Source of the DNA: Craspedostauros australis
Taxonomy: Eukaryota; Bacillariophyta; Bacillariophyceae; Mastogloiales; Achnanthaceae
DNA length: 64,000 nt
NCBI GenBank assembly: GCA_026770025.1
Contig: JAMXDE010000023.1
Location: 62,001 to 126,000, forward strand
Reading direction: 5' to 3'
Part shown: positions 1 through 64,000 of the stretch, one piece after another
Numbering within the stretch: the stretch's first letter is position 1
Layout: every line of letters begins with the position of its first letter
Program-made: the position numbers and the translations under genes
Notes under the pieces: generated by a model
The model's input: only the letters and a program-made list of their open reading frames with translations
Told to the model about the DNA's origin: nothing
Database searches by the model: none

Positions 1-750
1 GATTTTATATCATCCTCGGGAGTGAAGTTTTTCCAATAGGATCAACATCCAATTTAACGTTCTGTTACCAGTAAATACGTCGCATTCGACATTGCGATGA
101 TCGATCGAGTCGGGACCGGCGTTTCATTCGTGTATCGATCGGTTTCCTCGTGAGTTTTTTGCGCACAAAACCGTGTTTGTCCAGAACATGCGCGCGACAA
201 AGGCGAAAAACCAAAGACGCCAGACACACACGGAGAGAGGGTGAAGAGAGAGACCCAACGAATGATGCTCGCGAGATGCCGCCAACGGTCTGAGTGATGG
301 TTGTTGGATGGAGTTGTAGCTGTAGCTGTGGCTTGGGCTGTAACCGCAGCTGTACCTGTGCCTGCGACTGCAACTGCATTCTCCTCACTCTTCCTCAGGC
401 AATTTGGCAAACGAACAAAGTCCATCAACAACCTCCTCTCCAAGATCTCTCGACCACGAGCAGCTCGTAACAAAGAGAGACGAACAACTGAAACAAGGAC
501 CATCAAGCGGGATCTTCCAGAGAGTGCGACTATTCATAGTAGTACTCGCATCTATTCTACCTACGAACTGCTGTGACAGTGCTGTGGCAGTGCTGGTACA
601 GAGAGGAGGAAGCTGCTGGACTCTCTCCGGAGGAACACATTGGGGGAATGCTGTGATTGCTGCGTGCTTGCATGGAACAAGGTCCTCAAGGCAACAATAC
701 CGCACATCAGCACATATAATACTATACAAGTCGTAGTCGTACAACTCATC

Positions 751-794
751 ACAATCACAGACACAATCACAGACACAATCACAGACGCAGACGC
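751..794. repeat. 12-bp tandem repeat, three units
   Basis: The unit ACAATCACAGAC occurs three times in a row from 751 to 786 and decays into GCAGACGC. It lies about 170 bases before the myosin start codon. Confidence 0.85.
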
Positions 795-891
795 AAACGA
801 AGAACTGTGACCACTCGACTGTTACGACGGCTGCCGCCACTGCTCCTGCATTATCCATCAAAGCAACCCGATCGCATCATCTGCAAGTGCA

Positions 892-944
892 TACCAATAC
901 GAGTATCAATACGAGGACCAATACGAGGACCAATACGAGCACGA
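892..944. repeat. CAATACGAGGAC-type tandem repeat just before the myosin start
   Basis: Four imperfect copies of CAATACGAGNAC, 12-15 bases each, run up to 17 bases before the myosin ATG at 961. They would lie in the 5' leader. Confidence 0.8.
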
Positions 945-960
945 TACCATCAATTCAACA

Positions 961-3900
961 ATGAGGCCCAACAATGCGCGGCATAGATCGAATCCCAGAA
1001 GCACGGAACGCGGGCGGGAGGATACCAGGAACAGGAACTATGTGTGGGTGCGCACGGACATCGTGGAGGCTATTTGGAACAACAACGGGAGTCTGCCTGC
1101 GAATTGGAAGCCATCGAGGAAGCGAGGGCGCAACGAGGTCGGTGGCTGGGGATGGTGCCGCGCCTACGTCGTCGAGTCCACCGGGGCCAACGTGCAGTCC
1201 ACGGATCCTTCAGACGCATCGAATCAGCAACAGGAGAATCCCTTCGCCTCGGTCAAGCTGCGAGCCTCGCCGGTGCCGACGAGACACAACAAGCCATCGT
1301 CAGCTGGGGGGAGGCATCGCAAGTCCGCGCATTCGGCGTCGTCGCAAGATGCATCACCGGGCAGGATCATACTCGTCACGTTGACGGTGGACGATGAAGA
1401 GTTCGCGCCACCCCACCTACAGCAGGCAACCGTCTCCCTCAGCTACGATGCGACGGATCACAATCTGGTTTGCAGCGCGAACACGTGGTGGAACACTCTG
1501 CATCATGCCTTGCCACCCAGCGACTTGACCACCCTGACGCATCTGCATGAACCGTCAGTCGTCTACTGTCTCTGGAAACGATACCAGGAGGATCAGATCT
1601 ACACCTACACTGGCAAGATCCTGCTGGCGCTCAACCCATTCCAGCCCCTCCACCAGCTGTACGGAGACCACGTCATGGAGAAGTACTGGCAGAAAGATGA
1701 ACTGGCGGGCATCGAGAGGCCGCCACCGCACATCTACGCAATCGCCCAGGACGCCTATCAGTGCATGAGCAATCACGGTGAGAACCAATCGATCCTGGTT
1801 TCTGGTGAGTCCGGTTCGGGAAAGACGGTCACCACCAAGATCATCATGGGTTATCTGGCGACCCTGTCCCAAAAGATCGCCACAGAAGCCACTCAATCAT
1901 CGCCATCTGCTGCCAACACGAATGCAAATGCAGACGCGCACAGCGGTGTCGAGGCTCAAATCCTGCAATCCAACCCCATCCTGGAATCCTTTGGCAACGC
2001 CAGAACCGTGCGCAATGACAACAGCTCCAGATTCGGAAAGTTCATGGAGCTCCTCTTCTCGGCCAACGGCAGTCTAGTCTCTGCGTCCATCGAAACGTAC
2101 CTGCTGGAGAAGGTCCGCCTCATCAGCCCGTCCTACGGCGAGCGTAACTATCACGTATTTTATGAACTGCTGGCAGGAGTCACCCAGCGCGAACGCCAAA
2201 GCCTGTGCATCGGCAACAAGACGCTGCGCGACTTTCGCATGACGGCATGCTCTGGGACGTTCGATAGACGCGACGGGATCAGTGACCGCGAGACGTACAA
2301 CGATCTGCGCGAGGCGTTGGATACTGTCGGGTTTGCGCATGAAGAACAGCAGAGCATGTTCGCGGTCGCCAGCGCCTTGCTTCATGCATCCAATCTCACA
2401 TTCGATCGTTCCAGTGAGGCGGGGGAGGATTCGTCCCAGCTGGTGCAATCCAACCCGTCCCTGCGCTCCGTCGTGCAGCTGCTTGGTGTACCTGCCGAAG
2501 CATTGAACAATGCGCTGTGCCTGTGTGAGATCAAGGCCAGAGGCGAGTCATTCTACAAGAATCTATCGGTGGAACAAGCAACGAAGGCTGTGGAAGCCTT
2601 CATCAAGGCAACCTACGGCGCGCTCTTCACTTACATCGTGCAACGCATCAACGATTCCATCGCTCTCGGCAGCAACAGCAGCAGCGGCAGCGGCAGTAGG
2701 AGCAGTCATGGTGCTGGCGCCATGCTCGACATCAACCCACCCATGCACAGCTTCGACGGAGCAGCGCCATCAACCAGAATCGGGGTGCTCGACATCTTTG
2801 GCTTCGAATCGTTCGCGTTCAATTCGTTCGAACAGCTCTGCATCAACTACTGCAACGAAGCGCTGCAGCAGCAATTCAATCGATTCGTTTTCAAGCTGGA
2901 GCAGGACGAATACCAACGCGAAGGCATCGAATGGTCGTTCATCACCTTCCCAGACAACCAGGAAATGCTGGATCTCATCGAGAAGAAGCGCGACGGCATT
3001 CTCTCCATTCTAGACGAACACTGCAGAATACCGAGAGGTTCGGACAAGTCGTTCGCGCAGGCCATGTACGAAAAGTGTCAGGATCATCCACGCTTCTCTG
3101 CCACCAACACACAGAAGGGACAGATGAACTTCGCCATCCACCATTACGCAGGCGTGGTGGTCTACGACGCCATCGACTTCCTCGAAAAGAACAAGGACGA
3201 ACTTCCCAAGGAGACGACAGATCTGCTGATCTCATCTTCGGTGCCTTTCCTGGCAGGTCTGGGCGACATTCTTGAGCACGGCCCAATGCCGCTGACGGGA
3301 TCGTCGTCATTGGAACACGGCGATTCGCAATCCTCAGGTCTGTACATGTCAAACGAACGCAACTCCCAACTATCCCCAGGCAGCAACCACAACAACAAGA
3401 GCCTTTCGCGAGGCTCCAGCTCCCTGATACGCGAAAGCTTGGGCGCGCAATTCAGCCGCCAGCTCAAGGATCTGCGGCGTCGTATCGACTGCACGACGCC
3501 GCACTACGTACGATGTCTCAAACCGAACGACGACCTGGTTCCGCGTCGATTCGAGGCTCACATCGTTGCGGATCAGCTCAGATGCGCAGGTGTCCTCGAA
3601 GCCATTCGAGTATCGCGCGTCGGTTTCCCTCACCGCTACTTGCATGAAGCCTTCCTGCAACGATACGAGGTTCTGGTGTTACCGAAAGAAGAGAACAACC
3701 GTGGGTACTACGACGCCGGTGATCGATGCTGCGATCTCATCGATGTTCTTTCGGAGCAAATTGCAGCGCTGTTAATAGATGTGTCCGGGGGGACCGTCGA
3801 TGCCGATCAGGAACAGGAGCAGGGACTCGCAGAGCGAGAAATCGAGGAAGCTCGCAATGAACGAATCGACGAATTGATGCTCCAAGGTGTGCAAATTGGA

Positions 3901-6669
3901 AACACCAAGGTCTTCCTACAGAAGCAGCTGTACGATGCCTTGGAATTCCTACGGGCAAAGAAACTGACGCGGTCGGCCATCCTGATACAGACTCACGTCC
4001 GTCGCTTCCAAGCCGAATGCTACCGCTGGAATGTCACGCTCGCCGCCATCATAGTCCAGACCTACGCACGTCGCTTCTTTGCCATGAAACGGGCGCGGAG
4101 CATCAGGCAGGCACAGGCGGCCATCCGGATCCAGACCGCGTGGAGGATGCACCAAGCTGTGCAGTACTTCTACGCCGCGTACTGCATCTCAATGTTCGCG
4201 CAGAGGTACTGGCGAGGCAGGATATCGCGTCAGCTCTACCGAATGATCGCAGTGGATTATATGGCGCTCCGTATCCAACGGGTGTGGCGCCGGGCAATCC
4301 ATCGATTCCCCTACGTGAAGCTCAGGCGATCGGCCATAATCCTGCAGAGTCTGTGGCGGCGAAAGGAGGGTATCAACGCGATGAGGAGTCTGCGTCGTGA
4401 AGCTCGAAATTTGGATTCCGTCGCAGCAGAACGGGATAGATTCCGACAGGAGGTGCTGAATTTGCGAAGAGAGCTTGAGGAGGTGAAACATATCAACGGC
4501 TCCAACGGCTCCAACGGCGTTGGCAGTGGGGGTGGCAGCCCTCAAGGGTACGGTGTCGACAACGGCGAGGTCGATCGTTTGAAACGCGAAGTGGAAAAGC
4601 TGCAGTGCGTCCTGGCGCAAAAGCAGACCACTCTTCGAACGGAGAAGCTTGAAAACGGGAGGTTACAAGGCAAGCTTGCTGAAAAGGACTCTGCTCTGCA
4701 TCATGTGAAGGCATCATTGGGGATGAACTTATCAAACGACAATGGCCAGGACTATCGCAAGGATTATGTCAAAATGTATGGCGACGCCAACGTGAACGGC
4801 AACGGACACGTCAATGTCAATGCCAATGGTAACCGCATTGCCAACATGAGCAACGTCGTCAACACGAGTCTCAACACCATGCCCGCCATGAACGAGAGCG
4901 CCTCCACGGCCAGCTCTGGGCATCACAAGAAAAATGGATGGCTCGGGCGGATGTTTGGACGCAAAGACACGGACAGCCAGGTCTCTCTAGCCAGCTTCTC
5001 TCCGCTCCCTGTGCTGCAGCGAGCATGGTCCACTCCATCGAAGCAAAGCATGATGTCCGCCAATCAAGGCTCGTTTGATAGTCCCATGACGGAGCAGCAG
5101 GTCACGGCGCTGTACGCCAGTGCGACAGGAGGGGCCACAGTTTCCGGCAGTCCCAGCGTGGCCAACTCGAATATTTCGGTGAGCCTTCTCGACACGGAAG
5201 ATCCCGCCGATGCAAGGCCATTGCAATCGGTGTCGGAGTCGCATGGCGCAATGTACAGCGGTGCTGGAGGTGACCACAGCCGATACTCGAACAACGATTG
5301 GCACGTCACTCGGAACCTCAACGACACATTCGGATCTCAAGATCCTGACAGGGCGTACCGAGGTGATGATCCTTCCCAAAAACTGAACGGCGCGCTTGCT
5401 GAATTGCATCATGCAGTGTTGTCAAGCGATGTCGCGAAGGTCAACAAGCTGTGTGAAAATAGTTCCGACATGCACGATCTCACCAACCAAGCCGGGCGAA
5501 GAGGTCGAACGGCACTGCACCTCTCGGTCACTGTTGACAATGTTCCCATCGCGCGGACGCTGATGAAAAGCGGTGCGATTGCGAATGCACAAGATGGCGA
5601 GGGTCAGACACCGTTGCACCTCGCAACCAGCGCACCGATGACGAAGCTCCTGCTGGACACGGGCAGAGCCAATGCTAACATCCCTGACATCGACGGCGTG
5701 TGTGCTCTGCATCGCGCTGTTGAGCGGCGTGATATTGGGTCAGTGCGATTGCTGTTGGATAGCGGCGCGCGCGTCAATGCGGCCGACAACGTCCGGTGGC
5801 TCAACGCGCTTCACACCGTCGCGTTGCCAGCCAAACTCACTGCCGGGAAGGAGTATGACGAGCAAGTTCTGATGAGAGCAAGGCCGCAAATCGCCAACCT
5901 CCTCTGCAGCGCGAGCGGTCCGTCTGCAACCGAATATTTGAACGAGCAGGACCGGGAAGGCAACGCCCCGATTCACCATGCCGCCCAGATCGATACGGCA
6001 GACGCATCCGACTTGATGAACGTGTTTTTGGAAAAAGGAGCCACCCCGAATGTGATGAATGGCAGGAAGCAACCTCCTATGCTTCTGCTTTGCCACAACG
6101 ACTCGCTCCGAGCATTCGACAGCTTCCACGAGTGCCTGCACGACATGCTGTTCCACGATGCTGATCCCAACCTCCAATCGGCGACGGGATGCACGCCGCT
6201 GCATCTCAGCCTCTACCATCGTGATATCGACGGTGCGGTGCAGCTGGTGAACCGAGCCGCGGAACTGCATCTGATCTGGACCAAGCCGAAGCGATGGACG
6301 GCATTTTGGGACGACATGGGCACTGCAGAAGTGCTGCCGCTGGACATGGTGAAGGATGAGCATTCGTTGCACCGCATTCTGGCGGCCATTTCCCATCCGC
6401 CCAAGTGGGCACCGTCGCGCCCGTGGTGCATGAACTGCCGCACGGGTCTGGGAACGTTCGCGAGGGCGATATTTTGCCGTCACTGCGGACGCAACGTGTG
6501 CGGCGCTTGTGCGAGGACGACGCTTGGGCCGGAGTACTTTCCGAAGTCTTTTGAGATCTACGAGGCCTCTTGGGTCTGCGTGATCTGTGAAAAGATCCTG
6601 ATGTCACGCAAGGAAGAGACCAGCAGCAGCACGCATCCCATCTCATCGATTGGCGACGGGGACTTTTAA
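961..6669 (+). CDS. unconventional myosin with IQ motifs, ankyrin repeats and a C-terminal FYVE-like zinc finger
   Basis: Actin-based motor of 1902 aa in one exon. The head spans about residues 193-985, with the ATP-binding P-loop GESGSGKT at 282-289, the switch I region NDNSSRFGKF near 352 and the relay motif LDIFGFESF near 610. A neck with about five or six IQ motifs (about 1000-1135) would bind calmodulin-like light chains. Short coiled coil follows (about 1140-1255), then a Ser/Asn/Gly-rich linker, ankyrin repeats (about 1480-1760, for example GRTALHL and GQTPLHLA) and a Cys-rich finger (about 1820-1885) with paired CxxC motifs and a CRHCGRNVC core like FYVE domains. The tail suggests cargo or phosphoinositide-membrane binding. 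It lacks the long rod of muscle-type myosins. The start at 961 is the first in-frame ATG after the leader repeats. Myosin class not assigned. Confidence 0.95.
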   Translation: MRPNNARHRSNPRSTERGREDTRNRNYVWVRTDIVEAIWNNNGSLPANWKPSRKRGRNEVGGWGWCRAYVVESTGANVQSTDPSDASNQQQENPFASVKLRASPVPTRHNKPSSAGGRHRKSAHSASSQDASPGRIILVTLTVDDEEFAPPHLQQATVSLSYDATDHNLVCSANTWWNTLHHALPPSDLTTLTHLHEPSVVYCLWKRYQEDQIYTYTGKILLALNPFQPLHQLYGDHVMEKYWQKDELAGIERPPPHIYAIAQDAYQCMSNHGENQSILVSGESGSGKTVTTKIIMGYLATLSQKIATEATQSSPSAANTNANADAHSGVEAQILQSNPILESFGNARTVRNDNSSRFGKFMELLFSANGSLVSASIETYLLEKVRLISPSYGERNYHVFYELLAGVTQRERQSLCIGNKTLRDFRMTACSGTFDRRDGISDRETYNDLREALDTVGFAHEEQQSMFAVASALLHASNLTFDRSSEAGEDSSQLVQSNPSLRSVVQLLGVPAEALNNALCLCEIKARGESFYKNLSVEQATKAVEAFIKATYGALFTYIVQRINDSIALGSNSSSGSGSRSSHGAGAMLDINPPMHSFDGAAPSTRIGVLDIFGFESFAFNSFEQLCINYCNEALQQQFNRFVFKLEQDEYQREGIEWSFITFPDNQEMLDLIEKKRDGILSILDEHCRIPRGSDKSFAQAMYEKCQDHPRFSATNTQKGQMNFAIHHYAGVVVYDAIDFLEKNKDELPKETTDLLISSSVPFLAGLGDILEHGPMPLTGSSSLEHGDSQSSGLYMSNERNSQLSPGSNHNNKSLSRGSSSLIRESLGAQFSRQLKDLRRRIDCTTPHYVRCLKPNDDLVPRRFEAHIVADQLRCAGVLEAIRVSRVGFPHRYLHEAFLQRYEVLVLPKEENNRGYYDAGDRCCDLIDVLSEQIAALLIDVSGGTVDADQEQEQGLAEREIEEARNERIDELMLQGVQIGNTKVFLQKQLYDALEFLRAKKLTRSAILIQTHVRRFQAECYRWNVTLAAIIVQTYARRFFAMKRARSIRQAQAAIRIQTAWRMHQAVQYFYAAYCISMFAQRYWRGRISRQLYRMIAVDYMALRIQRVWRRAIHRFPYVKLRRSAIILQSLWRRKEGINAMRSLRREARNLDSVAAERDRFRQEVLNLRRELEEVKHINGSNGSNGVGSGGGSPQGYGVDNGEVDRLKREVEKLQCVLAQKQTTLRTEKLENGRLQGKLAEKDSALHHVKASLGMNLSNDNGQDYRKDYVKMYGDANVNGNGHVNVNANGNRIANMSNVVNTSLNTMPAMNESASTASSGHHKKNGWLGRMFGRKDTDSQVSLASFSPLPVLQRAWSTPSKQSMMSANQGSFDSPMTEQQVTALYASATGGATVSGSPSVANSNISVSLLDTEDPADARPLQSVSESHGAMYSGAGGDHSRYSNNDWHVTRNLNDTFGSQDPDRAYRGDDPSQKLNGALAELHHAVLSSDVAKVNKLCENSSDMHDLTNQAGRRGRTALHLSVTVDNVPIARTLMKSGAIANAQDGEGQTPLHLATSAPMTKLLLDTGRANANIPDIDGVCALHRAVERRDIGSVRLLLDSGARVNAADNVRWLNALHTVALPAKLTAGKEYDEQVLMRARPQIANLLCSASGPSATEYLNEQDREGNAPIHHAAQIDTADASDLMNVFLEKGATPNVMNGRKQPPMLLLCHNDSLRAFDSFHECLHDMLFHDADPNLQSATGCTPLHLSLYHRDIDGAVQLVNRAAELHLIWTKPKRWTAFWDDMGTAEVLPLDMVKDEHSLHRILAAISHPPKWAPSRPWCMNCRTGLGTFARAIFCRHCGRNVCGACARTTLGPEYFPKSFEIYEASWVCVICEKILMSRKEETSSSTHPISSIGDGDF

Positions 6670-7036
6670 TCGTATCATCCAACTCTATGCCAGTATGAGG
6701 AGAGAACAGAAAAAAGATCGTGGACTCAAAAGCACTCTCTGGAGAGAGTAGAGTAGAGCAGATACATTATTTTCAGGATAGTGCAGTGTGTGTTGTGTTG
6801 CTGCGTGGGATTGGTGAACTTCTATTTGCATCATGAGCTAGATACTTATACGAGTCGCACGAAACAAACGATTAACTCCATCCGTTCCGTGTTGTGTTTT
6901 GCATGTTTGAGGCTGTGCATCGATTTGAGTTTGAGTTGAATTCGTTACTGTATTCGTTGCTTCGCTTGATTTGCTTCCATCCTGCTCAGGCAGCTCATGC
7001 AGTTCGTCCAGCTCATGACGACGATGGCACGCAGGA
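6670..7036. other. convergent intergenic region
   Basis: This lies between the ends of the myosin and PGAM5-like genes and holds 3' untranslated sequence of both. I see nothing else in it. Confidence 0.6.
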
Positions 7037-8480
7037 TCACCAATTGAAGCCAGGATGCTTGGAGAATGTGCTCTTGCCGTACGTCAGGTGTCCGATATCA
7101 CCGATCATTCTGCAGCTGACTGTTCCCGTGGGGCGGATTGTGAGGTAAGTGAGGGAGCAGTTGAAAGTGCTGAATCTCAACCATGCCTCCGGTGGCATCT
7201 GCAGGGCGCGGCACAAGAAGTAACGAATCACGTTGGCATGGCACACGATGATCTCAAATTCATGTTTCGGCTGTTCCTCCGCATCGACGTCGCCCTCTGA
7301 TTCATCCTGCTCCTTGTTTTCATCAAACGGGGCTCGGTAGAAGTATTTCGCAAAGGCTCTTTCGATCCTTGGGTGAGTCTCGTCGGTCTTTTGAATGGTG
7401 GACGGGGACGCTCTACCACCTGGGATGTTGTGGCAGGGACGACCCTCGTTGAGATCGGGATCAGGTTCGGCTCTGGGGACGGCGGGCAAGTGCGCCGCGA
7501 TGAGATCAGCGGTCTCCTTGGCCCGCGTCATGTCAGAAACTCGCACGACATTGATGTTGCACGGCCCAAATTCTTTGGAGACACCATCCAGCATCTCACG
7601 CAGGCGCTTTCCGGTGAGATCGGCCTGCTCCCTGCCCAACGGCGTGAGGATCTTCTTCGTCTCGTCCTTATGATCCTCTTCGTATTGTCCATGCCGGACC
7701 AAGATGATGTGGCGCGTCACTCCTTCTTTTCGGATCTTTCGCATCCGTTGTCGGTTCTGCTCCGAGTCACCCGTTAGCTCTGGCTTTTTGCCATCCCAGT
7801 TGTCGTCCCTGCGCATTGGATTCAATCCATTGATGTGGCGTGGTGTTGTATGATATAGTGTAATTTGGTGCGATGTAATACAATACAAAACAATGCAATG
7901 GGATGAGTTGGGGAAGCCTGTTCACGGAGCAGCAACATGGATAGATGGAGATCAAAAGGCACTCAACGAAGGGCAGTGTGTTCATTGATTGGTACTGGGG
8001 CACAGTCACAGAGCAACCAAGTTGATTTCAAATCAAATCAAGTCAAGTAGCGTGAACGCAACACACCACGCCACACCACACCACACCACGACGCATGATA
8101 AGACAACGAACTTCAGTTTCTCTGTGTGCACTCTCTTCTCCTCCACTTCATGTACTCAATACACTCAATGTACTCAATGCATGGTTATAAACCATGACGT
8201 ACCACAGAGGATACTTGACCCTTGGCTGCCAAAGTTGGCGTTTCGGGAACAGTCTCCCGAAATCTCCCTTGGCATCGGGCATCATGCCAAAGCCTGCTGC
8301 GCTGCTGTCCTTGGGCTCGACCTTGAGCGAACCGGCCTCCGAGTTGGAGCTGGAGGTTGATCCTGAATCGCACATCGTCTCACCGTTTCTTTGATTGCTG
8401 AGAATGAAGCTTTGCGCCAACACAGCGCTCAAGGCCCCAGCGTGGCTCGCACGAGCGAAACGCATGAAATTAAACGACAT
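7037..8480 (-). CDS. PGAM5-like histidine phosphatase, two exons
   Basis: Join of 8480..8203 and 7808..7037 (349 aa). The donor is GTACGT and the acceptor is GCAG; the 394-base intron interrupts a Trp codon. The join creates WDDNWDGKK, which matches the WDPNWD segment of animal PGAM5, so the split is well supported. The phosphoglycerate-mutase-fold phosphatase domain has the catalytic RHG (R131-H132 in VRHGQ), the TPLGREQA motif and the second catalytic histidine in CHANVIRY. PGAM5 proteins are Ser/Thr or His protein phosphatases, often mitochondrial. The N-terminal 40 residues could be a short targeting or membrane segment. An insert rich in Glu/Asp lies before CHANV. Reading the second exon alone from an upstream ATG gives a 283-aa product with a nonsense N-terminus from the intron. 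Confidence 0.9.
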
Positions 8481-9071
8481 GGTTGCGGACGGTCAGCGTG
8501 GATTCCTTCGTTTGTACTAGGATGGATGCGTGCTTGTGAAATCAGCGGCGTTTGCGAGATGTGCAATGATGAGGAGAAGGAGCAGGAAGTCTTCCACGAT
8601 GTGTGCATGTGTGCTCTTCAGTTTCGATTGTGTCTCCCCTCTCGTGCGGTTGGCCGTCGTGTTGTGATCTGTGTTCGTCTGCGCGTGTGTTTTCGCGTAG
8701 TTGTGGTTGATGTCGGAAGCACAGCGAAAAAGTGGAAGGATTAAAATCTGGATATTTTAGTCAAGTTGGTCGAAGATCGATAGTTAGCTGCTCCACCAAC
8801 AAAAATTGCTCCTAAAAATACCCTGAAATGAAGCCTGCGATTGAATGAGTTATCGACTATCATGAAATAGACCAGAAAGCTAATTCTGAGCCAAACTCAT
8901 CGTTGTTGTCCACAAAAGAAGAGCGTGGTTCGAAGATCTTCGGCACCACCTCCGCCATCGAATCGGACGCGAACGAGTGCTCGTCGTTAGGCTCAAAGAG
9001 AAGGGAGAAAGAGAGGAAGCACGAACGCACTCGCACAGATCACTTCGATCGTATTCGCAGAACAGTCCTGA
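8481..9071. other. divergent promoter region
   Basis: This separates the PGAM5-like gene (leftward) from the PNPOx-like gene (rightward) and should hold both promoters. It is AT-rich around 8745-8880. No gene seen. Confidence 0.55.
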
Positions 9072-9995
9072 ATGAAGTACCACAGTCGTGCAATCTGTTT
9101 CCTTGTGGCTGCATCTGCAAGATCTCTGTGCGGTGAAGCTCTGGCGACGAACGCTAACTTTGCAAGGAGCAGATCAGTCTTTGGAGCTGCTGCTGGTATC
9201 TCGCAGTCTCTGTCACCATCTACAAGTGCGATTGCGAGCACGAGCACAACAAGAGCAATAGGTGCATCTCGTTTGACATCCTCATTGTCGCTATCATCAA
9301 GCCCATCGAGCCCATCAGAAGGCAAAGATACTGTTGCCACCATGTCGGCATCCACCACATCCTGGCGATCATTGCTGGAAGTCTCCATCGCCAAGAGCCG
9401 CAAAATCCGCGGTTCCAACTACGTCCAGCTATCCACCGTTCAGGATGGCGAACCACGTTGCCGCACGGTGGTCTTTCGCGGATTCCAAAATCTGCCGGCC
9501 GACCACCCCGATTCCAACCTGTGCGATGACAAGACGTGTGTCCTCAAGATGTGCACGGATCTGCGTTCGCAAAAGGTCACGCAGAACACCAAGCAACCTA
9601 TCGCCGAGATGGTCTGGTGGTTTCCCAAGACCAGCGAGCAGTATCGCATCCGCGGTGTTCTGCGGTTGTTGGATGGCAGCGGCGACAGTGACGCGGACAA
9701 GGCGTACACCGTCGCGAGGAAGGAGCTGTGGGGGAACATGGCCGATTCGAGTCGTGAGAGTTTCCTCAATGAGGCCCACCCTGGCGAGGATCTTGTCGAT
9801 CCATCCACCTTGACACCACCACCGGCAGGTGGGCGAGATGAGGATGGCAAGGTCCTGCCGGTTCCCGAGCGCTTTCTTCTCATGCTGCTGGATCCGACGG
9901 ACATTGACTACCTTTGCTTGACAGGCGACCAGTACCGTCAGATCGACACGAAGGATCCAGAGAAGGGTTGGGTAAGCAAGCGCGTCAATCCATAG
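9072..9995 (+). CDS. PNPOx-like FMN-binding protein (Alr4036 type)
   Basis: 307-aa split-barrel flavoprotein related to pyridoxamine 5'-phosphate oxidase. The core starts near residue 97 (WRSLLEVSIAKSRKIRGSNY), continues through the FMN-binding strand EPRCRTVVFRGF, then TDLRSQKV and AEMVWWFPKTSEQYRIRG, and ends with LDPTDIDYLCLTG. This pattern matches the Alr4036 group of PNPOx-like proteins, whose substrate is generally unknown. The first 20 residues are hydrophobic and could be a signal peptide, followed by a Ser/Thr/Ala-rich stretch like a transit peptide, so organelle targeting is possible. An Ala, Ser and Thr-rich leader of about 95 residues makes alternative starts possible, for example the ATG just before SASTTSW. 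No intron needed. Confidence 0.85.
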   Translation: MKYHSRAICFLVAASARSLCGEALATNANFARSRSVFGAAAGISQSLSPSTSAIASTSTTRAIGASRLTSSLSLSSSPSSPSEGKDTVATMSASTTSWRSLLEVSIAKSRKIRGSNYVQLSTVQDGEPRCRTVVFRGFQNLPADHPDSNLCDDKTCVLKMCTDLRSQKVTQNTKQPIAEMVWWFPKTSEQYRIRGVLRLLDGSGDSDADKAYTVARKELWGNMADSSRESFLNEAHPGEDLVDPSTLTPPPAGGRDEDGKVLPVPERFLLMLLDPTDIDYLCLTGDQYRQIDTKDPEKGWVSKRVNP

Positions 9996-10529
9996 GGCGA
10001 CGATGCAGCTACAATGCTAAGCAATAGCTCTTAGGAAGAGCTTGTACGCTATTTTAGAAATATGGGTTGGACACTGCGCACTGGTACGACGACCTGCGAG
10101 CACATGCGTGTGAGAAAAGTGGTTCCTTCACCTTGAATTCATGTGATGGCATGGGTTGGTCTCTAGAGAAGCCGATCAACAAGTAGTATCATCAAAGAGC
10201 AGTATTCCAGAAATAGGAATCAGCTACTTAAACTAATCGAAGGACGTAGTGTGTGGTACTTCAGATCAAAGCATACCAGTAGTGTGCATTATTCTAAACC
10301 ACACATCTACTCCTGTTTGTCGCTGTGTTGGTTGAATGCTCGTAGCATACGGGTACGTTGGCGCCATACTCGTAATATATTCAACGCTGCATCACGATAG
10401 CTGCCTGTTAACAGACGTTCGTGCATCATTGGAGCAAGTTGCATCGAGTACCGGTACTGTTCATCAAGATAGTACATCATACAGTGCTCTGTTCTGCTCG
10501 ACTCGACTCGACTAGAGAGAGAGATCGAT
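9996..10529. other. convergent intergenic region
   Basis: This lies between the 3' ends of the PNPOx-like and JMJD6-like genes. The short frames in it lack any family signature. Nothing else seen. Confidence 0.6.
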
Positions 10530-11894
10530 TCAAGGCGACACTGTCGCTCGATCCTGCATGGTTCGGTCCGACGAACACGAATTGTCAAGCGCTGTCGAAA
10601 CACCAGGCGACTTCGTGGCCTCACCTGTCGCTTCGAACGTCGCGGCCTTCCAGACGGGCACCTTGTCCTGCCGCAGCATCTTTCGCCGCTTGCGCTCCTT
10701 CTTCCGCAAGCGCTCCATTCGCTCACGCCTCTCAATCTCGACAGGATCGTACTTCATGACGAAGTCATCGCGTTTGTTCATGGCCTTGGCGCGCTCAGCC
10801 AAGTCCGGGTACTTCGTCTCCAGCTGGCAGAGCCATTTCCACGCCATGCGCTTTCGACCCGTGCGCGTCTTCATCCAAACGGCATCGAAGTTGCGAGGCG
10901 AGCAGAAGTTCTGCGTGACCGCCACGCTGTGGTTGAGGTTGAGGACGGCGTGCCACCAGCCGTTGGGGACGAAGACCGTCTCGCCCGCCTTTTGCGTGAA
11001 CTCGTAGCAACGAAAGTCGCGGTACTTGGGATCCGACCTCATCTTCTCCGCCTTGCGCTTGATGCGCGGGAGGATGTACATGAAGTAATGGATGGCCTCG
11101 TCATCCTCGTGCGACTCTACGAGGCCCTTGCCCTTCACAATGTCCTTCGAAAGGTGGGGCGGGAAGACGACCCAGCGCTTCTCTCCCTGGATGAGAGTGT
11201 TCCAAGCGCTGGTGGCCAAGGGGTCGATGTGCACGCAGGTTCCGGATCGCTCAGGTCCCAGCAACCACCACCGGTACGGCGGTCTCCGACTTTCGCTGAC
11301 CAGACCGAAGAGGTCGTCGCCGAAGTACGATGGCACCCTGTAGTGATCCAGCAGCTGCTTCGAGTGCTCGTCCTCGTCGAAGGTGGAATCAAACACGTAG
11401 AGCGGCGAGTCGTCTTTGTTGTTGTGGGTGTACTCGATGAAGTGCTTGAGCTTGACCCTGATGTTCTTGCCGTCGTCATCTTCGCCGCACTTGAAGGTGT
11501 ACTTCATGAGAGTGTCGTTGCCTGGCAGCGCGTCGAGCGTCCATTCCTTCTGCGCCTTCCATCTGTCACGGCGCTCGCCGCCGTCCCAGCCCGAGGGGAC
11601 GTTCTGAATGACGCAGGGGATGGAGTTGAGCTCGTACTGGTAGAAGTCCTCCGGCCGCACGGACAAGCCATCCAGCACGGCTGGGATTTGGTGGAGCTGG
11701 TTGTGCCCATCCTGCCGGATCTGGTGGCTCGTGCTGCTGCCGCCGTTGCCGAGGATGAAGCGCTCGTAGTTGGGGCGTCTGGAAAGATCCTTGACGAAGG
11801 TCGGGAAGACCTCGCTGAGGCCATCCTGCTCCCAATTCTTCAGCGACGGCCGATGCAGCTTCCGCGCCTTTTCCATCTTCTTTCGCCAGCCCAT
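10530..11894 (-). CDS. JmjC oxygenase of the JMJD6 type
   Basis: 454-aa Fe(II)/2-oxoglutarate oxygenase. The JmjC core carries the iron ligands H222 and D224 in TCVHIDPLATSAWN and the distal H315 in NGWWHAVLNLN. The 2-oxoglutarate Lys is expected in the QGEKRWVVFPP strand. The segments RSGTCVHIDPL..SAWN, ETVFVPNGWWH and AVTQNF follow animal JMJD6 very closely, and the downstream KW..L...YPDLAE helix is also shared. JMJD6 is a nuclear lysyl hydroxylase acting on splicing factors, with a reported and disputed arginine demethylase activity. The C-terminus has a basic region RKKERKRRK that could be a nuclear localisation signal. It lacks the poly-Ser tail of human JMJD6. Single exon. Confidence 0.92.
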   Translation of the reverse strand: MGWRKKMEKARKLHRPSLKNWEQDGLSEVFPTFVKDLSRRPNYERFILGNGGSSTSHQIRQDGHNQLHQIPAVLDGLSVRPEDFYQYELNSIPCVIQNVPSGWDGGERRDRWKAQKEWTLDALPGNDTLMKYTFKCGEDDDGKNIRVKLKHFIEYTHNNKDDSPLYVFDSTFDEDEHSKQLLDHYRVPSYFGDDLFGLVSESRRPPYRWWLLGPERSGTCVHIDPLATSAWNTLIQGEKRWVVFPPHLSKDIVKGKGLVESHEDDEAIHYFMYILPRIKRKAEKMRSDPKYRDFRCYEFTQKAGETVFVPNGWWHAVLNLNHSVAVTQNFCSPRNFDAVWMKTRTGRKRMAWKWLCQLETKYPDLAERAKAMNKRDDFVMKYDPVEIERRERMERLRKKERKRRKMLRQDKVPVWKAATFEATGEATKSPGVSTALDNSCSSDRTMQDRATVSP

Positions 11895-12671
11895 CCTGCG
11901 TGTCTCTTCTGACAGTCTGGCTGTTGTTGTGGGCTATTGCTGCTGCTGCTGCTTCCACTGCTACTGCTGCTGCTATTGATGGTGTGGATGTTGATGGAGG
12001 GCTTCTGGTTTGTTGGCTGCGATCAATGGCACACACAAGGGCCCTCTCTTTCCGCTCACTTTGTGTGGTTGGCGGCCACCGTCTCACACCTCCTTGTGTG
12101 TGTTGTGCGCTGTGCGTGCACTGTCATTGTGCCGGATTGGGACTTTTCGGGTGTCGAGACGAGAGTTGGTGGTGGCAAACGGGTCTTCTTCGCTCAGCAT
12201 CGCTTTTCTGCATCGGCAAATTGTGACTGACACTTTCTTTGAAGCACTTCAGCACGATCGCCTATTCGTGCACATGACTCAATCAATAGATAATAATATC
12301 TAAACAAGTACCCTTGTGCACGTGTGGCTGTCAGTAGTACAAGATGTGTCCGTAAGTCTGTTTGAAACTCGACGATGCTCAGCAACAACTCAATCAATGA
12401 TGAAATGACAACGTGACTGAGAGTAGCTTCCAATCAAAGTACCATTCTCGAGTTGGGTGCTCGTACGAGGACAGATCGGGGTACTCCAAATCAAACAGTC
12501 ACAACATGACAGAGTGACCGCGTATTGCGTTTCCTTCCAGAAGGACTTTGCTCACAACGCCGCCACCAGCTTCGTCTTCTTCATCATCTTCTTCTTCTTC
12601 TTCGCCGTATTGCGATCAAGCACGAGTCAGCCACTTCTCTCATCGTCCATCATCATGCATTGCTCCGAAAG
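11895..12671. other. divergent intergenic region with (GCT)n tract
   Basis: Shared upstream region of the JMJD6-like and glycosyltransferase genes. It holds an imperfect GCT/TGC triplet run at about 11935-11980 and TTC triplets at about 12580-12602. No convincing gene. An in-frame ATG at 12525 could extend the glycosyltransferase by 49 residues, but that extension is low-complexity. Confidence 0.55.
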
Positions 12672-14453
12672 ATGGGGGTGACATCAAGCAGATCTGGCAT
12701 CGGAATCAGCAAAACCAAATGGGATCGACGAGCGAACATTGGCATGGGACATCGGAAACCACTTCACCAAAATGCGCTCTCCAGATGGTTGGGAGCAACT
12801 TGGGCGGCGGTTGTCGTGATGCTGATGTTCGCGTTCTGGCTTCACGTCAGCGACTCGGATGGATCACCGGATCTATCAGGCATCCAATCGATGGAGCGAC
12901 CTTTGCTGCACGTCAGCGAACTTGAAGGTCCTTCCGCAGGAGGTGCACGATCGCCACCCATAGCACGATCGGACTGTGGGAAATCGTGGGACTCCACTCG
13001 CCTGGCGACATTGCGAGATCGTGTCAGCGACAGTGGTGGCGTGCTCACGTGGTCGGTGACTGGCGGTGCCGAATACAGGAAGCATGCCATCGGCATATTG
13101 CAGCACTGGGAGAGAGCGCATATCTCGAACGTTCTCATCGTCACCTTGGATCAGGAGAGCGCAGACGTCATCTGCGACCATGGTTACGCGGCCGTGGTGT
13201 ACGACCGGCCAAAGGCGTCGTACTCGATCGTCGCGGACGCCAAGTTTCAGGTTGCGAAGGATCTGGCAGCGGCTGGAATTGATGCCTTGTTCATGGAGAT
13301 GGATATCTTCTGCCGTGCATCGCCACTCCCGGCAATGACAGAAGCCACGATTGATGCGCAGTCGCAGCGGCATGACGTGGTCGTTATTGGCCATGCGGAT
13401 GTGCCGGAAATCCCCAACATCGGCATGTACTTTGTGCGGGCTTCCAACCGCACCGCGTTTTTCTTCCAGCGCCTCATCGAATTGCTGGCACCATCCAAGG
13501 GGAATCTCACCTACAAGGACGAACGGAGATGGACCATCACGTACTTCGATCAACGCTTCTTTTACCACTGTGCTTATCGCATAAACACTACCGTCCTCGG
13601 CGAAGAACCTCCGAATCCATGCCAGCATGTGAACATCACAACAACCGTCATGAAGAACAGAATCATTTCCTCCCATGAACCTCCTCTAATCACGGATTCC
13701 ACCGTCTGCATACATCCGCTGCAGGCCAAGCCGATGATGCCATTTATCAACAAGGTCGTGACCGCAGCGTCGATGGGATTCGACATTCATCCGGAGGATC
13801 CGAACGAACGATTCTTGAAGACGGCCAGCGGCTTGCTGGACTACTGCGAGGTTCATACCCAGCACACGCTGCCATTCAAGAAATGGCCAGTGCCGAGCAG
13901 CAATCAAAAGGAACGTGTCGTATTCCATATTGCCGCGCTCGTGGCGCTTGCCAAAGTGTCGAATCGGACATTGGTGTTGCCGCGAGAGATGGTGACGAGG
14001 GAGACGCATTCCGTGCCGCTGTACGGCGTTGTGGACATTTCCACCATCAACGATCTGGTGTCGTGGCGTTGGGACATGCCAGATTCAATAGGAGAAAGCA
14101 ATCGTGTGATGCCTGTTGAAAGCCGCAGGACACTCGTTTCCATCGAACCTGATGATGAAACGCAACATACGTTTGAATTTCTTCAAAGCCAGCTGCTGGC
14201 ATTGCCAGACGGTGGCGGAGGCACACACAACGAGGAGCGCAGGGTGGTGGAAATTGATAATCTTCTGCTGCTGCGAGGCTTTCATCCACGATCGGGGTGG
14301 TCGTCAACATCGAAACTGAATGGTGCCATCGTTGAAGTTCTGAAGACGCTGAAATGGTGCTTGCAGAGGCAATTCAACTATCACGGCGGTCGACAGGGGT
14401 TATGCGATCATACGAAATCGACGGTTTTTTATTTGTCCTTCGAGAATGATTGA
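12672..14453 (+). CDS. type II membrane glycosyltransferase (nucleotide-diphospho-sugar transferase-like)
   Basis: 593 aa from the chosen ATG. One membrane helix (about residues 36-56, AAVVVMLMFAFWLHV) follows a short basic N-terminus, the topology of Golgi glycosyltransferases. The lumenal part includes AIGILQHWERAHISNVLIVTLDQ, then a DRPKASYSIVADAKFQVAKD stretch, the DxD-like EMDIFC and NIGMYFVRASNRTAFFFQ. This is the pattern of the nucleotide-diphospho-sugar transferase family (PF03407; plant relatives include arabinosyl- and xylosyl-transferases). Here the usual DxD is read as MEMD, so metal binding needs a check. The C-terminal 250 residues are not assigned. The start at 12672 is preferred because it puts the membrane helix near the N-terminus; an upstream ATG at 12525 is possible. 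Confidence 0.8.
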   Translation: MGVTSSRSGIGISKTKWDRRANIGMGHRKPLHQNALSRWLGATWAAVVVMLMFAFWLHVSDSDGSPDLSGIQSMERPLLHVSELEGPSAGGARSPPIARSDCGKSWDSTRLATLRDRVSDSGGVLTWSVTGGAEYRKHAIGILQHWERAHISNVLIVTLDQESADVICDHGYAAVVYDRPKASYSIVADAKFQVAKDLAAAGIDALFMEMDIFCRASPLPAMTEATIDAQSQRHDVVVIGHADVPEIPNIGMYFVRASNRTAFFFQRLIELLAPSKGNLTYKDERRWTITYFDQRFFYHCAYRINTTVLGEEPPNPCQHVNITTTVMKNRIISSHEPPLITDSTVCIHPLQAKPMMPFINKVVTAASMGFDIHPEDPNERFLKTASGLLDYCEVHTQHTLPFKKWPVPSSNQKERVVFHIAALVALAKVSNRTLVLPREMVTRETHSVPLYGVVDISTINDLVSWRWDMPDSIGESNRVMPVESRRTLVSIEPDDETQHTFEFLQSQLLALPDGGGGTHNEERRVVEIDNLLLLRGFHPRSGWSSTSKLNGAIVEVLKTLKWCLQRQFNYHGGRQGLCDHTKSTVFYLSFEND

Positions 14454-14658
14454 TACTTCTAATATGTAGAGACGAGTACAGGTGAGGACATGGAACATGC
14501 AATCCTTTCAGAAACTGCAGTGCGAGTAGAGCATCGTATCGTCATTGGCATCACTGTTATAATGACATGTTGCACAGAGTACTACTGCAAGTGGTGGAAC
14601 CGCTCCAACGGCTCGACAATTGCTGTGTCCTCCTGGTATTCACAGCATCACCCTCCAC

Positions 14659-15690
14659 TCAGTCTCGGCCCACCGTCTTGGACATGTTCTCTTTCATTGC
14701 CTCCACGACTTCATCGGGACTTTCGGCTCGTAGCACGGCGCGGATGATGGCCACCCCATCAGCTCCGTACTTGGCGACAGGATCGTGGCAATTTGTGGCA
14801 TCGATTCCACCGATACCGAGAACGAAGGGAGCTTTGACCGGCGAAGCCACGTGATCAGAATGGGATGAAGACGCATCGCGATCACGGCACACCTGCTCCA
14901 GCGCTCGCTTCACCTGCCCGGGTAGCGCCGGACCTTCCAATTCATCAGCCGACTTGTCCGGGTGTGTTTGGCTCAAGTAGCAGGTGCCGCAGAAGTAGTA
15001 GTCCGGATCGTACTTTGCAAACGATCTGGTTGCGGATTCAATGCTGTGGGTCGACATTCCGATGAGGGGAGGGTACGTGAAACTCGCCTTGATCTGCGGC
15101 AACCTCTCGAAATGCTTCTCCTTGACATGGATGCCATGGGCCTTGGCCTCCACCCCCACGTCCACCCAGTCGCTGGAGACAACCACGCGGCAATGCTTGT
15201 TGTTTCCTGACGCGGACACCAGCTCGATCATTTGCCGAGTGAGTGACACCGCCCGTTCCTTGAATGCGTCCATGCTTTGTTCCTTGTGGGAAGCAGTGCT
15301 GACCTCATGACCATCGCTCTGCGTCGGCAGCTGAAGCCGGACGGAAATCAAGTCCACCAATCCCGTGCTCAGCGCCGTGCGAATGGCAGTGATGGTCTGT
15401 TCCATGCGCTGTTCATTGTCGCATGCATCCGGTTCCGTGATGATTGCCAGAAAGGGAGCACGCGTGGTTGCGAAGCATCTAGCGGCATCACCAGCCACAT
15501 CGAAGTCGACATCATCATCGAAATCACCGTCGACATCAACACCGAAATCTGCTATCTCGGAAATCGATAACCTTGCCGATGCGGCTCTTTGTCGGGCAAT
15601 TGCTGTTGATGGTGCATTTGTTGATGCCGCTGCTTGGAAGCCATGTGCAGAGGAGAGGAGGAGGCACGAAAGCCAGGCCGAATGCCACAT
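14659..15690 (-). CDS. TenI/ThiE-like thiamin-phosphate synthase family protein, plastid-targeted
   Basis: 343 aa. The TIM-barrel fold is suggested by DLISVRLQLP, VVVSSDWVDVGVEAKAHGIHVKE, PLIGMSTHSIESA, the YYFCGTCYLSQTHPDK segment and the phosphate-binding end FVLGIGGIDATN with YGADGVAIIRAVL. These are the strand motifs of thiamin-phosphate synthase (ThiE) and its regulator-like relative TenI. Key ThiE substrate residues are not all obvious, so a TenI-like role is equally possible. The N-terminus is a signal peptide ending SSAHG|FQAA, with Phe at +1, followed by a Ser/Ala-rich segment: the plastid-import pattern of diatoms. An acidic insert with several Asp lies after it. The downstream neighbour on the same strand is 426 bases away. 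Confidence 0.8.
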   Translation of the reverse strand: MWHSAWLSCLLLSSAHGFQAAASTNAPSTAIARQRAASARLSISEIADFGVDVDGDFDDDVDFDVAGDAARCFATTRAPFLAIITEPDACDNEQRMEQTITAIRTALSTGLVDLISVRLQLPTQSDGHEVSTASHKEQSMDAFKERAVSLTRQMIELVSASGNNKHCRVVVSSDWVDVGVEAKAHGIHVKEKHFERLPQIKASFTYPPLIGMSTHSIESATRSFAKYDPDYYFCGTCYLSQTHPDKSADELEGPALPGQVKRALEQVCRDRDASSSHSDHVASPVKAPFVLGIGGIDATNCHDPVAKYGADGVAIIRAVLRAESPDEVVEAMKENMSKTVGRD

Positions 15691-16116
15691 GATGCGATGG
15701 GTTGCTCCCGTTGCTTCTGTTTGCGTCTCTCAGTTGATACTTTGGTCGAGCAGCGCAGTTGCTTTGGTCGGCAGAACGAGATCGGACAATGAATGCAGAA
15801 AATCGGAGATTTGAGATGCGTGGCTGTGTGTGTCATCGTGTCGCTCCAGTCGTCATCATTGGAGTTTGTAAGTTACGGTAAATAAGTATTAAACCAGAAA
15901 CGGCATATCATCAAGTGCCGATATAAATAGTGAGTTTATGTGAATTAACCGCAACTATCAAGCGCAGCTGAAAATGTTGCGGGGGCAAACGTGTCCAGAA
16001 CCCACTCACTCTTGTGCGCTGGCATCAAACTAACTCTGCACACTGTGTCACATAGCACTACGAGTGGTACGACCCACGATAAAGTCTTACTCTATCACAT
16101 AATATCATATTGTGCT
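15691..16116. other. intergenic region between two leftward genes
   Basis: Promoter and leader of the TenI/ThiE-like gene and the 3' end region of the next gene. AT-rich around 15860-15960. No gene seen. Confidence 0.55.
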
Positions 16117-18756
16117 CTAAAAGATCAACTTCTCCACGGTGTATCCCGAGATCTCGTCGTTGTCGCGCGACGTGATGACCTTCTGTCGCGGATATTTGAG
16201 TCTTCTTCGTTCCTCATCGTCCACCAGCTCCGTGCAGATAAGGACGTCATCCTGGAGCTTGATGATGGCCTCGGACTGCGTGATGAACATGCGTACGTAC
16301 CGCTGCATGGCCGCGGCGAGCTCCGTGCTCTTGTTGGAATCGCCGCTCACGGCTGTCGCGCCGATGGCGCTGACCCATCCGACCGTCGCCGCCGATCGTA
16401 TTTGGCATTGCCGTGTCCATCCGTCCTTGAGCTCCGGCATGGCGGGCATGGAGTAGGTGTGGACGAAGAGACGAGCCAGGAGGACCGCGACGGATTCATC
16501 CGAGATGATCTCTGCCACGGCGGCGTGTAGCATGGCGCTGTTGCACACGGAGTACGATGCGACCATGCCGACCAGCGTCTTGATGACCATGAGGACCACC
16601 TCGCTCTCGATAGCGTCATTCTGCTGCGTGCGGAGTTTGGACAACGCGACGCACTTTCTGGCGAGGTGGGTCTGCTCCGGGCTGAAGCGGTCCGTGGATT
16701 CGGACATGACGAAGGCGGCGTTGTCGTTAGCCGATGCCCGAGTGCAGACGGTGTTGAGCATGATGGCCATCTGAAATTCTGACACGTCGGCGCAGTTCTC
16801 GAGCATCAGGAAGATAATTCCAAGGGTTGTTGTGTTGGCGGGGCCATCGTTGCTCATCGCGCGACCATTGCTGCCGCCGCTGCCACCCAGCCGATGCTCA
16901 AGGAGCTTTTGGAATTCGTGCACGCCGGATTCGTCCCTGCCATTGAAACAGAACCGGGCCGACACCTGCTTCGTCTTCAACAGCTCGGCGATGATGCCAA
17001 AGGAAATGTCAACAAGTTTGCTGCTGCCTTCGCCGTCTCTCGCCGCCGCTGCTGCTGCGATAGATCGCTTCGCCATGATGACAGCGCCGTTGACAGCCGA
17101 CCAGTTCAGCACGCCGAGCGCATCGGATGATTGCCTGTTGTACTCTGCCAGTTGCACTCGGATGTCTTGCGCTGTGGGTTCGATTTTGGCGGAGATGGTG
17201 TCGTTGATAGAGTTCGCCAATGCCGACGACACGATGTGTTGGTAGACCTCCAGAGCCTCGTCGGTGGAAGTGATCAAGCTGTCGTGCTGAACGCTGGGAT
17301 GGAATGTCTCCTGTCGTCCTTGCACCAGGGTTTGCGGTATCGAGAGAGATGATCGAAGACGATCTGCCAGTGAAAAAGCGGTGGTTGGGAAGGCAGATTG
17401 CTCGCTGGTGACAGTCACGGTGGCGACGGCAACATGAACGGATCGCTGATCTTCGTGCAAAACCACGAGATTGCCAGTGTGCGGGTCAGCGCGCATCATG
17501 AGCACGTTGCTGCTAGCATGCATCATGGCCGTGTCGCCCACTGACGCCGTGGCAAGGATGGCACCCGAAATCAGATCGCACACCGAGAGGTTGGAGGATG
17601 ATAGAGCAGCAACAGCACAGTGATGGATCATTCCCACATGCTGACATCCTGGTGGCGTCTGAATTGGCTTGCTGTTGAGCTGCGCTCTGTCGAGACAGAT
17701 GGATGCCACGTGCGGACTCTGAGCTTTTCCGCTGTTGGATGCAGCAGCTATATTGTATGCGAGGAAAATGTTGGACGTCGCGTCAATTTCATCGTCGAGC
17801 AATCGCACAGAAGAGCGGTCCAGTGTTGGTTTGGCGCTGTCATCGTGACTTCTCGTCGCAAACAGCGGAATGTATTGCGCTGGCGTCGCCACCGAGGTGT
17901 AGCCGAATTCACCCGTCTGCGGATCCTTCTTGCGTTCCACGCGGTGCATGATCACGATGACGGATGTGTCGTTGGCATAAATCTGGTAAAATTGGGCATT
18001 CGGTTCTGGGGCAGCCGAGATGCTGGATCGTCGTTTGTTGTTTGCGCTGGACGTTCGCTTGTTTTTGGGAATTGCCCTCGCCACGGTGCCGATGTAGGAT
18101 GCGTCGGCCGGCATTTTGGATGGAAAGTATTGTATCCTGCCGTTAGATGCTGATTTGGATCTCTCCTTGGCAGACACGGCCAACGAGAACAGACGCCCGT
18201 CCTGGCACGAGCCGTAGATTCGACCCTTGACGGATGCAAGCAGAGACACTGAGAGTGCTGGCGATTCGAGCTTGAATTTTTCGGCATTGGGATCATCCGG
18301 ACCCGTGCAGGTGTTGGAGTCCCAGACGCAGAGATGCTGATTCGAGTTCTGCAGAGCGATCATGCAATCATGCTTGACATCGAGGATGCCCGGCAACGGC
18401 GGAAGGCTGCTTGCGTTCGCCTTGGATGATGCGGAATGGCCTCCGGGACCCTGTGGATGAGGATAGAAGCTCCTGTCACCTCCAGGGCGCGTCACAAATT
18501 GATGGTTGGGGCATTCCCTGGCCTTCTCCAGCAACCGTATCTGATTGCCATTCTGCACGCCGATGATTTCGAGCGGAGCCGAAAGTCCCGATGATGATGA
18601 GAGTCCGAATGACGATCGCCGTCTCTTGGAGTTGCCATCTCCAGGTTTTCGGAACGATCGAATGAAGGGGGTCAGCAGCACCTGATCTCCGCCGCCCTTG
18701 CTAGGCTTCTTGACGGATGTCTTGATGTTGCTCCATGGCGACACCTGAACCAACAT
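16117..18756 (-). CDS. large hypothetical protein with a probable N-terminal beta-propeller
   Basis: 879 aa in one exon, not recognised with confidence. The first 100 residues are basic and Ser-rich (SKRRRSSFG), a possible nuclear signal. Residues about 110-500 alternate short hydrophobic strands with turns (LPGILDVKHDCMIALQNSNQ, HLCVWDS, GRIYGSCQDGRLFSLAV, NLVVLHEDQRSVHVAVATV), as in WD-like propellers. Residues 520-850 look helical (ISFGIIAELLKTK, EFQKLLEHRL, ALSKLRTQQNDAIESEVVLMVIKTLVGMV). The very C-terminus is a strand-like GYTVEKLIF. A propeller plus helical C-terminus is found in SSU-processome proteins such as NOL11/UTP and in nucleoporins, so a nucleolar or pore role is possible, but this is inference from architecture only. 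Confidence 0.75.
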   Translation of the reverse strand: MLVQVSPWSNIKTSVKKPSKGGGDQVLLTPFIRSFRKPGDGNSKRRRSSFGLSSSSGLSAPLEIIGVQNGNQIRLLEKARECPNHQFVTRPGGDRSFYPHPQGPGGHSASSKANASSLPPLPGILDVKHDCMIALQNSNQHLCVWDSNTCTGPDDPNAEKFKLESPALSVSLLASVKGRIYGSCQDGRLFSLAVSAKERSKSASNGRIQYFPSKMPADASYIGTVARAIPKNKRTSSANNKRRSSISAAPEPNAQFYQIYANDTSVIVIMHRVERKKDPQTGEFGYTSVATPAQYIPLFATRSHDDSAKPTLDRSSVRLLDDEIDATSNIFLAYNIAAASNSGKAQSPHVASICLDRAQLNSKPIQTPPGCQHVGMIHHCAVAALSSSNLSVCDLISGAILATASVGDTAMMHASSNVLMMRADPHTGNLVVLHEDQRSVHVAVATVTVTSEQSAFPTTAFSLADRLRSSLSIPQTLVQGRQETFHPSVQHDSLITSTDEALEVYQHIVSSALANSINDTISAKIEPTAQDIRVQLAEYNRQSSDALGVLNWSAVNGAVIMAKRSIAAAAAARDGEGSSKLVDISFGIIAELLKTKQVSARFCFNGRDESGVHEFQKLLEHRLGGSGGSNGRAMSNDGPANTTTLGIIFLMLENCADVSEFQMAIMLNTVCTRASANDNAAFVMSESTDRFSPEQTHLARKCVALSKLRTQQNDAIESEVVLMVIKTLVGMVASYSVCNSAMLHAAVAEIISDESVAVLLARLFVHTYSMPAMPELKDGWTRQCQIRSAATVGWVSAIGATAVSGDSNKSTELAAAMQRYVRMFITQSEAIIKLQDDVLICTELVDDEERRRLKYPRQKVITSRDNDEISGYTVEKLIF

Positions 18757-19334
18757 GACTGGAGCACTCTGGAGCTTCTGTGGAGTACGAGGACTTCACG
18801 GATTCTTTCTTCCTGTATTCCTCAGATTGCAATGGGGATCAGTGTTGACGCCAACCTGCGGATCTCCGTTGTCAATTGAGCACAAGTGTTGCGACCACAA
18901 ATCAATGTTGAAATGCCAATCAAGAAGGATGGCTGCGACTCTTGTTGGATGCAAGGGTCCATCGTCTCGTTGTCTTGCCTCTTGCGGTTCTCACGCAATG
19001 GCGTTGTTCGGTTGGAGTGGGTGTTTTGGGTGATGGCAGAAACGTCCATTTTTCGCTGGTTCGGAGGCTTGTTCTGTTGAAGGCCAGACAATTCACGGGA
19101 TTCATTCAATCCATAGCCATCACCATTCCGCCACACACCAACAACAACAACGACGACCAGAGCTGCGGTTGTGTCTGATGCCTGGCGGCCGGTTCCTGAT
19201 GCCCACACCACACCAGACAATGGACATACTAGTACTCGTAACCTCATGAGTATTTGTGAAGGAAAGGAGACGAACAAACAGACAAAGCGTACCATTCTAT
19301 TACATTGTATAATATTCGATAGAGAGCAGAGCAG
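18757..19334. other. divergent intergenic region
   Basis: Upstream region of the 879-aa gene (leftward) and the small membrane protein gene (rightward). It holds one exact TACTCGTA word at 19233-19240. No gene seen. Confidence 0.55.
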
Positions 19335-19844
19335 ATGGTGGGATCGGATGAGATCATGCAGCACGTGGACCGCGTGGCATCCAGAGTCAGCCTGATGTGC
19401 GTGGCTGGGCTCGTGGCCGGTGCGACCGGGGCTGCCGTGGCGGGATACCCACGACGTGCAACGGCGTTGAAGGTCGCCATGTCCCTGGGGATGGTGTCGA
19501 CATCCGTGTTGGTGCTGGAACGCATCGCGTACGTCGGGCTGGCGCCGATGATGCCCAACGAGGAGAAGCGACGGTTCCGGACGTCGCATGCCTTCGGCGG
19601 CGTGTTTGGCGGCGCCGTCAACGGATACCTCTACCAGAGACGGCCGATGCGAGGCATTGTGCTCTTCGCTCCGCTCATGCTCGCTGTTTCGCAAATGGAG
19701 ATCATGTACGACGAACAGCGCAATCGAAGAATACAGCAGATCATTTCCGAACAGCAGCAGGAGCAGCAGCAGAATCGACAACACCAGGAACATGAAAGGC
19801 AGCAGGGGGATAGCGAAGAGGATGGCGAGGCACAGAAGCAGTAG
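19335..19844 (+). CDS. small multi-pass membrane protein of unknown function
   Basis: 169 aa. Three likely membrane segments: VSLMCVAGLVAGATGAAVAG (about 18-38), VAMSLGMVSTSVLVLERIAYVGLA (about 49-72) and GIVLFAPLMLAVSQMEIMY (about 105-123). The first is glycine-rich, and the region FGGVFGGAVNGYLYQ adds another small-residue packing stretch, as in Tim17-like or TMEM-type proteins; I do not recognise the family. The C-terminal 45 residues are a Gln/Glu-rich tail (QQQQEQQQNRQHQ). The frame is supported by the clean hydrophobic pattern and by a good position after a 570-base promoter region. Confidence 0.7.
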   Translation: MVGSDEIMQHVDRVASRVSLMCVAGLVAGATGAAVAGYPRRATALKVAMSLGMVSTSVLVLERIAYVGLAPMMPNEEKRRFRTSHAFGGVFGGAVNGYLYQRRPMRGIVLFAPLMLAVSQMEIMYDEQRNRRIQQIISEQQQEQQQNRQHQEHERQQGDSEEDGEAQKQ

Positions 19845-20245
19845 GACAACATATCGTGGAACGGTGATGGCAGGTCCCATAGCGAGTGCTACCGTCCATT
19901 CGTTGTTCCAACTGCGGGAAACAAACGAACAAGAATGCAACATCGCGAGCTGCTTACAAAGCGTACTCGTGCATCTGTGCAAGGAGCTGAGCAAGCAAGT
20001 CGATTGATTATATTGCCGTAATGCTGATAAGGCCCTCTCCGTGTTGTGGAAATTCCTGGAACTACTCTTATTAGAGTACTCTACTGTGGAGGGAGAGAGA
20101 TAGTGTGTGCATGTGTGTGTGTGCTCGACTGCAGCAGCTTGATGTAGACTGTGCAGCATGATGCGTCATGACATTCCGATGGTAACCTTGATTCTTGCAA
20201 AATGACCTCAATCGTGTTTGGCCTCCTGCTGTGCACCGCATTGCG
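19845..20245. other. intergenic region between converging genes
   Basis: I see nothing but probable untranslated sequence, with a short GT-rich run around 20100-20122. Confidence 0.5.
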
Positions 20246-20917
20246 CTATGATAAATTGTTCACAACCAACGCATGTGGCACCACAACGACATCGTCGCTG
20301 CAACTCTCCAATGGTTCCAATTCGTCATCCAATTCATCACCATTCAGGTCATAATGTATAACATCATCATCATCATCATCATCATAATCGCCGTGATGCC
20401 CCGACAGGCTGCTGAGATCAGTCTCGGCCGTGTCGCTGAGCTTCCATTCGATGGTGAGGTCTTCGATGTGCGATAATCTCCGTGGCCGGATGATGTGGGA
20501 GGCGCGCCTCCGTTTCTGAAGGATGTACGGGGACAGCTTGCCGCTCCGCCGCTGCCGGTAGTTGGAACTGTCGTCGTCCGATGATGAATCGTCGTCGGAA
20601 GAATCTGAAAGTCCCATCCGTCTCCATCGTCTGTACGTTGGTAGTTGCTGTTGGTCGTTGTCGTTGTTGTGATCATCATGCTGTTGCTGTTCCAACAGCT
20701 TGTGCTGCGGTTTTGTGTGCGTCGCTGAATTGCTGGCTTGCCGTTGTTGATGTTGCTGCGGCTGGAGAGGGAAACGTGCGTTGTGCTGATCACCGCCGCG
20801 ATGCGAATGCATGGACCTGTTCATGTGCCACCACAACTCCGGCATGCTTGAGGATCGTCCGATATTGCAGTTCATTGCGTAATATGAGTTGTGGGAAGTC
20901 GGAAGTGGATGATGCAT
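20246..20917 (-). CDS. low-complexity hypothetical protein (His/Gln-rich then acidic)
   Basis: 223 aa, no recognised domain. The first half is rich in His, Asn and Gln. A SDSSDDDSSSDDDSS run near residues 107-121 could be a casein-kinase-2-type site cluster. It is followed by a basic stretch (RRSGKLSPYILQKRRRASHI), an SHIEDLTIEWKLSDTAETDL segment that looks folded, then a seven-Asp run encoded by a (CAT)n microsatellite at about 20361-20386. The frame is open but could be chance; its moderate-complexity middle is the best argument that it is real. Upstream exons on the minus strand are possible but I could not place one. Confidence 0.4.
   Translation of the reverse strand: MHHPLPTSHNSYYAMNCNIGRSSSMPELWWHMNRSMHSHRGGDQHNARFPLQPQQHQQRQASNSATHTKPQHKLLEQQQHDDHNNDNDQQQLPTYRRWRRMGLSDSSDDDSSSDDDSSNYRQRRSGKLSPYILQKRRRASHIIRPRRLSHIEDLTIEWKLSDTAETDLSSLSGHHGDYDDDDDDDVIHYDLNGDELDDELEPLESCSDDVVVVPHALVVNNLS
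20361..20386. repeat. (CAT)n microsatellite
   Basis: About eight CAT/ATC triplets. Read on the minus strand they encode the Asp run of the hypothetical protein. Confidence 0.85.
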
Positions 20918-21038
20918 ACGTGCAGGTACGGTATGTGTGTGGCGTAGTATGTGTGTGCTGTTTCCGCCTCCGCTTCTGTGTTCGCATCAATTCTCTGATG
21001 CTTTCGGTTGTTCGCGATGGAATGAGAAAGGAATGGGG

Positions 21039-21095
21039 TGTTGTTGTTGTCGTTGTTGTCGTTGTTGTCGTTGTTGGTGTTGTTGGTGGTGGTGT
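21039..21095. repeat. (GTT)n / GTTGTC imperfect repeat
   Basis: Runs of TGTTGT and GTCGTT units continue for nearly 60 bases. Confidence 0.85.
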
Positions 21096-22431
21096 TCTCT
21101 TGCTGGTTCACAGCCAGTCGTGTTGCTGTGCGATCATCCAGAAGGACAAGAATCCTGTGTCAACCCCGAATCAACCAGCGTCATGAATCTCTTCGAAACT
21201 TCGGAAGGTGATGCACGAGAGACAGAGGAATCGTCAACAGCCATAAATCAAATCGTCGCTCTCCAAAGCAGCCACGCGGCCTGGGTCCTCTCTGACCCTA
21301 ACGAAGACGTAGTCCAGCGACCCGACACCTCACCGGAGCATGTGCGAAATGACCATGATGCGTGATCAGCACCCCCACCACCTCGTCACCAAACCTGGTC
21401 CGAACCAAGCTCCTCCACCAGATAGCTGCGTCGCTCTCTGCACATCTTCATGTGGGTCCACGAGATTCGGCGCAGAGAAAACGAATTTTGTGGGGGTCGT
21501 TGTTGTTCCGACTCCATTCGAGAGATTCGATGTCTCTTCCGTGTCGTGTCAGACTTCTTCTTCCACGATCGCTCCGGTATCTTATGCGAAACATGAGTAA
21601 AACTGTTGCTGGCGAAGTCGGACGACTCGATACGGAATGCGGAATTCCATTGTCCACGCAAATGACAAGACTGATACGACAACCAGCCTGTTATGCATGA
21701 CTTGATGTTTCTTCGTCGATGTCTGATTCGAATGAGTCATATTTCTACACACAAACCTTGATGAGCACACAGAGTTCAAGTTGAGATCTTTGGCGTGTCG
21801 GAATCGTGGACACGGCACCAACGTGGAGAGCGTGGAGGTTGAAGTTTCCTCCATCACACGCGATGCCAATCAAGAAGGGGCGCTGTCATCGTTGCTGTCA
21901 TCGTCGTCATCGTCGTCTTTGTGGTCGCTGTCAAGTATCCTTTGCGTGATGCCGCGTTTCGCGTTTTGGTTGGATCGGATTGTGTGAGGAGGAAGGCGAC
22001 AGCTGCGACACAGGGAGAGAGTGGGAGAAGAGGCGCCTCGGAAGTGTGTGAGTGCAACACTACGTGATAGAGAGGAGATACGCGAGCAAATTGAAGAGAG
22101 AAAGGCACGACACACACGAACCGAAGAGATCCTTCCCTCTCTCTTGGCATCAACCAGAACAGTGTGAGGAAGAGACAACGATCAGCCACGTTCAACACTT
22201 CGAGTTGCACCAACACGGCAATTGTACGCACAGCACAACACCCGTGCCCGTCCAAGTTGAACATTGACCAGCGTCTTGGAAGCAAAGCCCAGCACAGAAG
22301 CGACAACAACTCACCATTCACAAGCAACTGCCTACAATTACCAAACCAACCCATTATTACAACAAACGACGACACTTTCGGCAGGCGACATCATCTGAGG
22401 AACGAGATCGACAGTCGATCACATTCTTTCC

Positions 22432-22458
22432 TTCCATCCATCCATCCATCCATCCATC
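22432..22458. repeat. (CATC)n microsatellite
   Basis: Six uninterrupted CATC units in the leader region before the PhyH gene; a shorter copy recurs about 100 bases further on. Confidence 0.85.
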
Positions 22459-22705
22459 TTGACATTGCATCATTTTTCCTACATTGCAATAACTCAAACA
22501 ACCGCTCAAGGAACCGCTCTGAAGCACTCACTCTGAAGCATCCATCCATCCATACATCCAAGAACAGCAACGTCGATCCCTCATTCTTCATTGTGCATTG
22601 CGAATTGCGAATTGTCCATTGTGTAGTCCAGAGATTGAATCGAAGCAACAGCAGAAGCAGCAACAACAGATACCACTCTAATATCATATATCCCACAAAA
22701 GAAAG

Positions 22706-23908
22706 ATGGTGAAATTGAATCTCTCGCTCGCGCTGGTCTCAGCGTCCACACTGTCAATATTCGTCGCCGAGGGCTTTGCCCCAGCAACGCAACCATCGCG
22801 ACGAATGACGGCCATCGCACAGTCCTCCAAGGCGGCGACGGACACCGAGACCGCCTCCTCCAGCATGGCATCGCCAAAGCGCGAGAAGATCCTCAAGGAA
22901 CCAGCCTTGTGGGAGTACAACTTCGGACTGCAGGACCCAGAGCTCGCACTGCCCCACGGAATCGTGAGGGACGTCACTGCCCCGGAGAAGTACCAGCTCA
23001 CCGAGGCGCAGATCCAGACGCTGGAGGAGGACGGCGTCGTCCACATCAAGGGCGTCTTCGACGAGGAATGGGTCGACTACCTAAGACAGGCCACGGCCCA
23101 CCAGGTCGACGAACCCCACTTCTGGGCCTTCGCGGGCACCGCCTCGCGCCTCTATGACTACATCCAGCGCAACGTCTGGCAGACCAACAGCGCCTTTGCC
23201 AGGTTCTACTACCACTCTGCCATGGGCCACGTCCTCGCGCAGTGCGGACGCACGGACGAAATCAGAATCTCCACGGACCTCCTCATGGTCAACCCCAACA
23301 AGGGATTCAAGTGGCATCAGGACAACCAGAACGGGCCCATCAACTGGGATGAGGGCATCCGCTTCTGGATCACCATGGACGAGACCCCCAAGGACTACGG
23401 CGCCCCCGTCTACCTCAAGGGATCGCACAGAAACGACGTGGTGGACGACCAGGCCGTCTTCGTCGACATCGAGCAGGACGGTCTGGAGGACTACAAGGAG
23501 GACCTGCTGGAGTTCCGCACCATGCCAGGCGACATGCTCATATGGCATCCGCGAACCATCCACAAAGTTGACGGACCTTCCGACGGGATTTGGACCACCT
23601 ACCGAAGGGTCCTGGGCGGCACCGCCGCCAAGGGCGGATCGGTCTACCACGACAAGCGCGGCAGCGGCGGCGTCCTCTCCGACCTCGGACGTCACGGCCT
23701 CAACGACGGCGACGACCTCGATTCCTCCTTCTTCCCCATGGTCTTCCCGCACTTCAAATCCGACGAGGCCGCCGAGCGCGATTCCGGCAAGGTCGGTCGC
23801 AACCCCGTCGACATTGTCTCCAAGATCGGCGGACTCGCCACGAAGGCATCCGGCGAGCGGTTCAGTTCATTCTTTCAGGTTCTCGGCAGCAAGAGCTCGT
23901 CGTCGTAG
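22706..23908 (+). CDS. phytanoyl-CoA dioxygenase (PhyH) family oxygenase, plastid-targeted
   Basis: 400-aa Fe(II)/2-oxoglutarate oxygenase of the PhyH superfamily. Iron ligands are visible as HxD in FKWHQDNQNGP (His and Asp about residues 211-213) and the distal His in MLIWHPRTIHKVDGPS; the Arg of TTYRRVLGG near it is in the position that binds 2-oxoglutarate. The substrate cannot be read from sequence: relatives act on lipids, pigments or small metabolites. The N-terminus is a signal peptide ending VAEG|FAPATQPSRR with Phe at +1, typical of diatom plastid import. The frame uses strongly biased codons (GAC, AAC, CTC), so the gene is probably well expressed. Single exon; the start is the first in-frame ATG after the CATC-rich leader. 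Confidence 0.9.
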   Translation: MVKLNLSLALVSASTLSIFVAEGFAPATQPSRRMTAIAQSSKAATDTETASSSMASPKREKILKEPALWEYNFGLQDPELALPHGIVRDVTAPEKYQLTEAQIQTLEEDGVVHIKGVFDEEWVDYLRQATAHQVDEPHFWAFAGTASRLYDYIQRNVWQTNSAFARFYYHSAMGHVLAQCGRTDEIRISTDLLMVNPNKGFKWHQDNQNGPINWDEGIRFWITMDETPKDYGAPVYLKGSHRNDVVDDQAVFVDIEQDGLEDYKEDLLEFRTMPGDMLIWHPRTIHKVDGPSDGIWTTYRRVLGGTAAKGGSVYHDKRGSGGVLSDLGRHGLNDGDDLDSSFFPMVFPHFKSDEAAERDSGKVGRNPVDIVSKIGGLATKASGERFSSFFQVLGSKSSSS

Positions 23909-24459
23909 GTTCCAGCAGAACAAGGATTTCATCCATCCTTGTCCCTCTGGTCACACCGACCAGCGTCCTCGGTTCTCGTTGCGACCGAAGGCGTTCTCTC
24001 CGTACAGTACAGCATAGCACAACATAGCGCAGTACGCTACGCCATCACAACAACCACCAAGCCATTTCGCAACGCAACACACTGTAAATTCACATATAAC
24101 CCTAATCTAGAGAAGATAACCTCCTTTGTCTTCGCACACACACACATGCACCGATTCTTTAATACACCATCACGACACACCATGATGATGGAAACGCGCT
24201 CTACGAAGACGGAGATTCGAAAGTGCGGAAGGAAACTACCGATGCACATTGGGCTGGCTCGGCATCACCTACATACCCTTTGCTATCCGTAAGACCCAAT
24301 ACCCAAGCCAGAGTGCACATCTCTCATTGTATCGTATCCAACAGCAGCATACAATCGGTCGTACTTGATGAGTTGGTACTTATCAATATTGGAACTAGTT
24401 TTACTACATTCCTGAATAAGGACAGTGTGGCATCCTTCTATACGATCAGCTATCGCTTC
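23909..24459. other. convergent intergenic region
   Basis: 3' regions of the PhyH gene and of the Arf exchange factor. I see no gene. Confidence 0.6.
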
Positions 24460-27400
24460 TTAGTTGCTGACGTTTGCTTCGGCAGCTGACTTCCACTCCG
24501 CGACGAGCGGTTTGCAGGCGTCGAGTCCCTCGACTGTCGTCCAAGTCAGCGTGCTCAGTTCGTTCGCACTCGGCGATGGTCCAGTCAACGCGTTCATCTC
24601 GATCAGCACGAGGATCACGTTGCGAAGATGCTCCAGTGCCAGTTCAGTCGCGGCCTTTGTCACCGCACCGTCAGTGCCTGCAGACGGCTGGCCGTCCTCT
24701 GCTCCTCCTGCGCTCGTGCCGGACAGAACCTGCTTCAGCACCGTCAGCACCGACTTCCACAACGCCAATAGCACCGAACTATCTTCGGCGATGACGGTCT
24801 TCATGTGGTGCCTCAACGGCTTGAAGATCAGACCCACGCACAGCTCAAGTTCGATCATGATCTCGTCGTACGAACCCGAGGACTGTGGGCTCTGCTTCAT
24901 CTGCACGATCCTTCGGCCGGCAAGAGGTATGCACACCTCCACCAGCACGGTGCTGAGATGTTCCACCGGGATGGCGGCGCCGCGTTTGTCCAAGAACGAA
25001 TCCGCGAGGATGGAGAGGGCATGCTGTCTCACACTCTGCGGAAGAAGCGCAGCATGTGGGTGGAGTGTACGGTTGTGTGCCAAAGGCAAACAAAAAAGGA
25101 AATCAAGAACACGCATTGTACCCAAAGGACAATGACGATAACAGCGTTGGCAACAGGACGGACAGGTGCGAAGAAGTGAGAAACACGATGGATTGTCAAG
25201 AAAGCATTGCACTCGTAGAGTAGCCTTGCTTGCTTTCAAGCAGCACAGCAGCATTTTCTGCCACGATCACAATCACCATCACAATGAACCACATTCGTGT
25301 GTACATGTATGCATGCATGCATCACTGCACGCACACTTACCGAGTATGAGTTGAGCTCTGCCGTCGTGGCCAGAGTCTCGACGACCGGCCTCCAGCAAGT
25401 CAGCCAGAGACTATCGTGTGCACTTCGCATCTCCTTGCCATTGTTGATGAACCCAACCTTCCCGTTCACGGCCTGGAGCAGATCGAGTGCTGCGATGGCG
25501 AGCTTCGGACAACGCCGTCTGTCACCGGCCATGATCAGAACACGGATACTGTTCACGACGGATGGTGGGACTTCCTCCTTAACTTCGGACACGTTCACGA
25601 TGTAGTGGAGCGTCCTGTAGGCCTGCAAGGCCGGGTCATTCTCGGCAAGGCCCACGGAACGTCCGATGCCTGAATGGATCGGTTCCAGCAGGCTACCGCG
25701 GTAGGTGCACCACATGACGAGGCTGAGAAGTCCCTCCCATCCGTGGCTGGACAGCTTCGTGCCCTCGTCGATGTTCCTTGCGATCCTCCACAAGCCTTCG
25801 CCCAGGTGCCCATCCAGCGAGGCAAGGGCGTACATGGATGCACCGTCCACTTCCTTGGATGGGTCGAGGGCGGTGAAGACTGACAGGATATCGCTGCTCA
25901 CGCCTTCACGTTGCACGGCACAGCAGCATATCCTCAGCAATCCGGTAATGCACTTCTCCAAGCCTGCATCCATCGGGAGCATCTTCGCTTTGTCTGCTTC
26001 AGGAACGAGCTTGCACAGCACCTCCAGCCGCGACACGTAGTGGCGTCGCAGATGCTGCTGCCACAGCAGCGTCAGTCGGTCGCGATTCCTCAACGCGATT
26101 TCGCAAATCAATACTTCCGCGAAGGCTTCCGATGCTGGAGACAAGGGGGTGGTGGCCGAAACGGGCATGGACGAACCAGCCGCCTGCTTGCCCCTGTTGC
26201 CTGACTTGCGCTGTGCGCACGCACCTTGTATCAAGGACACGAGGGCGTACAGCACGTTGCCAATGCCATCAACGTCCATGAACCGAGTATCCGAAACGAT
26301 GCCCGAGAAGTTGCAAGCTCGAGCCACTCGCTTTCGCGAACGGGCTCTTGGCGACAGCATCATGCTCTGTGTCTCGTCCGCACGTTCGAGTCCAGTCACG
26401 GGGGTTTCACGTCGCTGATTAATCAGCATGTCCTCATGCACGAGCTGACTCTCGAACCTCGCGCCGACCGTCATGTGGCCGTTGCCACGCGTGAGGTACT
26501 CCGTTTCTTCGCCGTCTTCGCCTTCGTCCTCATCGTCGCTGGGGGACAGGTCGTCCCAGACGTACAGCTCCTCCTTGCCGTGTACGGTCTTTTCGGCAGG
26601 ATCTCGGAAGACTGTCTCAGACGGATCAGTGGCCATCGGTTGCTCCGTGCTTCCGAACAGGGCACGTCCGACGGAACCAAAGATTGAGGAAACGCCCATG
26701 GAGGCCGAATCGTCCTGCATCGCGTCCTCTCTTCCACCCTTCAGAAGCTTCACAGTCCAGATCTTCCTGGCGTCTTCGCGCAGCAGGTCAGGATCGCTCT
26801 CCATCAGGATGCTTTTGGCGCGGGTCGCCACGCCACCTCCCAGCATCCTCAGATCGCGGAGTTCGAAGATCATGGACCACACCATCTTCCAGCCTTCCTG
26901 CCCAATCTCATCGCCAGCCTCGCGGGCAATCTTGAACGCCGCGAGGAAGGCGCTCTGGCATTCGACCGAGTTGGAGAAGGCCCATCCTCGTTGCGTGCCG
27001 TCCGATGTGTAATCGAGCAGGCCAGTGAAGTGGCACACGCATTTGAACATCTTGCGGAAGATGTCGTTTCTCGATAGCTTGCGCACACCCAGCAGCATCT
27101 CCAGGGCCATGTCCATGCCCAACCGTGCGCCTTGAGCGCCGAGCATACCGCTGACGTTGCCCTCGTTGCTTGGTGACAAAGGTTGGCCGAAGTCGATGGC
27201 CTTGTTCACGTTCCACAACGCGGCCACCGACGACATGATGGGCATCCAGACGTGTTCGAGCACGAGCTCGGAAAGGTCTTCCGCATCGTGCTCCGATGGC
27301 TGCATGTTCGATGTATTCTCGTCCTCCGTGGAACCCCGCATCACATCCTTCCAGCGCTCCACAGTCATGGAGCCATCCGCGCCTTCGCCCTCCGTGCGGA

Positions 27401-30400
27401 TCTGCTCCAGGCGGATGCTGTCGTAGATGGCCTCGAGGTATTCGCGGGGGAATTCCTCACCCGGCTCCATGATGTCACGGCCGTAGTTGGTGTTATTGCG
27501 CACGAAGTCCTTCTTGCTCATCTTGCGATCCTCGCGGATGTTTTCGTTATGCTGATCGGTGTTGAGCATGATGATGCTGAACGACAGGAGATACGCTGCG
27601 TCGCTGGCTCTCTTGGGATCCGAAGAGAACAACCCCTGCTTGGTCTCTTCACAAGCGGTGACGCAAGATTCGGCAAAGTTCTGGAGGATGCGATCGATTT
27701 GTTGCGATTCGCCTGGCAGGCGGAATGACGCGAGGAACATTCGGAGGCCGTCCAGCAGCGACTGTCCTTCGAAGCGGAACAGCGAGCAGTACGCCTCCAG
27801 CGCTTCCTTGTGGAAAAAGTCGCGTTCCCAGGTTGGCGGAGATTTGCCGGATTGTGGCTTCTTGCCACTCTCGCCGAGGTAGGCGCCGACCGCTTCCTTG
27901 GCGAGGCCGACCACGATTCCGTTTCGGAGGAAGGAGGCCACGCTCCTGGGTGTGGGCGGATCGGCGATGAGGCCGGATGACACCAAGAAGGCGATGCCCT
28001 TGGTGGCCTTCTTGTTGAACAGTTGAGCCGCACGTCGCATCAATCGTTTCTGCGACTTGATGGCGCGCAGCTGGTGAGATCCTTGCGCCTTTTTCAGCAT
28101 CTCGGTTTGCGACAAGGACGAGGGTGCCTCCTCCATGTGGTCGGGGAGGATGGATTGCCGTTGCATGCGCTCGATGCGCGTTTGCTCGCTGGGGTGATCG
28201 TCCTGGAACATGCACTTCATGCCGCCGATGATCGCCTCTGCGCACAGCTCCTTGAGGTGCGGCGGAACCTGACGGTGCTGCGATGCTGCTGCCCCATCCG
28301 GACCCGGCGGCAGATCGGTGTTCACGGTCGGTGGCGCCGAGGATGGTGTGCCTGATGGTGGCAACGACGCACCAACAGCGTTTGCCTTGTCTGCGGCTCC
28401 AGCAGCAGTCGGTGCCGGGTTGTTGCCATCACTTGCGACGCCTGCTGCGCCGGATTGCAAGGCTCTGACGACTGCCTTGTCTGCGTTGACGACGGCATCG
28501 CCATGGACGGACGGTTCGATCCGATCGCCTTCCTCGTCGACGCTGGATCCGGTGCAGCGGCACAGCTCCATGAAGAGGCCGACGGCCACATCGGATCGCT
28601 TCAAGTTGCAGTCGTAGGTGACGAAGAGGCGTTCGATGGCGCCTCCGTCACCCTCCGCGATGTTGTGCTTGTGATCATGCAGGGACAGGATGTCCACGAG
28701 GGATTCCAGGATGACCTCCATGCCAGCATCGAACACCATGTTGGCATGGAACGTGAGGGAGTCCTGCGGCACTGTGCGCCGCCGCAGCAAGACCAGGGCT
28801 CTCTGGTAAAAGCCGGTGAAGATGGTCTCAAACTGCGAGACCAGGTACTTACGCAGCGACGCTGTTGTCCAAAGGGTTGAGAGGGTGGAGCAGATCTCGG
28901 ACAGGACCTCGAGGGAGATGAATCCTGGCGACATGCTGGGGTTGTCATGGTTCATCCAAATGGCCTGGCCCGTCATGAGGAGCGCCAAACAGAGATCGTC
29001 CTGGACGATCTGCAGCAAGCTGCGATCTTCGATGGACACCGCCGCGTCCTGGTCGGCGTTGGACTCCGTGCCGCCATCTGCATTTTGGACTGCGGCGACG
29101 GTCGTGGATGGCACGGGGGTTGCGGCTGCTGCTTCCAAGACGTCGTCATCGACATCGGTGAAGATGTGACGCAACGCGCATCGCGTGAGGCGCAGACAGA
29201 GAACGCGTGTTGCATCGTGCGCCAGCTGCGCGTCGCGTGACGCCTCATCGTCTCCGCTCAGCATGGGCGTGTGCAGGAGCTGGTTGACCAAGAATTCCAG
29301 GATGAGTCGTGCGGTGACGTCCCTCTGGCTCTTGTCGCGAATGTCGGCAAAGACGCTGACGACCATGCTGGTGAGGACGTCTTCGAAGTGGTAGCACAAG
29401 GCTGGGGAATGGACGAAGGTGTTACGAGTGATGAAGACCGTGTTGAAGGCATCCATCAAGGTCGTTGGCAGGATGGATCTGCGATCCAGCCGTACCAGCA
29501 GAGCGAGGAGGTCAGCGATCGCCATCTCCACGGCTTCGTCAGCACCGGCATCCGTCTGCTCGAATTTGCAGCTGAGGACGCCCTTTGCCAGAGCCTCCAG
29601 CTGGCAGGGGAAAGCAAGGGGTTTGGCCGAAGCCGTGGAGGATGTGCGTTTCAACAGCGGAGATGGCGACGGTGGCTGCAACGAGGGCGATGCAGACGGC
29701 GTGGAAGGTGGCATCGGCGGCATGACCCTGTTCGAAGGCTGCAAGGAAGAACGTTCCAGCAGCCTGTACAACGCACGCAGCGCCACAAGCGTGTGCGGAC
29801 CAGCGGCTCTGGGGTCCATGATGACAGATAGGAAGGGTCTTGCGAATGGCCCCGCATCTTGCGGCGTTTGATGCGGTGCGTTCAAGTGGCTGGGCTGTCC
29901 ATGTGAAGGCGATCCAGCCGGAGAGACGTAGTGATGTGGCAAGTGGACGGGATGTGGGCGCTGCGCATCTCCCACGCGCATGTCGTGCGCTGCCTGCTGT
30001 TGCAGATGCATCGCCTCGCGCTGTTGCACCAGCACTGCGCCATCCTCATCCAGCACCTCTTCGTCGTCCACCGTGGAGGGTGGCATTGTCTCGGAGTCCG
30101 TTGCGGTCGCCGTAGTTGTCGAAGCGACGGATGGTGCGGCGGTGGGTTGCGATGGATCGAAATGCGATTGGGGAGGCATGACATTCTGAGCTGTGTTGGC
30201 GTTCACCATGGTGGGTGGTGGTGCCGTGAGCAGCGATGGGTCCCCGAGGCAATGCTTGACGAGCTGGCGCAAGTCCATGAGATCCTGCGCCAGGTCTCCA
30301 CGTGCCACGTTGGGCGGTCCTCCACGCAGCGAGGTGAGCACAACGCGGGCCTCCTGACACAGGTGCCGAGCCGCGGTCAATCCGCCATTGGGAGCCGCAT

Positions 30401-30545
30401 CGCCCATGGCTCCAGATTGTCTGATTCCCTGCCCCCGCGAATGAGCACGAGGGTGGCCTTGTCCCACCGATCCAGATGCCGACGGTGCCGCAGATTGGTG
30501 CGAATCGATGGAAAGGCTCCCCATGGATCCAACCAGATGCGCCAT
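24460..30545 (-). CDS. Sec7-domain Arf guanine-nucleotide exchange factor, GBF1/GNOM type, two exons
   Basis: Join of 30545..25341 and 25035..24460 (1926 aa), phase-0 intron of 305 bases with donor GTAAGT and acceptor CAG. It loads Arf GTPases with GTP at Golgi membranes to recruit COPI-type coats. The Sec7 domain lies at about residues 860-1050, with the glutamic finger E946 in SFRLPGESQQIDRI and YLLSFSIIMLNTDQHN. The NTDQHN spelling and the following RKMSKKDFVRNN segment match GNOM/GBF1 rather than BIG/Sec7p. Long helical DCB/HUS-like regions precede it and HDS-like repeats follow. The second exon supplies the C-terminal helical end, which would be lost if the first exon were read through to its intronic stop. 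An N-terminal Ser/Pro/Gln-rich segment of about 100 residues is low-complexity. Confidence 0.92.
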
Positions 30546-31905
30546 GGCCTGTTCCGATGCTGTTCCGATGCTGTTCGTGCAGTATTATGATCTGAGAATG
30601 TGATCTGAGACGATCTTCACACAAGAATCGCCGCCAGCCGCCGTCTGACAGCAGATGAGCGTCTGACTTTGCCTCGTCTTGTGCTGTCCTGGTGAGACGT
30701 GGTTTCGCACAGCTTTGTGTGGCTCGGTCCTGTTCAATTCTGTCCAGACCCGGCGTGGATCGTGTCGAATGTGTTGAAAGTGTTGGACGTTGTTGCTGCT
30801 GCTGCTGCTGCTAATGTTATCTCTGTTGTCTCTGTTGCGTCTGCTGCCTTTGATGTTGTTGTACGCAATGGTTCTCACGTCTGCGATGCTTCGTTGATCG
30901 CTGCGTGACCACGTCTCAGCAATCAGTGGTCTCTCTGCGGAATGCGAAGGAATGGGTGGAGAGAAATGACCAAGGACGTGTTGGTTTGGTGCAGATGAGT
31001 GGAGTCCTCAACTCTCAACTCTCTCGCACTCTCCTCTCCTCTATTCTACAATGATGTGCTTTCTCTGATCCAACTTGTGTATCATCCAAGGCCACAATCA
31101 AACCACGCCTGAATCAAAGATTTGGAAATAGAGTGGAGTGGAGTAGAGTAGAGCAGAATAGATCGTGCAGTGTTCTCTTGTTCTTGCAGCTTCCAGAGCC
31201 TTGATCTGATGATCGTGTCGTTGCGGCTGAGGTTGCGATTGCGGTTGCGGTTGTTCTCCCACCAATGCCAGGCCTCTCGAATTGTGCGAGTCACTCTCTT
31301 GTGACTGTTGCTTCGTGAGTGGTTGTAGCCAACACGCCCTTTTGCTTTCCACACAAAATGGCAACGCCACAAAGTCCTTCACCAAAAAAGTGTCGCAGAG
31401 AGACGTTGGGTCATTATTGGAACTCCTGAATTAGAGCCTTAACAAGCACCTTAACTACAACGACAGTTTTTCAACCAATCGGAGTGGTCGTCTATCATTT
31501 TTGGCGCGAAATCTGTTGTGGTTGGTTTGTGTGGCGATGAACACGGTGTGAAGTTCTCGTTGTTTCTTTTCTTGTCGCTGTTGTGATAGTCGTTGCTGTT
31601 GGTGTTGCTCCTTGCCGTCTGTTTCTTGGTGCGCAGATCGTATTCTATTCTACAATACTTCTTGCTCAAACGAACCCCACCAAGTATTATAGTTCAGAGA
31701 AACCAAGAAGATCAGCATCATCACCATCTTTGGCGACCACCCTCCACAATATCATATTAGCAGCAGTGCGAAAGAGAGGTTGGCAACACATTCGACGTCC
31801 CCCTTCCTACGACAAGCTCACATTGGTACACCAGCAAAGAACAGCGATACATACCCGCTTGTTCACCTTGCTGCTGCGCCATCCGTCTCAGAGCGACAAG
31901 CCACC
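30546..31905. other. divergent intergenic region of the Arf exchange factor and SMC1
   Basis: 1.36 kb without a convincing gene. It has a short GCT triplet run at about 30794-30812 and TAGAG/GGAGT-type runs at about 31131-31155. Both promoters should be here. Confidence 0.55.
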
Positions 31906-34900
31906 ATGCCGGTGACGATCCTCGAACTCGAGAACTTCAAATCCTATGCAGGCATCCAGCGCATCGGTCCGTTCCGCTCCTTCACGTCCATCATAGGACC
32001 CAACGGGAGCGGCAAGTCCAACGTCATGGACGCGCTGTCCTTCGTGCTGGGTCTGCAGTCCAAGGATCTGCGCAGCACCCATCTCAAGGACCTCATCTTC
32101 CGTCCACCCAAGCTCAGCAAGGCGCAGCAAGACAAGCTCACGGCGTCGGCGGCGATCATCTACGAGCTGGATGAAGCCGACCAGAAGCGTCTGAAGCAGA
32201 GCAGGAAGAAGCAGAAGCGTCGGCAGTCCAAGCGGGCCAAGCGAGCTGAAGGGGTCAAGGCCGGTGATGTCGGTGGTGACAAGGAGGCTGGCGATGACAC
32301 TCGTACCGAGCAAGAGGCCTACAGCGACAGCGATGATGACAGTGACAGTGATAGCGACGATGAAAGCGTTGAAAGCGACGACGACGAGGAAGGCGAGGAG
32401 GACGTGACGACCATCAAATTCCAGCGCACCATCTCTGCCAAGGGTGTGGCGCAGTACCTCGTCAACGGCAGCAAGATGACGCAGGCCCAGTACGTCCAGG
32501 AGCTGGCATCGATCGGCGTCCTCGTCAAGGCGCGCAACTTCCTCGTCTTTCAGGGCGACGTGGAGACCCTCGCACGCAAGTCGCCCACCGAGTTCGTGGA
32601 CCTGCTCGAGAACGTGTCGGGATCGCGCGCGCTCAAGGACAACTACGACGAGGCGCTGCAAGCGAAGGAGCAGGCAGATGCCGCGAGACTGTTCTGCATC
32701 AAGAAGCAGAGCGGATTGAAGGGCGAACGGCGCTTGCTCAAGGAGCAGAAGGAGGAGGCGGATCGATTTCAGCGGTTGCAGCAGCAGCGTCAGCAGATTC
32801 AGACCGATCTCTACCTCTGGATGCTGTACCACATGGAGGCGGAGCGCAAGGACCGCGAGTCGCGTCTCGAGACCCTCGTCGAGGACCTCAATACGCATCA
32901 GGAGGCGGAGCAGGAGCATACCATCGCGTTGAACGAGGCCAAGACGCAGGCGCAGACCGCCAGACAAACCACGTTGGTGGCGGACAAGCGTCGGGCGGCG
33001 TTGGCCGAGGCGGTGGAACAGCTCGAGCCGTCCGTCATCGAGGCGGCGGAGCATGTCAAGACCTTGCAGAAGAAACTGGAGCAAGATCGGAATCTGCTGC
33101 GCAAGAGAGAGGACCAGAAGCGGGTGCATGGGGCGAAGGTCCAGGAGCTGGAGACGGAGATTGCCGATTCCAGACAGACTCTGCAGTTGCTGGAGGACAA
33201 CTACGAGAAGGCCAAGCGGGAGGCAACGCCGAACCAGCCCACCCTCACCAGACAGCAGGAAGAGGAGTATGATCAGGTCAAGGAGGCGGCGGCCGCGGCA
33301 AGTGTGGAGCTGCGGCGCACGGTTGCCACGAAGGCCAAGCAGCTCGAGCAGGAACGTGGCAGAGCCGGAGATGTCAGCAGCGAGATTGATCGAAGGAAGA
33401 AGCAGAAGGAGACACTGGAACGCGAGATTCGCAACCTGCAGGAGCGCATCCAGAAGTTGGCCTCGGTACGTTCCAGCGCTTCATGCAGTGATTTGATTCG
33501 TGCTTTGTTCTATCTGTGGCAACAAGCTATGACTACGGCTGTGGTTGCATGTTGCTGGCGCTGCTGTTGCAACCTGCAGAGTACGTTGGACCTCAACCTC
33601 ATTCTCATATTATCACCTTCCATTCATCGTGTTCGTCGATGAACATGCATCACGCATGCGTCGCCCATCATCCACAACACACACAATGCAACACCTCTGG
33701 ACTCAATACTCAGAGCATGACGACAACGAGCGCGGAACGAGAACAAGCAGCGCAACAGCTCGCAGAGGCGGAGCAGCAATCCCAGACAGCTAATCAACAG
33801 AAGAGTCAACTGGAGGCGCAGATCGAAGAGATCGATGTCAAGTTGAGAGAAGTCCGAGAGGATCGGCGCAAGAACCGAGACGAAAAGAAGATGCTGCAGG
33901 CCATCCATTCGCTGAGACGTCACTTTCCGGGCGTTCTTGGACGTCTCGTGGACCTGTGTCGTCCCACACAGCGTCGGTTGAATCTCGCTGTCACCGTGGC
34001 AGCAGGCAAGGACATGGATTCCATCGTCGTGGATACGAAGCAAACGGCCATCGAATGCATCCGCTACCTCCGCGAACAGCGTGTGGGAACGGCCACCTTC
34101 CTGCCCCTGGACACCATCCAAACGCCAAGCCCCGAGTCGACGGAGAGAATCCGCTCGCGTCTCCCGCAAGGTGGACGATTCAGCCTTGCCGTTGACGTCA
34201 TCACTTGCGATGACAGCATCAAGAAGGCTGTCAGCTACGCCGTCGGAAACACCGTGATTTGCGACACCCTCGATGCAGCGCGCGAACTGTGCTTCGGACG
34301 AGCGTCCGGTGGTGGGAGACCAACCGAGCAGGCCAGAGTGAAGGCGGTCACATGGGGCGGTGCGGTCATTTCCAGAGCCGGTACGATGACGGGTGGCGTC
34401 ACGAGCGAAGACAGCCACAGGGCTGGTCGATTCGACGATCAAGTTCTGTCCCAGCTGCGAAGTCAACGGCAGGAGCTGGATCAGCAGCGCGCGAATCTTG
34501 ATCGAGACACCACGGCAGGTGGTTCCGGCCGGCAGGCGGTGGGTCGATCCATGCGGTTGCAAGAGCTGCAGAACAGATACAATCACCTCAAAAACAAGGT
34601 GGAGTTCATCAAGAGCGACTCCGAGTTCACCAGACAGCAGCTGGCGGAGAAGCAGCAATTGCTGCGATCTACCACACAGCAGCTGACCCAGTCGGAACAG
34701 CGGTTGGTGGATGCCGAGCAGATGGTCACCAATCTGAACGCAGAGCTCACGCAAGCCGTCGACGACGTCAAGACCGCCGAAGACAGACACCTGGCGCCAT
34801 TCCGCCAAGCAACCGGATTGCGCGATCTCCAAGCGTACGAACGCGCCATCGGCCAGCGTCGTGACGAATTCAACAAGAACAGACGCAACATGACAGAGCA

Positions 34901-36641
34901 CATCATGCAACTGGAACAACGACGTGAATACGAAGTCAATCGTGACATGGAGAAACCGATCAACCGGTTGATCGACAGGATCAGCACGAATGAGGCCAAT
35001 CTGACGCAGGCAACGGCCAACGACGAGGACCTCAAGAAGCAGTTCCAGAAAGCTGAAGAGGATGTTAGCAAGGCGGAGGCTGACGTTGGTGCCGCGGTCG
35101 CACACGAGAAGGACTTCGATGAGAAGGTTCAGGAATGCCAGAAGGTGTACGACGACGCCAAGGCAGAGCGCACTCGCGTGAGCAAGGCAGTCGCTGCAGA
35201 GGAGCATACATTGGAACGGCTGCGTGGCAAGCTCCATGAAACTCTTCAGAAGGCTCACGTCGAAGAGGTGGAACTACCGATGAAGGGCCGTGATCAAGGT
35301 GGATCTCGCCGGACGCGTTCTGGTCGCCAGATTGCCCGCAGTCAGGATGGCGACGATGATAACAATGACGACGATGATGACGACGGTGACCATCCAGAAG
35401 AATCGCAAACGCAGCAGAGCAGCAGCACGGATGTTGAGACTCCTGGAGAGAGTCTGGGCGCGACACAGTTCTCGCAACCCGACAATCCAAAGGTCGTGCG
35501 AGATCAGAGAGAGGCAGAACGAGTCGACTTCTCCAGCCTGCACAGAGATCTGACACAGAAGCTGACAGCGGCTGAGGAGACAAAGATCCGCAAGGACTTT
35601 GACGATCAACGTGTCAAGATCGATGCGGAGATCGAGAGTATCGCGCCGAACATGAAGGTAAGAGATGGATATTTGCGCCAGGGATGCACAATTGCTGCAT
35701 CACCGTGGACGATGAGTTCGTGTCTCGCTCTCGCTCTCTCTGTGCTCCGAGTCCGTGCTTTCGTTCGGATTGAGAAAGCTGAACTTGCAAATGTCTCACT
35801 CCTTGACTACTTTTTCGGAATCACTTTGTCCAACACTCCTCTGCGCAAATGCATCCTTGCCATGCAGGCACATGAAGCATTCACGACAATCACGCAGCGT
35901 CTGAAAGACAGCGGCACGGACTTCGACAAGGCGAAGGCTGACGCCCACAAGGCCACTGCTGCATTCCAACGCGTGAAGGCGCGGCGTGCGAAGCGCTTCC
36001 TCACCGCCTTCAACCACATCGACAAGGCTCTGAAGGACATCTACCGTGACATGACGAAGAGCGACAAGCACCTCGCAGGCGGCACGGCGTACCTCAGTCT
36101 CGATGACATGGAGGAACCGTACCTCGCGGGCATGAAGTTCAACGCCATGCCTCCCACGAAGAGATTCCGGGACATCGAGCAGCTCAGCGGAGGAGAGAAG
36201 ACTGTGGCGGCGTTGGCGTTGCTGTTCGCCTTGCATTCCTTCCATCCGGCGCCCTTCTTCGTCATGGATGAGGTCGACGCAGCGCTGGACAAGGACAACC
36301 TGCGCATGGTGTGCAACTACATCCAGCAGCGCAGCGAAAGCGACTTCCAGTGCATCGTCATCAGCCTGAAGGACATCTTCTACGAGGCCAGCGAGAGCCT
36401 GGTCGGCATCTGCCGTGACGTTGGCAGCGGGTCCAGCCGCACGATGACCCTGGATCTCACCAAGTACCCCAAGAAGGTCGAGAGAGGCGGCGAAGCATCA
36501 GGCTCACGACCCAAACGTCGAGCAGCCAGCGAAGGCGGAGAGCAGCTCGCGAAGCGCTTGCGGCAATCTCGAAACGAGGAAGAGGAAGCCGAACGCCGAC
36601 GATCGCAACCATCCAGCCCCAAATCGGTGGCGACGCAGTGA
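31906..36641 (+). CDS. SMC1: cohesin subunit SMC1, three exons
   Basis: Join of 31906..33465, 33714..35657 and 35868..36641 (1425 aa), all phase 0; donors GTACGT and GTAAGA. SMC1 pairs with SMC3 to form the cohesin ring. Walker A GPNGSGKSN is at 31-39, the hinge lies near 590-760 (FPGVLGRLVDLC to GGAVISRAGTMTGG), the ABC signature LSGGEK starts at L1274 and Walker B FFVMDEVDAALD has D1302. The second splice joins APNMK to AHEAF, restoring the SMC1 order IAPN.K..(E)...R; the 210-base intron there has no stop and is a multiple of three, so an unspliced reading adds 70 foreign residues. Two basic-then-acidic inserts occur, at about 90-165 in the head and about 1035-1080 near the C-terminal coil. 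The start has a GCCACCATG context; an upstream in-frame ATG at 31780 is less likely. Confidence 0.95.
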
Positions 36642-37144
36642 GGATGGAGCGTGGACGGGGGAGTAAAGTACTCGTACTCGTATAATATAGTGCAATAGTA
36701 TAACAGATGGAGACGTATGTTGACGAGTTCGAGGAATACGAATGCTGATAGTGTCGTACGGCGATGCTGTAGCGCGAGTGAGTACAAGCGCAGTCCTATT
36801 ATATCATTTTACACCGCATGCGTGACTTGTTGATGCCAGCCAGCTATCTGAACCATGACACGATAGGCTGCTCCTGTCCCTTCCATCACTTCGAAACGGA
36901 AAAGAACACAGCCAAAATGTGCGGAACACGCAGATGATGAATGCATCAAGTGGCGAATACTGTTGCTTTGCTTCCTTCTGAGTCGACGGTGAGACTGAAC
37001 TCCAACTGGACGCACAATGAATCCTCGGGCACACTTTCATGTCTATTCGTACTGAAGAAGCAATCGAGTAGAGCAGCGCATTCCCCTTGTGCCATGGCAT
37101 CCAAGTTGGGCTTGCCTTTTGCGTTCCCATACCAGTAGATCTCA
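36642..37144. other. convergent intergenic region with an unexplained coding-like minus-strand frame
   Basis: Between the ends of SMC1 and eIF4E. It has overlapping TACTCGTA words at 36669-36682. On the minus strand just beyond the eIF4E stop, two adjacent frames (about 37150-36949 and 36950-36809) look protein-like but I could not join them into a gene. Confidence 0.45.
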
Positions 37145-37903
37145 TCAACGCCACGATCTCTCCTGATCACGTGCCTTCGGCTTGACTTCGCGTTCACCCC
37201 AGGATCCTGATCGGCGCGTCTCGCGTGATTCCAACGATTTCGGTTTCCACGCATGGGTGTTGCGGAAGGACGACTTGTCCTGGATGGAGGCCTGGTGCGG
37301 TTTGTACTCCAGCTTGGCATGCGCCGGGAGCTGCAGCACGCGCTTGATGGCGTCACGCAGCCGCTCCACCAACTCTCTGTCCAGCGCCGTTCGGTTCCAG
37401 ATCCCCAGGATGTCCTCCGAGTAGCGAATGGATATGACGAGGCCGCAGATCTCGCCGTCGGGAACGCCCGGGAACTGACCGCCGATCAAGGCGAGGACGA
37501 CCTCCTCCCAGTACCGGCTTGCCAGGCCCTTGGGCAACCGCACGATCCATTTTCCGCCCTTGGCGTTGTTGGGGTCCTCCCAGGTGGGCTTGATGCCCTC
37601 TCGGAAGAAGTGGTAGTCTGTTGTTGTCGGCAGATCGTTGGGTCTTCGCAGGTGGTTGTAGGTCGACCAGAAGCCTTCCACTGTCGTGACCGTGCTGATG
37701 GTTTTTATGGAGTTTTCGTAGGGATTGACCCCGGCAATCTTCTCTCCTGTGGCTCCATCCTCGCCTCCTGACGATGCTGGCTTCGATGACTTGCCACGGC
37801 GCATGAAGGAGAAGGTGTGTGGAACATGCAGTGGTGTGCCTGTCTGTGTGTGTTCAAAGCGTTCGTCGTATCCACAGCGTGTGTTGCGTCCGAGAGGGTC
37901 CAT
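37145..37903 (-). CDS. class II eIF4E (4EHP/nCBP-like cap-binding protein)
   Basis: 252 aa from the chosen start. It binds the mRNA 5' cap. The core matches class II family members closely: NSIKTISTVTTVEGFWSTY, DYHFFREGIKPTWED, GGKWIVRLPKGLASRYWEE, GEICGLVISIRYSEDILGIWNRTA and RRVLQLP-like helix LRDAIKRVLQLP. The cap-stacking Trp equivalent of eIF4E Trp102 is in PTWEDPNN; the first stacking position lies in TFSFMRRG, where family members usually have an aromatic or Trp (TFWYSRR) and this protein has Phe-Ser-Phe. Class II proteins usually repress or specialise translation. The N-terminus is uncertain: the ATG at 37903 leaves 35 residues before the fold; the frame is also open to 38029 but would begin with a hydrophobic stretch unsuited to a cytosolic factor. 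The C-terminal 40 residues are basic. Confidence 0.88.
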   Translation of the reverse strand: MDPLGRNTRCGYDERFEHTQTGTPLHVPHTFSFMRRGKSSKPASSGGEDGATGEKIAGVNPYENSIKTISTVTTVEGFWSTYNHLRRPNDLPTTTDYHFFREGIKPTWEDPNNAKGGKWIVRLPKGLASRYWEEVVLALIGGQFPGVPDGEICGLVISIRYSEDILGIWNRTALDRELVERLRDAIKRVLQLPAHAKLEYKPHQASIQDKSSFRNTHAWKPKSLESRETRRSGSWGEREVKPKARDQERSWR

Positions 37904-38899
37904 GTGGGTCGGCGCAATGTGAGGAGATGATGGAATGTTCAAGCACGTCCCGCCTGTGGTTGGAGGTGCGTGCGGATACGGAACCAGAAGCAACCAAGCA
38001 TGCAAGATCACTGGCATCAACGCCATCACGATCGCGGGTATCAGTCAACCCGCCATGTGCAACGTCTAATGCCTAACGTCCAACACCCAAGACGCAATGA
38101 TCTCTTACCGCTACTGCCGCCATGATGTCTACTCTATGTGTAATCGCTTGGAGCGTGTGAATGGTATGTAAATGGTATGTAAATGATGTGCTCGTCTTTT
38201 GGTGCTACAAGACAACTCTATGCAATCAACTCTTTCTTGCTCTGTGTTGCGGTTGTGGTGCAATGATGTGATGTGATGTGCTCTGTGATCGTTCTCTCCG
38301 TCCGTGCTGGCGCTGTCTCTCTTCTTGGTCTCTTGTTTCGCGTGCTTGTTGCTGTCATCGTGATTGGCGGCAACGATCAACAAGCAGCTGGCTTCGCTCT
38401 CGTTCTTTTTCGCACCCATTTTGTCCTTCGTGTTGTTTGGTGTTGTTCTCCTTGTCGCAGCACCACGAAGATCACGGGAGAAATTCGCAGATCTTATTTG
38501 ACACCACTCCTCACTGTTGAAGGTCAGACGTCAGACTAGAATGCACTTGAGGATAGAGCGTGTGTGCAGACAGACGACACATCCACATCCATCAGAAAAA
38601 GTGATGGGATGCAGAAAACAAGAGGATCGAATCGGCAATTGCACAAACACTCATCGCCAGAACATCAACGCTGCACCATCAACGCAACCGTCCACAGGGA
38701 ACAGCAACGGTGGGTCATCAAGGTGGACGCAGCCACCGAAACTCACCCACATTACTTCTGTACCAGCGCAACAACAACGAGACACCCTTGTGAGAATACG
38801 GCTACTCTCCTCGGCACCAATATCCACACGTGCGATCGCATCGATATCTGGGTCTCAAGTTACGAGTATAGAGGTACCTACTACTATAGAAGCACCACC
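37904..38899. other. divergent intergenic region of eIF4E and MPP10
   Basis: About 1 kb. TG-rich around 38250-38280, and a TACGAGTA word at 38861-38868. The MPP10 frame is open back to an ATG at 38564, but that segment has no family similarity and is probably leader. Confidence 0.5.
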
Positions 38900-41407
38900 A
38901 TGAAACCAAACGGAGAAAGAGGCGAAGAAAGCAAGGCAAACCTCGACTTCCTGATCGAGACGTTGGCCAAACCAGAACAGCGCATCGCCTCGTTGCTGTA
39001 TCCCAGCGCCGACGACAAGCAGCAGAATGATGCGACCATCGGTGCCCTGGTGGCCACGTGCCAGAACCTCTTCAAGGAGATCGAGGAGCTCGGCAACGTG
39101 CACCACGCGACGGGCAACAAACAGCGTGGCAAGGATCATCAGACTTCGTCTGCATCCTTGTCCGGCCTCGACCAGCTCTTTATCCCCGATGCCTCGACGC
39201 TCGATGTCGAAACGTTGTGGGGGCAAGTGGATTTGCAAAATGAACAGCTCATCAAGGTCATGAAGAAGTCAGTCAAGCGGCTGGTGGCGTCCAAGGATCA
39301 CATCAAGCTGTTGGATTTGGATTTGGTAGTCAGCGATGATGATGCTGCTGTGAGCGATAGTGATGATGAGAGTGATAGAGAGAGTGGGAGTGACAACAGT
39401 GATAATGATGGCGATGATGGCAACGAAGCAAATGAATCGTCTGAAAGGATTGCGGCTCCTCGGAAAGCAGATGAAGATAGTGATGGTGACGACGACAACG
39501 ACGACGACGATGATGAGGAAGTCGACGATGAAACACGCAAGATTCGGGAACGAATGGCACGAGCGATGGAGGACATGGAAGCCGAGAGCGATGGTGAGGA
39601 TGACGACGACGATGCTGCTGCTTTTGGCAATAGCAAGTCCAAACAATCAGAAAAGGATAAAGAGGAGGAGGACGCTTACGATTCCATGAGAGAAGAGATG
39701 CGCGATGGATTCTTCGATCTGCATGAGATGGAAGACTTTGCAGATGAAGAGGAGGACTTTCTGCCAGAAGACATTTACGGTCAGTCGGAGGAGGAAGTCA
39801 ACCAGAAGATGGCCTTCGGAGAACAAAAGTCATTCCATCAACGACAGCGCGAAGGCATCGACAACGAGGGTTCCGATGACGACGATGACGACAACGATGA
39901 AATGGAGGAAGAGTTCGAAGAATTCAAACCGACCAAGCGCAAGAAGTATCGTGCCAAAGAAGAAATCGACGCCTTGTTCACCCTCTACGAAACGACAAGG
40001 AAGGATTTCGGCGATGATGATGACGATGATAACGAAGATGATGCTATCATCAACATGACGGCAGCAGATTTCTTCGGCAGGCCGAACAAGAAGGTAGTCG
40101 ACAGGTACGACAAGATGCATCCAAACAAGAATCAGCAGCAATCCAAGCAAAGGGGTGGCAAGCATGGCGATGATGATGACGATGACTCGTGGGGTGCGTA
40201 CGACTTTGACAAGGAAGACGAAGCCGAAGGTTGGGGAATGAACACATCCGCTGTGGATGCCATGGATGAAGAGCAAGGCGATGACGGCGACCAGGATGGC
40301 GATGAGGAACAGGAATCGAGCGATGATGATGATGATGATAATGATAATGATGAAGGAGACGATGATTCTGAGATGGACCAAAACAAGCATCGCAACACAG
40401 ACCATGCCAAGCGAGCTCGCAACTTGGATGCCCAAACGAAGGAGATGGAGCAGGATATGTTGGCGGAGAAGCCGTGGCAAATGACAGGAGAAGCCAAGGG
40501 AACCTCGCGTCCCGTCAACTCACTCCTCGAGGGCACGCCGGAGTTCCAATTTGCGCTCAAGATGGCACCAACCATCACGATTCAGCACACGGAGTCGCTG
40601 GAGGAGATCATCAAGAAACGCATCCTGGCAGAAGATTGGGACGACGTCGTTCCGAGGGAGCTTCCGGACGTTGGCTGGCACAAGAAGCGCGGTGAGCTTC
40701 CCGAGGTGAGCCAGGAAAAGTCGAAGCTTGGGCTGGGTGAGTTGTACGAAAGGGAGTACCTGAAGAAGGCGATGGGCTTCGACAAGGATGCCGCAGAGAA
40801 GGATACGAAGGAAGACAAGGCCAAGAACGAGATGAAGGCCCTCTTCGCCAGTCTATGTAGCAAGCTCGATGCGCTTTCCAACTACCACTTCGCACCGCGA
40901 CCGGTCGCCAACGAAGCCGAGGTCCGCGCCGTCAACACTCCAGCGATCGCCATGGAAGAAGTGCTGCCGTTGCATGTCAGCGACGCACGTGGTGTTGCCC
41001 CGGAGGAGGTGTACGGTGCAAAGCGCGGTCGCGAAGGCGTCCTGCGTGGCGACACCGAGATGGACCAGACGGAACGCAAGCGCCTTCGCTCCGCCAAGAA
41101 GGCAGCGCGTCGCAAGGCACGCAAGGAGAAGCAGGCCGACGAGAGGCTCATCTCACGGTTGCAGCCGGGTCTTGGTCTCAACAATCCATACGAAAAGAGG
41201 AAGGCGCGCGAAGAACTGGCCATCGCGCGATCTCGCGGAAGGGTCGTGGCCGGAGAAGAAGATACGAATGCCAAGTACGGTTCCAGCGGCACCTTCTTCA
41301 AGCGTCTCCAACAGGAGGCGCAGGACACCATCCAGGGCGGCAGAGCGGACGAAAGCCAAGCGAAAGAGAAGAAATCGAAAGCCAAATCAAGCGCGTTCAA
41401 ATTATAG
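38900..41407 (+). CDS. MPP10: U3 snoRNP protein MPP10
   Basis: 835 aa from an ATG in an ACCACCATG context. MPP10 is a U3 snoRNP component of the nucleolar SSU processome, needed for 18S rRNA processing with IMP3 and IMP4. The N-terminal region has LDQLFIPDASTLDVETLWGQ and NEQLI; the conserved C-terminal block runs from SLLEGTPEFQFALKMAP through EEIIKKRILAEDWDDVVPRELP, the KSKLGLGELYEREYLKKA segment to SNYHFAPRPV. Between them are long Asp/Glu runs, as is usual for the family. The tail RRKARKEKQADERL is basic. Longer than yeast MPP10 mainly by the acidic tracts. The neighbour SMC1 is unrelated. Confidence 0.93.
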   Translation: MKPNGERGEESKANLDFLIETLAKPEQRIASLLYPSADDKQQNDATIGALVATCQNLFKEIEELGNVHHATGNKQRGKDHQTSSASLSGLDQLFIPDASTLDVETLWGQVDLQNEQLIKVMKKSVKRLVASKDHIKLLDLDLVVSDDDAAVSDSDDESDRESGSDNSDNDGDDGNEANESSERIAAPRKADEDSDGDDDNDDDDDEEVDDETRKIRERMARAMEDMEAESDGEDDDDDAAAFGNSKSKQSEKDKEEEDAYDSMREEMRDGFFDLHEMEDFADEEEDFLPEDIYGQSEEEVNQKMAFGEQKSFHQRQREGIDNEGSDDDDDDNDEMEEEFEEFKPTKRKKYRAKEEIDALFTLYETTRKDFGDDDDDDNEDDAIINMTAADFFGRPNKKVVDRYDKMHPNKNQQQSKQRGGKHGDDDDDDSWGAYDFDKEDEAEGWGMNTSAVDAMDEEQGDDGDQDGDEEQESSDDDDDDNDNDEGDDDSEMDQNKHRNTDHAKRARNLDAQTKEMEQDMLAEKPWQMTGEAKGTSRPVNSLLEGTPEFQFALKMAPTITIQHTESLEEIIKKRILAEDWDDVVPRELPDVGWHKKRGELPEVSQEKSKLGLGELYEREYLKKAMGFDKDAAEKDTKEDKAKNEMKALFASLCSKLDALSNYHFAPRPVANEAEVRAVNTPAIAMEEVLPLHVSDARGVAPEEVYGAKRGREGVLRGDTEMDQTERKRLRSAKKAARRKARKEKQADERLISRLQPGLGLNNPYEKRKAREELAIARSRGRVVAGEEDTNAKYGSSGTFFKRLQQEAQDTIQGGRADESQAKEKKSKAKSSAFKL

Positions 41408-41552
41408 TCACGAAATTCAATTCAACGAGTCGATTGACATCCTGCTGTTTTCCGTCGTCATCCGTTTACGTTTGATGCGACTATTGTGCCAGCCCTTGTA
41501 CGAGCATCACACAACCATGAATGTCCAAAAGCGCATGAGTTACACCCTCTCA

Positions 41553-42785
41553 CTATGTATGCTTGGCAATCACCTCGATGTGTTCCGGCGTGATGCCGCA
41601 ACATCCTCCTATCAGTTTGAGCGAATTTTGCGACACCCAGGGATGAACGAAGTCCTTCCAGTACTGCATCTCATCCAAATCATTGCGAAACGGTTGCGCC
41701 GCATCGGAATCTGCCATGGTCCAGTTGGGATCCACCGGTGTCAAGCGGTTGGCGTAGGCGCCGAGTACTATGCCGCTGGAATGAAGACGAGAGCTGAGTT
41801 CCTCGTCTTTATTGATCTCATCCACCGCCTTGGTGATGGCTTCCGGTTCGGCGCAATTGAAGAGGATGCCGATGAGTTCAACACCTGTGCCTTTGGTTTT
41901 GGATCCATCCAGAAGACTTCGAATCGATGAAGGCGCCGACATCCCATCTCTGAGGTTGCCATCCGATCCCAACGTGAACGAAACCAGCAAAGGTCGAGGG
42001 GTAAATGTCACTTCGCTCTGCTCGCCGCCTTCATCGGTTGTCGCCAGATCATGCAACGCTTGGACCACCTGAAGGGCTTCTTTCGCGCAGGACATGGTTT
42101 CAGCAATGTACGCATCGACGTGCGGTCCGAGTGCACTGCCCAAGATCTGATACAAAGCGGCACCTTCATCGTGGGGTTTGATCAGATCAGCCCGATAGGA
42201 TTCGACGAGAGGTCCCAGCGATCCCAGCACGTACAATGACTTCGCAGCATCGCTATCGCGTTGGTGTTCATGCACAGCCTGACGCGCGATGCGTCCCGCG
42301 AGAGTGGCAAGTCGAGACATCTCGTCCGGTCCAAACCCAACACCTGGCACCACTCCGTAGCTGTTGGTGGTGACGCAATGCGCACCGGCCTCGAGGAAGG
42401 AACGGTGGACCTGCTTCAACGTGTCGTGATGCTGTTCGTGCACCAAGGCCGTGGCGCTCCAGATTTGACGATCGTCCGGCACACCGCGTCGGAACAGTTC
42501 TTCACCGGTGCCACCATCGAGGACGAGAAAGCGGGGTTTCGAAGCAACATCAGTGGTTCGCAATCGCGCGATTGTCTCGGAGATGGATGGCTGCTCAACA
42601 TTCATTGTCGACATTGCTGTCCCATGTGCGGTCGCGAATGCTCTTGTTTTGCGAAGAGAATAAAAAAGAAGAGTTGGTGTGAATGATGGCGACGATGACA
42701 ATGATAATGGCGGCGGTGATGGCTTGCACAGTGCAGCAAACGTTGCAAATGTTGCCGCAGAACGATGCTTTGCCATCCACAACAT
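41553..42785 (-). CDS. homocysteine S-methyltransferase
   Basis: Up to 410 aa. It transfers a methyl group (from S-methylmethionine or AdoMet in characterised homologues) to homocysteine, giving methionine. The fold starts at FLVLDGGTGEELFRRG. The three zinc cysteines are in GILFNCAEP and the C-terminal GGCCG, both present. Other motifs: AGAHCVTTNSYG and VLGSLGPLVESY. The family size is about 310-350 aa; the extra 57 N-terminal residues are hydroxylated and basic with few acids, like a mitochondrial presequence, but a start at the internal ATG 42614 (MSTMN) would give a 353-aa cytosolic form. Both are possible. Confidence 0.88.
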   Translation of the reverse strand: MLWMAKHRSAATFATFAALCKPSPPPLSLSSSPSFTPTLLFYSLRKTRAFATAHGTAMSTMNVEQPSISETIARLRTTDVASKPRFLVLDGGTGEELFRRGVPDDRQIWSATALVHEQHHDTLKQVHRSFLEAGAHCVTTNSYGVVPGVGFGPDEMSRLATLAGRIARQAVHEHQRDSDAAKSLYVLGSLGPLVESYRADLIKPHDEGAALYQILGSALGPHVDAYIAETMSCAKEALQVVQALHDLATTDEGGEQSEVTFTPRPLLVSFTLGSDGNLRDGMSAPSSIRSLLDGSKTKGTGVELIGILFNCAEPEAITKAVDEINKDEELSSRLHSSGIVLGAYANRLTPVDPNWTMADSDAAQPFRNDLDEMQYWKDFVHPWVSQNSLKLIGGCCGITPEHIEVIAKHT

Positions 42786-43247
42786 TGGCTGTCTTAAGAG
42801 TAAATGGGATACGAGTAGAGTAGAGTAGAGTAGAGGAGAGTAGAGTATGGCATTCGTACTCGTCCTATTATTGCCTACTCGTACTTGTGCAGCAGTTGCT
42901 GTGTCGAGCAGTGGGCAGTACCACGAGATGGAATGGAGTGATTGATTTTGGTATCTTTTGTGATGTCTGTGTTCTCTCTCTCTCTCTCTAGCTTCCTTAG
43001 TCGTGCGTTGTCGAGCCGTGTTGCTTGAATGCGAGTGATGGTTGTGCTGTCAAATTCTCTCTACTCTGCAACTACGAACTATGCACACCGAAGCGAAAGT
43101 ACTACTCGAGTACACAACCCATCATTGTACGTGCACCAAACGTATGATACGACTTAATTCCTCTCACACCTCTATCATATTTACATGATGAACTGGCTCC
43201 CCTCCCCTCCCGAAGCATGCCTTCAACCAACACAAGACAGATACCCA
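42786..43247. other. intergenic region between two leftward genes, repeat-containing
   Basis: Promoter region of the homocysteine methyltransferase. It holds a (TAGAG)n tract, two TACTCGT-type words at 42857-42863 and 42876-42883, and a (CT)n run at about 42973-42989. Confidence 0.55.
42813..42847. repeat. (TAGAG)n minisatellite
   Basis: About seven imperfect GAGTA/TAGAG units. Confidence 0.85.
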
Positions 43248-44669
43248 TCAGAACCCGCAATCTAACAAGGCTTTCTTGTTCTCGTAGGTGATGCCACTGC
43301 GCGCGTTGCACTGATAGTTGAGATTCAACGAGACGATGAAGTGGAACCACGCCGTCGGAAGGTAGAGCGCATCGCCGGCCTGCAGCACGACCTCGTTGAC
43401 CTTGGCCTGGGGGAAGTTGCCCGTTTGCCATTCATCCGGGTTGGACCAATCGATGGAGGAGTGCCGTCCCGATGGATGACCGCTGGGGTGCAGCATGAGG
43501 TTGCCGCATTGGTTGGGATGGGCCAAGATGTAACGCTTCTGACCCTTGAGGATGAAGATGAAGTTGCGCGACATGTCGTAGTGCGTGGCCGCGACGATGC
43601 CCTTCATCCCGAACCGGCAGTTAATGCCGCGCTCGTCGGACGGATCGACCATGAAAAACCCCGGCTGGGTGGGCACGAACATGGGGAGCTCGTCGTAGAC
43701 GTAGTCGGTCGGGCTGTTGTAGGCAGCGTTGAGGCGGAAGTACCAATGCTCCTTGTCGATGATGGGCTTGGCATCACCGTTGTCAGGGTCGTACTGTTCC
43801 ATGTCAATGGCCTTCTGGTACCAATCGGGAAAGCTGAGCTTGGTGATGTCGGTGGGCGGTTGCCAGCCAGGCGGCTTTTGCGAATTCTTGCGCAGCTTCC
43901 AGTACATCATCTGGTTGTTCTTGGAGTGCTCCGTCTTGTACTTCTTGTCCTGCCCCACGAGCTTGAGCATGTACTTGCGCGACGTCCAGCGTTCGGCCGT
44001 GCGCCAAATCTCATCGTGATTGCGAATGAGAAATGGAAGCTCGGCTTGACGGTACGTGAGCGCAGCATCGCGTTGCTTGGAATCCGACCAATCGAACCAG
44101 CACAGCCCCTGATAGATGCGATCAGGCACGCGCGTATCGTCAGCATTCCAATGCGACAGCACGTCGATGGCGCTCCACGCATACGGGTATCCCGGTGGCG
44201 GCGTCGCGGGACAATCGTGGATGTTGTAGGTCATGTCGCCGGCATCCATGGTGGGGATGGCATCGCCGAGGGCCCGTTCCTTGAGCACGTTATCGGTGGT
44301 TCGCTGTGGATCCACGCCGTGCGCCAGATCGAAGCTGTAGCGCAGGGATTCCTCGCGCGGGAACTCATCGGCAGGCCTGTGACGGTGCCGGTTGGGGAAC
44401 TTGTAGTCCTCCATGGACAGCCAGCTGTCGAACTCGTGCGCGTCTTCCTCGCCGGCCTTGCCGGGTCCGTTGCCAAAGTAGTTGCGATGATCTGGTGCTG
44501 CAACCGATCCGGTCTGATTGGCAGTGTCTTCCATGAGATAGTAGAACAGAATCATGCCAGCCAGAGCACCACCCAGCACGAGGCTTGGCCTGTCCTGGAT
44601 CATGGACAGAAGTAAGAGGCCGTTGTTGCGCCGTCCCAGCTTCACGCGCTTTCTTGTCATGGACACCAT
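43248..44669 (-). CDS. membrane-anchored JmjC/cupin oxygenase, FIH-like
   Basis: 473 aa. The N-terminus is basic and followed by one membrane helix (about residues 28-46, LVLGGALAGMILFYYLM), so the bulk is predicted lumenal (type II). The C-terminal half is a cupin_8/JmjC fold: iron ligands in VAATHYDMSRN (HxD), KGQKRYILAHPNQCG strand with the likely 2-oxoglutarate-contacting residues, and the distal His in TAWFHFIVSLN. The GDALYLPTAWFH segment is typical of FIH/JMJD5-type hydroxylases. The substrate is unknown; a protein in the secretory pathway is plausible given the anchor. A region of about 240 residues between anchor and core is not assigned. It faces DGAT2 across a divergent region. Confidence 0.85.
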   Translation of the reverse strand: MVSMTRKRVKLGRRNNGLLLLSMIQDRPSLVLGGALAGMILFYYLMEDTANQTGSVAAPDHRNYFGNGPGKAGEEDAHEFDSWLSMEDYKFPNRHRHRPADEFPREESLRYSFDLAHGVDPQRTTDNVLKERALGDAIPTMDAGDMTYNIHDCPATPPPGYPYAWSAIDVLSHWNADDTRVPDRIYQGLCWFDWSDSKQRDAALTYRQAELPFLIRNHDEIWRTAERWTSRKYMLKLVGQDKKYKTEHSKNNQMMYWKLRKNSQKPPGWQPPTDITKLSFPDWYQKAIDMEQYDPDNGDAKPIIDKEHWYFRLNAAYNSPTDYVYDELPMFVPTQPGFFMVDPSDERGINCRFGMKGIVAATHYDMSRNFIFILKGQKRYILAHPNQCGNLMLHPSGHPSGRHSSIDWSNPDEWQTGNFPQAKVNEVVLQAGDALYLPTAWFHFIVSLNLNYQCNARSGITYENKKALLDCGF

Positions 44670-45588
44670 GGCTGCTATCGGATGGTGCTGTTGTTTTTGC
44701 TTTCAGTGATGCGATCAGCCCTTCAAGCGGATGCGGATCTGGGATGCTCTCTGCGGATCCTATGGTCGGTCTCTGTGTTGATTACCCTGAACGACGACTT
44801 TGGTTCGGTCGAAGTCTCTCTCACCCTTGGATGGTTGATGGGTTGCTTCGATCTCGCTTCACTCTCTGTCGCTATGTTGCGACAGATTGGATTGTGAGAT
44901 GCGCGTCCTCGTATGGTCGTGTGGAAGTATCGCAGAGGATCCGTGACGGAGACAGAGTGGCTGGCAATCAGTCTCTGTATGTTGATTGTATTGCGGGAGT
45001 ACGAGTGTGGCCAGGTGACTTGCGGTCGGTCAGTCAGTCATTCATTCAATCTCATTCATTCAACGGACGATGCGCGATCATCGCAGTGTGCTTCTCTGGC
45101 GGACAGCAGTATTGTACAGTGCATCGATTGCCACGCAATGGATTGGCGGTTGAGACTCCTGAATTGTGACCTGATGGGTGCACCTTCGCGCCTCTGTCTG
45201 TGACCTGCAAGGACGTGTTTGCCACAGCAAAACAAGACGTGGTTGCTTCCTTGGTTGTTGTTGTGATTCTGGCGGGAAGTCGTCCAGACGTTTCAAAACC
45301 GTTATATCTGAGAAAGCGGCAATCGAGTGGATCGCATTGCTTCAATTCTCAGTTGACTAATGCGATCTACTGTCGCGCAATGACCTTCGTCATTTTTTCC
45401 TTTTTTTCTCAACGCGGATACCAACCCACACACGAAACACGGAATGAGATCATCGGCACTCATCCTGGGATGCAAGAGAGGACACACACAACAGAACATT
45501 GGATGAAGCACACGAGTGCTCGTTCAGAGAAGGCGAGAGGAATCAACGCAGCAAGCAAGCACAATAGAGAGAGACAGAGCTCGAAACG
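44670..45588. other. divergent intergenic region of the FIH-like and DGAT2 genes
   Basis: 0.9 kb. The open frames here have no family signature. Shared promoter region. Confidence 0.5.
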
Positions 45589-46983
45589 ATGGCGACCATG
45601 GCATCCATCTCGATAGACTCGTTGCTGAAACGATTTCCCACATCCAACCACAGACGGTTGCCCTTCCTATCCAATGCCATTTACGAGCCCACCCTTTGGA
45701 CAACGGCGGCATTGCATTACATCACCGAGCCGCTGGGGATCGAGCCGGAGGTTTCCATGCTCATCAACGGTGCATTCTTCGTCATGCTCATCCTGCCGGT
45801 CCTTCTGGGATACACATCGCTGCAGCTTCTGCAGACATTCCTGCAGATTCCACAGCTCACCTCGTTGGTGATGCAGTACGTGGTGCTTCCCATGTCCGTG
45901 CTCTACATCGTCCTCATTCTCATCCTGGACAAATCGCATCTGCAAGTGAAGCATGCCAACGCGCGACGACCACAAACGCCAATGGGAGCCGCATCGTACA
46001 AGTTCTTTTCGGCCTGCTTGGACTACTTTCCCACCACGATCGTGCCGTGGAAGGAGGACGCCAAGCTGCCCACAGAGGACGGTCAGCAATACATCTTCGG
46101 CGTGCACCCGCATGGCATCCATTGCCTCGCCCTGGCTCCGCTGGGAGGCTTGGGAACGTTGTTTTCGGATCGATTCCCCGGTTTGCTGGATTCCAAATTG
46201 ACCGGTTTGGCGGCCACCGTCATGTTCAAGATCCCTCTGGTGCGAGAGCTCTTTCTCAATATGAGCTACATCGACGCGTCACGAAAGATCGCCAGCGCTA
46301 GTCTGAAAGAAGGACGTTCCCTCTTCGTCTGTACGGGCGGCGAAGAGGAGAGCATGTACACCGAAATGGGCAAAGATATTGTCGTGTTGAAGAACAGGAA
46401 AGGCTTCATCCGATTGGCGCTGTCGTACGGTGCCGATCTGGTCCCTGTCTTCGGTGCGGGGATTACCGACTTTTACAGGGTGAGGAAGTTGCTCGCAGTG
46501 TGCATCTGATGCTGCATCTGATGCTGCTGCTGTGTAGTATTGGTGCCCCAGCTGCTTCCCGCATTGCAGAGGGAAAAGCGAATTTCTTCAAAGCAAACGA
46601 TGTTGCCGCATAAACACAAACACATTGTGTCTCACTCATCATATCCCGTCAATTCTACAATTCACTGCCAACGTGGATAACACACTTTCGCCGCGGGAAT
46701 GTACATTTTTCAGACGTACGGATTCATGAGCAAACAAAGGATGTGGCTGCAAAAGAACTTTGGAGTTGCATTGCCGATCTTTCATGGGCGGTGGTTCACC
46801 CCGCTACCGTACAGGGTCCCAATGAACATCCTGATTGGGGAACCGATCAAGGTGCCAAAACCAGCCGAGATTGGCGCGAAGCCAGACCCCAAGCTTGTCG
46901 ATGAGTACCATGCGAAGTACATGGAGGCATTGAAACTTCTCCACAGTAAGCACGTAAAGGATCGCGTGCTGGAGATTCGCTAG
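45589..46983 (+). CDS. DGAT2: diacylglycerol acyltransferase type 2 (DGAT2), two exons
   Basis: Join of 45589..46479 and 46714..46983 (386 aa). Donor GTGAGG, acceptor CAG, phase 0, intron 234 bases. It makes triacylglycerol from diacylglycerol and acyl-CoA in the ER. The active-site motif is HPHG in YIFGVHPHGIHC; other family motifs are GGEEESMYTEMG, RKGFIRLALSYGADLVPVFGAG and, in exon 2, LPYRVPMNILIGEPIKVPKP. The two N-terminal hydrophobic segments (about residues 55-85 and 94-108) fit the membrane hairpin of DGAT2. The size is normal for the family. The second exon completes a well-conserved C-terminus that is missing if the first frame is read to its stop. Specificity (TAG synthesis or wax/other acyl acceptors) cannot be decided from sequence. 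Confidence 0.92.
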
Positions 46984-47289
46984 AATGTCGTGAAAGGAAT
47001 AGCATGACTAGCACAATCTAGAAAAGCTTTGGTTGCGGGTGTTGCAGTTGAATAACAGCACAGCGCTCGCTTCCCAGGTGTGGTCTGAGCTCCGCCATCT
47101 GTTTCTCTTGAAAGCACCAAGTTTTCGATTTTGCACAATCATTGTTCAGTTCTCCAGTGTTCCAAATGGTATCTTTTTGACCATCTGAAGATTCGCAGCA
47201 AAAGATCGCGACAACGGCCAAATACAAACAAGAGAGAGACATCGGAGAGAAATCACAGACTCACGTTACGCACACGTTCGGCGATAAAG
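46984..47289. other. short intergenic region
   Basis: 3' end of DGAT2 and leader of the FMN reductase. The frame is open upstream of the FMN reductase ATG but has no family similarity there. Confidence 0.5.
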
Positions 47290-48036
47290 ATGAAGATGAT
47301 GCTATCGATTTCCAACCGAAGCAAGCGTTGCAGGCCAGCACGGGTGCTGTCCTTGCTGGCCTGTTGCCGATCCGTGCGTGGATTGCACGTTGCCGTGATC
47401 ACCGGCAACAGCCGAACATCGGGACCTCCCCGACCGATTCTGGGACCACGAGTGACGTCGTACATCCAAGGCGAGCTCGCACAGAGAGGACATGAAGTCT
47501 CCGTCATCGATCCGTTGCAATGGAAGCTACCTCTGCTGGAAAAGCCGCACTTTTGCTACGCCAAGGGCCGGGCACCACCTGAGCTGGAAGAAATCTACGG
47601 CATTCTGGACGATGCCGATGCCTACGTTTGCATCACCCCGGAATACAACCACGCACCATCTCCAGCGTTGCTCAACGTGCTCAATCACTTCGGCTCGTCG
47701 ACGTTCTCGTTCAAACCAAGCGCGATCGTTTCGTACTCTGCTGGACAGTGGGGCGGAACGAGGGCGGCGCTGGCACTGCGTCCAGTCCTGTCGGAGCTCG
47801 GATGCCTGCCAGTTTCTGCGATGATCCATATTCCAAAGGCACAGGAGATTTTGGAAGAAGGTGGCACATTGGCCAAGCCCGACGATGCTGAAGAATGGTC
47901 GGGGTATTGCGGTCGCACCATCTCACAGTTGGAATGGTGGGGACAAGCAGCAAAAAGTCACAAGGAGACATCGGACCCGTTCGATGCATCACCATCCTTC
48001 CAGAAAACAGCCTCGCAAAGGAATGCACCGAAATGA
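47290..48036 (+). CDS. NADPH-dependent FMN reductase-like flavoprotein
   Basis: 248 aa, flavodoxin-like fold. The FMN phosphate loop is ITGNSRTSGPPRP near residue 39, the CITPEYNHAPSPALLNVLNHF segment carries the flavin-contact PEYN, and YSAGQWGGTRAALALRPVL is the third family motif. Homologues reduce FMN, quinones or azo dyes using NAD(P)H. The first 35 residues are basic then hydrophobic (VLSLLACCRSVRG), possibly targeting; the family core starts right after, so the ATG at 47290 is plausible. Single exon. Confidence 0.87.
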   Translation: MKMMLSISNRSKRCRPARVLSLLACCRSVRGLHVAVITGNSRTSGPPRPILGPRVTSYIQGELAQRGHEVSVIDPLQWKLPLLEKPHFCYAKGRAPPELEEIYGILDDADAYVCITPEYNHAPSPALLNVLNHFGSSTFSFKPSAIVSYSAGQWGGTRAALALRPVLSELGCLPVSAMIHIPKAQEILEEGGTLAKPDDAEEWSGYCGRTISQLEWWGQAAKSHKETSDPFDASPSFQKTASQRNAPK

Positions 48037-48378
48037 ATATGCAAAGAGAGCATCTGTAGAGTCGTATGGTATTCCTTTGACAGTGCAATTGTTACTCAAT
48101 TATTAACGAGAAGCTTTGATTGCTTGTGCAATCCTTCTTTCTTATGCTCGTATTTGCCTCTTGGCATAGGTCTCTGAGAACGCCTCCTCGTATCAGTACG
48201 CATCCCTCATTCCGTCTCATGCGTATTTTACCCAAGGAGAGGTTGGCTGTGGATCAAAGATCAGCCAATTCCTTCGCCGTCGTCGCCGTCGTCGTCGTTG
48301 TTGCATTTGTTATTGCGTGCATCAGGTCACTGTGAAGAGTGTGGCAACGATCACGATGCATGCGTCACCCTGCTCTCT
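48037..48378. other. convergent intergenic region
   Basis: Between the FMN reductase and prolyl hydroxylase ends. A GTCGTCGCC-type triplet run lies near 48276-48300. Nothing else seen. Confidence 0.55.
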
Positions 48379-51300
48379 TTAAATCTCAAAATTCTGGACC
48401 GCACCATCCTTGTGGGAGATCTTCCAGGTCTTCACAGTCTTGCCACCCACCTTGATGTTCCAGACATGACCTTCGAACGTGTTCAGTCGTCTGTTTGTTT
48501 CCTCAAATCCAAGATCAGCCCAGAATTTGTCGCCGTAGTACAGTTTCGCAAATTTCATCAAGGGGTCCTTCTTGGTATTGGTGAAAGATGCAATGAGCTT
48601 GGATGTTGCGGTGACTTTTGTGGCTGCTGTATTTTTATTGTTCTTGGACTTGTCGCGCTGCGGCGCATCCGGGTATCCTTGGCGAGGACCTGCCAAGTCA
48701 AATTATGTTCACGGGATGTGCAATTGTGTGTGCGTATCAGCAGATTATGTTGGAACCGGCAATGGATAAGAAAGCACGAAGGTGAGTAGGGAGGATTAGG
48801 ATACAAAAGCGACACCATTGAACGGCTGGCCTTCGACTGCGCAGGCAAACAAACAAAAATGGAGCGAACACACTGCCACTTCGTCCACCAAAGATGTGAG
48901 CTCAGCGCGACAGGGCTCAGCCATTTCGTGTTGCCATACAGTGGCCATGGTCGTGAGCGCAGGGCAAATGGTTGCCATCGATTTCGTTGCATTCATCAGT
49001 GCAATCGTCACAACTAACCATACGGCGCAACTCACCATTCCAAACTGTGAGGCAAGAACGTTGTGATGCATTGGGTGGTAATGAAATGATGTGGTGAAAT
49101 GCATTAGGTTGCAGAAACATGGAGACACAGAGGTGGAGTCGGAGCATTCAATGTGAGAATACGAAACGCAAGGTATACACAGGGCTGCAATAAACGACCA
49201 TTTTCATCAAAACTTGGAGATGCATCAGTCCAATGCAGTATGAGTACTCACCCCACAGATTCGCCGCATACTTGTCACCCGCGAGAATTGGGCATGCCCC
49301 ATGCAAGGATGAGTCATCGAGCTGTCCATTGGGATGCTGCGAGTAGAAGAGGACTGCACGCGACGAATGAGGTCGGATAGACAGCTTTGTTCGGCACGTC
49401 ACAGTCTGCAAAGACGAAGTTGTATGTCGCGATTGGAGCATTGGATAGAGGTGGAGCGCGAGTGTACGTATGTCAGCGCATGAATGAGTGGATGAGCAAG
49501 CGGGTGGATGAGCGAACACGGTTGCCTCTTCTCGATCACAGTGGTTGGCGTCTTGCATTGTGCGAATCAGCGAACAGCCCAGGAATTCATCACCCGAATG
49601 CGCTCCTGTCTTCACAGCAGTTGTTGCTTCACAAACGGTGGATCGCAGAGCCTGTGAGCATTCCATCTCCCCGGCTTCTCTTCCTTCCATTTGGCACACA
49701 CAAAACGTACCAGGTCTTCTTCCCACGAACCTCGTCGAAGAACGGCGCCCTTCTCAGATGATCTCAGTTGTGCCAGAGCCTGCAACAATGAGCATAAATA
49801 GAGATGGAAGGGATGTGAGTTGTTTTGATGTACTCTATCGATCGTAGCATAGATCGGAGGATGATTGCATCGACTGGCGGGCACTGTGGACTTCTAGCGC
49901 CGGAGCACAGTGTACAACAGTGATGCGCAGGACACATGATGCTCTATCGACTTGCAAATCAATGCGCAGCAATATCATGCAAAAACAACGAAAGGTGAGC
50001 CACTTCTATCCATGGACTCTGAAAACTCACCTCTGCTCTGTTCAATGGTGCATCGACATCGATGGAATCTGCGTTTGTAAAGACAGTCTCTCCGCCATCA
50101 TTCTCGCCAAGGTCGGTCATGTACAGAAGGATAGTTGCAAAGCGGTTGGATCCCTTTCCGGAAGAATCGAAATCGTGATCCAATTGAAAGTCCTGTGGAA
50201 CGAAGTTATTTTCGAATGAGACGAACGTAAATCAAGAAAGTGAGTACGTACAAGTCGGCATGATGTATTACAGTACGCATGCACGCACCTGGCTCAGGCA
50301 CAGCCATCCATTGCAATACCAATGCACTCACCTTATCCTCCATGTAATCCAGGTGGGAATTGTACGCTTTAGTCTTGTTGTATCTGAGGATCTGCAATCC
50401 ATCCGCGTGGCTCGCGATGTACGAATCATACCCCAGAGCCGAGAAACAGCGTCTGAGAGTGGAATGAGGTGCCCATAAAGCAAAGTATCAGTGAATGAAT
50501 GAATGAATGAATGGGCGGGCGCATGTGATGATGTGTGTACGAGAGTGCAAACAGTGGGCAAACGAGAGCCAACACGCACAATTGCTGTGACGTATGGCAT
50601 CACACCACACGATGCAATCTCTAATCCGGTGTATTTCAAGATATCATAACGACAGTGATGATCATCATGATCATTTTGAATGCGCTGAAACGTACCTCTT
50701 GACTTTCATCGACGTGACTCCGTCAGTATCGTATCCACTCTCCGATGTGCGCTTTGAGTTGAGATTGTACCCTGACGCGCCGGTAGAACTTCTCTTGATG
50801 CGATGGCTCTCCTTGGTTTCTGCTATGGCCTGCTGGACCAGATCCGAACTCTCGTCTCTGGAAAAGAAGTTGAAGACATCGAACAGGCGCGGCTCAAGGC
50901 TGAGGACCTTGAGGTAGATATTCTTGCCCTCCGATCCTTCCACGTGATTGAGATTGAATATTTCTCCCACGAACTTTGGAGCGTACATGAACGGACGGCC
51001 AGCAGGCACTGCGTAGAAATGCGCAGCCGGGAGCAGATTGGGCTCCTGCTGGAAGGTCCTCATGATCTCCTGAAAGTTGCTCATCCTCTTGCCCTCTCTC
51101 CTGTGGAAGTGGCACGGCAAGAATTTCACATTATCGTCGTTGGGGTCAACGTTCGGAACGAGGTAATCATGATCGAAGAGGACTGTCGTTTTGTCCGGTC
51201 CCATGTCGCAGTATCCAAGGAAGCCGTTCTGCACAACGCCATCGGTCTCAACAGAGGAGCAGGTCAAAACGGCCCTGTGCACCATCAGCGTGACCATGGC

Positions 51301-51795
51301 ATCGGTTTGGAACTTGTCCATGACCGTTGGGCATCCGATGCGCTGGGACAGCGTCCAGTAGGCCTCCCACAAGGCATCGATCACATCAACGTCGGCTGTG
51401 CCGCAGGGATCGGGATCTCCGTTGCGATGGATGTGGATGGTGAGCTCCTTGCTGAAAGTTGCCACGTCGATCCCGATCGACCTGAACTGCGCGTCGAAGC
51501 GGGATCTGCAAGTCGCCTCGTTGGGTCCGACGGTGATGCGGTTTTTCTCCTCCAGCTTTCGATCTCCAGCGACGGCGGCTTTAGCGGAAGGGCTGCTCTG
51601 CTGCTGAGATCGCGGCGTGTTCTGTCCGAAGATCATGCCCTTGAAGGACGGGACAGACAGAGCCGCGATTGCCAGCAAGCATGGGACTGCCACCCACATA
51701 ACCATGAAGCCCATGGGAGTCTTCGGCTCCGGCTTGGTTTCCTCATTGCTGCTGCGCTTCGGCTTGGTCTTCTTGCTCTTCTTGTTGGACGCCAT
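48379..51795 (-). CDS. membrane-anchored prolyl 4-hydroxylase with a VHL-like C-terminal domain, seven exons
   Basis: Join of 51795..50696, 50452..50332, 50192..50031, 49779..49711, 49405..49252, 49044..49036 and 48689..48379 (641 aa); all junctions keep frame. It hydroxylates prolines using Fe(II) and 2-oxoglutarate. A single membrane helix (about residues 30-52) suggests an ER type II protein. The P4H domain spans about 340-550: iron ligands H400 and D402 (NSHLDYMED), H519 (SSLHGACP), and K529 (GDKYAAN) for 2-oxoglutarate. GETVFTNA and AVLFYSQHPNGQLD are family motifs. The 9-nt sixth exon completes AANLWVWNGPR. Residues 570-641 resemble the VHL beta domain: RRLNTFEGHVW aligns with VHL RRIHSYRGHLW. 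The Cys-containing region 85-335 is not assigned. It is head-to-head with the DUF1995 gene. Splice sites are read from sequence; no transcript seen. Confidence 0.88.
49036..49044 (-). other. 9-nucleotide micro-exon of the prolyl 4-hydroxylase gene
   Basis: On the minus strand the sequence CACAG|TTTGGAATG|GTGAGT has a perfect acceptor and a consensus donor. Between a phase-1 donor (G|GTGAGT at 49251) and the phase-1 last exon (CAG|GTCCTCGC at 48689) it encodes the rest of Val, then Trp, Asn and the first base of Gly. This restores the family motif NLWVWNGPR. Skipping it keeps frame but deletes V-W-N. Confidence 0.85.
50492..50513. repeat. (GAAT)n microsatellite in intron 1 of the prolyl hydroxylase
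   Basis: Five GAAT units within the first intron of the gene. Confidence 0.85.
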
Positions 51796-52340
51796 GGTGG
51801 TGTGTTTGAGGACGGCGTGAGCAATGCCAGTACGGATACTCGTATGTGCCACACTCTTGGAAATGGATCTTCTGCAGGTGGGCACGGGTTATTGCTGGAT
51901 GGGGCGATGCCAACAACTCGACACTCGACACTCGCAGTTGTATTCTCGCTGGAGCACTTCCACCTCCTGTTTCGGGTCGATGTGCACAACGTGTGCCACT
52001 GGATTGGTCATCTTCTCCAAGTGCGAAAACGTGGAGTTTCCAAGAGAGAGGCGAACTTCGCTTGTTGTGTTCGCACTTTCGCTGTTCTCCAACCGTTCCC
52101 ACGACTCAATACCTCACAGACGAGGTCATTCACGAATACTGTTCGATGTGCTGGAAACGTCGATGGAGGTTGAAAGACGTTATTATTACGCTCCCCAATC
52201 CACAACCACAAAACAAATCCATCCTGTTCGCCATCTCTTCAACAAGAGACGATTCTCAATCTCATCACCCAAAACGCACAATTGTCCACGCTGCAAGTAC
52301 TCGCACCATACACCGCACGTCCGAAGGAGGCAACACAGGG
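51796..52340. other. divergent promoter region of the P4H and DUF1995 genes
   Basis: 545 bases between two start codons. A TACTCGTA word lies at 51837-51844, 42 bases before the P4H start. The plus-strand frame runs open through this region from 51846 but has no family similarity before the Met at 52341. Confidence 0.55.
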
Positions 52341-53309
52341 ATGCGAGTATCAAGTGGCGCCTTCATGGCTGCATTCGCAGTATGCATCTTGCATGCCAAT
52401 GGATTCACGGCGCCTGCGACAAGGGCCGTTCATGCCATGGGGATTGGAGCTGCCGGCCACGCCTCGCCCGCTCGATCTGGAACCGCGCTGGGCGTCTTCG
52501 ACTTCATCAAGCGATTGACGGGAGAAGACGATGAGGTCATCAATGTGGACGATGCCACGGGTGTGCCATCCAGCATCCCGAAGTCTCCCAACGATCGCGA
52601 CAGCCAAGCCATCCGATCCATCCAGGCTGCGATCGCCGACCCCAAAACCCCATCGTACCCGTTGATCGAGTGCGAATTCCCTCCGCTGGAGGCACTCAAC
52701 AAGCTGGGCGACGGCAGCCTGCGCTCAGCCAACATGGTCGACGACGCCAACCTGGCGTTCTGCAAGAAGCTTGCGCAAGCGCTTTCGCCCATGGCAAGTC
52801 TCAAGGGGCCGCAGGTGCGTGTTCTGATCAGCGGATCCGCATCGTCCTCGCTTCTTGACAAGGCGGGAAAGCAGCTGAGGAGCGCCTCTGTGACGAGCCT
52901 CCGCAATGGAATCCCCGAAGATGTGAATGATAAGGACGTGTGCATCCTTCTGGCCCCGTCCTCTCGCAAAGACTATCTGGCGGCGCAGCAGCTCGCCTCG
53001 GACGGCAAGGTCGTTGTCCTCATCAACGGCTTCGCGAAGGACCAAAAGTCAGTCAGCAGCCGCGCCACCTTCGGGTACTTCCTGAAACCACTGACGTACA
53101 ACTCGCAGGTGGTGGGATATCTCGTGCGGACGTACCCCAACGACTGGTCCGTGGTGGACGTCGTGTCGAAGGAGACCCTCAAGATGACCGGCGATTCTCA
53201 GATCCTGTACCGCAACACCAACACTCCGGATCTGCGCGAACCCGGCAAGCTTATTCAGAAGTCGGTCGATGAGCGGGCCATTCAGGCGCGCAAGAACAGC
53301 AATAGATGA
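52341..53309 (+). CDS. DUF1995 family protein, plastid-targeted
   Basis: 322 aa. Motifs of DUF1995 are visible: YPLIECEFPPLEALNKLGDGS, VRVLISGSASSSL, DVCILLAPSSRKDY, the GKVVVLINGFAK strand and the C-terminal VGYLVRTYPNDWSVVD. Plant relatives include LPA3, a thylakoid-associated factor for photosystem II assembly; whether this protein does the same is inference. The N-terminus is a signal peptide ending HANG|FTAPATRAV with Phe at +1, the diatom plastid import signal, and this fixes the start at 52341 rather than at the upstream in-frame ATG. It has no cysteine-rich or membrane segment after the signal. Confidence 0.85.
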   Translation: MRVSSGAFMAAFAVCILHANGFTAPATRAVHAMGIGAAGHASPARSGTALGVFDFIKRLTGEDDEVINVDDATGVPSSIPKSPNDRDSQAIRSIQAAIADPKTPSYPLIECEFPPLEALNKLGDGSLRSANMVDDANLAFCKKLAQALSPMASLKGPQVRVLISGSASSSLLDKAGKQLRSASVTSLRNGIPEDVNDKDVCILLAPSSRKDYLAAQQLASDGKVVVLINGFAKDQKSVSSRATFGYFLKPLTYNSQVVGYLVRTYPNDWSVVDVVSKETLKMTGDSQILYRNTNTPDLREPGKLIQKSVDERAIQARKNSNR

Positions 53310-53602
53310 TGTTGAATCTATTGGAAGAGAATAGAATGGTGCAAAGCTTGGGTTGCTGTTCCATCATGTAATGCGTTGCAGATTTGGATTGGTACGTACG
53401 TTCATGAAAGTGCGTACTTGAGTCCCGTGTGCTTCTAGTCGTGTTTGACAATGACGGAATCAAGATACTCGTTTTGTCCTGTGCGAGCGTGACGGATTGG
53501 CTCTGTGCCACTTCGCATCACATCAGATTGGCAGTTCGGCTCTCCTCCATCCACACATTGACAGCACCCAGAGCAAAGGCAACAGCAACTGCATGGTCCA
53601 GA

Positions 53603-55231
53603 ATGGAGATCGACGGAGACGAGGACGCTGCAGGACGCCGCCGCGGAGCAGATAACGAAGGACAGTTCGATGGTCCCAAGAAGCGATCCCGCACATCAAT
53701 GGATGGGGGTATCGATTCAGCTGCAACGATGTCCACGATGGGAGCGTCGGCTGGGGCGCATAGTCATAGCAATAGCAATAGCAACAATGACCACAGCATC
53801 GGTATGGATATGAATATGGCTATGGGTACTGGGCCCAGTGCGAGTACTAGCACTGATATGCTGGACGATGTGAGGCGAGGACATGTGAATGATGCAACAA
53901 AGCTGTCATGGTTGACTGGGAACTTCAGCAACCGACAATGGGACGCGACGAACAACGATGGTCGTCAGCACCGAAATCAACAAGATCAACAACCGCAAGA
54001 CCAGGAGACTCCATCCAGCGCGTTAAAGTCGCTGGAGCAGCAGCTGGTGCAAGTGAAGCGAAGGTTGTGGCCTGCTGCGGTCGCCTGCGTGGAGGCTCCC
54101 AATGGTGCGACCGGCACGAATGCGAGTGCGGTCTTCGCCGAGGCACGGCGTCGGTGCAACCCGTTGGAGATCCTGGGCGAGGGACGCGGAGGTGGGTTGA
54201 ATCAGATGTTCATGAACCGCTCAGCGATCAAGCTTGCCAACGTCGACGCCCTGCTGGGATTCACGTTGCTCAGCCACTGCGTGCAGCATCAGGATCCGCA
54301 GCACAGTATCCCTGCATTCCTATTTGTAGATTTGTGTGGTGCTCCGGGAGGGTTCAGTGAGTACATCATGAGACGATTCCTATCGCGTCCCATGCATTCC
54401 TCGGCCGGGACCCGCATGCTGGCATGCCGCGGGTACGGCATGTCCCTCCTCGGACGCAACGAGCATGGAAACGGTCTGCAATGGAAGCTCCATGACACCA
54501 ACGAGATCATTCATGGCTACCACACCAGGTATCATGTTTGCGATGGCCACGACGGCACGGGTGACATCTACAGGTGGGACAACGTGGAGCGCTTGCGTGC
54601 CGACATTCGAGACGACCTGAAGCAGTGCGGACTGCCACACTCTGACGACGGTGTGCACCTGGTCGTGGCAGACGGCGGTTTTGATGCGCAACGAAATTCC
54701 GAAATCCAAGAACAGATCTCCCAGAAGCTCGTCCTGTGCGAGGTCGCCGCGGCCATGTCGTTGCTGCGCAAGGGCGGCACGATGGTGGTGAAGATGTCCG
54801 GCTTCCAAACGGATTTGGTCAAGTTCATGATGATGCACCTCAAGCACATGTTTGGTGAGATCGTCGTGCTGAAGCCCGTGACTTCTCGGCCGGCCTCGGC
54901 AGAACGTTACGTGGCTTGTCGCGACTTTCACGGCGTTGCGAACAACTGGAATGGCCAGGATTGGTTGAACCAGATGTTCTCGGGAGGTTTGCAAGGACAG
55001 ATCATCCCCGATCCCATGCTGGAGACCTTCGATCGGGACCTGCTGACGTTGAATCTGAAGGCATGCTTTTCGATACTGTCCATAATGGAGAACAGGAAGA
55101 ACGCGCAACAGAATGCGCAGCAGAACACGATGGAAGCGTCCGATGCCGTGGAGGGACATCAGATCGACTTTACGGAGGAACTACCCACAGTGAATACGAA
55201 CCTCTACGCCCGTGCGTTGGGATTGATATGA
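53603..55231 (+). CDS. FtsJ-type cap 2'-O-methyltransferase (CMTR1-like)
   Basis: 542 aa. It is predicted to methylate the ribose of the first transcribed nucleotide of capped RNAs, using AdoMet. The SAM-binding motif DLCGAPGGFSEY starts at D243. The catalytic K-D-K-E tetrad is visible as K210 (RSAIKLANVD), D357 (VVADGGFD), K397 (VVKMSGF) and E434 (PASAERY). The GDIYRWDNVE segment is also typical of CMTR1. It lacks the WW, G-patch and guanylyltransferase-like parts of human CMTR1; instead the first 120 residues are low-complexity with an RRRGADNEG basic stretch suggesting nuclear location. The ATG at 53603 is the best start; the frame is open upstream. Confidence 0.9.
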   Translation: MEIDGDEDAAGRRRGADNEGQFDGPKKRSRTSMDGGIDSAATMSTMGASAGAHSHSNSNSNNDHSIGMDMNMAMGTGPSASTSTDMLDDVRRGHVNDATKLSWLTGNFSNRQWDATNNDGRQHRNQQDQQPQDQETPSSALKSLEQQLVQVKRRLWPAAVACVEAPNGATGTNASAVFAEARRRCNPLEILGEGRGGGLNQMFMNRSAIKLANVDALLGFTLLSHCVQHQDPQHSIPAFLFVDLCGAPGGFSEYIMRRFLSRPMHSSAGTRMLACRGYGMSLLGRNEHGNGLQWKLHDTNEIIHGYHTRYHVCDGHDGTGDIYRWDNVERLRADIRDDLKQCGLPHSDDGVHLVVADGGFDAQRNSEIQEQISQKLVLCEVAAAMSLLRKGGTMVVKMSGFQTDLVKFMMMHLKHMFGEIVVLKPVTSRPASAERYVACRDFHGVANNWNGQDWLNQMFSGGLQGQIIPDPMLETFDRDLLTLNLKACFSILSIMENRKNAQQNAQQNTMEASDAVEGHQIDFTEELPTVNTNLYARALGLI

Positions 55232-55384
55232 TCTTCGTGAGCATCGTTGTCGTTTGTCGGCTGATGCATTTCAATAGCAACGCAACGGATGAATGCGTAG
55301 AATCTGTAACACTGCAGAGTACGTCCGTGAACAATACTACGTGCAACAGTACGTGCTACTCGCACACTAGTGTTAATTGATAGC

Positions 55385-56788
55385 TTAGCAGTCGTGCGTT
55401 GCAGCACTTGACGTGCTCGCCTCTTCCACATGCGTGTCCAGCCCAGTGTCCGACGTCGCACCCTCCTGATGCAGAAGCTCCTGCGAACGAGCGTGGGCAT
55501 GGTCGTGGTACTTCTGCGAGATCTCGCGCTCCGCGCACTGCCGAACCTGCTGCTTCGTGTTGCCCATGACCAGCAGGCAGTACGCATCCATGCTGAGATG
55601 GTTGGTCCTGTCCTGTTGGAACGGACTCTCCACCTCCTGTGCTGCGCCCTCCAATCCGAACAGGGCAAACCCAGTGAGGCACGTGATGGGGATGGTCGCA
55701 TATCCCAACGTACCCACCCACACGTAGGGCATGGCCAGGATGAAGCAGATCAGAAATGTCCTCATGTGCGACACATACACGAGAGGCAACGGCGTTGCAC
55801 GGATGCGCTCCAACGCACCCATCTGCAGAATGAGACCATTCAGCAACTCATCGTGCGTTTGCAGATGCTGCATGCGTTCGTGCGCGATGGGCAACGGCGT
55901 GTTGGCATCCACCAGGAAGGCCAGCTTGAGCAGCCACCGGAGTTTGTCCGCCGCGTACAATCCCGGGTGAGACGCGTTGCTCAACTCTTGCACATCACCT
56001 TCATTCAAGATGCCGATGAGCATGTCGGGATGGATCGATGGCTTCGATCGGATGAATTGCATCGTCGCCACGGAGAATGCGATGATCCAGCGCACGATGT
56101 CGTCGCGGACGATCGTATCGTGTGCGCCATGTACCAGAATGTCGCTGATCATGCTTCGGGAGTACGCGACGATGGCACCCCAGCTCGCCCTGGCATCCCA
56201 GAACCGTTCCGCCGACCGGTTCAAACGAAACACCAGCAAGAATGCCAATGACGAGTTCAGCACCAGCGAAAAGAAGGTCTCGTAGCTGGAGAGATCCACT
56301 TGGGATGTGTCCGAGAATACCTCTTCCGTCAGAACGGTCCAAATGATGGCATTCACTGTCGTGATCATCCACGGCACGATGAATCGATCCAGCGCCCTGC
56401 CTTCCCACACGAGGAGGGTTTGGAACCAGCCGTCATTGCTCTTGCGGTAGAATATCTGCTTCTTGCCGTTCTCTTCCAACATGGCCGTCCGCGTGGATTC
56501 ATGCCGCATCATGCCCAGAAGCAACGGGTAGTCATGATACCGGACCTCCAGCTGCGCTGCTTCCGCGCTGTTTTGAGCGGAACCTCCCGCCGTCGAAACC
56601 GACTTCCACCCTCCTCGGATCATGGCGTGGGAGGACCGCCTTGACATGGACGAAAGTGCTTGCCTTTCCATGTCGGTCGGTGTCGTCAAGCCACTGCCAT
56701 CGCCATTGCTCCTGTGGACGGCATGGGTGGGAGCCGTACTGTTGCTGCCATGGTTCATGTTCCTTCTGATGTGAGGCTGACTCTGCAT
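55385..56788 (-). CDS. bestrophin-like anion channel (UPF0187 family)
   Basis: 467 aa from the ATG at 56788. The family block LVLNSSLAFLLVFRLNRSAERFWDARASWG is present in full, preceded by GWFQTLLVWEGRALDRFIVP and two hydrophobic segments, and followed by RWIIAFSVATMQF, LRTFL-like helices and the EVESPFQQDRTNHLSMD segment near the end. Bestrophins are Cl-/HCO3- channels; algal ones can supply bicarbonate to thylakoids or the plastid. I see no plastid bipartite signal here. The frame is open to an ATG at 57121, but that stretch translates microsatellites (for example NQSINQSI) and is probably leader. A second start at 56758 is possible. It is divergent from the Lhcr gene. Confidence 0.87.
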   Translation of the reverse strand: MQSQPHIRRNMNHGSNSTAPTHAVHRSNGDGSGLTTPTDMERQALSSMSRRSSHAMIRGGWKSVSTAGGSAQNSAEAAQLEVRYHDYPLLLGMMRHESTRTAMLEENGKKQIFYRKSNDGWFQTLLVWEGRALDRFIVPWMITTVNAIIWTVLTEEVFSDTSQVDLSSYETFFSLVLNSSLAFLLVFRLNRSAERFWDARASWGAIVAYSRSMISDILVHGAHDTIVRDDIVRWIIAFSVATMQFIRSKPSIHPDMLIGILNEGDVQELSNASHPGLYAADKLRWLLKLAFLVDANTPLPIAHERMQHLQTHDELLNGLILQMGALERIRATPLPLVYVSHMRTFLICFILAMPYVWVGTLGYATIPITCLTGFALFGLEGAAQEVESPFQQDRTNHLSMDAYCLLVMGNTKQQVRQCAEREISQKYHDHAHARSQELLHQEGATSDTGLDTHVEEASTSSAATHDC

Positions 56789-56880
56789 TCTCTTGTGTTC
56801 CTTCGTGTGATTCTTCGATCTTGCCGCTATCGTCGTCGTCTCTCTTGGCGCGGGTGCTTTGTGCAGATGAAATGTCACAA

Positions 56881-56934
56881 TTGATTGATTGATTGATTGA
56901 TTGATCGATCGATTGATTGGTTGGTTGGTTGATG
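56881..56934. repeat. (TTGA)n / (TTGG)n microsatellite
   Basis: About thirteen tetranucleotide units shifting from TTGA to TCGA to TTGG. Confidence 0.9.
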
Positions 56935-56948
56935 GGCGTGTTTGCGCA

Positions 56949-56970
56949 TTGATGGATGGATGGATGGATG
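56949..56970. repeat. (GATG)n microsatellite
   Basis: Five GATG units near the previous tract. Confidence 0.9.
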
Positions 56971-57580
56971 CAGCGCTTGGTACGGATGCCATGCGATCCA
57001 GACGAGCATGCGAGGGATGGGGCAAGATGAGTGATGGGGACACGATTGGTGACAGAAAATGATGATTTCTGGCGCGAGAATGTCTGAAGGGACAAAAAAG
57101 GAGGACTGAGTTGGAGTCCATTTGATCGGGGAATCATCATGACTCGACATGATTTGAGTCATGATTTGAAATGAACACATTGAACAACAAAGATACGCCA
57201 CGACGATCATCTCCGACGCCGCGGTGATGGAAGGACCGCAAAGCGGAAACACGCGCAACCGACCAACAGAGAGAGCAAGAAGCGAAAACAACACTGACGA
57301 AAAGCAACGCCATGACTCCGTGACTCGCGATTGGAGAGAAGGGTGACCGCAGCGGCAGTGCGAAGCGTGGGTGATGACGACGGTTTCCGCCAGCGTCTCC
57401 GTTCGTCGTCTTGTTTGCTCGTTTCGTTTGTGGTTGTTTGCCTCCTTCGCGGTGCGTGCCTTGTCTGCTCTGGCTGTCTGGATCGTCGCCTGTCTCCAGC
57501 AGTCCTCGCAGCCCAGCCCAGCTCGACCCATCTCAACCCATCTCAACACAACACAAACCCCACCAATCAGCCCAGCCACC

Positions 57581-58333
57581 ATGAAGACCGCCGCCTCCGC
57601 CACCGCTTTCGCCCTGATGGCCTCCAGCGCCATGGCCTTCGTGCCATCCTCCACCGAGTCCACCGGCTCCGCCTTGAAGGCCGGCATGCCAGACCGCATG
57701 TGGGACAAGATGGTCGACAAGACCGAGCGCTCCGCCGCCATCCCGTTCCTGCCACGCCCAGCCAACCTCGATGGCTCCATGGCCGGCGACGTCGGCTTCG
57801 ACCCATTCTACCTCTCCTCCATCCCAAAGAACTTCGCCGGATTCATCCAGCCACCGCAGTGGGAGGAGACCGAGGGCATCCCAACCCTCTACTGGATGCG
57901 CGAGGCCGAGCTCAAGCACTCCCGCGTCGCCATGCTGGCCTGGTTCGGATGGCTCGCGACCGACGGCGCCTTCGGAATCACCCTGCGATTCCCAGGCAGC
58001 ATCTACTCCACCGACGCCATCCCAAATGCCTACAACGCCCACAACATCCTCACCGAGCAGGGCTCCATGGGATTCCTTCTCCTCGCCGTCGCATTCGTCG
58101 AGTTCTGCTCCAGCGCAGCCCTCGTCCAGGTCTCCAAGGGAGAGCTCGACCGCGAGGCCGGAGACTTCAACCTCGACCCGCTCATGTTCCTCAAGGACAA
58201 GAGCCCAGAGGAGAAGAAGCGCATGCAGACACGTGAATTGCTGAATGGACGTCTCGCCATGCTTGCCTTCAGCGCCGTCGCCACCCAGACCGCCCTCAAC
58301 GACGGTGCCTACCAGAACTTCCCATACTTCTAA
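57581..58333 (+). CDS. light-harvesting chlorophyll-binding protein, red-lineage (Lhcr) type
   Basis: 250 aa. Lhcr proteins bind chlorophylls and fucoxanthin and usually serve photosystem I antenna. The N-terminus is a signal peptide ending SSAMA|FVPSS with Phe at +1, plastid import. Helix 1 has the chlorophyll motif YWMREAELKHSRVAMLAW, helix 3 RELLNGRLAMLAFSAVATQ, both ExxxxR pairs intact; the middle helix lies around LLAVAFVEFCSSAALV. The IPFLPRPANLDGSMAGDVGFDP segment before helix 1 is typical. Codon use is strongly biased (CCA for Pro, GCC for Ala, CTC for Leu), unlike most neighbours, as in highly expressed photosynthesis genes. Start chosen because the in-frame ATG upstream gives no signal peptide. 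It is probably light- and circadian-regulated; no site identified. Confidence 0.95.
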   Translation: MKTAASATAFALMASSAMAFVPSSTESTGSALKAGMPDRMWDKMVDKTERSAAIPFLPRPANLDGSMAGDVGFDPFYLSSIPKNFAGFIQPPQWEETEGIPTLYWMREAELKHSRVAMLAWFGWLATDGAFGITLRFPGSIYSTDAIPNAYNAHNILTEQGSMGFLLLAVAFVEFCSSAALVQVSKGELDREAGDFNLDPLMFLKDKSPEEKKRMQTRELLNGRLAMLAFSAVATQTALNDGAYQNFPYF

Positions 58334-59720
58334 TTCCGCCCTGGTCCCAGATGGCCTTTTGCCACCCTCTTCCTTCCCTCCTTTCCTTTCTCTCACGTGC
58401 CGTTCCAATTCGGGGCATCACATGTCTCGGCTTGACCTGACCGGCACACGGGGTCCATCCAGTGCGTGCATTGGGCCTCGGAGATGTGTCACATCATCAT
58501 TAGCAGCAGCAGCAGAAGTATTAGCAACGAGAGGCGGGCGTTCGGCAACTGAGAATGTGTTCCAGACCGGATGAATGAAGACCAACGTGTGTGATGGAAC
58601 CAAGCAGAGCATGTAGAGTACAGCATAGGAATACCACACTTCCACAATACGTACGTACCCTGCACTGCTTGGCTTCAGAAATGCACAAATGTCCCAGCAA
58701 GTCTGCATGCAAAGCAATAGCGGCGCACGAAGACATGAAGGGGCAGGTGAATGCCTGGGTCACATTTTAATACTCTACACCACAGATACTATAATAAGAT
58801 CAAACAGTTCATTTCACCAATCCGCATGTCTACCTATAATACATCGATCATCATCCATTCGATCGCCAATGCTCAGGTATCCTCCGGAGAGCACATTCTG
58901 TGGACAGCGCTCACTGAGAGAGGAAACACCAATGACTGGCGCCACCGTTGATGGGCTCACTCAATGGGGAGGTGAAGCATGTCTCCCAGCACAACATTCT
59001 AATCCAGCATATAATCCCATGCTTGCACTCTCATGTTAGACCACCATGGAGGAGAGTCGATGATGGAACACCTAACACATTCAAAATCTGGCGGTACTCT
59101 AATAGTATGTGCGTACTCTACATCATCTCAACCTCCATAGAGGGTCTATCTGCAAGCATGGCGTTCTACATACGACTACGATTACCCACAGATAACCAGA
59201 CCTCGATCTTTGCTCTTTCGCATCACGCATCACGTATCTGAACGGTTCTTTGTGTTCGCTTGGTTCCGAATCACGGATAGCAATCCATTCACGGATTCGT
59301 TTTGATGGATGATGTCACCAGGTCAGAGAAACACGGATTGGCCAATCAGAACGGTGTATTCCGAAAGGCACCCGGAAGTTGTAGGTATTGGATCGCGTGA
59401 TTGATGTGCTGAACAGGCAAATCTTGAGGTCCTCGCTGATGTTGGTTCGATGTTGTCAAGTCGTCCTTTTTTCTGTTTTCTCGTGACACCATCGTCTGCA
59501 CCACCACCGACATCAACGATGTTCAACGGGAGAGACATCGTGTCTGTCTTGCCGCAGTGTTGCACGTTGCGGTACAAGCCAACCCGAACGCGATGAGAGG
59601 AAAGCGATCGCAGCGACAGCAGCAACGTCAAGATCGGCAAACGACCCCATCAGTATCACAACTCGTCACGAAGTCCAGCACCAACCGCACCACCGACAAC
59701 CTCCCACCCCAACTATCACC
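58334..59720. other. intergenic region between Lhcr and PsbM
   Basis: 1.4 kb without a convincing gene; open frames on both strands are short and lack family signatures. It should hold the Lhcr 3' end and the PsbM promoter. Confidence 0.6.
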
Positions 59721-60500
59721 ATGAAGACCTTCCAGCTCGTTACCCTCTTCGCCTTGATCGGCGCCTCCATGGCCTTCGCGCCAAACCAGGCCGCCACCCA
59801 GAGTGAGTCTTCCTCCTTGCGAACCAAACGGGCGCCTTTTGCGATGCATTGCGCAGCGCTGATGGGCGTTGCCATCAGCAGGATGTGTTACCAGCAGCAG
59901 CCGTTGGCACCATCCGCACGAACAATGAATGAGCGGTCGATCAACATCCATGAGACTCGTCGCACGATCATTCGACGAAGATGTGGCGGTGGTTTGGACG
60001 CAGCATTGACACCATGATGTCCAGCACGTGTGATGGGTGACCGTCCAGTTGCGCTTGGTGTCAGTGCCAATTCGCGTATCTTTTTCATCGCTTGAATGTG
60101 CCGCGAATGGTGCACACAACTGTATCATGCGCTGTACCCATCCTATCCGGCTCAGCAATGAACTCACACACGCCCGCCATCATTCACTATCCTCGCTTCA
60201 TGATTGGTGACATCCACACAACCAATCCAACCGTTGTCCATCAACTTTGCAACATGACGTGCAGTGACCAAGGCCGCCTTCGCCGCTGCCCCAGCCGCCT
60301 TCGTTGCCGCCCCAGCCTTCGCTGTTGACTCCATCGTCGAGGCCCTCCCAACCACCTCCCTCGCCCTCGAGGTCCAGTTCGGTGCCTACTTGGCCGTCCT
60401 TTTGGGAACCTTCCTCCCATGCCTCTTCCTCATCAACCTTTTCATCTCCACCGAGACCCGAAAAGCCGGAGCCGAGGATGCCCTCAAGGACGACTTCTAA
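59721..60500 (+). CDS. psbM: nuclear-encoded photosystem II subunit PsbM precursor, two exons
   Basis: Join of 59721..59802 and 60265..60500 (105 aa); donor GTGAGT, acceptor CAG, intron 462 bases splitting an ATG codon. PsbM is a one-helix protein at the photosystem II dimer interface. Exon 1 encodes the signal peptide and transit start (LIGASMA|FAPNQ). Exon 2 encodes an Ala-rich thylakoid-transfer-like segment ending near FA|VDSIV, then the mature part: LEVQFGAYLAVLLGTFLPCL followed by FLINLFISTETRKA, which parallels cyanobacterial PsbM (MEVN....A..LF.LVP..FL..L...TE). Identification rests on that short match from memory and on the pattern of a single helix with a lumenal N-terminus. The intron separates targeting from mature protein. 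The acidic tail AGAEDALKDDF is longer than in plastid-encoded PsbM. Confidence 0.72.
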
Positions 60501-61036
60501 ATATTTCCTTTTTGAAACCAATTGAAACATTCCGGCCTTTCCGCCAAGGCACCGGCCGGCTGCATATGCATTTGTAGAGGGATTATGGAACACCAAGCAA
60601 CAACAACACCAAGACACAGCGAGGTTGCCGGTGCCGGCAAACGACCAAGTCCAGCACCGACAGCGCCACCAACCGTTTCATCGCGTCCGATCCAACCAGG
60701 TTTCCCACACCATCTTCGTGATATGCGGGTGCAAGATTACTGACCTGGATGGAGCCAGCGGACGGATGGACGCAACAGCCTGAACGTAGTTCATGTCACG
60801 CACTACTTACGAGTACATCACCTTGTAATCTATCATAGTAATCGAGACAAGGCTTTTGCGACAAACCGTTGGACTCTATTCAGTTCGTTCCAGTATGAAT
60901 GATTGTGTAGTTTGGTAGTGAACGGATCAGAGCGCGAATGCTCCAGGAGCTGTCTCATGATGTGGAATGAATGGTGCCGGCAATGGCTTACTTGCTTAAA
61001 TGGGTGTGGCATTCCTATTGCTTACTCGTGTCATAC
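60501..61036. other. convergent intergenic region
   Basis: 3' regions of PsbM and the GTPase gene. A TACGAGTA word lies at 60808-60815. No gene seen. Confidence 0.6.
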
Positions 61037-63818
61037 CTACTTCCTGCCAACTCCTCGTCTTCGCTTGTTGCCCCATTTCGACTTCGTCGACTTGCGCACA
61101 GCCTTGGCTCCTGTGTACCGCGCGCCGACATCCAGCACGTCGAAGGGCATCAACGGCGGTCGCACCGCGACTCCAATGCCCTTCGGGACAGACACGCGGA
61201 TGTTCGCCATACCGGCACCCGTCACCGCAACCCACCCGAGCCCGGTCAGCGAGATGTCGGCCGCCGCCTCCTTCCATCCCCGCCCTTCGATCTCGATGTC
61301 GTGATTCACGAACTCTCCGATCTCCTCCATCCTCTTTTCGCCATCTCCGAGAGGAGGCGTCAGCATCGTCCCGGCGTGGTTCTGCAGCACGTTGTCGACC
61401 TTGTCGGACGCGGTCGGATGGAGCTTGATGTCGTTGGCGACGAAGAACGTCAGAAGGAATGGCTTGCAATCGCCGAACACCTCCACTCTGGCGAGGCCTC
61501 CGATCATGATGCACTTGCCGGATGACACGCGGAACGTTATTGGTTCCACTTGCCTGTCGTCGTCGTCGTCGTCGACGACGCCACCATCGTTGTTGTCGTT
61601 GTTTCAGAGAGTTGTTCATGAAAGTCGTTGAAATGCGTTAGAGCAGAGCAGAGTGTCGTTTTGGCTCAATGATGCCACGGGATCCTCACCATGCGCATTC
61701 CATACCGGTCGTACAAAGACGAGAAGGCGTACGGACTGCTCCAAACAATGTCCAAAGCATCTCAAGGCCCTGCTAACACCTCGCTTGATACAGCATCAAC
61801 GTGCAGAGCGCTCTCCTTGCGTACGAGTAGAATAGAGTCGCGTATCACAACTCCAATGCACACAGAACGCAACGAACTTACTTCTTGGGACAGACCACCT
61901 TCAGTTCCTCGCCCGTCAACAACTGCGTGATGGTGCCGGGCACCAACAGACCAGGAGTATCGTACAGCGTCCGGCCATCTCCCAGATCGATCTTGATGAA
62001 CTTGAGCGTCGTTCCTGGAAGGGGACTTGCCGTGACGGCGGTCTTGAGGGAGTTGCGGTTGCCGGCGCGGATCTTCTTCTTGTCGTCGGATGCCGACGCC
62101 TTGCCGCGTGGCTCGCGCAATATCTGGTTGATGAACGTGCTCTTGCCTGCGTTGGCCGCGCCCACGATGTAAATATCGCAATCCATGTCGGTTGCTATGC
62201 TTGAGGCTTTCGTAAGCATCTCGCTGATGCCCTTGCCTGTCTTGCAGCTCACGAGCCGCACGGCGCCACCCACGTTGGCGATGCTGCCGACTCCGATGTA
62301 CTCGAGCTCCCGTCTCACCCAGCTTTCAACGCGGAGGTTTCCCATCTTGGGTGGCAGCAGATCGACCTTGTTCGCCGCGATGATGACAGGATTCTCGCCT
62401 GCGATGTCGTCCAGCTCCCGCAGGAAGGCCCCGTTGAAGTCGAAGAGGTCGATCAGCGCGATGATGACGGCCGGTTTCTCACCGATGGGGCGTAGCAATT
62501 CGCGGAACTGCTCCTGCGATATGGTCGGCTCGTCGCTCCATCCCGGACGCAGGGCATCTTCGACTTTGCCGAAGTTCTGAAGGCCGTGGCATCGCTTGCA
62601 GATGACCTTCTTGGTGGAGGCCTCCAGGAGGTCGATGCCGAGCTCGTCTGCCAAACTACCCACGTCGAGGTCGCTGAGCATGTCGGGGTTTTCGATCTCC
62701 GAAGTTGCAGTCTCCTCCTTGGACGTGGTTTGGAGGAGGAAGTCAATCTCATCGTCCACGGACCATTCGTCGGAATCGGCCTTCTCCTGCAGCCTCTGCA
62801 CTTCTTCGACTTGCGCCAGCTTCTGCTGGTACTCGAACTTCTCCGGTGGCAAGTACCCTGGCTTCGACTCGTCCTTGCATTGGAAGTCGGAACCGCAGGC
62901 GGAGCACGATTTGGCGTTGCTCAGAAGCTTGAAAATGTCCTTGCGAGTTGTCTCATCATCACCGAAAGGATTGGCTTCCTTGCGGTAGCCCAAACGGCTG
63001 AGATTGGCATCATCGAAGCTCTGCGAGAAGGCGTCCAGATCGTCATTCACGCTGACCCGTCCCGTTGCAAGATCGTTCTGAGCGGCACGAATTCGTGCTG
63101 CCATGTCGTTTTGCGCAGTGCTTGGTTCGTTGAACACGATGTCATCAGCGCTATCATCGAAACTGGCATCGGCACTGTCGACAGCATCGCCGCCGCCAAG
63201 CTCGTCGTCGACGGTGTCAGCATCAAAATCGTTGATGTTGAAGGTGCTGGGATCAAGCAACCCATCCAGGCTCATCTTTTCGAGTTCGGTCGGACTGTCA
63301 TCATCATCATCATCGTCGTCGTCGTCCTCGTCCAAAAACATGCCATCGTCATCAGGATCGAACTCAAAATCATCCTCGAAGGTTGCGTCATCCGCCCAGT
63401 GCGATGAATCAACGTCGAATCCTTCCTTCCTCGCCATCTCATCAAAGGCGGCAGCAAGCCTGTCGGCTGCTTCATTCGGATCGATGTCTTCGTTCACCTT
63501 CCATTTGAGCTTCTTCTTTTTGAATGGCTTGGATCTCTGCTTTGGCTTGTCGACCTCGTCATCACCGCCGCCGCTGCTGTCCTGGTCGTTGTCTCCTCCT
63601 GCTGCAGCCGCAAGTAATCGGATGTTGCCCACGCCATGATGCCTCGTCAATGGACGCAGCACTTCATCACTGCCGAATTGTTGATGATGACGCTGATGAT
63701 TTGGCAATACGATAGATGAGAATGCTCGAACAAATGCAGCAGCATGCCGACCATTTCGAACAGACAATCCAATCGACACCAACAACATCGTCGAACGGAT
63801 GAAGCAAATTGATTTCAT
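61037..63818 (-). CDS. YqeH/NOA1-type circularly permuted GTPase, plastid-targeted, two exons
   Basis: Join of 63818..61882 and 61553..61037 (817 aa); donor GTAAGT, acceptor CAG, intron 328 bases. These GTPases assist assembly of the bacterial-type small ribosomal subunit in organelles. The order G4 (NKVD), G5 (SCKTGKG), G1 (GAANAGKST), G2 (SPLPGTTL) and G3 (DTPGL) is circularly permuted, the family hallmark. A Zn-binding CSACGSDFQC plus CKRCHG lies before it. The second exon continues PKKQVEPITFRVSSGKCIMI, as in YqeH (PKK..P..YR...G....GGL), and adds about 170 residues. The N-terminus is hydrophobic then AAA|FVRAF, a plastid signal with Phe at +1. A long acidic region (about 130-270) has Asp/Glu runs. 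The frame is open to an ATG at 63983; the ATG at 63818 places the signal peptide correctly. Neighbour of PsbM and Lhcr, both plastid proteins. Confidence 0.9.
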
Positions 63819-64000
63819 CAGAACGGTGCTGTATAGTGTGGTGCAGTGGAGTGGAGCTGAGCAGTGCTTTCGACCGTTCCGAATAGGGGTGCTCTTGGGA
63901 GTTTCAATCGAGTTGGCCTTGTGGCTCCTCCACGTAGAACAGAGAAAATCGTTCAGTCCGCGCTTGTGATGATGGCTTTCCACGATGAGTGCTACCCGTA
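63819..64000. other. upstream flank of the GTPase gene at the window edge
   Basis: Probable promoter or leader. The frame remains open to 63983 but I see no family similarity. Confidence 0.5.

Follow-up and report, generated by a model that had tools for sequence, protein, structure and literature searches.

A diatom prolyl 4-hydroxylase joined to a conserved C-terminal domain that probably belongs to the VHL-beta kind

In animals, the von Hippel-Lindau protein (VHL) is the reader that sends hydroxylated HIF to degradation. A gene in the 64,000-nucleotide stretch of Craspedostauros australis DNA analysed here (the window) raises the question whether a prolyl 4-hydroxylase (P4H) and a VHL-like reader of hydroxyproline can be parts of one polypeptide. 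The gene occupies 51795-48379 on the minus strand, and its six exons with GT-AG borders are spliced into a frame that is open throughout and encodes 638 amino acids. A sequence-only reading of this DNA had taken 48379-48689 on the minus strand as the last exon of a P4H gene encoding the motif RRLNTFEGHVW, which is borne out by the open six-exon frame and by the motif at 48460-48492. The residue numbers given at that time (609, 613 and 615) needed correction, and correspond to Thr606, His610 and Trp612 in the 638-residue model. The features of the gene are as follows.

Exon 1, 50696..51795, minus strand: start codon, basic N terminus, hydrophobic segment, N-terminal region and start of the P4H domain; open frame with a GT donor, and a homologous region in the paralogue (L040).
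Hydrophobic segment, 51646..51711, minus strand: approximately residues 29-50, a possible signal anchor, by eye from the translation.
Exon 2, 50332..50452, minus strand: HxD iron ligands His400 and Asp402 (50347-50355), aligned to HYD of Chlamydomonas P4H 2jig.
Exon 3, 50031..50192, minus strand: P4H core, within the PF13640 match over residues 386-535.
Exon 4, 49711..49779, minus strand: inside the P4H core; open frame, GT-AG borders and alignment to the paralogue.
Exon 5, 49252..49405, minus strand: P4H core with the distal His519 and Lys529 (49271-49303), aligned to SLHG...GDKW of 2jig.
Exon 6, 48379..48689, minus strand: P4H end (GPRQGYPD), Lys/Asn-rich linker, C-terminal domain and stop; AG acceptor and open frame, with the junction unspliced in the paralogue.
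C-terminal VHL-beta-like domain (the tail), 48382..48597, minus strand: residues 567-638; 48% identity to the paralogue and an hhalign comparison with a VHL profile.
RRLNTFEGHVW, 48460..48492, minus strand: residues 602-612, equivalent to Arg107-Trp117 of VHL in a gapless block alignment.

The enzymatic part of the protein is readily recognised. A Pfam scan of the whole protein lists one family, PF13640, with 43.6 bits (cut-off 27) and an E-value of 5.8e-11, and a PDB sequence search returned Chlamydomonas P4H (2jig) first (E 5.6e-18) and also human P4H-TM (6tp5; E 5.8e-7). In the alignment, the window P4H and 2jig have matching residues in the HxD, distal His and Lys columns, and these HxD...H iron ligands and the 2-oxoglutarate (2OG)-binding Lys are what we take to be the catalytic residues. 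As judged from its sequence, the protein is a prolyl 4-hydroxylase for which hydroxylation of proline is predicted. It probably belongs to the secretory pathway, where the hydrophobic segment recognised by eye would give it a type II membrane topology; the ER anchoring suggested by the sequence-only reading is likewise read from this segment. A second putative 2OG oxygenase is encoded on the same strand approximately 3.7 kb from the P4H gene (43248-44702, minus strand); this Cupin_8/JmjC protein (E 3.9e-22) has an N-terminal hydrophobic segment by eye.

The joining of exon 6 to this enzyme was read from the genome sequence, and intron 5, at 562 bases, is the longest of the gene. The last exon might accordingly be part of another transcript, and the fusion an artefact of the gene model. 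To be set against this is a paralogue: when the 74.8 Mb genome of the same organism (90 contigs) was searched with the tail, which yields lower bounds for copy numbers, at least one other copy was found, on contig 10 (48% identity over 63 residues, E 3.1e-14). At that place (G000:C10:1443078-1443854) the P4H core and the tail share a single intronless open frame of 296 amino acids, which the addition of one upstream exon by a GT-AG intron extends to 575. Since the paralogue encodes both parts in one unspliced frame, the tail is no splicing artefact, and we regard a faulty gene model as highly improbable. The two proteins are 52.0% identical in the P4H region (residues 291-536 of the window protein; 128/246), 34.5% in the linker (10/29) and 47.8% in the tail (33/69), while codon positions 1, 2 and 3 of the tail are identical at 61, 62 and 38%, as expected under protein-level selection. 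The paralogue frame, the identities and the codon-position pattern together indicate that the tail is a conserved domain of the same protein. On the genomic evidence, then, the P4H is joined to a C-terminal domain in one polypeptide, as had been claimed before with the proviso that transcripts might separate the last exon from the P4H domain, a concern that the unspliced paralogue answers. For this genome 30 PF13640 places were listed, and in a search reaching 1.5 kb around each of them the tail was present only at the contig-10 place (L007); the intron-split window gene is not among these 30.

The more difficult question is what the C-terminal domain is. It had been aligned by eye with the beta domain of VHL. 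Pfam listed no family for the window tail at E<=10 (matches weaker than about 0.1 are mostly removed by the HMMER filters), which leaves the tail short of the curated cut-off of the VHL family PF01847; NCBIfam likewise gave no family for it, and VHL was not among the matches of PDB sequence searches with the tail. A match of the paralogue tail to DUF7782 (Pfam E 0.16-0.23) was far under the cut-off and was dropped. Between Asn78 and Trp117 the tail aligns to human VHL without gaps, and the same spacing is found in the paralogue and in four bacterial VHL domains. Identity to human VHL is low (9/48 residues for the window tail, 8/48 for the paralogue). There are 11 columns that are invariant in human VHL and the four bacterial domains, and both paralogues keep Phe76, Asn78, His115 and Trp117 of these; as many were kept by 93 of 200,000 column shuffles.

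Profile comparisons gave a signal that is consistently located in the tail. We compared the two tails by hhalign with a VHL profile of six sequences, comprising a VHL protein of the same genome (L001), four actinobacterial VHL domains and human VHL. This single comparison yielded an E-value of 0.0024 and a probability of 12%, with 50 columns in register; the corresponding E-values were 0.00087 for human VHL alone, 0.0027 for bacterial VHL alone and 0.34 for L001 alone. None of 300 column shuffles reached the tail-VHL score (maximum 16.0 against 20.5), and when windows of the two proteins were compared, the seven that cover the tail reached 20.5-20.9, compared with no more than 10.4 for the remaining 119 of 126. 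The reversed tail, used as a further control, still scored 17.1 against 20.5, over 8 columns. In a simpler, gapless VHL profile the window segment ranked first of the 51,838 stop-free 48-mers of the window, with 11.8 bits compared to 5.0 for the next, and its score was reached by none of 100,000 shuffles. The paralogue obtained 8.4 bits by the same profile, and L001, a true VHL outside that profile, 48.3 bits. An HMM built from the six-sequence alignment and run on 3,221 frames, by comparison, gave the window tail an E-value of 0.4 and did not list the paralogue tail at E<=5, which means that the tail is far from typical VHL. The similarity between the tails and the VHL profile is thus in register and clear of shuffles and of other parts of the proteins, yet it is not significant database-wide.

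Structure prediction did not sharpen this picture. AlphaFold models of the tail were beta-rich but of low confidence, both from the single sequence (pLDDT 51) and with two bacterial VHL sequences added (pLDDT 52). In Foldseek these two models gave best E-values of 0.47 and 1.1, and VHL was absent among the best 50 of 181 and the best 50 of 198 matches, respectively. The Foldseek and VIA-align matches that were obtained (factor H binding protein, PilZ, viral proteases and others) were weak and varied, came from low-confidence models, and were taken as meaningless.

These data could also be read to mean that the tail is a small beta domain of unrelated origin, with a structural, dimerising or targeting role, in which NTFEGHxW resembles VHL by chance. 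The lack of a database match, the HMM E-value, the missing database-wide significance and the other folds given by the low-confidence models all fit such a domain, as does one result from elsewhere in the genome: among 73,386 48-mers from other loci, one scores 10.7 bits with the gapless profile, near the 11.8 bits of the window segment and above the 8.4 bits of the paralogue. This six-frame segment lies in L020 (G000:C1:2469516-2469848, minus strand), and it may not be a chance match itself, as it has a sub-threshold Pfam VHL match (E 0.018). It stands N-terminal to a P4H in the same 507-amino-acid frame, its hhalign E-values are 0.016 to VHL and 0.071 to the N-terminal type described below, and it was not listed by the VHL HMM at E<=5; from these sequence comparisons, L020 could be a further, very divergent VHL-P4H fusion, and it is left out of the count of such genes here. 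A chance resemblance also accords poorly with the conserved spacing, and with the separation of the tail from 119 of 126 hhalign windows and from all column shuffles of those comparisons.

Further evidence on this point comes from other oxygenases of the same genome, which carry VHL-beta-like domains at the N terminus. In the VHL HMM scan of the 3,221 frames, a locus on contig 9 (L026) was found with an E-value of 7.9e-4. There, the exon that carries a VHL-like domain, and whose start resembles a signal peptide by eye, lies ahead of an oxygenase exon (L053/L045; PF13640 E 2.8e-7), and four candidate GT-AG joins between the two exons keep the frame. With the contig-9 domain as query we found related domains at contig 10:731180 (L054; E 7.6e-4) and contig 5:1136508 (L055; E 0.12), which match each other at approximately 8e-21; five further weak matches of that search (L056-L060) had E-values of 0.7-1.2 over 28 residues. 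On contigs 10 and 5 the VHL-like domain shares an open frame with the first part of the oxygenase, HxD included, and the frames stop before the distal half. The oxygenase regions are related to that of contig 9 with 37% identity for contig 10 (E 1.5e-52) and 51% for contig 5 (E 3.7e-72). Pfam listed no family for the contig-10 frame, and a VHL match neither for contig 9 nor for contig 10. Contig 29 has a fourth copy (L067; E 2.0e-8 from contig 10), which is followed by another open stretch. A signal-peptide-like start was seen by eye at all four loci, and in three the domain lies ahead of a P4H-like 2OG oxygenase region. Compared together with the VHL profile, the four N-terminal-type domains reached a probability of 94% and an E-value of 1.4e-7 in hhalign; by this measure they appear as clearer VHL relatives than the window tail. 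A match of L010 to the VHL HMM (E 0.014) covered 13 residues on the strand opposite to its P4H and was rejected as chance.

Adding the N-terminal-type domains and L020 to the VHL profile strengthened the match of the two tails to a probability of 51% and an E-value of 1.6e-4 over 17 columns; as hhalign E-values stand for single comparisons, this value becomes approximately 4 when multiplied by the 24,736 Pfam families. With this enlarged profile six windows over the tail scored 23.0-24.0 and the other 98 of 104 at most 12.2, which again argues against chance, and the score was reached by none of 200 shuffles; the signal comes from 17 columns in the region of the motif. When compared with only the N-terminal type, the tails gave 11% and an E-value of 0.0027 over 16 columns, and BLASTP of the window protein with those encoded at the contig-10 and contig-5 loci returned in each case a sole match between the motif regions of the two domains (E 0.54 and 0.93). 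Because the tail resembles both VHL and the clearer N-terminal VHL-beta-like domains of its own genome, we consider it likely that the tail belongs to the wider VHL-beta kind, and somewhat unlikely that it is an unrelated beta domain. VHL-beta-like domains thereby seem to be joined to 2OG oxygenases in two arrangements, N- and C-terminal, in this genome. The earlier proposal of a hydroxylase and a VHL-beta domain in one polypeptide holds for the joining at the window gene, where the identity of the domain is only probable, and as a wider idea it finds better support in the other genes.

Whether such a domain could read hydroxyproline depends on its pocket. Passages of PMC9528729 describe the VHL pocket as formed by Trp88, Tyr98, His110, Ser111, His115 and Trp117, with Ser111 and His115 bonding the hydroxyl, and part of PMC6650433 reports that in animal VHL Trp88 does not vary and that the pocket is almost invariably conserved. 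In the block alignment the window tail places Thr606, His610 and Trp612 at Ser111, His115 and Trp117, and threonine in place of Ser111 is also found in all four bacterial VHL domains. The three hydroxyproline contacts named by the sequence-only reading are therefore present, Ser111 as Thr. That reading did not mention two aromatic positions at which both C-terminal paralogues have lost the residue, with Ala at Trp88 and Ala or Gly at Tyr98, a loss that makes a VHL-style grip on hydroxyproline doubtful in the window tail and weakens its description as a hydroxyproline reader. A Trp stands one residue before the Tyr98 place (position 97) in the tails and might substitute for a lost pocket aromatic. 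The N-terminal-type domains differ, as all four have, by eye from the alignment, Trp at 88, Ser or Thr at 111, His at 115 and Phe at 117, so that a hydroxyproline grip is more plausible in them than in the window tail. A true write-and-read enzyme, whose tail binds 4-hydroxyproline specifically, as VHL does, and retains or releases the finished product, would account for the residues that bond the hydroxyl in VHL and for the retention of Trp88, Ser/Thr111 and His115 in the N-terminal type. It is at odds with the C-terminal paralogues, both of which lack Trp88 and Tyr98, and with the replacement of Trp117 by Phe in every N-terminal-type domain, and we consider it quite unlikely for the window protein.

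The reading that we favour, with moderate confidence, is a secretory-type P4H with a divergent C-terminal VHL-beta-type domain on a short linker, acting as an accessory binding module in cis. The tail domain would keep chains that are rich in proline, or hydroxylated already, close to the active site, and a chain held in this way could be modified at many sites. This would follow the accessory-domain logic that a passage of PMC9676403 presents for the peptide-substrate-binding domain of collagen P4H. As the VHL pocket has here lost two of its aromatic walls, the ligand of the C-terminal variant would more likely be a proline-rich chain in general than strictly hydroxyproline. A bolder and, in our view, unlikely idea is that secretory P4H-type enzymes of this lineage have repeatedly captured a VHL-beta hydroxyproline reader in cis, N- or C-terminally depending on the branch, giving write-and-read enzymes; VHL-beta would then serve the secretory pathway as a module that binds hydroxyproline or proline chains, in a role independent of both HIF and ubiquitin ligases. 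VHL-beta-like domains inside hydroxylases, in several genes and at two positions, would suggest that the link between this fold and hydroxyproline does not depend on oxygen sensing by HIF and may predate it; a hydroxylase with a VHL-beta-like domain in one chain would be a simple system in which to test that link.

VHL domains occur in other settings as well. In the same genome, L001 (622-2292, contig 28) combines in one frame a Pfam VHL beta match of 23.5 bits, a PUB domain of 40.9 bits and, by eye, a hydrophobic segment at the N terminus. The PUB domain has a role linked to p97, and it is possible that L001 links VHL-like recognition with p97. The actinobacterial VHL domains of L038 (667-1743), L034 (423-1169) and L039 (829-1719) are at the C terminus, where their partners are a protein-kinase-like frame and proteins in which a hydrophobic segment and a proline-rich linker were recognised by eye; a PF01847 match was found in 3 of 396 genomes of the actinobacterial phylum. 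In viral contigs, queries with the tail, the paralogue and the P4H plus tail gave 117, 0 and 40 pattern matches, none of which was confirmed by tblastn; NTFEGHxW codons gave no matches, and bacterial-type VHL queries 10 and 11, none confirmed. Phage records gave one weak unrelated match (E 0.8). A literature search returned no papers with 'VHL domain' and 'prolyl 4-hydroxylase' together, and no natural P4H-VHL fusion was found among the matches listed, a search with subscription papers and eukaryotic sequence databases outside its scope, so that the architecture may be on record. An engineered VHL-beta/F-box chimera is described in part of PMC13223302, and 'VHL' is absent from the main text of an oomycete domain-fusion paper (PMC2705460). 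There are precedents both for VHL-beta beyond animals and for its use as a fused module: passages of PMC7539508 describe a VHL-beta domain fused to SELENOM in Aureococcus anophagefferens, and a bacterial protein with a VHL domain is reported in PMC9002001.

Compared with the animal VHL beta domain (PF01847; human VHL), the tail shares the gapless spacing from Asn78 to Trp117 and keeps Phe76, Asn78, Gly114, His115 and Trp117, with Gly93 in the window protein only; Ser111 and Tyr112 are shared with change, to Thr and Phe. Phe76 and Trp117 are two of the four VHL core aromatics named in a passage of PMC3688787. The tail differs in that it has no Pfam match, has lost Trp88 and Tyr98, has Ile or Ala at Phe119 and is fused to its own hydroxylase. 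Unlike the VHL receptor of the E3 ligase, the window chain ends 26 residues past Trp612, which leaves no room for an Elongin C-binding alpha domain. With P4H-TM and Chlamydomonas P4H-1 the protein shares the catalytic domain, and with P4H-TM, as outlined in part of PMC7948501, an apparent short tail and one hydrophobic segment followed by the enzyme. It differs from both by its extra C-terminal domain, and from P4H-TM, in which an EF-hand domain is inserted in the catalytic domain, by having no EF-hand family among its Pfam matches, where PF13640 alone was listed and weak matches may be filtered. In the collagen P4H alpha subunit the accessory domain precedes the catalytic one and differs in kind, being helical. 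What is shared, according to a section of PMC9676403, is that a single chain carries a peptide-binding domain in addition to the catalytic domain. SELENOM is a thioredoxin-like protein of the ER. In its Aureococcus fusion, as given in the relevant passage of PMC7539508, VHL-beta is likewise a fused module in an alga, with a selenoprotein, and not a hydroxylase, as the partner.
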